Below are positions 1-37,269 of a stretch of DNA of 37,269 nucleotides, in pieces. The notes under the pieces were generated by a model. That model was given only the letters and a program-made list of their open reading frames with translations. It did not search any database and was not told where the DNA came from. Location: contig JAJUJH010000010.1 of the NCBI GenBank assembly GCA_029265435.1, positions 1-37,269 of the forward strand, given 5' to 3'. The stretch is from Clostridiales bacterium (lineage in GTDB: Bacteria > Bacillota > Clostridia > Christensenellales > SZUA-584). The first letter of the stretch is position 1. Every line of letters begins with the position of its first letter. The position numbers were made by a program, and so were the translations under genes.

Positions 1-1
1 G

Positions 2-1384
2 ATCGTGCGCGCCTCCGTCATGGCGGCCGTGCTGCTGATCGGGCGGTATGCCGGACGGCAGACAGATACGCTATCGAGCCTTGCGTTTGCGTTCATCGTC
101 TCCCTGCTTGCAAACCCGCTCGATCTTTTCATGGCGGGGTTTCAGCTTTCGTTCGCCGCCGTTTTCGGATTGCTGACGTTGGGCACGCAGCTCAAGCGCC
201 TGTTTCTAAACAAGCTGCCGGGCCGCCTGCCCGACATGGTGTCGGCGGCTGTGGGCGGCACGGCGGGTACGATGCCCGTGCTCGCTGCGTCGTTCAACCG
301 CTTGTCTCTGATCGGCCTCATCGCCAATATCGCCTTGCTGCCGCTTGCGTCATTGGCCATCGTGCTCGCGTTCGGAGCGACGGTGCTGGGGCTGGCCGCG
401 GGGCCGTCGGCGTCTTTTGTGTCGCTTGCCGCAGATGCCGTGATCCGGCTGATGCTGACGGCCGTCAGGGCCCTCGGCGTACTGCCGTTTGCCGCCGTCG
501 ATGTGGCGACGCCGCCGTGGTTCGTAACGGCGGGGCTGTTTGCGCTGCTGTTTGTCACGTCCAAATACCCGCTTCTCCCGACAAAGACCAAAGCCGTTAC
601 CGCGCTGGCGCTGACGGCTGTCATTGCACTTGCCGTCCTGTTCACACAGCCTTCGGGCATGACGCTGACGTTTCTGGACGTCGGCCAGGGGGATGCCGCT
701 TATATCCGCACGGCGCAGGGCGGTGAATATTTTGTGGACGGCGGGCCGGAAAAAAGCGCGGAGGAGGTGGTAAGCTTCGCCATTCGCCGCGGCATCACAC
801 CGGACGCCGCGTTTGTGTCGCACACGGATGACGACCATTTTTCGGGGCTTTTGGCGTTGTATCGGAAGGGCCTTTTGAAGAAGGTCTACTGCAGCGCGCA
901 GGAGGCGGATACGGTGGCCGCCGCAATGCCTTGCGCGCAGGTTGTGCCGCTTTCGGCGGGGGACACGGTTCTGCTGGACGATGAAACAAAAGCCGTGGTA
1001 TTATACCCGTATGCCGACAGCGCCGCCAAAAACAAAAACGATCTCTCGCTTGTGCTGCTGGTGGAATACAACAACCGCAGCGCGCTTCTGACTGGGGATA
1101 TTTCCGGCGCAACGGAAACGAAAATTTTGACGGGGCTTTCCGAGGTGGATATTTATAAAGCGGCGCATCATGGGGCGGCGTCCTCGTCGTACCGGCTTCC
1201 GCTCAGTGTCCTTCGCCCGGATTACAGCGTCGTCAGCGTGGGGGACAACACATTCGGACATCCTTCGCCGCTTGCGCTTCGGAATATCGGGGATTACAGC
1301 GGCGCCGTCTATATCACCCGGCGCGATCATGCGGTATCGTTCCATATCGGCGATGACGTTGCCGTACAAACATGTGGTGAGTAA
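2..1384 (+). CDS. comEC: ComEC/Rec2 competence protein, C-terminal part (5' end outside window)
   Basis: This is the C-terminal part of the membrane channel that takes single-stranded DNA into the cytoplasm during natural transformation. The reading frame is open at the left edge, so the N-terminal domain and part of the channel are missing. The first ~200 residues are hydrophobic helices of the Competence domain. A metallo-beta-lactamase-like domain follows: it begins at FLDVGQGD, has the metal-binding motif SHTDDDHFSG, and carries a later HHGAASSS motif plus a GHPSP motif near the end. This order is the classic DNA-internalisation ComEC layout. The stop codon is directly followed by the holA start codon, so the two are probably co-transcribed, and comEC-holA-rpsT is a common order in Firmicutes. 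No disruption is visible in the part present. Whether the cell is actually competent cannot be judged from this window. Confidence 0.93.
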   Translation: MVRASVMAAVLLIGRYAGRQTDTLSSLAFAFIVSLLANPLDLFMAGFQLSFAAVFGLLTLGTQLKRLFLNKLPGRLPDMVSAAVGGTAGTMPVLAASFNRLSLIGLIANIALLPLASLAIVLAFGATVLGLAAGPSASFVSLAADAVIRLMLTAVRALGVLPFAAVDVATPPWFVTAGLFALLFVTSKYPLLPTKTKAVTALALTAVIALAVLFTQPSGMTLTFLDVGQGDAAYIRTAQGGEYFVDGGPEKSAEEVVSFAIRRGITPDAAFVSHTDDDHFSGLLALYRKGLLKKVYCSAQEADTVAAAMPCAQVVPLSAGDTVLLDDETKAVVLYPYADSAAKNKNDLSLVLLVEYNNRSALLTGDISGATETKILTGLSEVDIYKAAHHGAASSSYRLPLSVLRPDYSVVSVGDNTFGHPSPLALRNIGDYSGAVYITRRDHAVSFHIGDDVAVQTCGE

Positions 1385-2335
1385 ATGAAGAATCTTTATA
1401 TTTTTTTGGGTGAGGCGTACATGGTGCGCGACAGCTACAGAAAGCTCAAAGCCGCGCTGAATATTCCATACGAAACGCTGAACATCACGGAATATAAAAC
1501 GGCGCCCAAAGCGGACGAGCTGATTGATGCCTGCGCCGAATATCCGTTTATGGCGCAGCGCCGTTTGCTTGCGGTGCTCGACTGTCCGTGGCTCGGTACG
1601 GCGGGAAACGCCGAGGAAGCCAAGAAGCTTGCGTCGTATATCGAAAAGATGCCGGACACCACCGTTCTGGTGCTCGGTTCCGGCGAAACGGCCGACAAGC
1701 GCCGTGCGCTGTATAAGCGTGCGCAGGAGATAGGCGAGATTCGTGAATTCGCGCCGCCGAATGCCGCGGCCTGCGCGGCGTTTGCCGTTGCAAAGGCGAG
1801 GGAACAGGGTGTGCGCATATCGCCGCAAACCGCCGAAGAGCTTGTCGCGGTTTGCGGGTGCGATTATTTTACACTTGAAAACGAGATTTCCAAGCTTGCC
1901 GTTTACAGCGGCCATTCCGAAATCACGCCGGCGGATGTAAAGGCGTGCGCGTCGCGTTCGCTTGAATACAACGTGTTCGAAATTCACAGGCTGTTTGCGG
2001 ACAGAAAAGCAAAAGAAGCGCGGAGCCTGCTTGCGGAGATACTCCAATATGAAAGCCCCGAAGGGCTGATCGGTCTTTTCGCTCGAAAGGTAAGAGATAT
2101 GTATAAAACAAGGACGATGCTCGACGCGGGATTCACTACCGAGAAAATTGCCGTTACGCTGAACGCGAAAAGCTTTGCGGTGCAGATGCTGGTGAAAGAA
2201 TGTGCGCGGTTTACGGCGGCGCAGCTTCGCGACGGGCTGAAGCGGCTGGCCGACCTTGATTATGAGATCAAATCGGGACAGGCTGATCCGGAACTTGCGT
2301 TAACCGCCGCGCTGCTCAGCGTTTATGGCTTTTAA
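1385..2335 (+). CDS. holA: DNA polymerase III subunit delta
   Basis: HolA is the delta subunit of the clamp loader. It opens the beta sliding clamp so that it can be placed on DNA during replication. The protein is 316 residues, within the usual range for Firmicutes HolA. The N-terminus (KNLYIFLGEAYMVRD) matches the start of the AAA+-like domain that lacks a working ATPase site. The middle carries the family pattern around LENEISKLAVY, where the domain II/III region begins, and the C-terminus is the helical collar region (LDYEIKSGQ near residues 290-300). The ATG abuts the comEC stop codon, so translation is probably coupled; the upstream GGTGAG is only a weak ribosome-binding site. The neighbouring rpsT runs in the opposite direction and converges on this gene, which is the common Firmicutes arrangement. 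Confidence 0.93.
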   Translation: MKNLYIFLGEAYMVRDSYRKLKAALNIPYETLNITEYKTAPKADELIDACAEYPFMAQRRLLAVLDCPWLGTAGNAEEAKKLASYIEKMPDTTVLVLGSGETADKRRALYKRAQEIGEIREFAPPNAAACAAFAVAKAREQGVRISPQTAEELVAVCGCDYFTLENEISKLAVYSGHSEITPADVKACASRSLEYNVFEIHRLFADRKAKEARSLLAEILQYESPEGLIGLFARKVRDMYKTRTMLDAGFTTEKIAVTLNAKSFAVQMLVKECARFTAAQLRDGLKRLADLDYEIKSGQADPELALTAALLSVYGF

Positions 2336-2345
2336 CGCACACAAA

Positions 2346-2376
2346 AAAGCCCATTAGGCTTACCCTTTTGGGCTTT
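2346..2376 (-). terminator. Rho-independent terminator of rpsT
   Basis: An 8-bp inverted repeat (AAAGCCCA / TGGGCTTT) sits just downstream of rpsT. Read on the minus strand, the stem runs straight into a T-rich tract (TTTTTT). Read on the plus strand there is no T-run, so it serves rpsT rather than holA, although the hairpin could still slow transcripts coming from holA. Confidence 0.8.
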
Positions 2377-2398
2377 CGGTATCAGAAGCAGGGCGTCC

Positions 2399-2665
2399 TT
2401 ATGCGGAAAGAGACGAAAACGCCTTTGCGACTTGCGCCTTTTTGCGGTTGGCGGTGTTTTTGTGGATGGTGCCCTTAAGAGCGGCCTTATCCAGCGCGCC
2501 GGTGTATTCCTTAAACAGCTCGGCAGCCGCGTCTTTCTGCCCCGCAGCCACGGCCGCATGAAACTTCTTCGCGATCGTTTTCAGCTCCGATTTGATGATG
2601 CGGTTTCTCAAATTAGCCTTTGCTTCAACCCTCATGCGTCTTTCGGCGGATTTGATATTCGGCAA
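2399..2665 (-). CDS. rpsT: 30S ribosomal protein S20
   Basis: S20 is a primary 16S rRNA-binding protein of the small ribosomal subunit. The product is 88 residues, the normal length, and begins (M)PNIKSAERRMRVEAK, the standard S20 N-terminus, followed by a lysine/arginine-rich helical protein ending KAFSSLSA. The start chosen is TTG at 2663-2665. It has a strong GGAGG about nine bases upstream and gives the canonical N-terminus; the longer open frame reaching to 2740 includes the promoter and is not credible. In E. coli rpsT also starts with UUG, and the weak start takes part in autoregulation there; the same may apply here but is not shown. The gene is monocistronic, with its own promoter and terminator, and converges on holA. 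Confidence 0.95.
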   Translation of the reverse strand: MPNIKSAERRMRVEAKANLRNRIIKSELKTIAKKFHAAVAAGQKDAAAELFKEYTGALDKAALKGTIHKNTANRKKAQVAKAFSSLSA

Positions 2666-2711
2666 GTGTCCAAACCTCCATTTAATGATACTCGTATTGA
2701 TAACGAACCGT

Positions 2712-2740
2712 ATTGTAACATACCGCATATCGTTTTGCAA
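2712..2740 (-). promoter_or_regulatory. Promoter of rpsT
   Basis: On the minus strand there is a -35 TTGCAA, a 17-bp spacer and a -10 TACAAT, ending about 46 bases before the TTG start codon. It is a good vegetative sigma-A type match in the expected place. Confidence 0.7.
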
Positions 2741-2838
2741 CTGGAATTGAAGGCGATTTCATAAAAACACAGGTATACCAAAAATCAATAACAACGGAAT
2801 CGGATTTTTTAAAAAATGCGATGGAAAGTAATGATCTC

Positions 2839-2990
2839 CAGACTGTCAATAAAGCAAAAAATAAAATTTGTGGGCAAGACGGGCTTTGCCCGCGCAGCCC
2901 ACACCTTGCGGTTTTGCCCCGTTTCGAGCTTGCGAGGAACAAGCAAAGCCGGAAAGCTTGTCGGAAAACCGAAGGTTTTTCGACAAGCTG
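2839..2990 (+). mobile_element. MITE-like repeat, copy A
   Basis: This 152-bp non-coding element occurs three times in the window; copy B is at 10360-10511 (inverted) and copy C at about 27634-27772. Its ends form an imperfect terminal inverted repeat (CAGACTGTC at the left, GACAAGCTG at the right). It is flanked by a 6-bp direct repeat GATCTC (2833-2838 and 2991-2996), as expected for a target-site duplication. Inside, after an AT-rich stretch, are three successive inverted repeats: GTGGGC/GCCCAC enclosing CGGGC/GCCCG; CGGTTTTGC/GCAAAGCCG enclosing GCTTG/CAAGC; and a long AGCTTGTCGGAAAACC / GGTTTTTCGACAAGCT hairpin. It has no credible coding capacity. It lies between the divergent promoters of rpsT and the first zinc-ribbon gene. 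This kind of sequence is easily mis-annotated as small proteins. Confidence 0.8.
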
Positions 2991-3049
2991 GATCTCATAG
3001 CTTTGTCTGATACGGAAAAAACTAAGAAATAATGCCCGTATTTTAAACT

Positions 3050-3079
3050 TTGCAATAGCCGAAAACAAACATTTATGAT
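3050..3079 (+). promoter_or_regulatory. Promoter of the zinc-ribbon gene group
   Basis: A -35 TTGCAA, an 18-bp spacer and a -10 TATGAT lie about 34 bases upstream of the first zinc-ribbon start codon. An overlapping TAAAAT two bases further on is an alternative -10. The 447-base gap between rpsT and this gene thus holds the rpsT promoter, repeat copy A and this promoter. Confidence 0.55.
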
Positions 3080-3112
3080 AAAATAACCATAAATACACTT
3101 CGGAGGAGCTGC

Positions 3113-3304
3113 ATGTATTGTAAAAAATGCGGTAAAGTCTACAAAAAGCCAAAGAAAGTATGCACCGACTGCGGGCTGGCTCTCGTGAACGGTACGCCTC
3201 CCGCCAATGCGAACCCCAAGATCAAAAAAGGTCCGATCATTGTATTCGGTGCGCTCGTTGTTGTTTTGATTGCCGTATTTGTTATTGTGAGTCTCACGCA
3301 ATAA
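3113..3304 (+). CDS. Small zinc-ribbon membrane protein
   Basis: This 63-residue protein has an N-terminal zinc ribbon with two CxxCG knuckles (Cys3/Cys6 and Cys17/Cys20), a basic stretch, then one hydrophobic helix at about residues 40-61 that ends the protein. The zinc ribbon would be cytoplasmic and the helix would anchor it. A strong GGAGGAG precedes the ATG. It is the first of three neighbouring genes with the same N-terminal layout; the other two add an extracytoplasmic beta-rich domain that is absent here. It may be a truncated relative or a distinct small membrane protein. A terminator hairpin overlaps its 3' end, so read-through into the next gene may be limited. The function is unknown; a zinc ribbon of this type does not by itself point to DNA binding. 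Confidence 0.75.
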   Translation: MYCKKCGKVYKKPKKVCTDCGLALVNGTPPANANPKIKKGPIIVFGALVVVLIAVFVIVSLTQ

Positions 3305-3316
3305 GTGAGATTTTTT
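3292..3316 (+). terminator. Rho-independent terminator after small zinc-ribbon gene
   Basis: The stem TCTCAC / GTGAGA, with a 7-base loop, is followed directly by six T residues. It overlaps the last codons and the stop codon of the zinc-ribbon gene. The stem is short, so it may act as a partial terminator. Confidence 0.6.
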
Positions 3317-3429
3317 GTTGCTCCGAATAATGCAGCGGCTTGGTCATATCGGCCATGCATTATCGAATAATCATGAATGTGCCAAGCGGTTGCTGAGCCA
3401 AAAGCTTGGCTTAAGAAAGGAGCATTGCC

Positions 3430-4338
3430 ATGTTCTGCAGCAAATGCGGTCAAAGCATTCCGGAAGGATCGGCCTTTTGCACTTCCTGCGGAAGTCCGCT
3501 CAAGAAGGATGGTCCGGCGGCCAGTCCGGTTCCGCCGTATCCGAATCAATGGGGATATGGCGCGCCGCAGCCGTTGTATCCACAGAGGAAAAAGCATACG
3601 GGACTTATTGCGGGCATTATTGCGGGCGTTGTTCTGATCGCCGCGGCGGCTGTCGCGCTTTTTGTGTGGCCGGGCTTTTTGATCGGGAACGATAACGCGC
3701 TGCTGGGTTTTTGGTACAACGAAGACCGTGCGGAAGCCATCGAGTTTAAAAGCAGCAGTGTGCGCGTCTATACGACGGAAAAAAACTACAAGGGAGAGTA
3801 CGAGTATGACGCCGCAAAGGCAAGAGGCGTGATTACGGTGGATGAAAATGACGTCGATTTCGCGCTCACGGAAGACGGGCTTGAAGTTGACGGCATCGGC
3901 GTTTATGTCAAAGCCGACGATGACTTTGACGCGGATGATTTCATAAAAGAAGCGATGGCCGCAATGGCGCCGGCAACCGCCGAGCCGGCGGCTGAGCCTT
4001 CTCAAGCGGTTCCGGCGGATCCGTCCGAGGCGCCGACAGCAAGCATCGCAGCCGTGTCGTCGGACGATATTCTCGGCCTTTGGTACGAAACCACCGGCTA
4101 CGGCGGAACGCTTGAGTTTTACGTTGACGGCACATACACCATCACGATGATGGGCGTTGCGGTGAACGGAACGTATGAGTACGACGCCGTATCGGGCTGC
4201 GGAACGATATATGAGGAATTGAGCGGGACGGAGTATCCGCTGACGATATCCGACGGTTTGCTCACGATAGATTCTTTGCAGTATACGCGCGATTATGTGG
4301 AGCAGTATGATTTGAACGATTTGGAGAACGCAGGTTAA
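3430..4338 (+). CDS. Zinc-ribbon membrane protein with two lipocalin-like repeats
   Basis: A 302-residue protein of unknown function. Residues 3-20 form a zinc ribbon (Cys3, Cys6, Cys17, Cys20), followed by a Pro/Tyr-rich linker and one membrane helix at about 58-80. Two beta-rich repeats of roughly 75-85 residues follow (about 91-165 and 212-295), joined by an Ala/Pro/Glu-rich linker. Each repeat starts LLGFWYN or ILGLWYE and contains alternating strands with a GxYxYD motif, resembling the lipocalin-like DUF5640 type of domain (tentative family call). The second repeat ends with TRDYVEQYDLNDLE, a tail also found in the next gene. The expected topology is zinc ribbon inside and beta domains outside. 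An AGGAG precedes the ATG. The two repeats probably arose by internal duplication, the second being closer to the single domain of the neighbour. Confidence 0.75.
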   Translation: MFCSKCGQSIPEGSAFCTSCGSPLKKDGPAASPVPPYPNQWGYGAPQPLYPQRKKHTGLIAGIIAGVVLIAAAAVALFVWPGFLIGNDNALLGFWYNEDRAEAIEFKSSSVRVYTTEKNYKGEYEYDAAKARGVITVDENDVDFALTEDGLEVDGIGVYVKADDDFDADDFIKEAMAAMAPATAEPAAEPSQAVPADPSEAPTASIAAVSSDDILGLWYETTGYGGTLEFYVDGTYTITMMGVAVNGTYEYDAVSGCGTIYEELSGTEYPLTISDGLLTIDSLQYTRDYVEQYDLNDLENAG

Positions 4339-4374
4339 GCGTTTTCCCGACACAACATAATTGGAGGATATAGG

Positions 4375-4935
4375 ATGTATTGTCAAAAGTGTGGTCAACA
4401 ATTGGAGGACGGAGCACAGTTCTGCACAAAGTGCGGCGCCGCCGTTCAAAATATGCCGCAGCAGCCGCAAACGCCGCCGTCAGCCTTCGGATATCAGGCG
4501 TACGGACAAAGCGGTGCGCCGGTTCGGCCGAAATCCCGTAAAGGCCTGATTATCGGCCTGTCGGCAGGCGGTGCGGCACTTGCCGTTTTTCTGATTCTTT
4601 TGTTTATCGTCATTTTGCCGGGCGGGGGAAAGAGTGAGCTTGTGGGCACGTGGTACGAGCAAACCGGCTACGGCGGCTCGATCGAATTCAAAGCCGACGG
4701 CACTTATGACTATAACGCCATGGGATTTCCGATATCCGGAAAGTATACGTTTAACAGCACGAGCAAAACGGGCGAAATGCAAATTGAAATGATGGGCGTC
4801 AGCCAGAACATGAGCTTTAAGCTTGACGGCAACACGCTGCTTATGGAAGGGTCTGTTTTTACGCGCGATTATGTGGAGCAGCAGGACCTTTCGGATATGC
4901 TTGGCGATCTCGATATGGGAAGCATGTTCGAATAA
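4375..4935 (+). CDS. Zinc-ribbon membrane protein with one lipocalin-like domain
   Basis: A 186-residue paralogue of the preceding protein. It has a zinc ribbon (Cys3, Cys6, Cys17, Cys20), a Gln/Pro-rich linker, a membrane helix at about 57-82, and one beta-rich domain (about 87-175) that starts LVGTWYEQTGYGG. Its C-terminal FTRDYVEQQDLSDM closely matches the tail of the second repeat in the previous gene. A GGAGG lies ahead of the ATG, and the gap from the previous gene is only 36 bases with no terminator, so the two are probably one transcript. The function is unknown; the exposed beta domain may bind a ligand or the cell wall. A strong terminator follows. Confidence 0.75.
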   Translation: MYCQKCGQQLEDGAQFCTKCGAAVQNMPQQPQTPPSAFGYQAYGQSGAPVRPKSRKGLIIGLSAGGAALAVFLILLFIVILPGGGKSELVGTWYEQTGYGGSIEFKADGTYDYNAMGFPISGKYTFNSTSKTGEMQIEMMGVSQNMSFKLDGNTLLMEGSVFTRDYVEQQDLSDMLGDLDMGSMFE

Positions 4936-4959
4936 ACACGCGGAATATCGTCTTTTAGC

Positions 4960-4996
4960 GCCCCGGCCGCTTTTGTTTGTGCGGCGGGGCTTTTTT
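4960..4996 (+). terminator. Rho-independent terminator after zinc-ribbon genes
   Basis: A GC-rich stem (GCCCCG-CCGC / GCGGCGGGGC, with one bulged base) with a 10-base T/G loop is followed by TTTTTT. It separates the zinc-ribbon genes from the CotH gene. Confidence 0.85.
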
Positions 4997-5057
4997 CCGT
5001 TTCGGATAGATAGTTTTTTTGCATGTTAAAGAATTGGAGCCATTTCGGCGGCTTTTG

Positions 5058-5086
5058 TTGTGTTTTGCGAACGGGCGTGATAAAAT
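5058..5086 (+). promoter_or_regulatory. Promoter of the CotH gene, sharing a motif with the VTC gene promoter
   Basis: A -35 TTGTGT, a 17-bp spacer and a -10 TAAAAT end about 55 bases before the TTG start. The spacer and flanks are almost the same as in the promoter at 8266-8294: about 27 of 31 positions match, including TTTTGCG, CGGGCGTGATA and AATCA. Spacer sequence is normally free to vary, so its conservation suggests a bound regulator or a recent duplication. Confidence 0.65.
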
Positions 5087-5141
5087 CACCTATATTGTTG
5101 ATATGGTGTGTGATGGATTTCAGGCGGGGAGAGGAGAAGCC

Positions 5142-8100
5142 TTGAGAGCATTTAAAAGCATTTTAGCGATTATCGTCATTGCCGCGCTGTGCGTCGGTGT
5201 GTTTTTGATATTTGAAAAAGACAACCATATATCATCTTCCGCAGAGCCTTCAACGGCGGGTCTGGCGCAGGGTTCGGTTGTCATCAACGAGTTTATGGCC
5301 TCAAACGGCGGCTGCTTTGTTGACGACAAAGGAAACAGCAGCGACTGGATCGAGTTTTACAATCCGGGAAGTACCGATGTGAGCCTTTCCGGCCTGGGGA
5401 TATCGGACGATAAAAGCACGGTCAAATGGGCGTTCCCTGATGTCACTCTTAAAGCGGGCGGCTATCTTGTCGTATTTGCTTCGGGCAAATCGGAAAACGA
5501 TCCCGGCGGTACGCTCCATGCCGGATTCAAGCTGAGCGCGGACGGCGGCGGCATCTATCTGATGGATTCCTCAGGCAAGATCGTTGACGAAGCGGAATAT
5601 GAGAGCCAGACGAAGAACGTATCCGTGGGAAGGCTTGCGTCCGACATCACCACATGGAGCGCATTTGACAGCCCGACGCCCGGCTTTTCCAATGATGAAA
5701 CGGGCGCTCAGGCGTTTAGGGACAGCCGGTATGCGCCGGACACATCGCTGCTGATCACCGAAGTGATGGCCGGCAATAAAACCACCCTTACGGACAACAA
5801 CGGCGCATACAGCGATTACATTGAGATTTACAACAAAGGCGCCGAGCCGGTGAACCTGCTTGGCTACGGACTTTCCGACGATATCGGGAACGTGCTCGGC
5901 TGGAAGTTTCCCGACGTGACGATACAGCCGGGGGCGTATATGGTCGTTTTCGCGTCGGGCGAAGACATAAAAGCGACGGATATCGAAAAAGGCGCCATCC
6001 ATACAAACTTCGGCATATCATCCTATGAAGAGCAGATCACGCTGGCATCGCCCGCCGGGCTGATACTCGATCAGGTTACCGTCACCGAATCACAGGCGGA
6101 CATGGCATATGTGCGCACGTTTGACGGTAGCGCATATACGAACGACTGGACGTTTTCGAGCAAACCGTCACCCGGGTATGTGAATACCGACGAAGGAAAC
6201 CGGCAGTTCGTCGCGGCCAATCCCCTCGCGCTTGGAGACGTTATCATCAGCGAGGTGATGACGTCCAACCAGCAGTATCTGCCCGAGGACAACGGCGAAA
6301 CATACGACTGGATTGAGCTGTATAACCGCGGCAGCCAGGCCGTAAACCTGTCGGGATACGGACTGACGGACAACACGGGCAACCCCGCCAAATTCCGCCT
6401 TCCGGATAAAACGCTCGCACCGGGGGAGTATTATACGGTGCTTGCGTCCGGACTCGCGAACGACGATTCCATAAAAAAAAACTATGTGCATACCAGCTTT
6501 AAGCTGAGCGCAGGCGGAGAGATCCTCGCGCTTTTTAATGCCGACGGCGTTTTGCAGGACAAGCTCAATATCGATACGCTGCCGCGCGGTTTATCCGTGG
6601 GGCGCATGCCGCAGCAGGACGGTGTTTTTTATTTTACGCAGCCGACGCCCGGCGCGGCGAACACAAACCCGTGCGCAGGTTTTGTCGCCGAACCCAAAGC
6701 CGACGTTGCGCCGGGCAGCTATCCGTCCGCGCAGACGGTCACGCTCTCGTGCGCCACGGAGGGCGCTTCCATCTATTACTCCACCGACGGCTCGGTTCCC
6801 ACCGCATCTTCCACGCCGTATACCGGCCCTATCCAGATGAGCCAAACGGGCCTTATCCGCGCGCGTGCGTTTAAAGACGGTTTTCTCGACAGCGAAACGA
6901 TGACGGCGACGTATATCATCGGCGCGTCGCACACGCTGCCCGTCATCTCGCTTGTGTGCAACCCGGACGATTTATTCAACCCGCAGACGGGCATCTATAT
7001 GCTGGGCCCGGACGCACAGCTTATCGAAGGCTCAACAGAGCATTATGAGGTTGCCAACTATCTGAAAAGAGGCAAGGAAAGCGAACGTCCCGCTTCGTTT
7101 GAGGTGTTCGACGAGAGCGGCAGGCAGGTGTTCGAGCAGAATGTCGCCATTCGCATACAGGGCGGCTTCAGCCGCGACAACCAGCAGAAATCGTTTGCGG
7201 TGATCGCCCGCAGCGAGTACGGCAAAGGCTCCATGGCGTATCCGTTTTTCCCCGATCTGCCGTTTACCGAATACAAATCGGTCGTATTGCGGTGCGGCGG
7301 GCAGGATCAGCTGTATGCCAAAATCAAGGAAGCGGTGATATTAAAGCTTCTCGGCGGGAAGACCAACTTCTTATCCCAAAGCTATAAGACCTATGTGGTT
7401 TACCTGAACGGGCAGTACTGGGGCGTATACTTCCTGCAAGAGAAGCGTACGACCAATTTTGTGGCGCAGCACGAAAATGTAGAGGATCCCGACAGCATCA
7501 ATCTGGTGGTGGGTTCCGGCACGAGCAGCGACTCGAGGCATTTGATCAACGGCTCAAACGAGAGCTATAAAGCGCTTCTTGAGTATGTCAATACGCATGA
7601 CATGTCCGTTAAGGAGAACTTTGACCATGTGGCGGAGCAGCTCGATACCGACAGCTTCATGGATACCATGATCCATGAGATTTATCTCGCCAATTCGGAT
7701 TACTATAATATGGAGTTTTATCAGGTACCGGGCGGCAAATGGAAACAGATTTTCTACGATATGTGCTGGGCTTTCAACAAGCCGACACACGAGACACTCT
7801 CACGGCGCATGGCGAGCGATGTCTGCGGTTCGACGATGTTCAATGCACTGCTTTCCTATCAGCCATGGAAAGAAGCGTTTATGAAGCGCATGGCATGGTC
7901 GATGGAGCAGTTTTATACCGTTGACAGCCTGACGGGCGTGATCGACGAAGTGGCGGCTTCCGTGGCGTCCGAGATGCCGGCGGAACGGGCCAAATTCACC
8001 GATGCGAAGACGAACTGGGAGGATTCCGTCGAGAATCTGCGCACATTCGCCAAACAGCGCCCGTACGAAATGCTCAAGCAGTTAAAAAGCGTTTTCGGCA

Positions 8101-8201
8101 TATCCGGCTCAACGCTGAGGAGCTATTTTGATTTTACCGACGAACAAATGAAGACGGGCTTCAATTTGTCGGATGATAAGATGAGCAGCCTTTTCGGTTA
8201 A
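5142..8201 (+). CDS. CotH kinase family protein with three lamin-tail domains
   Basis: A 1019-residue membrane-anchored surface protein. An N-terminal helix (about 7-24) is followed by three lamin-tail domains starting near residues 45, 202 and 365 (VVINEFMASN, LLITEVMAGN, VIISEVMTSN, each with a DWIEFYN- or DYIEIYN-like motif). A chitobiase/beta-hexosaminidase C-terminal-like domain (about 520-590, YYSTDGSVPT) and a CotH domain (about 595-1000) complete it. CotH proteins are atypical protein kinases; B. subtilis CotH phosphorylates spore-coat proteins. The TTG at 5142 has GAGGAG nearby and leads straight into the signal helix; the longer frame would put the promoter inside the gene. In the CotH core the usual DxD-type motif reads Asp873-Met-Cys875, so the second acidic residue is missing. 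The next two genes (VTC, DUF4956) are regular partners of this family in Gram-positive bacteria. Confidence 0.88.
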   Translation: MRAFKSILAIIVIAALCVGVFLIFEKDNHISSSAEPSTAGLAQGSVVINEFMASNGGCFVDDKGNSSDWIEFYNPGSTDVSLSGLGISDDKSTVKWAFPDVTLKAGGYLVVFASGKSENDPGGTLHAGFKLSADGGGIYLMDSSGKIVDEAEYESQTKNVSVGRLASDITTWSAFDSPTPGFSNDETGAQAFRDSRYAPDTSLLITEVMAGNKTTLTDNNGAYSDYIEIYNKGAEPVNLLGYGLSDDIGNVLGWKFPDVTIQPGAYMVVFASGEDIKATDIEKGAIHTNFGISSYEEQITLASPAGLILDQVTVTESQADMAYVRTFDGSAYTNDWTFSSKPSPGYVNTDEGNRQFVAANPLALGDVIISEVMTSNQQYLPEDNGETYDWIELYNRGSQAVNLSGYGLTDNTGNPAKFRLPDKTLAPGEYYTVLASGLANDDSIKKNYVHTSFKLSAGGEILALFNADGVLQDKLNIDTLPRGLSVGRMPQQDGVFYFTQPTPGAANTNPCAGFVAEPKADVAPGSYPSAQTVTLSCATEGASIYYSTDGSVPTASSTPYTGPIQMSQTGLIRARAFKDGFLDSETMTATYIIGASHTLPVISLVCNPDDLFNPQTGIYMLGPDAQLIEGSTEHYEVANYLKRGKESERPASFEVFDESGRQVFEQNVAIRIQGGFSRDNQQKSFAVIARSEYGKGSMAYPFFPDLPFTEYKSVVLRCGGQDQLYAKIKEAVILKLLGGKTNFLSQSYKTYVVYLNGQYWGVYFLQEKRTTNFVAQHENVEDPDSINLVVGSGTSSDSRHLINGSNESYKALLEYVNTHDMSVKENFDHVAEQLDTDSFMDTMIHEIYLANSDYYNMEFYQVPGGKWKQIFYDMCWAFNKPTHETLSRRMASDVCGSTMFNALLSYQPWKEAFMKRMAWSMEQFYTVDSLTGVIDEVAASVASEMPAERAKFTDAKTNWEDSVENLRTFAKQRPYEMLKQLKSVFGISGSTLRSYFDFTDEQMKTGFNLSDDKMSSLFG

Positions 8202-8265
8202 CGGCATATGAGAGAATGCCAAAACGCATGCGCTTGCTTAAAATGGCAGAGAGCGGCTGATGCTG

Positions 8266-8294
8266 TTGTTTTTTGCGTCCGGGCGTGATACAAT
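8266..8294 (+). promoter_or_regulatory. Promoter of the VTC-DUF4956 operon
   Basis: A -35 TTGTTT, a 17-bp spacer and a -10 TACAAT lie in the CotH-VTC gap. The element is a near copy of the CotH promoter at 5058-5086. The predicted transcript has a leader of about 125 bases, containing a perfect CCGCGC/GCGCGG hairpin at 8386-8402 about 24 bases before the start codon. Confidence 0.65.
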
Positions 8295-8425
8295 CATTCG
8301 AGGCTTTACATAAAGTTAACAAAACGCCGCACAAACGGATGCGCCAGTATTCAAAAGCCGCGGCATCGGACCGGTTCATCATGAGCCGCGCGAAATGCGC
8401 GGATGGGTTATCAGTTAGGGGAAAC

Positions 8426-9613
8426 ATGGCACGGGATGAGGAAATTTTCAGAAAACTGAAAAAGCAGACGCCGCTCGTCAAGCGCGCGGATATTCAGCCG
8501 TTGTCGCCGCAGGATTTTGACGGACGCAAAAGCGGAATGACGGTTAATCGGCCGATTGAGAGAAAAACGGCGCCAAAAGCGGTGCGAGCCGTCGGCGCGG
8601 CTTCAAAGAAAACCGAAAAGCGCGGCGCCGAACTGGCCGAGCGCTATAACAGCGCACGCCGTCAGTCCGGCAAAAAAGCCGAGCTTGGCATTTTCGGCGA
8701 AGACGCCAAAAAGAATAAACCGTCGGGCGGAAAGGTTCAAAGGCAGCCGGAACGGCCGGATTCGCTTGAGTTTCACACGCCCGCCAAAGCGCCGCGGCAG
8801 GCTGCTGACCGTTCGGGGATTGCTTCGCATACCGACCTGCATGATTTGGATTATCTGCGGATGCCCGTTCAAAACACGTTCTTCGCAAACAGCCGCCTCT
8901 CTGTCGGCGCGGAGCCGGAGGAAGATGAAAAGCTCGAATTCCGGCATGAGCTGAAATTTTATATCAACTATCACGATTATGTCCTACTGCGCAACACGCT
9001 CAAGGCGCTGCTTCCCGTTGACCGCAATGCAAACGCGGACGGTCAGTATTTTATCCGCAGCGTGTATTTTGACGATGTGTATGAGACATCGCTCGTCGAA
9101 AAGCTCTCGGGTGTGGAAGACAGGAGCAAATTTCGGATACGGTTCTACAATTTCAACGACAATGTGATCCGTTTCGAGAAGAAAATTAAACGCGAGCAGT
9201 TTATATCGAAGGCCAGCATCTGCCTTTCGCGCGATGACTGCGACAGCCTGATGGCGGGAGACTGCGGCGTGCTTGAGGGACGGAGAGAACCTCTGGCCGG
9301 TGAAATCTATTTGCAGATGAAAAATAATTCTTTAAAGCCGCGCGTGATTGTGGACTATTGGCGCGAGGCGTATGTATCGCCGCTGGAAAACGTCCGCATC
9401 ACGTTTGATAAAGACATTAAGGGCGGGCTCGGGCTTACGGACATATTCAGTCCGTCTGTGCCGACGATGCCGGCGCTTGACGAGGGATTCATGGTGCTCG
9501 AGGTCAAATTCCGCCGGTATCTGCCCGAATATATCAAGGCGGTGCTCAGCAATGTCAACACGGCTCAAAGAAGCGCGATATCAAAATATGTGCTTTGCAG
9601 AAAGTTTGAATAG
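8426..9613 (+). CDS. VTC-domain polyphosphate polymerase family protein with long basic N-terminal extension
   Basis: A 395-residue protein. Its C-terminal part (about 165-395) is a VTC domain, the tunnel-fold catalytic module that makes polyphosphate from nucleoside triphosphate in yeast vacuoles. Visible signatures are RHELKF (from Arg173), YFDD, the basic strand KFRIRFY, FEKKIKRE, a VDYWREAY strand and the final EVKFRR. The first ~165 residues are rich in Lys, Arg and Ala, with no recognisable fold, and are probably disordered; bacterial family members are usually just the domain, about 230-270 residues. The ATG at 8426 follows TTAGGGGA; a longer frame to 8273 would overlap the promoter. 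The stop is 13 bases before the DUF4956 gene, so they form an operon. The substrate and product here are inferred from the family only. Confidence 0.85.
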   Translation: MARDEEIFRKLKKQTPLVKRADIQPLSPQDFDGRKSGMTVNRPIERKTAPKAVRAVGAASKKTEKRGAELAERYNSARRQSGKKAELGIFGEDAKKNKPSGGKVQRQPERPDSLEFHTPAKAPRQAADRSGIASHTDLHDLDYLRMPVQNTFFANSRLSVGAEPEEDEKLEFRHELKFYINYHDYVLLRNTLKALLPVDRNANADGQYFIRSVYFDDVYETSLVEKLSGVEDRSKFRIRFYNFNDNVIRFEKKIKREQFISKASICLSRDDCDSLMAGDCGVLEGRREPLAGEIYLQMKNNSLKPRVIVDYWREAYVSPLENVRITFDKDIKGGLGLTDIFSPSVPTMPALDEGFMVLEVKFRRYLPEYIKAVLSNVNTAQRSAISKYVLCRKFE

Positions 9614-9626
9614 GAGGAGATTTTAA

Positions 9627-10304
9627 ATGGGTGCAAACGACATTATCAAAAAGGGTATTCTGGACAATTTCCAGATGGTCGGCGACCTTACGCTGACGGA
9701 CGCAATCATCACGCTGGTTCTTGCGTTTGTGCTGGGGTTGTTCGTTTTCTTCATATACCGCCTGACTTTTACGGGCGTGATATTTGTGAAAAGCTTCGGA
9801 ACGGCGCTGATTATGCTGACGATGGTAACCGCAATGATTATCATGCCGATCACGCTCAACATCGGATTGGCGCTCGGCATGGTCGGCGCGCTGTCCATCG
9901 TGCGTTTCAGAACCGCCGTGAAAGATCCGCTTGATACGATATTCATGTTCTGGGCCATCGCATGCGGCATCACGCTTGGCGCGCAGCTATATGCCATCTC
10001 TTTGGTGTCTTCCGCGGCCATCGGCGTTTTTCTGCTGATATGGAACCTGTTCAAGTCGAAGAAGAACCTGCCCTTCATGCTGGTGCTGCGTTTTGACGAA
10101 GCGAGCAAGAAAGAGGTGCAGGCTGTGCTGCGAAAGCTGCCTTCCGGCAGGCTGAAATCCAAGATCGTATCGGAAGGCTATATCGAGCTGACGATCGAAA
10201 TGAATATCAAGGAAAACGAAGCGGGTATGATCGACGCGTTTTCGGCGATACCCGGCGTACAGAATGCGTCGCTGATCAGCTATAAAGGCGACGTGATTTC
10301 ATAA
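9627..10304 (+). CDS. DUF4956 family membrane protein
   Basis: A 225-residue integral membrane protein. Hydrophobic helices lie at about residues 24-46, 53-75, 76-92 and 104-140, followed by a cytoplasmic alpha/beta domain of about 80 residues with acylphosphatase-like strand pattern (LVLRFDEASK ... YIELTIEM). The stretch SIVRFRTAVKDPLDT (90-104) is the hallmark of DUF4956. An AGGAGGAG precedes the ATG. The family is of unknown function but repeatedly sits beside VTC-domain and CotH genes, so a role in exporting or using polyphosphate, or in supporting surface phosphorylation, is plausible but unproven. It is the last gene of the operon. Confidence 0.85.
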   Translation: MGANDIIKKGILDNFQMVGDLTLTDAIITLVLAFVLGLFVFFIYRLTFTGVIFVKSFGTALIMLTMVTAMIIMPITLNIGLALGMVGALSIVRFRTAVKDPLDTIFMFWAIACGITLGAQLYAISLVSSAAIGVFLLIWNLFKSKKNLPFMLVLRFDEASKKEVQAVLRKLPSGRLKSKIVSEGYIELTIEMNIKENEAGMIDAFSAIPGVQNASLISYKGDVIS

Positions 10305-10333
10305 AGCCCGCCGTTACAATTAGAAAAAGGATA

Positions 10334-10359
10334 AAGCCGCCTCCAAAAAGGGGCGGCTT
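10334..10359 (+). terminator. Terminator-like hairpin left of repeat copy B
   Basis: AAGCCGCC / GGCGGCTT, an 8-bp perfect stem with a 10-base loop, lies 30 bases after the DUF4956 stop. No T-run follows on the plus strand because repeat copy B begins immediately at 10360. The sequence is nearly the same as the hairpin at 10512-10539 on the other side of the repeat. On the minus strand it is followed by a weak T-rich stretch and could terminate the gene at 10558-11202. Confidence 0.6.
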
Positions 10360-10511
10360 CATCTTGTCGAAAAACCTTCGGTTTTCCGACAGTTTTCCGG
10401 TTTTGCTTGTTCCTCGCAAGCTCGAAACGGCGCAAAACCGCAAGGTGTGGGCTGCACGGGCAAAGCCCGTCTTGCCCACAAATTATATTTTATAGCTTTA
10501 TTGACAGTCTG
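10360..10511 (-). mobile_element. MITE-like repeat, copy B (inverted)
   Basis: This 152-bp copy has the same length as copy A, in the opposite orientation, with only scattered substitutions. Its ends are CATCTTGTC (left) and GACAGTCTG (right), the imperfect terminal inverted repeats. The three internal hairpins are kept. It is bounded exactly on both sides by near-identical terminator hairpins (10334-10359 and 10512-10539). Either the insertion duplicated a whole terminator, or a terminator was copied with the element. It has no coding capacity. Confidence 0.8.
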
Positions 10512-10543
10512 AAGCCGCATCCAAAAAAAGGGGCGGCTTTTTT
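10512..10543 (+). terminator. Rho-independent terminator right of repeat copy B
   Basis: AAGCCGC / GCGGCTT with an A-rich loop runs directly into TTTTTT on the plus strand. This is the intact form of the duplicated hairpin and can end transcripts from the VTC-DUF4956 operon after they pass through the repeat. Confidence 0.75.
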
Positions 10544-10557
10544 GACCCCGAAAACGT

Positions 10558-11202
10558 TCATGATTCGGTTTTGACGAGCTTAGCGGTATATGTCGAATCC
10601 TTCTGAAGCGTGATGGCGACGGACGCGGAATAGGTTTTTCCGCCGCTGTCGTCAGCGGTCACGCTCAATGTGCAGAAAGAGACCGCTTTGCCGGTTTGAT
10701 CAAGCGGCGACCAGTAAATCGTATCGCCGGAAGACAGCACATAGGTGCGGCCTCGTTCCTTTGCGGTATAATCGGGGGCACCCCATGTGATCAGCGTACC
10801 CGCGTCCACATCCACGCGCAATCCGTCCGCATTGACGCCTTTTCCGGAGTTGACGATAAACGGAAGTCCGGGCACATCGCTTCGCGTGGGCGAATAGGCG
10901 TTGAGCGTGACGGCGACATCGGGCTGAAGCACCGTCTCCTTCCAGCCTTCCGTATATACCGTAAAGGCAAATTGGTCGGGCGCGTTTATGCCAAGCGACG
11001 CCTGCGGCGATTCCGCGGAAGACGATGGGGGAGCAACCGTGTCAAGTATGGCCGGAAGTGACAGCCCCAGCGCCAGAATAACAGCCGACGCCGCGATGCC
11101 GAGTATCAGGCGTTTTTTAATGCCGCCCGGCTCGATCGGGGCGGATCCGTTTTCGTCCGGCTTGTCGGGAAAACCGGCAAGCCTGTCATCGGTCTCTTTC
11201 AA
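10558..11202 (-). CDS. Unknown single-pass membrane protein
   Basis: A 214-residue protein I do not recognise. The first ~28 residues are charged and Pro/Gly-rich and would be cytoplasmic. A hydrophobic helix at about 31-54 is followed by a Ser/Pro-rich spacer and an extracytoplasmic domain of about 145 residues rich in Thr, Ser, Asp and Val, which looks like immunoglobulin-type beta sandwich material (TYSASVAITLQ near the end). There is no lipobox and no enzyme motif. The start is TTG at 11200-11202, with AAGGAGG eight bases upstream; a sigma-A-like promoter lies just above. It converges on the DUF4956 gene and is divergent from mraZ, so it is transcribed alone. Its place next to the CotH module may be chance. 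Confidence 0.7.
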   Translation of the reverse strand: MKETDDRLAGFPDKPDENGSAPIEPGGIKKRLILGIAASAVILALGLSLPAILDTVAPPSSSAESPQASLGINAPDQFAFTVYTEGWKETVLQPDVAVTLNAYSPTRSDVPGLPFIVNSGKGVNADGLRVDVDAGTLITWGAPDYTAKERGRTYVLSSGDTIYWSPLDQTGKAVSFCTLSVTADDSGGKTYSASVAITLQKDSTYTAKLVKTES

Positions 11203-11223
11203 TTTGCATCCCTCCTTATGCCA

Positions 11224-11252
11224 ATTTTATACGCTGGCTGACGCAGCCGCAA
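11224..11252 (-). promoter_or_regulatory. Promoter of the unknown membrane protein gene
   Basis: On the minus strand a -35 TTGCGG, a 17-bp spacer and a -10 TAAAAT end about 21 bases before the TTG start codon. Confidence 0.5.
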
Positions 11253-11384
11253 GCATTGTTTTTATGGCTTTGCCCGTTTGCCGCCCGATGTATCGGATAT
11301 CGACAAAACTTCTTTGGAAACCCCATTTTTCCGCAGTTGCAAACACATGTTCGTGAAAACATACATTCCATACCATATGTTGTA

Positions 11385-11414
11385 TTGACAATAAATAACA
11401 TATACTATTATAAA
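11385..11414 (+). promoter_or_regulatory. Promoter of the dcw cluster (mraZ)
   Basis: A perfect -35 TTGACA, an 18-bp AT-rich spacer and a -10 TATAAA start the 5' leader of mraZ, giving a predicted leader of about 190 bases. The 409-base gap between the divergent gene and mraZ holds two promoters, the MraZ boxes and a structured leader; no further gene is seen. Confidence 0.75.
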
Positions 11415-11481
11415 AATTTCATCAAAGAACATTCGGATTTTAAGAAGGAATTATAAATCCCGCAACGAATAATTCAGCAGG

Positions 11482-11506
11482 TGGGGAAAAGTGGGTAACA
11501 ATGGTG
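11482..11506 (+). promoter_or_regulatory. Predicted MraZ operator (three TGGGN-type boxes)
   Basis: Three boxes, TGGGG, TGGGT and TGGTG, start exactly 10 bases apart (11482, 11492, 11502), so they lie on the same face of the helix. MraZ in E. coli binds TGGGN repeats separated by five bases upstream of its own gene and represses the dcw cluster; this matches that pattern. A fourth TGGTG occurs at 11523. The boxes lie about 60 bases downstream of the predicted transcription start, so binding would block elongation or initiation from a second promoter not seen here. Confidence 0.75.
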
Positions 11507-11571
11507 AGATGAACCTATGAAGTGGTGAGGAGTAGAGGCTAAACCCAGCATTCCCCGGGACATGGCGGCTG

Positions 11572-11589
11572 AACGCCTGACGAGGCGTT
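11572..11589 (+). promoter_or_regulatory. Hairpin in the mraZ leader
   Basis: AACGCCT / AGGCGTT, a perfect 7-bp stem with a GACG tetraloop, lies about 10 bases before the mraZ Shine-Dalgarno sequence. Its left arm can alternatively pair with GGCG at 11565-11568, and TTCCCC at 11551-11556 can pair with GGGGAA inside the first MraZ box, so the leader has more than one possible fold. No T-run follows, so it is not a standard terminator. Confidence 0.45.
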
Positions 11590-11611
11590 AAAGGCTTCCG
11601 GAGGAGAGACG

Positions 11612-12046
11612 GTGCAAGGGACGCTGATTGGACGGTATTACCATAGCGTGGATGAAAAAGGACGGCTCGCGGTGCCGGCCAAGCTGAGGGTTGAACTCGG
11701 CGAGCCTTTTTATATCACGCGTCTCAATCAGAACTGCCTGAGCGCTTTTTCGGAGGAAGAATGGGAGAGGTTCGCGGCCAAGCTGAATGCGATCCCGCAG
11801 TCCGACGCGAAGGCGCAGTGCTTCGTCCGCATGATCTTTTCGGGAGCGAGCAAATGCGAGCCGGATAAGCAGGGGCGCATACTGCTGCCGCAGCAGCTTC
11901 GCGAAGAGGTGCAGATCGACAAGGATGTCGTCATGATAGGCGCGTCCAACCGTGCCGAGATATGGAGCAAAGAGAAGTGGGAAGCGTATATGCGTGAAGT
12001 GGCCGGAAGCGACGCAATCGCGGGCCTTGCGGCATACGGGGTGTAG
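11612..12046 (+). CDS. mraZ: Transcriptional regulator MraZ
   Basis: MraZ is a ring-forming DNA-binding protein that represses the division and cell-wall cluster. The product is 144 residues, the normal size, with two AbrB-like SpoVT halves, each carrying the family motif: YHSVDEKGRLAVPAKLR near residues 10-26 and CEPDKQGRILLPQQLR in the second half. The start is GTG at 11612, preceded by GGAGGAG at good spacing, and gives the typical N-terminus (M)QGTLIGRYYHS. It is the first gene of the dcw cluster, three bases ahead of rsmH, and probably controls its own transcription through the boxes at 11482-11506. Confidence 0.96.
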   Translation: MQGTLIGRYYHSVDEKGRLAVPAKLRVELGEPFYITRLNQNCLSAFSEEEWERFAAKLNAIPQSDAKAQCFVRMIFSGASKCEPDKQGRILLPQQLREEVQIDKDVVMIGASNRAEIWSKEKWEAYMREVAGSDAIAGLAAYGV

Positions 12047-12049
12047 ACG

Positions 12050-12982
12050 ATGGCGCACAAGAGCGTGCTGCTGTACGAAACGGTGGACGCGCTGAATCTG
12101 AAGCCCGGAATGACGGTGGTTGACGGAACGCTCGGCGGCGGCGGCCATTCGCTCGAAATATTGAAGCGGATTACGCCGGGAGGAAAGCTGATCGGTATTG
12201 ACAAAGACACTTACGCGCTGGAAATGGCAAAGGAGCGTCTTGCGGGGTACGAGGATGAAACGGTATTCATCCACGACGATTTTCGGAATATCAAAGACAT
12301 ACTTGGTATGCTTGATATAAATGGGATAGACGGAGCGGTGCTCGACCTTGGGGTGTCATCGTTCCAGCTTGACCAATGTAACAGGGGGTTTTCATATCAT
12401 CTGGATTCGAGGCTTGACATGCGCATGAACAAAGAAGACAAAACATGCGCCGCGGATATCGTAAACGGTTATTCGCAGCAAGACCTTGAACGAATAATTC
12501 GGGACTACGGTGAGGAAAAATGGGCGGCCAGAATCGCTTCGTTTATTGTGAGGGAACGGAGCGATAAGCCCATCGAGACCACCGGACGTCTCGTTGAGGT
12601 CATTAAGAAGGCGGTTCCGAGCGGAGCGCGAAAGGACGGGCCTCATCCGGCACGCCGGACATTTCAGGCGCTGAGGATAGAGGTGAACGGAGAATTGGAC
12701 GCGATCGAAAACGCGCTGCTCCATTTCGCAAAGGCGTTAAAGCCGTACGCCCGGATCGCCGTGATCACCTTCCACTCCCTGGAGGACAGAATTGTCAAAC
12801 AGGCGTTCAAACGGTTTGAAAATCCGTGCGAATGTCCGGCCGATTTTCCCGTTTGCGTCTGCGGCAAGACGCCGATGGGAAAAGTGGTTACCAAAAAACC
12901 GATATTGCCGTCGGCGCGGGAGGTCGAGGAAAACAGCCGTGCCAGAAGCGCCAAGCTTCGCGTATTTGAAGCGCGCGGATAA
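12050..12982 (+). CDS. rsmH: 16S rRNA (cytosine(1402)-N4)-methyltransferase
   Basis: RsmH (MraW) adds a methyl group from S-adenosylmethionine to N4 of C1402 in the decoding centre of 16S rRNA. The 310-residue protein matches the family length. The N-terminus contains the SAM-binding loop [10 protein letters not shown], followed by GVSSFQLD, the [15 protein letters not shown] motif, [12 protein letters not shown] and [12 protein letters not shown], all RsmH signatures. It starts three bases after the mraZ stop codon, so the two are translated in tandem. Position and order are standard for dcw clusters. Confidence 0.96.
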
Positions 12983-12993
12983 GGGAGTGCAGC

Positions 12994-13509
12994 ATGCAGT
13001 CAGCGCAAAGAAAATACGATGTTGAGATCAAGCCGTACCCCGCTCAAAAAAGAGTAGTCAAGATGCAGGGGAACGTCGCATATATTAGTATCGATCCTGA
13101 ACGGCCCGTAATAAAGCGGCAGCCCGTAAGGCCTGCGCACAAGACCAAAACGCCGACGAAAGCCAAAACGGCGCAAAGCCGAAACACGAAGGCGGCGGCC
13201 AAGGCTGAAGCGCTGAGACGCGAACAGGTGCGGTCGAGAAGAAATCTCATATCCACACTGTTTGTTGTGTTTGCGGCCTTCTGCGCGCTGTGTCTGCTGG
13301 TTTCGCGGTATGCGCTTGTGTGCTCGATCAACCTTGCGAACAACGGCATCAAGGACAAAATCGAGACGCTCGAAGCCCAGATCGACCGGCTTTCTCTGGA
13401 CATGGAGCTCAAAAGCAACGTGGAAGAGATCAGAAAAAAAGCGCAGGATGAGCTTCATATGGCATATCCGCGGCAGGATCAAAAGATTTCGATTAATATG
13501 AGCGGCTGA
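12994..13509 (+). CDS. ftsL: FtsL-like cell division protein
   Basis: A 171-residue bitopic membrane protein in the ftsL position between rsmH and the class B PBP. The first ~83 residues are basic, with a Lys/Thr/Ala-rich stretch, and cytoplasmic. A single helix spans about 85-107. The external part (113-150) is a heptad-like coiled coil (IKDKIETLEAQIDRLSLDM), followed by a short tail. FtsL forms a complex with FtsQ/DivIB and DivIC that activates septal wall synthesis. The sequence is poorly conserved, as usual in this family, so the call rests on position, size and topology. The cytoplasmic part is longer than in E. coli FtsL. Its TGA stop overlaps the ATG of the PBP gene by one base (TGATG), implying coupled translation. 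Confidence 0.85.
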   Translation: MQSAQRKYDVEIKPYPAQKRVVKMQGNVAYISIDPERPVIKRQPVRPAHKTKTPTKAKTAQSRNTKAAAKAEALRREQVRSRRNLISTLFVVFAAFCALCLLVSRYALVCSINLANNGIKDKIETLEAQIDRLSLDMELKSNVEEIRKKAQDELHMAYPRQDQKISINMSG

Positions 13510-15680
13510 TGACCAGAAAATCGGGCAATAAAAGAATAGTCAGAAAACAGAGCGGCCAAAACACGCAGACCCCGTTGAAGTCAAAAAAGAGGCTGCTGTT
13601 TTTAATGGCGGCGGTCATCGTGATGTTCGCCGCGCTAGCCGTGAAAATGGCCGTTATCATATTTGTTCAGGGTGATACGCTGCGGGAGAAGGCGCTGATT
13701 CAGCAGACGAGAGATCTCGTGGTCAGCGCAAAAAGGGGCAGCATACTCGATTGCAACGGCAACGTGCTAGCCCAGAGCGCCAACGCGCAGACGGTGGTGC
13801 TCCGTCCCTCGGAGATCAAGAAAGGAAATCCGGAGGAGATCGCGCAGGTGCTGGCACAAAAGCTCGGCATGGATTACGAAGACGTGCTGAAAAAAGCCAC
13901 GGACGAAAAAAAATCGGAAGTATGGCTCAAACGGCAGGTCGATAACGATGTGGCGGACGAATTGCGAGAGCTGAATCTTCCGGGCGTATATTTTACGGTG
14001 GATGTGAAGCGCTATTACCCCAACGGCGCGTTTTTGACGCAGACGCTCGGATTCACGTCTGTGGACGGCAACGGCATCGAAGGGCTTGAGGCGTATTTTG
14101 ACAAGTATCTTTCGGGGCAGAGCGGAAAGATCATATCCGAGGCCGACAGAGACGGGCGGGAGGTTCCGCTCGGTGAAAAGGCGTATATTGCCCCGGTAGA
14201 CGGCTATGACGTTGTGCTGACCATCGACGAGGTGATACAAAGCTATCTGGAGAAAAACCTTCAGGAAGCCATGGTGCAGCAGAACGCCAAAGGCGCGTGG
14301 GGCATCGTGATGGACCCGAATACGGGCGGCATACTCGCCATGGGCAGCTATCCCGATTACGACCTCAACAATCCGCCGAGAGACGATTCGGCGCTGCTGA
14401 CGGAGCTGTCGCGAAACAAGGTGATCACCGACGTCTATGAGCCGGGCTCCACATTCAAAGCCGTTACGTGCGCGGCGGCGCTGGACAGCGGCAAGGTGAC
14501 GACAAGCAGTGAGTTTGACTGCGCGGGCAGTTATGCGGTGGACGGCCAGCCGATCAAATGCTGGCGCTTTCCGAGGGGGCACGGGCATCAAACGCTGTAT
14601 GAGGCGGTGCAGAATTCGTGCAATGTGGCGTTTATGCAGATGGGCCTCGCGATGGGCACGGATATCTTCTACGATTATATATACAAGTTCGGCTTCGGAC
14701 AGCCGACGGGGATCACATACCCTGCCGACCAGGGCGGCATCGTCATGGCGGAAAAATATGTGCGAAACAGTGACCTCGCCCGAATTGCGTTCGGGCAATC
14801 TATAGCCGTAACGCCATTGCAATTGATCTCCTCATTCAGTGCGGTGGTAAACGGCGGTTTTTTATACAAGCCGATGCTGGTCAAGGGAATCAAGAACAGC
14901 GACGGTTCCTATATAAAGGAGTATGAACCCACCGTTGTGTCTCAGCCCATCAAGGCGGAGACATCCGAGACGATGCGCAGCATACTTGAAAGCGTTGTGA
15001 CGGAGGGAAGCGGAAAGAACGCCTACATACCCGGTTACCGTGTGGGCGGCAAAACGGGAACGGCACAGAAATACGATGAAAACCATCAGGTCATGACGGG
15101 CAAACACATCGCTTCGTTCATCGGCTTTGCGCCCGCCAACGATCCGAAAATCGTTGTGCTCATCATTGTGGATGAACCGGATGTGCCCGTGGATTTCGGC
15201 AGCGTTGTGGCCGCGCCGTATGTGAAAAGCGTGCTGCTTGAGTCGTTGCAATACCTGAAGGTGGAGCCGGATTATACGCAGGTGCCTGAACCGGAGCAGG
15301 TGGAAGTGCCGAATGTGGAAGGCTTGGACGGCGCCGCGGCGGAGGCCGCGCTGGAGGCGGTGGGCCTCAAATGCGACTACAGCGGCGCGGGGACGGTGAA
15401 AAGCCAGATGCCTGCGCCCAACGCCACCGTGGATAAAGGCGTGACGGTTTGCCTTGAAATGACGATGCCGGATACGCTGGATCTCACGGGAAAGGTGCAG
15501 GTGCCGGATCTCACCGGCAAGACGGTCATGGAAGCGGGTAAAATTCTGGAACAATATCATCTGCAGCTCGGCAACACGGGCTCAGGCGTCGTCATCTCAC
15601 AAAGCCCCGCCAAGGATACGTTTGTTGACGAGTGGTCGACGGTTACGGTGACGTACGGAGCTCCCGCGAACGCAGGATAA
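13509..15680 (+). CDS. Penicillin-binding protein 2 (FtsI/SpoVD type) with PASTA domains
   Basis: A class B D,D-transpeptidase that cross-links peptidoglycan at the septum. The 723-residue protein has a basic N-terminus, a membrane helix (about 28-52), a PBP dimerisation domain starting near RGSILDCNGNVLAQS, and a transpeptidase domain with all three catalytic motifs: Ser314-Thr-Phe-Lys317, Ser370-Cys-Asn372 and Lys515-Thr-Gly517. Two PASTA repeats follow (about 597-650 and 662-720, VEVPNVEGLDG and VQVPDLTGKT). PASTA-bearing PBPs at this position are called PBP2B or SpoVD in Bacillus; with only one such gene here, it most likely serves vegetative division. It is the last gene before a terminator, so mraZ-rsmH-ftsL-pbp forms one unit. 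Confidence 0.94.
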   Translation: MTRKSGNKRIVRKQSGQNTQTPLKSKKRLLFLMAAVIVMFAALAVKMAVIIFVQGDTLREKALIQQTRDLVVSAKRGSILDCNGNVLAQSANAQTVVLRPSEIKKGNPEEIAQVLAQKLGMDYEDVLKKATDEKKSEVWLKRQVDNDVADELRELNLPGVYFTVDVKRYYPNGAFLTQTLGFTSVDGNGIEGLEAYFDKYLSGQSGKIISEADRDGREVPLGEKAYIAPVDGYDVVLTIDEVIQSYLEKNLQEAMVQQNAKGAWGIVMDPNTGGILAMGSYPDYDLNNPPRDDSALLTELSRNKVITDVYEPGSTFKAVTCAAALDSGKVTTSSEFDCAGSYAVDGQPIKCWRFPRGHGHQTLYEAVQNSCNVAFMQMGLAMGTDIFYDYIYKFGFGQPTGITYPADQGGIVMAEKYVRNSDLARIAFGQSIAVTPLQLISSFSAVVNGGFLYKPMLVKGIKNSDGSYIKEYEPTVVSQPIKAETSETMRSILESVVTEGSGKNAYIPGYRVGGKTGTAQKYDENHQVMTGKHIASFIGFAPANDPKIVVLIIVDEPDVPVDFGSVVAAPYVKSVLLESLQYLKVEPDYTQVPEPEQVEVPNVEGLDGAAAEAALEAVGLKCDYSGAGTVKSQMPAPNATVDKGVTVCLEMTMPDTLDLTGKVQVPDLTGKTVMEAGKILEQYHLQLGNTGSGVVISQSPAKDTFVDEWSTVTVTYGAPANAG

Positions 15681-15687
15681 CAATGAA

Positions 15688-15725
15688 GCCCTGAAAAGCG
15701 CCGCTTTTCGGGGCGGCGTTTTTTT
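15688..15725 (+). terminator. Rho-independent terminator after the PBP gene
   Basis: A long stem (GCCCTGAAAAGC / GCTTTTCGGGGC, nearly perfect) can rearrange with the following GGCG before a run of seven T residues. It divides the dcw cluster into two transcription units. Confidence 0.8.
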
Positions 15726-15848
15726 ATGGGGATTTCCGGGCTCTTTGTCAAGATGCGGCGCCGATGCAAAATGGAGGGCAAGGCTCCGCCCATATTCATG
15801 TAATGAAGTCTTGCGAATGAAACGTATGAAACAAATTGTTTTTATGCG

Positions 15849-15876
15849 TTACAACCAGCCTGCGGTATGTTATAAT
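15849..15876 (+). promoter_or_regulatory. Promoter of murE
   Basis: A weak -35 TTACAA, a 16-bp spacer and a perfect -10 TATAAT lie about 65 bases before murE. The 261-base gap after the PBP gene otherwise holds only the terminator. Confidence 0.6.
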
Positions 15877-15941
15877 CCTTGCGGAATCGGTCAATCACAC
15901 GTTCGGGTCAATAATGCCCGGATGTTTGGGAGGATAGTTTA

Positions 15942-17387
15942 TTGAAGCTGGGAGATTTATGCGAGGGTCTGCGAATTGTGGGAAATGCGCAGACCGAAAT
16001 AAAAAGCGTGGCTTACGATTCGCGGAAAGTGGAAAAAGGCGCGCTCTTTTTCTGCATCAGCGGCTACAAAACGGATGGGCATGAATACGCGCGGGCTGCC
16101 GTGGACAACGGCGCGGCGGCGCTGATGGTGACGCGGCTTTTGGATATCGACGTGCCGCAGGTGGTGGTGGACAACGCGCGGGAGGCCATGGCACGCATAT
16201 CGCGCGAATTTTATGGGAAGCCGGACGAGCGTCTTGCGATGATCGGAATTACGGGCACAAAAGGCAAAACGACGACGACATATATGATCAAGTCCGTGAT
16301 GGAAACGGCCGGGAAAAAGATGGGGCTTATCGGCACAATCGTGAATATGATCGGCGCAAAAGAGCTTCATACCGACCGCACAACGCCCGAATCGCCGGAC
16401 CTTTTCAAGCTGCTGCGGCAGATGGCGGACGAGGGCTGCGACGCGGTGGTGATGGAGGTTTCTTCCCATTCGCTTTATCTCGGGCGCGTTGCGGGAATCC
16501 GGTACGACGTGGGCGTATTTACAAATCTATCGAGGGATCATCTGGATTTTCACGAAACGGTTGAGAACTATATGGCGGCCAAGAAACGCCTTTTTTATGC
16601 GTCAAAAAACGCCGCGGTTAACGCGGACGACGCGGCGGCCTCCTATATGCTCGACGGCATCGGCATCGGCCGGCTCACATACGGCATCAAGGAGAAAGCC
16701 GATGTTTTTGCCAGAAACATCGAGATCACGCCCAAAGGCGTCAGCTTTGACCTTTGCGGCGCGTGCGGCATGATCCCCATCGATCTGAACATCCCCGGCA
16801 TATTCAGCGTCTACAACGCGCTTTCGGCGGCGTCGGCCTGCATGCTCCTCGGCGTAGGGCTGGAAACGATTAAAACGGGGCTTGAAGCCATGCCGCGCGT
16901 AGCGGGGCGTTTTGAGGTACTGGATACCGGAAACCGTCCGTTTACGATCATACTCGATTATGCGCACACACCCGACAGCCTTGAGAATACGCTGATAACG
17001 GTAAAGGGTTTTGCGCGCGGGCGCGTTGTGACGGTATTCGGCTGCGGCGGGGACAGGGACAGAGGAAAACGCCCGATGATGGGCGAAATATCCGGAAGGC
17101 TGTCTGCGTTTACCATCATCACGTCGGACAATCCGCGCACGGAAGACCCGTTTGCGATCATTGAGGAAATCAAAAAAGGCATCGAACGCACCGACGGCGC
17201 GTACACCTGCATCGAGAACCGGCGTGAAGCCATCCGTTACGCGATACGGAACGCGCAGGCCGACGATATCATCGTGCTGGCAGGCAAGGGACATGAAACG
17301 TATCAGGAGATAAACGGCGTTAAGCATCCGTTTGATGAAAAAGTCGTTGTCAAAGAACTTCTTGATGAAGTTTTCCACATAGGATAA
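15942..17387 (+). CDS. murE: UDP-N-acetylmuramoyl-tripeptide synthetase, meso-diaminopimelate type
   Basis: MurE adds the third amino acid to UDP-MurNAc-L-Ala-D-Glu in the cytoplasm, using ATP. The 481-residue protein has the Mur ligase P-loop GTKGKTTTT in the central domain, a conserved VMEVSSHSL motif, and LDYAHTPDSLENTL at the start of the C-terminal domain. Asp396-Asn-Pro-Arg399 is the DNPR motif that selects meso-diaminopimelate; lysine-adding enzymes differ here. The peptidoglycan is therefore predicted to be of the mDAP type. The start is TTG at 15942, with GGGAGG about eight bases upstream. It has its own promoter and heads the murE-mraY-murD-ftsW unit. murF, which often follows murE, is absent. 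Confidence 0.95.
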   Translation: MKLGDLCEGLRIVGNAQTEIKSVAYDSRKVEKGALFFCISGYKTDGHEYARAAVDNGAAALMVTRLLDIDVPQVVVDNAREAMARISREFYGKPDERLAMIGITGTKGKTTTTYMIKSVMETAGKKMGLIGTIVNMIGAKELHTDRTTPESPDLFKLLRQMADEGCDAVVMEVSSHSLYLGRVAGIRYDVGVFTNLSRDHLDFHETVENYMAAKKRLFYASKNAAVNADDAAASYMLDGIGIGRLTYGIKEKADVFARNIEITPKGVSFDLCGACGMIPIDLNIPGIFSVYNALSAASACMLLGVGLETIKTGLEAMPRVAGRFEVLDTGNRPFTIILDYAHTPDSLENTLITVKGFARGRVVTVFGCGGDRDRGKRPMMGEISGRLSAFTIITSDNPRTEDPFAIIEEIKKGIERTDGAYTCIENRREAIRYAIRNAQADDIIVLAGKGHETYQEINGVKHPFDEKVVVKELLDEVFHIG

Positions 17388-17404
17388 TCGGGAGACAAAG
17401 CAAA

Positions 17405-18403
17405 ATGGATATTATTATCTATTCGGTGCTTGCGGCGTTTTTTATCGCGCTGGCCGCGGGATATGTCGGGGTGCCGCTTTTAAGAAGGCTGAAATTCGGC
17501 CAGCAGATAAGAGATGACGGCCCTCAGACGCATCTGGCAAAAGCGGGAACGCCGACGATGGGCGGAATCATCATTCTTATCGGCTTGTTTGCGGCTTCGT
17601 TTCTTTTCGCGCGGGGCAGCTATGAATACATGTGGTTTGCGCTTGGCGTCACGCTCGGCTTCGGGCTGATCGGACTGATGGACGATCTTATCATCGTCAT
17701 TAAAAAGCGCTCGCTTGGCCTCAAAGCCTATCAAAAGATCATCGGACAGCTTGGCATTGCGGTGATTGTGGCAATGTTTGCCTACCGCAATCCTTCGATC
17801 GGCTCAAAGCTGATCGTGCCGTTCTTCGGTGCGGAGTGGGACCTCGGCGTCTGGTACATACCGTTTACGGTGATCGCCGTGGTGCTGATTGTCAACAGCG
17901 TGAACCTCACGGACGGCCTCGACGGTCTTGCGTCCGGCGTGGTGCTCATCAATACGGCCACCTATGCGCTGATATTTTTCGGCATGTATACGATGTACGT
18001 TTCCAGCGGGCAGACGCTCGCGGCGGCGGGAACAAGCAACATGATGGTGTTCTCGGCGGCGGTGACGGGCGCATGCCTCGGCTTTTTAAGATTCAACACA
18101 TATCCCGCAAAGGTTTTTATGGGGGATACGGGGTCGCTGGCGCTCGGCGGAGCGATATCCGTAATCGGCGTGGTATCGCGCTTGCAGCTGCTTTTGATAC
18201 TGACCGGATTCATGGCGCTGATGTCGTCAATATCGGTGGTTCTGCAGGTGGGCTCGTACAAGCTGCGCAAAAAACGCATATTCAAAATGGCGCCGCTCCA
18301 TCATCACTTTGAGCTGAAGGGCATGCCCGAAACGCGCATCGTCGCTTTTTACTATCTGATTACGATCATACTGTGCCTCGTGGGCATTTTGGCGGTGAAT
18401 TAG
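17405..18403 (+). CDS. mraY: Phospho-N-acetylmuramoyl-pentapeptide-transferase
   Basis: MraY transfers phospho-MurNAc-pentapeptide from UDP to undecaprenyl phosphate and makes lipid I at the inner face of the membrane. The 332-residue protein is strongly hydrophobic, with about ten helices. Family signatures are THLAKAGTPTMGG near residue 43, the catalytic aspartate pair Asp93-Asp94 in GLMDDL, NLTDGLDGLA, FMGDTGSLALGG and PLHHHFELKG near the C-terminus. A GGGAG precedes the ATG, and the gap to murE is 17 bases. The murD start lies nine bases past its end, so it is embedded in the operon. Confidence 0.96.
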   Translation: MDIIIYSVLAAFFIALAAGYVGVPLLRRLKFGQQIRDDGPQTHLAKAGTPTMGGIIILIGLFAASFLFARGSYEYMWFALGVTLGFGLIGLMDDLIIVIKKRSLGLKAYQKIIGQLGIAVIVAMFAYRNPSIGSKLIVPFFGAEWDLGVWYIPFTVIAVVLIVNSVNLTDGLDGLASGVVLINTATYALIFFGMYTMYVSSGQTLAAAGTSNMMVFSAAVTGACLGFLRFNTYPAKVFMGDTGSLALGGAISVIGVVSRLQLLLILTGFMALMSSISVVLQVGSYKLRKKRIFKMAPLHHHFELKGMPETRIVAFYYLITIILCLVGILAVN

Positions 18404-18411
18404 GAGGATCA

Positions 18412-19764
18412 ATGGATTTCAAGGGTAAAAAAGTCATGGTAGCCGGCATGGCAAAAAGCGGTCTCGCCAGCGCGCGCCTTCTGCTGGAAATCGGCGCGGA
18501 AGCGGTGCTATACGATATGAAGACGGCGGAGCAGTTTCCGGCCGGTACTTTCAGCGAATTTGAAGGACGGGCAAAGCTGGCGCTCGGAGCGGATGCGGAA
18601 GCGACGGCAAAGGATTGCGACGCGCTCGTGTTAAGCCCCGGCATTCCAACCGACCTTGGCTTCATCGCACAGGCAAGGGCTGACGGCAAGCCGGTCATCG
18701 GCGAGATAGAGCTGGGATTTGCGTATTCGCAGGCGGAGTTCGTGGCCATCACAGGCACAAACGGCAAGACCACGACCACTGCGCTGTCCGGCGAGATATT
18801 CAAAAACGCGGGATTTTGCACGCATGTGCTGGGCAATATCGGCATACCGATTGCGGGAGAGGCGCTCAAAACGAAAAAAGGCGACATCGTGGTTGCCGAA
18901 ACGGCCGCGCTGCAGCTTGATACCATCGACACATACCGGCCGCACGCCTGCGCGGTGCTCAATGTGACGGAAGATCATCTGAACCGCTATATCACGATGG
19001 AAAATTACACGGCGGCGAAGGAACGGATATTCAAAAATCAAACGCCCGGCGATTATTGCGTGCTCAATTACGACAACGATATCACGCGCGGCATGGCGGG
19101 CCGGCCAAAATCCAAAGTTATTTGGTTTTCGCGGAAAGTTCCGCTGCAAAGCGGCGTATTTATAGAAGAAGGGCGCATCATCAGCCGGGAGCAAGACGGC
19201 GCGCATGTGATATGCCGACCGGAAGAAATCAAAATTCCGGGGCTGCACAACCTTGAGAACGCGCTTGCGGCCGTCGCGCTTGCGCGATGCTACGGTATCG
19301 CCGAAAGCGTCATCAAAGACACGCTGATGACGTTCCCCGGTGTGGAGCACCGAATCGAATTTGTGCGCGAGCTGGACGGCGTGCGCTACATCAACGACTC
19401 GAAGGGCACCAACCCTGACGCGACCGAAAAGGCGGCCGCCGCGATGACGCGGCCCACGGTTATCATACTGGGCGGATACGACAAAAAGAGCAGCTTTGTA
19501 TCGCTGTTTCAAGGATTCGGGCCGCAGATCAAATGCGTTGTCGCCATCGGGCAGACGCAGGGAAAAATATTGAGCGACGCCAAAGCCGCCGGATTCAAGG
19601 ATATCGTTACGGCGGACGGCTTTGAGGAAGCGGTCATCAAAGCGCGCGCAATCGCGAAGGACGGCTGGAATGTGCTGCTGTCGCCCGCGTGCGCGAGCTA
19701 TGACATGTTCAGCGATTTTGAACAGAGAGGAAGAGTTTTTAAAGATATCGTCAGCGCGTTTTAG
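18412..19764 (+). CDS. murD: UDP-N-acetylmuramoylalanine--D-glutamate ligase
   Basis: MurD adds D-glutamate to UDP-MurNAc-L-alanine in the cytoplasm. The 450-residue protein starts MDFKGKKVMVAGMAKSGLAS, an N-terminal Rossmann-like domain, then the P-loop ITGTNGKTTTT in the central domain, and YINDSKGTNPDAT and ILGGYDKKS in the C-terminal domain, all typical of MurD. The ATG at 18412 is chosen because AGGAGG stands just ahead of it; a longer frame from 18373 would overlap the end of mraY. The stop is eight bases before ftsW. Confidence 0.95.
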   Translation: MDFKGKKVMVAGMAKSGLASARLLLEIGAEAVLYDMKTAEQFPAGTFSEFEGRAKLALGADAEATAKDCDALVLSPGIPTDLGFIAQARADGKPVIGEIELGFAYSQAEFVAITGTNGKTTTTALSGEIFKNAGFCTHVLGNIGIPIAGEALKTKKGDIVVAETAALQLDTIDTYRPHACAVLNVTEDHLNRYITMENYTAAKERIFKNQTPGDYCVLNYDNDITRGMAGRPKSKVIWFSRKVPLQSGVFIEEGRIISREQDGAHVICRPEEIKIPGLHNLENALAAVALARCYGIAESVIKDTLMTFPGVEHRIEFVRELDGVRYINDSKGTNPDATEKAAAAMTRPTVIILGGYDKKSSFVSLFQGFGPQIKCVVAIGQTQGKILSDAKAAGFKDIVTADGFEEAVIKARAIAKDGWNVLLSPACASYDMFSDFEQRGRVFKDIVSAF

Positions 19765-19772
19765 GGGGGAGC

Positions 19773-20879
19773 ATGGCCAAGCGTTCCATTGACTATCCGC
19801 TGCTCGTCGTGACTATGATACTCGTCATGTTCGGCATACTGATGGTTTTCAGCGCGAGCTATTATTACGCGGAGAGCAGCAAAAATACGCAAAACGACCC
19901 GCTCTTTTACTTCTGGAAGCAAATCATCGGGGCCGGGATCGGTCTTGCGGCCATGATCTTCTGCTCGCTTTTCGATTACAATAAATATAAGAAACTGCGT
20001 TTTATCATATTGGGCATCGGGTTCGTGCTCATGCTTCTTGTGTTTGTGCCGGGCATCGGTATCGAAAGGAACGGCTCGCGGCGCTGGGTGAACCTGGGCA
20101 TTATCGACCTGCAATCCATAGAAGTGCTGAAACTGGCGATCATCATATTCATGGCGGGCGGAATTTCCATCAATTATGAGAAGATGAAGCAGTTTAAATA
20201 CGGCATGGCGCCTTACCTCGTGCTGCTGATGCTGGCGGCGCTTTTGCTGTACCTGCAGCCCAATTTCAGCGCGGTGGTGACGCTGGCGCTGACCATGTTC
20301 GTGATGATGCTTGTGGGCGGCGCCAACCTTTGGCATTTCGTCATCATGGGCGGCATCGGCATCGCGGGCGGAGCGGCGATGATGCTTACCGAAACCTATC
20401 GTATGAACAGGATATTCGCTTATCTGGATCCGTGGAAGTACTCGGGCAAAGAAAGCTATCAACTCGTGCAGTCGCTTTATTCCATCGGTTCGGGCGGCTT
20501 TTTCGGTCTGGGGCTCGGCAACTCGAGGCAGAAATATCTCTTTCTGCCGTATATGGAGTCCGACTGCATTTTCGCGATCATCGTGGAGGAGCTCGGCTTT
20601 TTCGGCGGCATACTGCTGCTGACCGCCTTCGGGATATTGATTTGGCGCGGCGTCCGGATTGCTCTGCGCGCGCCCAACATGTTCGGCACCATGCTCGCGA
20701 CGGGCATTACGGCGCTGATTGCGATACAGGTATTCATTAACATCGCCGTGGTGACGGGGCTCGTGCCCCCGACCGGCGTGGTGCTGCCGTTCATCAGCGC
20801 GGGGCGCACCTCGTTGATCATTTTTATGGCAAGCGTCGGCGTGCTGCTCAATATCTCCAAACAGTCGCATGCCGTCTGA
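19773..20879 (+). CDS. ftsW: FtsW/SpoVE-type lipid II polymerase
   Basis: FtsW is a SEDS-family glycosyltransferase that polymerises lipid II together with its partner class B PBP, here probably the PBP encoded upstream. The 368-residue protein has about ten membrane helices. Conserved SEDS motifs are GSRRWVNLG near residue 105, the loop YMESDCIFAIIVEELG, where Asp264 matches the conserved acidic residue, and the C-terminal GLVPPTGVVLPFISAGRTS. A GGGGGAG precedes the ATG. In many Firmicutes murG follows ftsW; here murA does instead. FtsW and SpoVE cannot be told apart by sequence alone, and the position favours a division role. Confidence 0.93.
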   Translation: MAKRSIDYPLLVVTMILVMFGILMVFSASYYYAESSKNTQNDPLFYFWKQIIGAGIGLAAMIFCSLFDYNKYKKLRFIILGIGFVLMLLVFVPGIGIERNGSRRWVNLGIIDLQSIEVLKLAIIIFMAGGISINYEKMKQFKYGMAPYLVLLMLAALLLYLQPNFSAVVTLALTMFVMMLVGGANLWHFVIMGGIGIAGGAAMMLTETYRMNRIFAYLDPWKYSGKESYQLVQSLYSIGSGGFFGLGLGNSRQKYLFLPYMESDCIFAIIVEELGFFGGILLLTAFGILIWRGVRIALRAPNMFGTMLATGITALIAIQVFINIAVVTGLVPPTGVVLPFISAGRTSLIIFMASVGVLLNISKQSHAV

Positions 20880-20901
20880 AAAGCACAAATCGGCCCTGCC
20901 G

Positions 20902-20934
20902 GCATATGATATTATCATGTGATAGATGATATGC
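20902..20934 (+). promoter_or_regulatory. Imperfect inverted repeat before murA
   Basis: GCATAT / ATATGC with an inner TATCA / TGATA pair forms an imperfect palindrome in the 68-base ftsW-murA gap. It ends directly at the murA ribosome-binding sequence GGGGGAGG. It could be an operator or an RNA hairpin that affects murA translation. No T-run follows. Confidence 0.4.
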
Positions 20935-20947
20935 GGGGGAGGCCGTC

Positions 20948-22201
20948 ATGGCAAAATTAATCATAAACGGAGGCTCGCGGCTGGAAGGAGAGATCGCGGT
21001 TCAGGGCGCGAAAAACGCGGCGCTTCCCGTGCTTGCGGCTGCGCTGTTAACCGACGAGCCTGTGATCATATATAACTGGCCGGCAATTTCCGATGTGTAC
21101 CATATGCTTTCGATATTGGAACACATCGGCGCATACGTGGGTTTTGAAAAAGACCGTCTGGTGATCGATACCCGGCGGGCGCTCCGTTGGGAAATGCCCG
21201 ATAAGCTCGCGAAAGAGATTCGTTCGTCGATTTTTATGATGGGGCCGATACTCGCGCGTTTCCGCATGGCGCGTTTTACTTACCCGGGCGGCTGCGAGAT
21301 CGGGAACAGGCCGATAGACCTTCACCTAAAGGGGCTTCGCAGTCTCGGCGTCAACGTCACCGAAACGGGCGGGCATATTATGTGCGAGGGGAGACGGCTT
21401 AAAGGCGGAGACGTGCATCTCGATTATCCGAGCGTGGGCGCAACCGAAAACCTGATGATGGCGGCCGCGCTGGCGCCCGGCAGAACGGTCATCCGCAACG
21501 CGGCAAGAGAGCCGGAAATCATCGAGCTGCAGAACGTCATCAACCAGATGGGAGGCGACGTGAACGGCGCTGGGACGAGCACGGTCGTGATCGAGGGCAA
21601 AAGCCGTCTCGGCGGTTTTACGTACCGATGCATGCCCGACAGGATCGCGGCGGGCACGTATATGATGGCGGCGGTGGTGACCGACGGAAAAATCACGCTG
21701 AAGAACGTGATACCCGAGCATCTGTTTGCGATCACGTCGAAAATCAGAGAAGCGGGCGCGAAGGTCGATATATATGACGATGCCGTTACCGTGACGGGAC
21801 AGGGACGCCCGAAAGAGATGCATCTGATTGAAACGGGGCCGTATCCGGGTTTCCCGACGGATATGCAGGCACAGATGTGCACGGCGGCCTGCATCGCGAA
21901 AGGAACCAGCATCATCGTGGAAAGCGTGTTTGACAACCGGTTTAAGCACGTGCCCGAGCTGCAGCGGATGGGAGCGAATATCGTCATTAAAAACAATGTG
22001 GCGGTCATCAGAGGCGTGGAAAGGCTGCACGGAGCTGAGGTGACGGCGATGGATCTGCGCGGCGGCGCGGCACTCGTGCTGGCGGGATTGTGCGCGCAGG
22101 GTGTCACGGTTGTGGATCAGGCTAAAATCATCGACAGGGGCTATGAAACATTTGAATCGGAGCTGAGCCTGCTGGGTGCGGATATAAAAAGAGAGGAGTA
22201 A
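20948..22201 (+). CDS. murA: UDP-N-acetylglucosamine 1-carboxyvinyltransferase
   Basis: MurA transfers enolpyruvate from phosphoenolpyruvate to UDP-GlcNAc, the first committed step of peptidoglycan synthesis and the target of fosfomycin. The 417-residue protein has the family N-terminus with Lys22 in GAKNAALPVL and the catalytic loop YPGGCEIGNRPIDLH with Cys116, the residue that fosfomycin modifies. It therefore looks active and fosfomycin-sensitive by this criterion. Later motifs include GATENLMMAA and YPGFPTDMQAQM. GGGGGAGG precedes the ATG. It stands between ftsW and ftsQ, where murG and murB are more usual; Firmicutes often have two murA genes. Confidence 0.95.
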   Translation: MAKLIINGGSRLEGEIAVQGAKNAALPVLAAALLTDEPVIIYNWPAISDVYHMLSILEHIGAYVGFEKDRLVIDTRRALRWEMPDKLAKEIRSSIFMMGPILARFRMARFTYPGGCEIGNRPIDLHLKGLRSLGVNVTETGGHIMCEGRRLKGGDVHLDYPSVGATENLMMAAALAPGRTVIRNAAREPEIIELQNVINQMGGDVNGAGTSTVVIEGKSRLGGFTYRCMPDRIAAGTYMMAAVVTDGKITLKNVIPEHLFAITSKIREAGAKVDIYDDAVTVTGQGRPKEMHLIETGPYPGFPTDMQAQMCTAACIAKGTSIIVESVFDNRFKHVPELQRMGANIVIKNNVAVIRGVERLHGAEVTAMDLRGGAALVLAGLCAQGVTVVDQAKIIDRGYETFESELSLLGADIKREE

Positions 22202-22204
22202 AGG

Positions 22205-22918
22205 TTGAAAAAAGGCAGAAGGGCGCTGGCTTTTGTATCGCTTGTCGTATTTTTCGGGGCGCTCGTTTTTGTCACATACAAGATATTTCAGATCAGAACG
22301 GTCACTGTGGCGGGATGTGAATCGCGCAGCAGCGACGATATTATCGCGCTGTCGGGGCTTGAGTATGATGCAAGCATATTTTCCGTGGACAAGCAAAAGG
22401 TGATGGAGGCGCTTTCAAAAGACCCGTATATCAAGCCGGTCAGCGTCGATATCCGGTATCCCGACAATGTGCTGATTACCATTGAGGAGAGGCAAGAAAC
22501 GGCTTGCATTGAAAAAGACGGGGCCTATATCATCATCGATCATGAGGGATGGGTACTGCGGTTTGAAGCGGGCAACGGAGAGCCCGGCTTTCCTCTTGTG
22601 AAAGGCCTGCCTGCCGATACCGCCGTTGTGGGAGAGCGGATTGGGACAAGCGATACGTTCAAAATCGGTGTGCTGACACGCATGCTCGACGCGCTCAAAG
22701 GAGCGGAGATTGCGCCTGTTATCGTTGATGTGTCGCTTGCGGCGGATATCGTCGTCACGCTTCCGGACGGGATGAGGGTGGAAATGGGCGACGACCTTGC
22801 GCTCGATGAGAAGATTAAGCTCATGAAGGCGTCGCGCGAAGAAATTGCGAGCAGCGGCAAGTCCGGCGGCATTCTGGATGTTTCATCGGCAAAAAAAGCT
22901 TACTACAGAGAGAAATAG
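22205..22918 (+). CDS. ftsQ: Cell division protein FtsQ/DivIB
   Basis: A 237-residue bitopic division protein that, with FtsL and DivIC, forms the complex controlling septal wall synthesis. It has a short basic N-terminus (KKGRRA), one membrane helix at about 7-28, then a POTRA domain (about 30-100) starting FQIRTVTVAGC, and a beta domain with YPDNVLITIEERQ. The start is TTG at 22205, with GAGGAG nearby and only three bases after the murA stop codon. The order ftsQ-ftsA-ftsZ supports the call. Confidence 0.9.
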   Translation: MKKGRRALAFVSLVVFFGALVFVTYKIFQIRTVTVAGCESRSSDDIIALSGLEYDASIFSVDKQKVMEALSKDPYIKPVSVDIRYPDNVLITIEERQETACIEKDGAYIIIDHEGWVLRFEAGNGEPGFPLVKGLPADTAVVGERIGTSDTFKIGVLTRMLDALKGAEIAPVIVDVSLAADIVVTLPDGMRVEMGDDLALDEKIKLMKASREEIASSGKSGGILDVSSAKKAYYREK

Positions 22919-22929
22919 AATCAAATTTA

Positions 22930-22957
22930 TTGTTATTTGTTATAGACATGGTATTAT
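22930..22957 (+). promoter_or_regulatory. Promoter in the ftsQ-ftsA gap
   Basis: A -35 TTGTTA, a 16-bp AT-rich spacer and a -10 TATTAT lie in an unusually AT-rich 88-base gap, about 50 bases before ftsA. It would allow ftsA-ftsZ to be made separately from the upstream genes. Confidence 0.55.
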
Positions 22958-23006
22958 ATATAAGGGAAGTGATACGATTTGTTTCTTTGATTTTTAAGGG
23001 GTTATC

Positions 23007-24194
23007 TTGCGGGCTATGAAAAACGTTGCGGCGGCCATCGAGTTTGGCACGTCGAAGATCATGTGCGTGATCGGCCGTGAAAAATCCACGGGGCGCTTTG
23101 AAGTGCTCGGGGCCGGCGAGGCGAAATATGAGGGCATCAAAAACGGCCGGTGGCTCAAGCCTTCGAACGTGGAGAGAGCCGTTGAAAAAGCGGTCGCGCT
23201 TGCCGAGAAGAGAGCAAAAAAACGGATCAAAGAGGTGTTTGTCGGTGTGCCCGGCGTTTTTTCTAAGGTGGTCTGCCAGGATGGTTATGCCAAGGTGCAA
23301 GGCGGCACCGTCACTCAGGACGATATCGAGCGGCTGATTGAAAACGCCGAAAAGGGTTATGACGATTCGCTCTATACGATAGTCAATTCGACGCCTGTTT
23401 ATTTTGTGCTTGAGGACGGCCATCATTACATCGATGTGCTGGATACGAAGGCCGCCGAGATACAGGGCGTGATATCGCTGATATTCGCAAGGAACGATTT
23501 TGTTGAGGACACGACGGCGCTGCTGCGCAATATCGGCGTGAATGCGGCGGCGTATATCCCCGAGGTGCTCGCCGAGAGTCTGTTTCTGGTTCCTCCCGAG
23601 GAGCGGGACTGCAGCTCCGTGCTGATCAATGTGGGATACTACGATACAAATGTGACGGTTGTATATGGCGATGCAATTGTTTATAATAATACAATAACCG
23701 CCGGAGGCATGCAGATTGCGAATGATCTGTCCATCGTGATGAATCTCGATGTGGATTCGGCTGAGCAGATCAAAAAGCGGTATTCTTTTGGCCTTGAAAA
23801 TACTGGCACGAAGTTATATGATTATGCCAAACAGAAATCGGGGCGTCTGGAAAGGTACAGCCACGCTCTTATTTCCGAAGTGATCGACGCGAGAGTGGAG
23901 CATCTGGCGATGCTGATCAACCGCTCGTTTGAGAACAGCCCGCTGAACATTGCGAGACGCACGCGCATCTATCTGTCGGGCGGCGGCCTTGCGATGATGA
24001 AGGGGTCAAAGGACATGCTGCAAAAGCTGTTAAAGCGGCAGGTGCGCATACCCGTGATCGATGCGCCGCAGCTTTCAACGCCCAATTATTTTGCGGTGCT
24101 TGCGATACTCGACTATGTGTTCGAGGCAAAACGCCATGACGGCTCGGGCGGAATAGCGTTACTGGAACGGCTGGCGAAAAAGATGTTCGATTAG
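23007..24194 (+). CDS. ftsA: Cell division protein FtsA
   Basis: FtsA is an actin-like ATPase that ties FtsZ filaments to the membrane. The 395-residue protein has the actin-fold phosphate-1 motif AAAIEFGTSKIM at the N-terminus, the SHS2 insertion (about 85-165) and a second phosphate loop near INVGYYDTNVTVV. It ends with a short amphipathic helix (GIALLERLAKKMF) that matches the FtsA membrane-targeting sequence. It is fairly divergent from Bacillus FtsA, but the position directly before ftsZ and the C-terminal helix support the call. The TTG start at 23007 is preferred because AAGGGG lies six bases upstream; the ATG at 23016 is an alternative. Confidence 0.9.
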   Translation: MRAMKNVAAAIEFGTSKIMCVIGREKSTGRFEVLGAGEAKYEGIKNGRWLKPSNVERAVEKAVALAEKRAKKRIKEVFVGVPGVFSKVVCQDGYAKVQGGTVTQDDIERLIENAEKGYDDSLYTIVNSTPVYFVLEDGHHYIDVLDTKAAEIQGVISLIFARNDFVEDTTALLRNIGVNAAAYIPEVLAESLFLVPPEERDCSSVLINVGYYDTNVTVVYGDAIVYNNTITAGGMQIANDLSIVMNLDVDSAEQIKKRYSFGLENTGTKLYDYAKQKSGRLERYSHALISEVIDARVEHLAMLINRSFENSPLNIARRTRIYLSGGGLAMMKGSKDMLQKLLKRQVRIPVIDAPQLSTPNYFAVLAILDYVFEAKRHDGSGGIALLERLAKKMFD

Positions 24195-24217
24195 GCGTTC
24201 TGAATAAGGGGGTCAAT

Positions 24218-25366
24218 ATGCCATTAGAGATTGATGTTGAGCAGGACAGCATAGCCAAAATTAAGGTGATTGGCGTAGGCGGCGCCGGCAACAACGCCGT
24301 CAACCGCATGATCGATCATGGAGTGACGGGCGCCGAATTTTATGCCGTCAATACGGACAAGCAGGCGCTTTTGCTCTCAAAAGCAAAATACAAGATTCAG
24401 ATCGGTGAAAAGCTCACCAGCGGTCTTGGCGTCGGCGGAGATCCGACGGTCGGACGGCGCGCCGCCGAGGAAAGCATCGACGAGCTGACGTCGATTGTGG
24501 ACGGCGCGAATTTGATCTATATTGCGGCGGGGCTTGGCGGCGGCACGGGCACGGGCGCCGCGCCGGTAATTGCCGAGATCGCGCGGCAGAAGAAGATTTT
24601 GACGGTTGCGGTTGTCACGATGCCGTTCATGTTTGAGGGAGGCCAGCGTCTTCATCGTGCAAAAGACGGCCATGCCCAGCTCATGGACGTGGTGGACACG
24701 ATTGTGACGATACCGAACGACAAGCTGCTTCAGGTGATCGGAAAGGGGACGTCGATGCTTGAGGCGTTCCGCGTGGCGGACGATGTGCTGAGGCAGGGCA
24801 TACAGGGCATTACCGATCTGATCGTGAAGCCCGCGCTTGTGAATCTTGACTTCGCGGACGTGCGCACGGTCATGATGGAGCGCGGCGTGGCGCATATGGG
24901 TATCGGCGTCGGTTACGGTGACAATAAAACGATGGACGCCGCCAAACAGGCGATTCAAAGCCCTCTGCTTGAAACAAGCATTGAAGGCGCAAGGGGCATA
25001 CTCTACAACGTCACGGGCGACCCGACAATGAGCCTGCTCGAGATCGAAGAAGCGGCGAACCTCATCAGACAGGCGGCCGATCCGGATGCCAACATTTTCT
25101 TTGGCGCGGATACGGACGACAGGCTTGAAGACGAGGTCCGCATCACGGTGATCGCAACGGGTTTCAGCGGAGCGCCCAAAAAGCAGCCGCAGACGCCCGC
25201 GCCGCCGATGAAGGAGGAGCTCGATTTTCGGGGACAGGATGACGACGACATCTTTATCCCGGTCAGGCCGGAGAAAAAGACGCTGTCGGGCGGCGGGTTT
25301 GAGACGGGCAATGAGCTGGATATTCCGCCGTTTTTGCGCCGGAAACGCATCAAGAAAGATTTTTGA
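24218..25366 (+). CDS. ftsZ: Cell division protein FtsZ
   Basis: FtsZ is the tubulin-like GTPase that forms the division ring. The 382-residue protein starts with a short variable segment, then the N-terminal glycine loop VIGVGGAGNNAVN (residues 18-30), the tubulin signature GGGTGTGAAP (107-116) and the synergy loop NLDFADVRTVM, which supplies the catalytic aspartate to the next subunit. A variable linker of about 40 residues leads to the conserved C-terminal peptide DIPPFLRRK, the docking site for FtsA, with extra KDF residues at the end. GGGGG precedes the ATG. It is the last dcw gene; spoIIGA-sigE-sigG, which follow ftsZ in many spore formers, are not present. Confidence 0.98.
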   Translation: MPLEIDVEQDSIAKIKVIGVGGAGNNAVNRMIDHGVTGAEFYAVNTDKQALLLSKAKYKIQIGEKLTSGLGVGGDPTVGRRAAEESIDELTSIVDGANLIYIAAGLGGGTGTGAAPVIAEIARQKKILTVAVVTMPFMFEGGQRLHRAKDGHAQLMDVVDTIVTIPNDKLLQVIGKGTSMLEAFRVADDVLRQGIQGITDLIVKPALVNLDFADVRTVMMERGVAHMGIGVGYGDNKTMDAAKQAIQSPLLETSIEGARGILYNVTGDPTMSLLEIEEAANLIRQAADPDANIFFGADTDDRLEDEVRITVIATGFSGAPKKQPQTPAPPMKEELDFRGQDDDDIFIPVRPEKKTLSGGGFETGNELDIPPFLRRKRIKKDF

Positions 25367-25370
25367 CCGG

Positions 25371-25390
25371 ATGCCCGCTTAGGCGGGCAT
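25371..25390 (+). terminator. Hairpin after ftsZ
   Basis: ATGCCCGC / GCGGGCAT, a perfect 8-bp stem with a TTAG loop, begins four bases after the ftsZ stop codon. No T-run follows (TGCTGT), so it is at best a weak terminator or an RNA-stabilising 3' hairpin. Confidence 0.5.
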
Positions 25391-25502
25391 TGCTGTATGC
25401 GGCTTTTGGGGAGAAAACGGAGGCCGGTTTCGGACGGAATGCCGTGATTGTCGGAATCGTTCTGCCGCAAACGGCCGGCAGGGGGCGGGAAGCCGGCGTC
25501 AA

Positions 25503-25532
25503 TTGACTTTCTGACGCTGCATATAATATAAT
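25503..25532 (+). promoter_or_regulatory. Promoter of cysS
   Basis: A -35 TTGACT, an 18-bp spacer and a perfect -10 TATAAT lie 31 bases before the TTG start of cysS. The ATG at 25531 overlaps the -10 and cannot be the start of a transcript made here. Confidence 0.75.
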
Positions 25533-25563
25533 GGTGCGACAAATCAGGAATGGAAGTGCTGAC

Positions 25564-26940
25564 TTGAAGATATTTAACACGATGACGCGCAAAAAAGAAG
25601 AGTTTGTGCCCATAGAACCGGGTAAAGCAAGGATATACGCCTGCGGGCCGACGGTATACAATTTTTTTCATATCGGCAACGCGAGGCCGTTCATTGTATT
25701 CGATACGCTGCGCCGTTACCTTGAGTATTTGGGATATGATGTGACGTTCGTCCAGAACTTTACCGACGTGGACGATAAAATGATTGCGCGGGCGGCCGAG
25801 GAAAACACGACGCTGAAAGAGCTCGGCGAGCGCTTTATCGCCGAGTACTTCAAAGATGCGGGCGGGCTTGGCATCAAACCAGCGACGGTGCACCCGAAAG
25901 CCACCGAACACATCGCGGATATCATCCGTCTTGTTGAAAAGCTTGTGGAGACGGGCCACGCCTATGAATCGGGCGGAGATGTGTATTTTGACGTATCCAG
26001 CTTTCCCGCGTACGGCAGGCTGTCGGGCCAGTCGCTTGACGACCTGCGGGCGGGTGCGCGCATCGACGTCACGGAGGTCAAAAGAAGCCCCGAGGATTTT
26101 GCGCTGTGGAAAGCCGCGAAACCGGGGGAAGACAGCTGGGAAAGCCCGTGGGGCAAAGGCCGGCCGGGGTGGCATATCGAATGCAGCGTCATGAGCATGA
26201 AATATCTCGGCGAAACGATCGATATCCACGGCGGCGGTCAGGATCTCATATTTCCTCATCACGAGAACGAAATCGCGCAGTCTGAGGCGGCTACCGGAAA
26301 GCCGTTCGCAAGGTATTGGATGCATAACGGCTACATCAATGTCAACAACGAAAAAATGAGCAAATCCAAGGGCAATTTCTTTACCGTTCGCGATATCAGC
26401 CGAAAATACGATCTCAAGGTTGTCAGGCTGTTCATGCTTTCGGCGCATTACCGCAATCCGGTCAATTTCAGCGAAGACCTCATTGCGCAGGCGGCGTCGG
26501 CGATGGCGCGCATCAAAAACTGCCGCGACAACCTAAAGCATATCGCGGCGTCGGGTGGCACGGATCAGACAAACGTGACAAAAGACGTCTGCGCGCTTGA
26601 GAGCCGTTTCAAAGAGGCTATGGACGACGACCTCAATACCGCAGAGGCGATCGGCGTGATATTCGAATACATCCGCGACATTAATCTGATGTTTGAAGCA
26701 GGCAAGGATGCCCGCAGCGCTAAGGAAGCGCTGGAGGCGCTTGACCGGGTGCTGGATGTGCTCGGCCTTGTGCCCGATGAGGATGTGATCCCGGACGATA
26801 TTCTGGCGCTCGTACAGCAGCGCCAGCAGGCGCGCAAGGAACGGGATTTCGCCAAAGCGGATGCGCTGCGCGATCAGCTCGCGGCGCTCGGATACGAGCT
26901 GAAGGATACGCCCGAAGGCGTCAGAATAAGCAAAAGATAA
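25564..26940 (+). CDS. cysS: Cysteine--tRNA ligase
   Basis: CysRS is a class I aminoacyl-tRNA synthetase that charges tRNA-Cys using ATP. The 458-residue protein is of normal length. It has the zinc ligand Cys27 in YACGPTVYN, the HIGH-type motif His36-Ile-Gly-Asn39, the GGGQDLIFPHHENE metal site in the middle and the KMSKS loop starting at Lys264 (KMSKSKGN). A DALR helical domain ends the protein. The TTG at 25564 gives the usual N-terminus (M)KIFNTMTRKKEEF; the longer frame would start inside the -10 box. The ribosome-binding site (GGAAGTG) is modest. It probably heads the transcript for the two following genes. Confidence 0.96.
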   Translation: MKIFNTMTRKKEEFVPIEPGKARIYACGPTVYNFFHIGNARPFIVFDTLRRYLEYLGYDVTFVQNFTDVDDKMIARAAEENTTLKELGERFIAEYFKDAGGLGIKPATVHPKATEHIADIIRLVEKLVETGHAYESGGDVYFDVSSFPAYGRLSGQSLDDLRAGARIDVTEVKRSPEDFALWKAAKPGEDSWESPWGKGRPGWHIECSVMSMKYLGETIDIHGGGQDLIFPHHENEIAQSEAATGKPFARYWMHNGYINVNNEKMSKSKGNFFTVRDISRKYDLKVVRLFMLSAHYRNPVNFSEDLIAQAASAMARIKNCRDNLKHIAASGGTDQTNVTKDVCALESRFKEAMDDDLNTAEAIGVIFEYIRDINLMFEAGKDARSAKEALEALDRVLDVLGLVPDEDVIPDDILALVQQRQQARKERDFAKADALRDQLAALGYELKDTPEGVRISKR

Positions 26941-26952
26941 GGAGCTTTTAAT

Positions 26953-27261
26953 TTGGACGATATGAATAAAATGATGGCGATATTTATGGCCATCGCCGGC
27001 GGGTTTGCGGTCTACTCGGCTGTGACGGGCAAGGGCCCGGTGTACAACAACGATTATCCCAAAGCCATGAAAGAGGAAGCGAACAAAATGCTTCGTACTT
27101 TCTGCTGGATTTTCGGGCCGATCGCCCTCATTACCGGTGTGCTTGATTATATGGGCATGACATGGGCTTATTGGGTGAGCCTTGCCACGATACTGCCGGG
27201 TATCATCATTTATACGGTGATGTTCAGAAAACGGTTTAAGCAGCACCTGAAAAAGAAATAA
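26953..27261 (+). CDS. Small membrane protein of unknown function
   Basis: A 102-residue protein with three hydrophobic helices (about 6-22, 48-64 and 68-88) and a basic C-terminal tail (RKRFKQHLKKK). A segment between the first two helices, GKGPVYNNDY, resembles small DUF3784-like membrane proteins, but this is not a firm family call. The start is TTG at 26953, with AAGGAG overlapping the end of cysS, 12 bases after its stop codon, so it is likely co-transcribed with cysS. I see no enzyme motif or signal peptide. By the positive-inside rule the C-terminus would be cytoplasmic. Confidence 0.7.
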   Translation: MDDMNKMMAIFMAIAGGFAVYSAVTGKGPVYNNDYPKAMKEEANKMLRTFCWIFGPIALITGVLDYMGMTWAYWVSLATILPGIIIYTVMFRKRFKQHLKKK

Positions 27262-27303
27262 AGGGCTGGCGGCAAACCCGTGGCGGGTTTGGAGGACTTG
27301 AAA

Positions 27304-27633
27304 ATGAGCACTTATATGACGGCCGGTCATGAATGGATACGGCTGGATGCGCACGTCGCGTTTGTGGGGCTGATGAAAGAAGCGGTTGCGGGCGACGTTG
27401 TCTATATTGAGCTTCCGGCAGTCGGGATTCAGGTCAGGAAAGGAGAGCCGTGCGCGAAAGTCGAGTCGATAAAAGCTGTCAGCGATCTGCACGCGCCGGT
27501 TGACGGTGTGGTGAGCGCCGTCAACGATACGGTGTATGACGATCCGGACAGCGTGGTAAAGCCGGACACATGGCTTTTTAAAGTCGATTTTGAAGGCGAA
27601 GCGGATACAAGCGGATGGACGGAGACAGGTTGA
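27304..27633 (+). CDS. gcvH: GcvH-like lipoyl carrier protein, C-terminally short
   Basis: GcvH carries a lipoyl group that shuttles intermediates of the glycine cleavage system. The 109-residue protein has the hammerhead fold motifs GHEWIRLD, DVVYIELPAVG, and the lipoyl site VESIKAVSD with Lys57. Typical GcvH is about 125-130 residues; here the last ~20 residues, normally a C-terminal helix, are missing, and the end DTSGWTETG does not match the family. Repeat copy C starts right after the stop codon, so the element may have cut the gene short. The ATG at 27304 has GGAGG upstream. No gcvT, gcvP, lipoate ligase or macrodomain gene is close by. It may serve in lipoyl relay or be a decaying gene. 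Confidence 0.8.
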   Translation: MSTYMTAGHEWIRLDAHVAFVGLMKEAVAGDVVYIELPAVGIQVRKGEPCAKVESIKAVSDLHAPVDGVVSAVNDTVYDDPDSVVKPDTWLFKVDFEGEADTSGWTETG

Positions 27634-27772
27634 AAAACCGCCAATATCGCTGAGAATATAAGGTGTGGGCAAGACGGGCTTGCCCGAGGCAGCCCACACC
27701 GTTCGGTTTTGCGCCGTTTCGAGCGCAAAGCCGGAGAACTGTCGGAAAACCGCTAGGTTTTTCGACAAGCTG
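27634..27772 (+). mobile_element. MITE-like repeat, copy C (diverged)
   Basis: Third copy of the dispersed element, in the same orientation as copy A. The right two thirds (from GGTGTGGGC at 27662 to CGACAAGCTG) match well, except for a 13-base deletion that removes the inner GCTTG/CAAGC hairpin. The left AT-rich part (27634-27661) is diverged, and the left terminal repeat is hardly recognisable. The left boundary is inferred by alignment and lies directly after the gcvH stop codon. The long right-hand hairpin is intact. It fills most of the 211-base gap before deoB. Confidence 0.7.
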
Positions 27773-27799
27773 AAGGCTGTTCGGAATAAGAACAGCCTT
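27773..27799 (+). terminator. Perfect hairpin after repeat copy C
   Basis: AAGGCTGTTC / GAACAGCCTT, a perfect 10-bp stem with a 7-base loop, directly abuts the right end of copy C. No T-run follows. As with copy B, a terminator-like hairpin touches the element's end. Confidence 0.5.
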
Positions 27800-27844
27800 G
27801 AATGATTCCCGGGAAAACCGGCTGTACGGGAGGTGGAAAGCCGC

Positions 27845-29017
27845 ATGGCCAAATTCATTATTGTCGTGATGGACAGCGTCGGTATCGGCGCGCTGCCGGA
27901 CGCGGCGCTCTTCGGAGACGAAGGTTCGGATACGCTTGGGCATATCATCGAGGCGTATCCGGATATCCGTATACCGAACCTGAAAAAGCTGGGCCTTTGC
28001 AGGCTCAAGAACCTGGAATGTGACGGCGGCGTGATCGGTGCATACGGCAGGGCCGCAGAGGTTTTTCCCGGAAAAGACACGACGGGCGGCCATTTCGAAA
28101 TCAGCGGACTCATACTGGACAAGCCGTTTCCGACGTTCCCGAACGGTTTTCCGAAGGATTTTATCGAAGCCTTTGAGAAGGCGGCGGGGCGGGGCACGAT
28201 CGGCAATTATGCCGCGTCCGGAACCGAAATCATCAAGCGGCTTGGCGCCGAGCATGTAAAAACGGGCCGGCTCATCGTCTATACGTCGGCGGACAGCGTG
28301 TTTCAGATCGCGGCGCATGAAAGCGTGGTGCCGCTGGACGAGCTTTATGCGATATGCGAAAAGGCACGCGGCCTGCTCGTCGGCGACCTCGCGGTGGGCC
28401 GTGTGATTGCCCGCCCGTTTATCGGGGAAGAAGGCGCGTATGAACGCACAAAGAACCGCCGCGACTTTTCGTTCGCGCCGCCGGGCGAGACGATACTGAC
28501 GGCGGTGAAAGACGCGGGTTTTGAAGTGCTCGGAATCGGCAAGATCGAAGATATCTTCGCAGGCGTGGGACTGACGATGAAGAACCATACAAGGGATAAC
28601 GAAGCGGGCATCACCGCCACGGCGGACGCCATCAAAGCGGATTTTGACGGCCTTGTATTCACGAACCTTGTGGATTTCGATATGCTTTACGGACACCGCA
28701 ACAACGTGAAGGGATATAAGGAAGCGCTTGAGGCGCTTGACAGGCGCATACCCGAAATCCTCACGGCGATGAAGCCGGATGACATCATCATATTCACGGC
28801 GGATCACGGCTGCGACCCGACGACCCCAAGCACCGATCATTCGCGCGAATACATTCCGATATTCGTATACGGAAAAGACGTGAAGGCGGGAACGGATATC
28901 GGCACGCGGCGGACGTTTGCCGATATCGCCGCAACGGCGGCGGAGTTCTTCGGGCTAAACAGGTGGCATGTCGGCACATCGTTTTTAAAAACCGTGACGG
29001 GGGGAGAATCACAATGA
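27845..29017 (+). CDS. deoB: Phosphopentomutase
   Basis: DeoB interconverts (deoxy)ribose 1-phosphate and 5-phosphate, linking nucleoside breakdown to central metabolism. It belongs to the alkaline phosphatase superfamily and needs two metal ions. The 390-residue protein begins MAKFIIVVMDSVGIGALPDA, with Asp10 as a metal ligand. The nucleophile motif is KDTTGGHFE, where Thr79 matches the phosphorylated threonine; the next-but-one residue is Gly instead of the usual Thr. The C-terminal TADHGCDPTTPSTDHSREY supplies the remaining metal ligands. The ATG at 27845 follows GGGAGG. Its stop codon overlaps the start of the nucleoside phosphorylase gene (ATGA), so the pair is translationally coupled. 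Confidence 0.96.
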   Translation: MAKFIIVVMDSVGIGALPDAALFGDEGSDTLGHIIEAYPDIRIPNLKKLGLCRLKNLECDGGVIGAYGRAAEVFPGKDTTGGHFEISGLILDKPFPTFPNGFPKDFIEAFEKAAGRGTIGNYAASGTEIIKRLGAEHVKTGRLIVYTSADSVFQIAAHESVVPLDELYAICEKARGLLVGDLAVGRVIARPFIGEEGAYERTKNRRDFSFAPPGETILTAVKDAGFEVLGIGKIEDIFAGVGLTMKNHTRDNEAGITATADAIKADFDGLVFTNLVDFDMLYGHRNNVKGYKEALEALDRRIPEILTAMKPDDIIIFTADHGCDPTTPSTDHSREYIPIFVYGKDVKAGTDIGTRRTFADIAATAAEFFGLNRWHVGTSFLKTVTGGESQ

Positions 29018-29829
29018 CGGCGGAAAGAATCCATATCGCATATGAAACGCTCAAAAAGACCGCAAAGCGGTGTCCGGAGCTCTGCGTGGTGCTGGGCAGC
29101 GGCCTTGGCGGCTATGCCGATACGCTCGAGAATGCGCAGAGCATCGCATATTCGGATATACCCGGTTTCCCCGTCTCCACGGCGCCGGGACATGCGGGCA
29201 GGCTCGTGTTCGGCGGCAAATTCGGTGCGGATGTTGTTTGCATGCAGGGACGCTTCCATTGCTACGAGGGGTATACGGCCGCCGAAACGGTGATCCCGCT
29301 GCGCGCTCTGATACGGCTCGGCGTCAAAAAGCTGCTCGTCACCAACGCGGCGGGCGGCATAAACACATGCTTTCGGCCGGGCGATATCATGGTGATCGAG
29401 GATCATATCAACTTTACGTTTTTAAGCCCGCTGACGGGCGCCAATATGGACGATTTCGGCCCGCGCTTTCCCGATATGTCTTACGCATATGATAAAACGC
29501 TGATACACGCGCTGAAAACCGCGGCGCTTGAAAACGGCATCGATATCAAAACGGGCGTATATGCCATGATGGCAGGCCCCGCATACGAAACGCCTGCGGA
29601 GATCAGGGCGCTGCGCACGCTGGGCGCGGATGCCGTCGGCATGTCATCGGTACCGGAGATCATCGCGGCGGCGCACGCAGGCGTGAGATCGGCGGCGATT
29701 TCGTGCATCACCAACATGGCGGCAGGCATACTCGACAGGCCGCTCAGCCATGAAGAAGTGATGGAGACGGGACGCATTGCGGCGGACCGCATGCAAACGC
29801 TGATCGACGGGTTCATCAGACGGGTTTAG
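29014..29829 (+). CDS. Purine-nucleoside phosphorylase
   Basis: This enzyme splits purine (deoxy)nucleosides with phosphate into free base and (deoxy)ribose 1-phosphate, the substrate of the DeoB encoded upstream. The 271-residue protein is of the trimeric PNP type: GSGLGGYAD for phosphate binding, PGHAGRLVFG, QGRFHCYEGY, VTNAAGGIN and AGPAYETPAEIRALR are all visible. MSSVPEIIAAAHAG and ITNMAAGI near the end complete the active site. The ATG at 29014 has GGGGGAG upstream and overlaps the deoB stop codon by four bases; a longer frame lies inside deoB and is not used. It is commonly named punA, pupG or deoD in different species, so no symbol is assigned. Confidence 0.95.
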   Translation: MTAERIHIAYETLKKTAKRCPELCVVLGSGLGGYADTLENAQSIAYSDIPGFPVSTAPGHAGRLVFGGKFGADVVCMQGRFHCYEGYTAAETVIPLRALIRLGVKKLLVTNAAGGINTCFRPGDIMVIEDHINFTFLSPLTGANMDDFGPRFPDMSYAYDKTLIHALKTAALENGIDIKTGVYAMMAGPAYETPAEIRALRTLGADAVGMSSVPEIIAAAHAGVRSAAISCITNMAAGILDRPLSHEEVMETGRIAADRMQTLIDGFIRRV

Positions 29830-29882
29830 CATTCGGCCCGGCATTGCGCATCAAACGGGCGGCGGTATACATTCGCTGAATG

Positions 29883-29909
29883 AAAAAACGGCCGCTGCGG
29901 CCGCCGTTA
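29883..29909 (-). terminator. Rho-independent terminator of the NlpC/P60 gene
   Basis: On the minus strand a GGCCGC / GCGGCC stem (extended by ACGG/CCGT) runs into TTTTTT right after the stop codon of the lipoprotein gene. Confidence 0.75.
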
Positions 29910-30605
29910 TTCAAATATCTTGGGGCGACCGAACGCGTTCCAGCTTGGACAGACGAGCACGCCGCCGCTGACAATGTTTTTATAGATTCTCCTGCCGACC
30001 GTGCGCTTGAGGACAACGCCCGCAAAACCGCCGACGGCCTCATAAATATAGCCATGGCGTCCCACGATCCCCATATGCGACACATGCCCGTCCGTTCCCA
30101 TCATAAAGACAAGATCGCCGGGCTTGAGGTCTTTCTTTTCGATCGGCGTGCAATCGTCGTAATATGTGTCATTGGCGGTTTTGTCGGTGTATTCGCCGTA
30201 AAGCCCCGCCTCGTTCGCAGCGTACCACCACAAGCCGCTGCAATCCCACGCATAGTCCTCGGGAAACGCAAAGCCCTGCTTTTCCGCGTTTTCGGCAATT
30301 CGATATAAATACTCAAGACGTCCGTCGCTGAAATAGTCGGGATATTTCACAAACATTCTGTCGATAAAATCTTTCGTTACGGGCGTGGCCTGCCCGCCGA
30401 TGACGTACTGCCCGCCCACGCATGTATCAAGCACATCGAGCAGCGCGGCCACTTTCGCGGAAGGCTCCGGCTCGTCCGCATATATCCGTTCATAATATGC
30501 CTTATCCGCTTCGGACTCGTCGGCCGTGAGAGGCGCGCACGACGCTGCGAGAATCACGGCTGCCAACAGAACGACAGCCGCCGTTTTTTTTGTGAACGCA
30601 TTCAT
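29907..30605 (-). CDS. NlpC/P60-family lipoprotein
   Basis: A 232-residue secreted cysteine hydrolase of the NlpC/P60 (CHAP-like) group, which usually cleaves peptide bonds in peptidoglycan. The N-terminus is a lipoprotein signal: KK, a hydrophobic stretch, then LAASC with Cys23 as the likely lipidated residue. The catalytic Cys122 lies in WDCSGLWWY and the His177 in HVSHMGIVG. KPGDLVFM between them is typical. The ATG at 30605 lacks a Shine-Dalgarno sequence and sits seven bases after a good -10 box, so the mRNA is probably leaderless. The open frame continues far upstream through dacA in antisense, but that part is an artefact. It is divergent from the D,D-carboxypeptidase gene. Confidence 0.88.
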   Translation of the reverse strand: MNAFTKKTAAVVLLAAVILAASCAPLTADESEADKAYYERIYADEPEPSAKVAALLDVLDTCVGGQYVIGGQATPVTKDFIDRMFVKYPDYFSDGRLEYLYRIAENAEKQGFAFPEDYAWDCSGLWWYAANEAGLYGEYTDKTANDTYYDDCTPIEKKDLKPGDLVFMMGTDGHVSHMGIVGRHGYIYEAVGGFAGVVLKRTVGRRIYKNIVSGGVLVCPSWNAFGRPKIFE

Positions 30606-30612
30606 ATGACAA

Positions 30613-30641
30613 ATTATACCCTTGCTTATTCCATTCATCAA
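30613..30641 (-). promoter_or_regulatory. Promoter of the NlpC/P60 gene, predicting a leaderless mRNA
   Basis: On the minus strand a -35 TTGATG, a 17-bp spacer and a perfect -10 TATAAT are followed after only seven bases by the ATG at 30605. Transcription would begin at or within one or two bases of the start codon. Confidence 0.7.
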
Positions 30642-30770
30642 GCGGCTTGTGAATGCCGCATGCCGGCACCATACGGCTTTTTGGCGGATTTGGCGGCGTG
30701 ACAGCGCGGAATATCTGATATGCGTTCGGGAGAAACTAAGCGCAAAAGCAAAAAAAGGGGATAAACGGTG

Positions 30771-31910
30771 ATGAAAAGAATCCTGACAGCCGCGCTCGCG
30801 TTGATGATCGTTTTTTCGGCGGCGGTGACGGCATACGCGGAAGGCTTCGACGCCAAAGCCAAAAGCTTTATACTGATGGACGCCAATTCGGGAAGCGTGC
30901 TTGCGGAGAAAAACGCGGATGAACAGCTTCCGTGCGCCAGTGTTGCCAAGGTGATGACAATACTGCTGCTGCTGGAAGCCGAAGAGTCCGGACGGCTGTC
31001 GCTTAACGATACGGTGACGGTCAGCGAACACGCGGCGTCGATGGGAGGCACGCAGGCGTTTTTGGATCCGAACAGCACGCATAAGGCGGAGGATCTGTTG
31101 AAGGCGGTGATCGTATGCAGTGCCAACGATGCGGCGGTCGCGCTGGCCGAAAAAATATCCGGCAGCGAAGACGCGTTTGTGGAGATGATGAACAAAAAAG
31201 CGGAGGCGATGGGGATCGATGCCCGGTTTGTGAACGCGACGGGTCTCGGCGACGAACAGAAAATCAGCGCGCGCGATGCGGCCGAAATCTGCAGGCAGCT
31301 TGTGAAGCATGATCTGCTGTACAAGTGGAGCGGCATATGGATGGAAAACTATATCCATCCCGACGGACGCAAGACGGAAATGGTGAACCAAAACCGGCTT
31401 GTGCGTTATTACGAGGGGTGCGACGGCGTCGCGACAGGCTCGTCGGGCGCGGCCGGATATTGCATCGCGGCGACTGTCAAGCGCAGCGGCGGACGGTTTA
31501 TATATGTCGCGCTGGGCGCGCCGAACAGCGCGACACGCTTTGACGACGCCAAAGCCGCGTTCGATTACGCCTTTGCCGGGTTTACAGCCAAAACGGTTGT
31601 GACCGAAGGTCAGAAGCTGGGCTCCGATCTTGCGGTGGCGGGCGGTACGCAGCCGTTTGTCGACGTATACGCAGGGCAGAGCTTTTCCACGCTGATCGAA
31701 AAGGGCAAGGAGGGGACGCTCGAAAAGGAGCTTGTGCTGCTTGAGAACCTTGCCGCGCCCATTAAAAAAGGGCAGGTCATCGGTTATCTGCGCATACTGC
31801 TGGACGGTGAGGAGATCGGCCGTGTGGATGCCGTTGCGGGAGACGACGTGGCGGAGAGAAATTTCGGTAACGCATTTAAGCGCATACTGGTATGGTGGCT
31901 GTTCGCATAG
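30771..31910 (+). CDS. D-alanyl-D-alanine carboxypeptidase family protein with altered KTG motif
   Basis: A 379-residue homologue of the DacA/DacF low-molecular-weight penicillin-binding proteins, which trim the terminal D-Ala from peptidoglycan. It has a signal peptide ending near AYAEG, a serine peptidase domain, a PBP5-type C-terminal domain (about 255-350) and a final amphipathic helix (NAFKRILVWWLF) for membrane contact. Ser57-Val-Ala-Lys60 and Ser117-Ala-Asn119 are intact. The third motif, normally KTG in a DGLKTGYT context, reads DGVATGSS, with Ala221 (codon at 31431-31433) for lysine; two base changes would be needed. Activity may be lost or altered. The ATG at 30771 is taken; GTG at 30768 is equally possible given the GGGG upstream. 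Confidence 0.88.
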   Translation: MKRILTAALALMIVFSAAVTAYAEGFDAKAKSFILMDANSGSVLAEKNADEQLPCASVAKVMTILLLLEAEESGRLSLNDTVTVSEHAASMGGTQAFLDPNSTHKAEDLLKAVIVCSANDAAVALAEKISGSEDAFVEMMNKKAEAMGIDARFVNATGLGDEQKISARDAAEICRQLVKHDLLYKWSGIWMENYIHPDGRKTEMVNQNRLVRYYEGCDGVATGSSGAAGYCIAATVKRSGGRFIYVALGAPNSATRFDDAKAAFDYAFAGFTAKTVVTEGQKLGSDLAVAGGTQPFVDVYAGQSFSTLIEKGKEGTLEKELVLLENLAAPIKKGQVIGYLRILLDGEEIGRVDAVAGDDVAERNFGNAFKRILVWWLFA

Positions 31911-31928
31911 AAAAAAAGAGGCGTCGCT

Positions 31929-31950
31929 CCGCCGGGGCGATCGCCGGCGG
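31929..31950 (+). other. GC-rich hairpin between the carboxypeptidase gene and surE
   Basis: CCGCCGG / CCGGCGG, a perfect 7-bp stem with an 8-base loop, lies 19 bases after the carboxypeptidase stop codon. It has no T-run, so termination here is uncertain. Confidence 0.4.
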
Positions 31951-31958
31951 CGTCTGCG

Positions 31959-31987
31959 TTGACACGCATCGCTCCGCACTGTAAAAT
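31959..31987 (+). promoter_or_regulatory. Promoter of surE
   Basis: A perfect -35 TTGACA, a 17-bp spacer and a -10 TAAAAT end 24 bases before the surE start codon. Confidence 0.75.
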
Positions 31988-32011
31988 AAAAACGCAGACG
32001 GGAGGAAAGCG

Positions 32012-32791
32012 ATGCGCATACTGATTGTAAACGACGACGGCATTCATGCCAAAGGCTTGCGGACACTGGCTGCGCGGCTCAACCGCGGTCACGATGTGAC
32101 GGTGGTCGCCCCCGAATCGGAGAGAAGCGCCACGTCGCATTCCATCACGATATACAGACCCTTGCGGGTCACAAAAACGCAGCCTTCGGGCCTTGAGGCC
32201 ATACCCTGTTATGTGGTGGACGGTCAGCCGGTGGACTGCACAAAGATCGGCATTGTCCATATTATGGGCGGGCGTGTCGATCTTGTTGTTTCCGGAATCA
32301 ACCACGGCGCCAATCTGGGCTCGGATATCATGTATTCCGGAACGGTGGCGGCCGCGCTTGACGCGGTAATTATGGGCCGAAAAGCGCTCGCGGTATCGTG
32401 CGCGTCCAAATATGCCGAGCATTTCGAGAGCGCGGCCGAAATGGCCGCCGGTCTCATCGACGGAGGGCTGTTTGACGGAGAGCCGGACAATGTGCTGTAT
32501 AATCTCAATGTGCCCGATCTCCCGCTTTCAAAGATCAACGGGATCAGAGTGACGTCTCAGGGGCGCACCGCGTACGACGACGAGGTGGAATTGCGCAGCG
32601 ATCCTCACGGTAGACAGTATATTTGGATGACGGGCAAGCTGCGCGAAGAGCCGTCGGAAGCCGAGACGGACGTTGAAGCCGTCCGGCAGGGTTATGCATC
32701 TTTAACGCCCATCAGGTATGACATGACCGCAAAAGAACAAATCGGACCGCTTACTTGCAGGATCAACAAAATGAAATTGCATTTTTCGTAA
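32012..32791 (+). CDS. surE: 5'/3'-nucleotidase SurE
   Basis: SurE is a metal-dependent phosphatase acting on nucleoside monophosphates, and in some species on short polyphosphate. The 259-residue protein begins MRILIVNDDGIHAKG, with Asp8 and Asp9 as metal ligands. ESERSATSHSIT carries Ser39, the conserved serine, and SGINHGANLGSD has the metal-binding Asn97. MYSGTVAAA completes the active site. GGGAGG precedes the ATG. It has its own promoter; the RpiR-type regulator gene follows 46 bases downstream with a promoter of its own. Confidence 0.95.
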   Translation: MRILIVNDDGIHAKGLRTLAARLNRGHDVTVVAPESERSATSHSITIYRPLRVTKTQPSGLEAIPCYVVDGQPVDCTKIGIVHIMGGRVDLVVSGINHGANLGSDIMYSGTVAAALDAVIMGRKALAVSCASKYAEHFESAAEMAAGLIDGGLFDGEPDNVLYNLNVPDLPLSKINGIRVTSQGRTAYDDEVELRSDPHGRQYIWMTGKLREEPSEAETDVEAVRQGYASLTPIRYDMTAKEQIGPLTCRINKMKLHFS

Positions 32792-32804
32792 ATTCTGATA
32801 TAGT
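32777..32804 (+). promoter_or_regulatory. Promoter of the RpiR-type regulator gene
   Basis: A -35 TTGCAT (inside the end of surE), a 16-bp spacer and a -10 TATAGT lie 33 bases before the start codon. Confidence 0.6.
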
Positions 32805-32837
32805 ATTGTTATTAATTGTGCGGCAAGGGGGATAATC

Positions 32838-33704
32838 ATGCAAGTTAACGATATAATAAAAGTCATAAAAGAACGCCAAAGCTCAATGAGCAAGGGACAT
32901 CGCGCGATTGCGTCATATATCATCGACCATTATGATACGGCGGCTTTTATCACCGCGTCGCGCCTTGGAGAAACGGTGGGCGTCAGCGAATCCACCGTGG
33001 TGCGCTTCGCGTGCGCGCTCGGTTACGACGGCTATCCCGAACTGCAAAAGAAGCTTCAGGAAATGATACGCTCCAGGCTGACCAATGTGCAGCGAATGGG
33101 GCTTGGCTCAAACATGTCTGAAGAAGAGCTGGTGCGCTGGGCTTTGCGCAACGATATCACGAGCCTTAGGCACATCCGTGAGGTGCTCGATTACGGCATG
33201 ATGGAAAAGGCCGCGGACATGATACTGCAAGCCGATCATGTTTACATTCTTGGGCTTCGTTCCAGCGCGCCGCTTGCCCTTTTCTTCTGGTATTATCTCA
33301 ATTACATACGGAGCGGGACAAGCCTTGTATCGTCCAGCATCGGCGGCGATATTTTCGGCCAGATGATGCATGCGGGCAAGGGGGATCTGGTTGTGGCTAT
33401 CAGCTTTCCGCGTTATTCGTCGCGAACGCTGGACGGAGTGAATTTTGCGAAGAAGAACGGCGCGACGATACTCGGCATCACCGACAACGCGCTTTCGCCG
33501 CTTGCGGGCGTGGCCGACGCGAATCTGTTCGTGAATTCGGACATGAACCTCTTTGTCGACTCGCTTGTGACGCCCATCAGCGTTGTCAATGCGCTCGTGC
33601 TTCTGATTGGAATGCGCAAAAAGGACGGCTTGAGGCAGAACTTTGAAATGCTCGAAGATTTGTGGCGGCAATACGACGTTTATACGGGCAAGGACGAAAT
33701 TTGA
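32838..33704 (+). CDS. MurR/RpiR family transcriptional regulator
   Basis: A 288-residue regulator with the two-domain plan of this family: an N-terminal helix-turn-helix domain (about 1-77) and a C-terminal SIS domain (about 125-260) that senses phosphorylated sugars. The N-terminal domain contains KGHRAIASYIIDHYD and the recognition region VGVSESTVVRFACALG. The SIS domain contains VYILGLRSSAPLA and AISFPRYSSRTLDG. AAGGGGG precedes the ATG. Its TGA stop overlaps the ATG of the following flavoprotein gene. No sugar transport or catabolic gene is next to it, so its target is unknown. Confidence 0.9.
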   Translation: MQVNDIIKVIKERQSSMSKGHRAIASYIIDHYDTAAFITASRLGETVGVSESTVVRFACALGYDGYPELQKKLQEMIRSRLTNVQRMGLGSNMSEEELVRWALRNDITSLRHIREVLDYGMMEKAADMILQADHVYILGLRSSAPLALFFWYYLNYIRSGTSLVSSSIGGDIFGQMMHAGKGDLVVAISFPRYSSRTLDGVNFAKKNGATILGITDNALSPLAGVADANLFVNSDMNLFVDSLVTPISVVNALVLLIGMRKKDGLRQNFEMLEDLWRQYDVYTGKDEI

Positions 33705-34915
33705 TGCGTAAGGTATGCGTGATAGGCGGCGGGCCCGCCGGAATGATGGCGGCCATTGCCGCGGCGGAAGCCGGCAGGGATGTCACGCTGTTTGAAAAAA
33801 ACGAAAAACTGGGCAAAAAGCTTTATATAACGGGCAAAGGGCGCTGCAACGTCACCAATGCCGCGCCGATCGGGGACTTTTTTCAAAGCGTCGTGCGCAA
33901 CGGCGCGTTTTTATACAGCGCGCTTTATACGTTCGACAACATGCGGCTGATGAATATGCTTGAGGGGCTTGGACTGCCGCTGAAAACGGAGCGCGGCGGC
34001 CGCGTGTTTCCCGTTTCGGACAAATCCAGCGATGTGCTCAAAGCACTCGGCAAAGCGCTCGATAAAGCGGGCGTTCACGTAAGGCTCCATACCGCCGTGA
34101 CCCGAATTGCCGCAGAGGATAACCGCGTGACAGGCGTTGTTGTGAACGGAAAAGAGCTGTTTTTCGACAGCGTGATACTGGCCACGGGCGGCGTATCGTA
34201 TCCGTCAACCGGTTCAACGGGCGACGGGTATGCGTTCGCAAAGCAGCTGGGGCACAATGTCGAGCCGCCTTGCGCGTCGCTCGTGGGGCTTGATACGTTG
34301 GAGGAAATGGGGGAATACGCGGGCATCACGCTGAAAAACGTCGGGTTTGCGCTGAAGAAGGGCAATAAAACCGTTTTCAGGGAGCAAGGCGAACTGCTTC
34401 TGACGCATACGGGCGTTTCGGGGCCGCTTGCGCTGTCGGCCAGCGCGTATATGGACGGAAGCGAAGGGTACAGCGCAGAGATCGATTTTAAGCCCGCGCT
34501 CGACCATAAAACGCTGGATAAGCGGCTGCTGCGCGATTTTGCCGAAAAAGCCAATAAGGATTTCGGAAACGTGCTTGGCGGTCTTGTGCCGGCAAAGCTT
34601 GCGCCGCTGATCGCGTCGGCAAGCGGCATCGGCCTTGGCACAAAGGCTCATTCGATTACGCGCGAACAGCGCGGCGCGCTCTGCCGCACGCTCAAGGCAC
34701 TGAGTCTCGGCATCAAGGGCAAAAGGCCGGTTGCCGAAGCCGTGATCACGCGCGGCGGCATCGATGTGCGCGGCATCGATCCTTCCACGATGGCGAGCAG
34801 AATCGTTGAAGGGCTTTATTTCGCGGGCGAAGTGATCGACGTGGATGCGCTGACGGGCGGCTATAATCTGCAGATCGCCTTCTCGACCGGCTATCTTGCG
34901 GGGATTAGCTGTTGA
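33704..34915 (+). CDS. YhiN/HI0933-type flavoprotein
   Basis: A 403-residue NAD(P)/FAD-dependent oxidoreductase-like protein of the HI0933/YhiN family (aminoacetone oxidase family in some annotations). The FAD-binding dinucleotide motif IGGGPAGMMAA is at residues 7-17, the family signature TGKGRCNVTN at 43-52, and TGGVSYPSTGSTGDG in the middle. The C-terminus has ITRGGIDVRGID, the GLYFAGEVIDVDALTGGYNLQ segment and a final helix. The physiological role of this family is not established. The ATG at 33704 overlaps the regulator's stop codon; a weak AAGGA is upstream. The infC promoter overlaps its stop codon. Confidence 0.88.
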   Translation: MRKVCVIGGGPAGMMAAIAAAEAGRDVTLFEKNEKLGKKLYITGKGRCNVTNAAPIGDFFQSVVRNGAFLYSALYTFDNMRLMNMLEGLGLPLKTERGGRVFPVSDKSSDVLKALGKALDKAGVHVRLHTAVTRIAAEDNRVTGVVVNGKELFFDSVILATGGVSYPSTGSTGDGYAFAKQLGHNVEPPCASLVGLDTLEEMGEYAGITLKNVGFALKKGNKTVFREQGELLLTHTGVSGPLALSASAYMDGSEGYSAEIDFKPALDHKTLDKRLLRDFAEKANKDFGNVLGGLVPAKLAPLIASASGIGLGTKAHSITREQRGALCRTLKALSLGIKGKRPVAEAVITRGGIDVRGIDPSTMASRIVEGLYFAGEVIDVDALTGGYNLQIAFSTGYLAGISC

Positions 34916-34940
34916 CAGAACGCCGCGTTTATGGTAAAGT
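34912..34940 (+). promoter_or_regulatory. Promoter of the infC-rpmI-rplT operon
   Basis: A perfect -35 TTGACA, overlapping the stop codon of the flavoprotein gene, a 17-bp spacer and a -10 TAAAGT predict a start near 34947 and a leader of about 150 bases. Confidence 0.75.
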
Positions 34941-34946
34941 ACGTAT

Positions 34947-35047
34947 GCTTGAAAGCAGAAACGCCCGTTTCTCACCTGTCGGCAGCGGCCAGATACGGTA
35001 AGCAGCTTTAATCGAGTGTAAACGGGTCTGTTGTACCCGTTTTTTTT
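34947..35047 (+). ncRNA. L20-type (infC) leader with terminator and possible antiterminator
   Basis: The leader ahead of infC holds an intrinsic terminator: AAACGGGT (35020-35027) / ACCCGTTT (35035-35042), followed by T residues to 35047. An upstream hairpin AGAAAC / GTTTCT (34957-34972) overlaps CCCGTTT at 34964-34970, which can instead pair with AAACGGG of the terminator. The two folds are therefore mutually exclusive, as expected of an attenuator. In Bacillus, ribosomal protein L20 binds such a leader and favours termination when in excess. The match to that RNA family is by position and logic, not by a covariance search. Confidence 0.7.
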
Positions 35048-35099
35048 GTTGGGTCAAAAGCGTTCGCTCAAACGGCAAATCAAGGTGGAGGTGTTTACT

Positions 35100-35609
35100 A
35101 TCGCTAACGAACATCAGATTAACGAGCAGATTCGGGATAAGAGCATCCGCGTGATCTCCGATGAAGGTGAGCAGTTGGGGATCATGTCTGCGCGTGAGGC
35201 GATGGACATTGCTGAAGAAAGAGGACTGGATCTTGTAAAAATTTCCCCGAATGCGCAGCCGCCGGTGTGCAAGATCATGGATTACGGGAAATTCCGGTTT
35301 GAACAGTCCAAAAAGCAAAAAGAGGCGAAAAAGAACCAGCATATCATCACAATCAAGGAGGTCCGGCTGTCGACCAATATCGACAGGCACGACCTTGATG
35401 TGAAGGCAAAAAGCGTGAGCAAATTTCTGAAAGCGGGCGATAAGGTCAAGGTATCGCTGCGTTTTCGCGGCAGGCAAATGACACATACGGATATGGGGCG
35501 TGAAGTGATGGAAGATTTTTTCTCCATGGTGAAGGATGACGCCGTGATGGAGAAGAGCGCCAAGCTGGAAGGCCGGAGTATGTTCATGATATTAGCACCA
35601 AAGAACTAA
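35100..35609 (+). CDS. infC: Translation initiation factor IF-3
   Basis: IF-3 binds the 30S subunit, keeps it apart from the 50S subunit and checks the start codon and initiator tRNA. The 169-residue protein has the N-terminal domain ([15 protein letters not shown]), the linker with [19 protein letters not shown] and the C-terminal domain with the family motif [14 protein letters not shown]. The start proposed is ATC at 35100: GGAGGTG lies six bases upstream, at ideal spacing, and the protein then begins (M)[14 protein letters not shown]-3 genes typically use AUU or a similar rare start codon so that IF-3 represses its own synthesis. The GTG at 35091 is inside the Shine-Dalgarno sequence and is less likely. 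Confidence 0.94.
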
Positions 35610-35628
35610 CCAAGGAGGACGATGCAAA

Positions 35629-35826
35629 ATGCCAAAAATCAAAACGCACAGGGGCGCGGCCAAACGGTTTTCTCTGACGGGAACCGGCAAGGTCAAGCGC
35701 GCGAAGGCTTTCAAAAGACACATTCTCAATAAAAAGAGCGCCAAGAGAAAGAGAAATTTGCGTCAGGCGGCATTTATTGCGGCGGTTGAAGAAAAGAATA
35801 TCAAGCAGCTTATTCCCTACAAATAG
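35629..35826 (+). CDS. rpmI: 50S ribosomal protein L35
   Basis: A 65-residue basic protein of the large ribosomal subunit. It has the typical N-terminus [20 protein letters not shown] and the [17 protein letters not shown] segment. AAGGAGG precedes the ATG. It is the middle gene of the conserved infC-rpmI-rplT operon, 19 bases after infC and 23 before rplT. Confidence 0.97.
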
Positions 35827-35849
35827 GCCGACGACAGGAGGAATGAAAA

Positions 35850-36206
35850 ATGGCCAGAGTCAAAGGGGCTGTCAACGCCCGTAAAAAACATAAAAAGGTT
35901 TTAAAACTTGCGAAAGGATATTTCGGCGCAAAGTCCAAGCAGTTCAGAGCGGCCAACCAGGCTGTGATGCGCTCGCTGCGCTACGCGTATATCGGCCGCA
36001 AGCTCAAAAAGAGAGATTACCGCAGCCTTTGGATCACGCGTATCAACGCGGAGGCCAGAGCCAACGGCATCAGCTATTCGCGCCTGATCAACGGCCTGAA
36101 AAAGGCGGGCGTCAGAGTGAACCGAAAGATACTTGCCGATATGGCCGTGAACGACAAAAAGGCGTTTGCGGGTATGGTATCCGTCGCGCAGAAGAAGCTG
36201 AAATAA
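35850..36206 (+). CDS. rplT: 50S ribosomal protein L20
   Basis: L20 binds 23S rRNA early in assembly of the large subunit and, in Bacillus and E. coli, represses its own operon. The 118-residue protein is of standard length: [24 protein letters not shown], a long basic helix, then [20 protein letters not shown] and the globular C-terminus with [18 protein letters not shown] precedes the ATG. It ends the operon and is followed by a strong terminator; it is the likely effector of the leader at 34947-35047. Confidence 0.98.
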
Positions 36207-36217
36207 GCGTTATCGAA

Positions 36218-36245
36218 AGAGCCTTGAATCCGAAGGCTCTTTTTT
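36218..36245 (+). terminator. Rho-independent terminator after rplT
   Basis: AGAGCCTT / AAGGCTCT, a perfect 8-bp stem with a 7-base loop, runs into six T residues, 11 bases after the rplT stop codon. Confidence 0.9.
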
Positions 36246-36336
36246 CATATACACGCTTTTTTTGACGGCCTGCGGCGGACCGGAGCGACGAAGCGGCATC
36301 GGGAAAGCGATGTGTGCGAAAGGAGCGCTTTTTTGT

Positions 36337-36366
36337 TTTCCTTTGCCTGCGAATATCTGTTATAAT
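36337..36366 (+). promoter_or_regulatory. Promoter of the phosphoglycerate mutase gene
   Basis: A perfect -10 TATAAT at 36361 with a TG one base upstream (extended -10) and a weak -35 TTTCCT at 18 bp. The leader would be about 160 bases long. The 329-base gap between rplT and this gene holds the rplT terminator and this promoter; I see no gene or clear RNA element in the rest. Confidence 0.55.
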
Positions 36367-36535
36367 ACAAACCAACGGATGGGACGGCTGACTTTCCGGC
36401 ATGGCGGTTTTGGGCGGCACTTTGTGGCCCGGGCGGCATGCATGGCGGAGTACGGCCGGACGTCGGCAATCATGATTGCGTCAAAGCGCGTCCGCCGCAA
36501 ACGCACGGCGCGCTAAACGAACGAAGGAGCAAGTG

Positions 36536-37269
36536 ATGAAACGATTCACCATTGTATTGGACGGCATAGCGGACAGACCGCAGCAAAAGCTGGGAGGGAG
36601 GACGCCGATGGAGGCGGCAAGCACGCCGGGGCTCGATGCGCTTTTTGCAAAGTCGAGGCCGGGCACGGTTCAAACCATTCCTGCGGGTCAGGAGGTCGGC
36701 AGCGCTGTGGCGAATATGAACCTATTGGGATACGATCCCGTCAGATGCTACAGAGGCCGTGCGGTCATCGAGGCGGCCGGCGCGGGGCTGCCCGTTAAGG
36801 CGGGTGCCCTCTATGTGCGCTGCAACCTTGTGACGCTGGAGGGGCCCGATTTCGAAAACAGCGTGATGCAAAGCTACAGCGCCCACGATATCGAGACGCA
36901 TCTGGCGCACCCGCTCGTGGAGCGGCTCAACAGAGAAGTGTTTCAAGCGCCGTTCAAGCTTTTTCATACGGATTCGTTCCGCAACATACTCATTGCGGAC
37001 GGCGAAGGAGCTGTTGCACCGAAGCTTTGCTTCAAGCCCGCGCACGACATGATTGGCGGCACGGTCAGGGATTTCCTGAAGGGCGGGCCGGAGATGCAGC
37101 CGTATTTTGATATGATGCGCAGGGCTTATGATGTGCTCAAAGAGGACAACGAGACAAAGGCCAACGCGATATGGTTCTGGGGCGCGTCGTACGCGCCGGA
37201 GTTTGACGCGCCGCCCGCCGGACGACGGGTGGTGCTCGCCGAGACGACGCTGATGCGCGGCATCGCGGC
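36536..37269 (+). CDS. ApgM-type 2,3-bisphosphoglycerate-independent phosphoglycerate mutase (3' end outside window)
   Basis: The first 244 residues of an alkaline phosphatase superfamily enzyme that interconverts 3- and 2-phosphoglycerate in glycolysis; the gene runs off the right edge. The N-terminus MKRFTIVLDGIADRPQQKL has the metal-binding Asp, followed by GGRTPMEAASTPGLDAL. The nucleophile region reads GQEVGSAVANMNLLGYDP; ApgM proteins usually have PGSDVAN here, so the serine is kept but the following Asp is Ala. YRGRAVIEAAGAGL also fits the family. GAAGGAG lies before the ATG. Archaeal-type mutases of this kind occur in many Clostridia. Some relatives are annotated as phosphonopyruvate decarboxylase-related or homoserine kinase-like, so the exact substrate is less certain than the fold. 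Confidence 0.87.
   Translation, partial: MKRFTIVLDGIADRPQQKLGGRTPMEAASTPGLDALFAKSRPGTVQTIPAGQEVGSAVANMNLLGYDPVRCYRGRAVIEAAGAGLPVKAGALYVRCNLVTLEGPDFENSVMQSYSAHDIETHLAHPLVERLNREVFQAPFKLFHTDSFRNILIADGEGAVAPKLCFKPAHDMIGGTVRDFLKGGPEMQPYFDMMRRAYDVLKEDNETKANAIWFWGASYAPEFDAPPAGRRVVLAETTLMRGIA

Follow-up and report, generated by a model that had tools for sequence, protein, structure and literature searches.

A VTC-DUF4956 gene pair and its exchangeable surface partner in a Clostridiales cassette with a predicted CotH-type kinase

The window considered here, that is, the whole stretch of DNA analysed, comprises 37,269 nucleotides (contig JAJUJH010000010.1, positions 1-37,269, forward strand) of the 2.59-Mb genome of a Clostridiales bacterium (GCA_029265435.1; GTDB lineage Bacteria; Bacillota; Clostridia; Christensenellales; SZUA-584). 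Three adjacent genes lie on the forward strand in the order cotH (5142-8201), vtc (8426-9613) and DUF4956 (9627-10304). Pfam matches confirmed the three-gene cassette that an earlier note had described from the sequence, a CotH protein with lamin tails, a VTC protein and a DUF4956 protein; its assignment of VTC to the cytoplasm and of DUF4956 to the multi-pass membrane proteins is consistent with the prediction of no transmembrane segments in VTC and of about five hydrophobic segments in DUF4956. The dcw cluster mraZ/mraW/ftsL/spoVD is located downstream of the cassette. No Rfam elements were found in the window.

The cotH gene encodes a protein of 1019 aa and has a TTG start at 5142 preceded by a good ribosome-binding site, AGGAGA. 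Pfam identifies three lamin-tail domains (LTD, E 2.5e-54), a chitobiase-type C-terminal domain (CHB_HEX_C_1, 2.7e-22) and the CotH kinase domain (2.4e-29; positions 7149-8063, forward strand). A single transmembrane anchor spans aa 6-24, in agreement with the membrane-anchored protein with a chitobiase-type domain proposed previously. The best matches of the predicted fold are the B. cereus CotH kinase structures 5jda and 5jd9 (E 3.4e-12, TMt 0.75), and those of the lamin-tail repeats are human lamin tails. Asp853 and Asp873 align with Asp228 and Asp251 of the B. subtilis protein, residues whose replacement (D228Q, D251A) yields catalytically inactive CotH (PMC7821199), and both are invariant in 20 of 20 relatives. 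Thus, judging from the alignment and the predicted structure, both the kinase fold and the catalytic Asp positions are present, as in the spore-coat CotH of B. subtilis and B. cereus, and Ser/Thr kinase activity is predicted. The window CotH differs from the spore-coat proteins in its anchoring on the outer side of the membrane and in its link to VTC. An N-terminal hydrophobic segment was observed in 108 of 112 CotH proteins encoded in such loci, and was absent from three spore-type CotHs read from the likely start.

The vtc gene encodes a VTC/TTM-fold protein of the polyphosphate polymerase type (395 aa; Pfam VTC, 1.5e-38), with ATG 8426, preceded by the ribosome-binding site TTAGGGG, as the better start. 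Its first 168 aa (8426-8929, forward strand) form a low-complexity extension rich in K/R, D/E and S/T/P/G/A. Most homologues have about 230 aa and no such extension; similar ones occur in two congeners (L217, L219) and another member of the family (L218), and a longer one in a representative of the same order (L223). Searches of PDB with single sequences, including that of the window VTC, matched no chain, and family profiles were needed to obtain structure matches; the VTC profile matches the yeast Vtc4 structures (3g3q, E 6.5e-22). Equivalents of Vtc4 residues K200, R264, R266, K281, K294, Y359, R361, R373, D377, E426 and K428 are present in 68 of 68 homologues, and that of K458 in 67 of 68, whereas K455 is not conserved. 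Change to Glu at certain positions marks TTM hydrolases (PMC4641920). Those of the marker positions that map to R5, K94 and K193 stay basic; on the other hand, bacterial VTCs have E7 in place of Vtc4 Thr198, and this Glu forms part of the acidic patch of the hydrolases. The polymer exit path, basic in polymerases and acidic in tripolyphosphatases, thus has a mixed character. By its catalytic residues, assignment to the polymerase type is well supported, and synthesis of polyphosphate is predicted. The earlier designation of VTC as a polyphosphate maker stands as regards its Vtc4-like catalytic residues, and we infer synthesis in vivo.

The DUF4956 gene (9627-10304) encodes a protein of 225 aa with an MgtC-like membrane domain and a C-terminal ACT-like domain (Pfam 4.2e-9; AF2 pLDDT 84). 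Its signature, LGMVGALSIVRFR-x-A-x-K-x-P-x-D (9873-9935, forward strand), contains three basic residues, R93, R95 and K99, all of them fully conserved among 66 sequences. The top Foldseek match is the C-terminal domain of MgtC (2lqj), and there are no Vtc chains among the top 50 fold matches. The hhalign alignment with MgtC covers 193 columns (96.6%, E 5e-10). By these comparisons of sequence and predicted fold, DUF4956 is a remote relative of MgtC over both the transmembrane and the ACT-like parts, a relation also stated in PMC12345266. However, Pfam MgtC does not match the window protein, and one protein of the sample that does match, a sister in genome G024, scores 20.5 bits against the cut-off of 31.4. 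The MgtC N-terminal motif GLERE...RTH was not seen in DUF4956.

Upstream of cotH and vtc there are two promoter-like motifs, A (TGTTGTGTTTTGCGAACGGGCGTGATAAAAT, 5056-5086, forward strand) and B (TGTTGTTTTTTGCGTCCGGGCGTGATACAAT, 8264-8294, forward strand), identical at 27 of 31 bases. They are the only two matches in the 2.59-Mb genome with at most three mismatches, which rules out a general genome-wide promoter type; the reversed control gave none. A congener (G486) has exactly two matches as well, again upstream of cotH and vtc.

VTC and DUF4956 occur in identical sets of genomes, 64 of 398 in the phylum (hypergeometric probability of about 1e-75, the genomes being counted without phylogenetic correction). 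In the order, the sets of 48 and 49 genomes have 48 in common, and among 14 control genomes of other phyla both families are present in the same three. Loci were collected by scanning contigs with the DUF4956 profile, the VTC profile being too variable. In 69 of 72 loci VTC and DUF4956 share a strand and are no more than 5 kb apart, the median gap between the two domains is 41 bp, and the distance matrices of the two families correlate with r 0.95. CotH is less closely tied: it is found in 50 of the 64 genomes having the pair and missing from 14, and 19 of the order's 64 CotH genomes lack VTC. Thus the linked distribution expected in the earlier note holds strictly for VTC and DUF4956 and only partly for CotH.

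The surface gene of the locus is CotH in 44 of 72 cases and Cthe_2159 in 21, rarely both, and one or the other stands beside VTC in 64 loci. Cthe_2159 belongs to a carbohydrate-binding family and is usually present where CotH is absent; 28 of 35 such proteins encoded in these loci have an N-terminal hydrophobic segment. The identity of the partner switches several times on the tree. Fusions among VTC, DUF4956, CotH and Cthe_2159, which would be direct signs of contact, were absent from 161 loci, the only fusion seen being that of PelG with CotH. Hence the core of the cassette is VTC-DUF4956, and CotH is one of two exchangeable surface partners. This separation of a fixed core from its partner changes the earlier picture of a surface phosphorylation module: as CotH may be replaced by a non-kinase, the kinase is not essential, and phosphotransfer cannot be the general output but at most one use.

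We tentatively propose, as the most probable reading although at somewhat less than an even chance, that polyphosphate is made inside the cell, passed outward and used at the surface by an anchored protein. VTC and DUF4956 would act as one machine, in which VTC builds the phosphate chain in the cytosol at the expense of ATP. DUF4956, whose membrane domain resembles MgtC and whose signature has three invariant basic residues, would accept this chain at the membrane or act as its gate, and would hand on polyphosphate, or phosphate derived from it, to the outside. The anchored protein using it would be CotH here and Cthe_2159 elsewhere, and the window CotH might phosphorylate surface or matrix material; this use of exported polyphosphate by CotH is the weakest step. 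There is a precedent in yeast, where Vtc4 produces polyphosphate in the cytosol and the VTC complex translocates the polymer (PMC4641920). The window VTC shares with Vtc4 of the Vtc4/Vtc3/Vtc1 complex the TTM catalytic domain and the active-site residues, but has no SPX domain, and its membrane partner is MgtC-like rather than of the Vtc1 type.

A more specific version, namely, that VTC-DUF4956 is a bacterial polyphosphate synthase-exporter in which the MgtC-like partner replaces the eukaryotic channel and the polymer feeds a kinase on the outer face, where ATP is unavailable, seems quite unlikely to us. The general proposal of outward supply is favoured by the co-distribution, adjacency and correlated distances of the two families, the Vtc4 residues, the absence of PPK1 and PPK2 from the host genome, the N-terminal hydrophobic segments of the surface proteins and the yeast precedent. 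On the other hand, the fold comparison with no Vtc match, E7, the exchange of the partner for a non-kinase, and the likeness to MgtC, whose known roles are regulatory, argue against this general proposal.

A serious alternative, although a somewhat less probable one, is that the cassette is an exopolysaccharide accessory module with no polyphosphate export. CotH would then modify or regulate an exported matrix polysaccharide or the machinery that exports it, and VTC-DUF4956 would adjust this activity from the cytoplasmic side. As the earlier note stated, co-occurrence of the families was already known, but it omitted the work on pel clusters including the knock-outs. An accessory group made up of cotH, PPP and DUF4956 was described for the pel clusters of Gram-positive bacteria; it adjoins pelDEADAFG in streptococci, clostridia and bifidobacteria (PMC7112168). 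In S. intermedius (SIR_1594-SIR_1593-SIR_1592), deletion of the DUF4956 gene increases Pel, deletion of cotH decreases it, and both reduce aggregation, whereas no change in Pel or aggregation was reported for the VTC deletion (PMC12345266). The latter fits poorly with VTC and DUF4956/CotH acting only through polyphosphate. Polysaccharide involvement is also suggested by the in-frame fusion of PelG to CotH, followed by VTC and DUF4956, in three Paenibacillus genomes, by the carbohydrate-binding family of Cthe_2159, and by the C. perfringens locus NELoc-2 (CP4_0460-0465). There VTC genes adjoin genes of 222-226-aa membrane proteins, compared by description, and a CotH gene, as in the window, but two VTC copies are present and a GT2 gene is nearby (PMC2879425).

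However, PelG scores above the cut-off in only three of the 64 VTC-DUF4956 genomes; no PelG reaches it in the other 61 or in the host genome, and CotH accompanies the pair in most loci without PelG. This corrects the view of the trio as confined to Pel loci, outside which the S. intermedius study found no synteny (PMC12345266). No pel genes were found among the scanned ORFs of the window, the cassette is not contiguous with pelDEADAFG, and no glycosyltransferase or export gene directly adjoins it; in relatives the neighbour is gyrA, a CCA-adding-type enzyme, a UvrD-type helicase or an MgsA-type ATPase. The Pel accessory group is similar to the window in its three adjacent families, extracytoplasmic CotH and DUF4956 with MgtC-like transmembrane and ACT domains. 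It differs in that no pel cluster surrounds the cassette in the window or in most relatives, and in that the window has the three lamin tails and chitobiase-type domain of CotH and a vtc gene with its own promoter-like motif.

Homeostasis of phosphate, Mg2+ or ATP, with DUF4956 as an MgtC-like regulator, VTC buffering phosphate in the form of cytosolic polyphosphate and the surface protein as a loosely linked passenger, is an unlikely explanation. The relation to MgtC over both parts of DUF4956 and two-component genes at most 5.5 kb away in 33 of 72 loci are consistent with it; what speaks against it is that CotH or Cthe_2159 stands beside VTC in 64 of 72 loci and that cotH and vtc have a private promoter-like motif in common in two species of the genus. 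Chance adjacency of genes without a common function, which the CotH genomes lacking VTC might suggest, is very improbable given the identical distribution of VTC and DUF4956, adjacency kept in differing chromosomal contexts and the paired motifs.

Returning to the proposed outward supply of polyphosphate, the cassette joins a polymerase, a membrane protein and an extracytoplasmic kinase in one unit, and thus bears on the phosphate supply of such kinases; for spore CotH, the origin of the ATP is counted among the open questions in PMC7821199. As VTC and DUF4956 are always together, the cassette is a good place to test the supply of phosphate to an outside kinase. Moreover, since neither PPK1 nor PPK2 was found in the host genome, a single deletion could reveal whether VTC is the source of polyphosphate.

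VTC and DUF4956 were found in an identical set of 64 of the 398 genomes of the phylum sample, counted without correction for relatedness, and each in 48 of its 267 genera. In the order sample VTC was found in 48 and DUF4956 in 49 of the 121 genomes. The sole genome with DUF4956 only, G497, is 73% complete, and the DUF4956 match lies at a contig start. Of 14 control genomes, three carry both families (Bacteroides ihuae, Corynebacterium glutamicum and Methanosarcina acetivorans) and the others neither. In the phylum sample, 69 of 72 VTC genes have a DUF4956 gene no more than 5 kb away in the same orientation. The remaining three are a partial gene (L057), a gene at a contig start (L070) and a gene standing alone (L117). 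VTC and DUF4956 distances are correlated (r 0.95), which is partly due to shared organismal history.

The earlier note had called co-occurrence of CotH, VTC and DUF4956 in Gram-positive bacteria known; profiling upheld it for the latter two, whereas CotH was present in only 50 of these 64 genomes. CotH was also observed in six genomes without VTC. In the order, counts from the match lists are 45 of the 48 VTC genomes and 19 genomes without VTC. As CotH may be missing from VTC genomes and present without VTC, it is a partner of VTC-DUF4956 and not a member of the core. The third gene at the 72 VTC loci is CotH (44) or the carbohydrate-binding surface protein Cthe_2159 (PF14262; 21), with one locus included in both counts; eight loci have neither. 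When CotH or Cthe_2159 is mapped onto a tree built from 147 VTC+DUF4956 pairs, parsimony requires at least 12 changes of partner, a rough count, as this is a quick FastTree with long branches flagged. The starred branches alone force seven changes for Cthe_2159. CotHs bearing lamin tails (LTD) require four changes on the same tree, and all rows closest to the window belong to this group. The reading with the best support is that VTC-DUF4956 forms the core and its surface partner can be exchanged. Polyphosphate export, and use of polyphosphate by CotH, are hypotheses.

A second LTD-CotH gene of the window's genome (G000:C42:23654-24592; L051:9583-12993) encodes four lamin tails, and neither VTC nor DUF4956 was found in the 20-kb stretch surrounding it. 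Response regulator and/or histidine kinase genes lie within 5.5 kb of VTC at 33 of the 72 phylum-sample loci. One locus has a leucine-rich-repeat protein between DUF4956 and CotH (L099:8431-9108). Another encodes, a few genes upstream of CotH-VTC-DUF4956, a CBS-DRTGG-DHH-DHHA2 protein, whose domains are arranged as in family II inorganic pyrophosphatase (L139:2280-3911).

The earlier placing of the three genes, all on the plus strand, was borne out by ORF, RBS and domain reading. The cotH gene (5142-8201) has a TTG start at 5142 preceded by an RBS; its product contains one anchor helix (residues 6-24), three lamin tails, a chitobiase-type domain and the CotH kinase domain. The best start of vtc (8426-9613, 395 residues) is the ATG at 8426 with the RBS TTAGGGG. 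The DUF4956 gene occupies 9627-10304 and is followed by the dcw cluster (mraZ, mraW, ftsL, spoVD). The nearest relative of the window DUF4956 (L131, 72% identical) is followed by ORFs matching these genes in approximate length; by ORF lengths, the chromosomal position is probably common to both. Upstream of cotH there are adjacent zinc-ribbon proteins with a hydrophobic segment (3430-4338 and 4375-4935), the second having a lipocalin-like DUF4923 match. On the 3' side of DUF4956 there is a pair of similar GC-rich, hairpin-like stretches (10336-10358 and 10517-10539) that have the core aaaaaggggcggctt in common. A surE gene is found at 32012-32791; E. coli SurE reportedly hydrolyses polyphosphate.

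The promoter-like motif TGTTGTnTTTTGCnnnnnnGCGTGATAnAAT occurs on the plus strand upstream of cotH (5056-5086) and vtc (8264-8294), and nowhere else in the window's genome at up to three mismatches. In the congener G486 it occurs exactly twice, upstream of the same two genes. The pair was not seen in the congener G445 or in two further family members. The motif by itself is no proof of a promoter.

A profile built from the VTC family matches yeast Vtc4. Equivalents of Vtc4 K200, R264, R266, K281, K294, Y359, R361, R373, D377, E426 and K428 are invariant in 68 of 68 homologues, and that of K458 is kept in 67. The tripolyphosphatase AtTTM3 has Glu at four positions (PMC4641920) that were located here by alignment reading. 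Three of them are basic, as in Vtc4 (R5, K94, K193), and the fourth is E7 (Thr198 in Vtc4). Neither PPK1 nor PPK2 was found in the window's genome (95.5% complete); of the 64 genomes with VTC, 18 have PPK1. The first 168 residues of VTC are charged and of low complexity, and long low-complexity N-terminal extensions were also observed at L217, L218, L219 and L223, from the window's genus, family and order.

The predicted structure of DUF4956 (pLDDT 84) comprises several membrane helices and, at its C-terminus, an alpha-beta domain. Among PDB entries it matches the C-terminal domain of MgtC best (E 7.9e-3); a comparison of the DUF4956 and MgtC profiles gave 96.6% (E 5e-10, 193 columns). R93, R95 and K99 are invariant (66/66).

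The top PDB match of the CotH model is B. cereus CotH with Mg2+/AMP. Asp853 and Asp873 fall in the columns of B. subtilis CotH Asp228 and Asp251, substitution of either of which inactivates the enzyme (PMC7821199). An N-terminal hydrophobic segment was observed in 108 of the 112 CotHs of fetched loci, almost all VTC-linked. With N-termini taken from the first Met in all cases, three of four spore-type CotHs (L042, L043, L046) lack it from the likely start (15-residue maxima 0.57, 0.16, 0.97); L041 was left out, its Met being internal, 97 residues into a 373-residue frame.

According to Whitfield et al. 2020, pelDEADAFG is adjoined by cotH, polyphosphate polymerase, DUF4956 and DUF4832 genes (PMC7112168). 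A 2025 study of S. intermedius (PMC12345266) reports that deletion of the DUF4956 gene (SIR_1592) increased Pel and decreased aggregation, and that deletion of cotH (SIR_1594) decreased both; no change is reported on deletion of the VTC gene (SIR_1593), and synteny of the trio outside Pel loci was sought and reported as not found. In our sample PelG reached the cut-off in three of the 64 VTC-DUF4956 genomes, the complement referring to the pair and not to the full trio, and in one of 16 genomes without VTC. Two more VTC genomes have sub-threshold matches. PelG adjoins the cassette in G105 and G397 and is on a separate contig in G136. A genome-wide search of the window's genome gave no PelG above the cut-off. 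At most PelG-less loci CotH accompanies the pair, and elsewhere it is swapped or missing. Neighbours of the trio in relatives of the window are gyrA, a CCA-adding-type enzyme, a UvrD-type helicase or an MgsA-type ATPase. In three Paenibacillus genomes PelG and CotH are fused in frame, followed by VTC and DUF4956 (L138:5983-9249, L143:6167-9277, L144:6143-9250). No mention of this fusion was found in the consulted passages of the Pel papers. A lipobox-like stretch is present at the PelG-CotH junction of the fusions.
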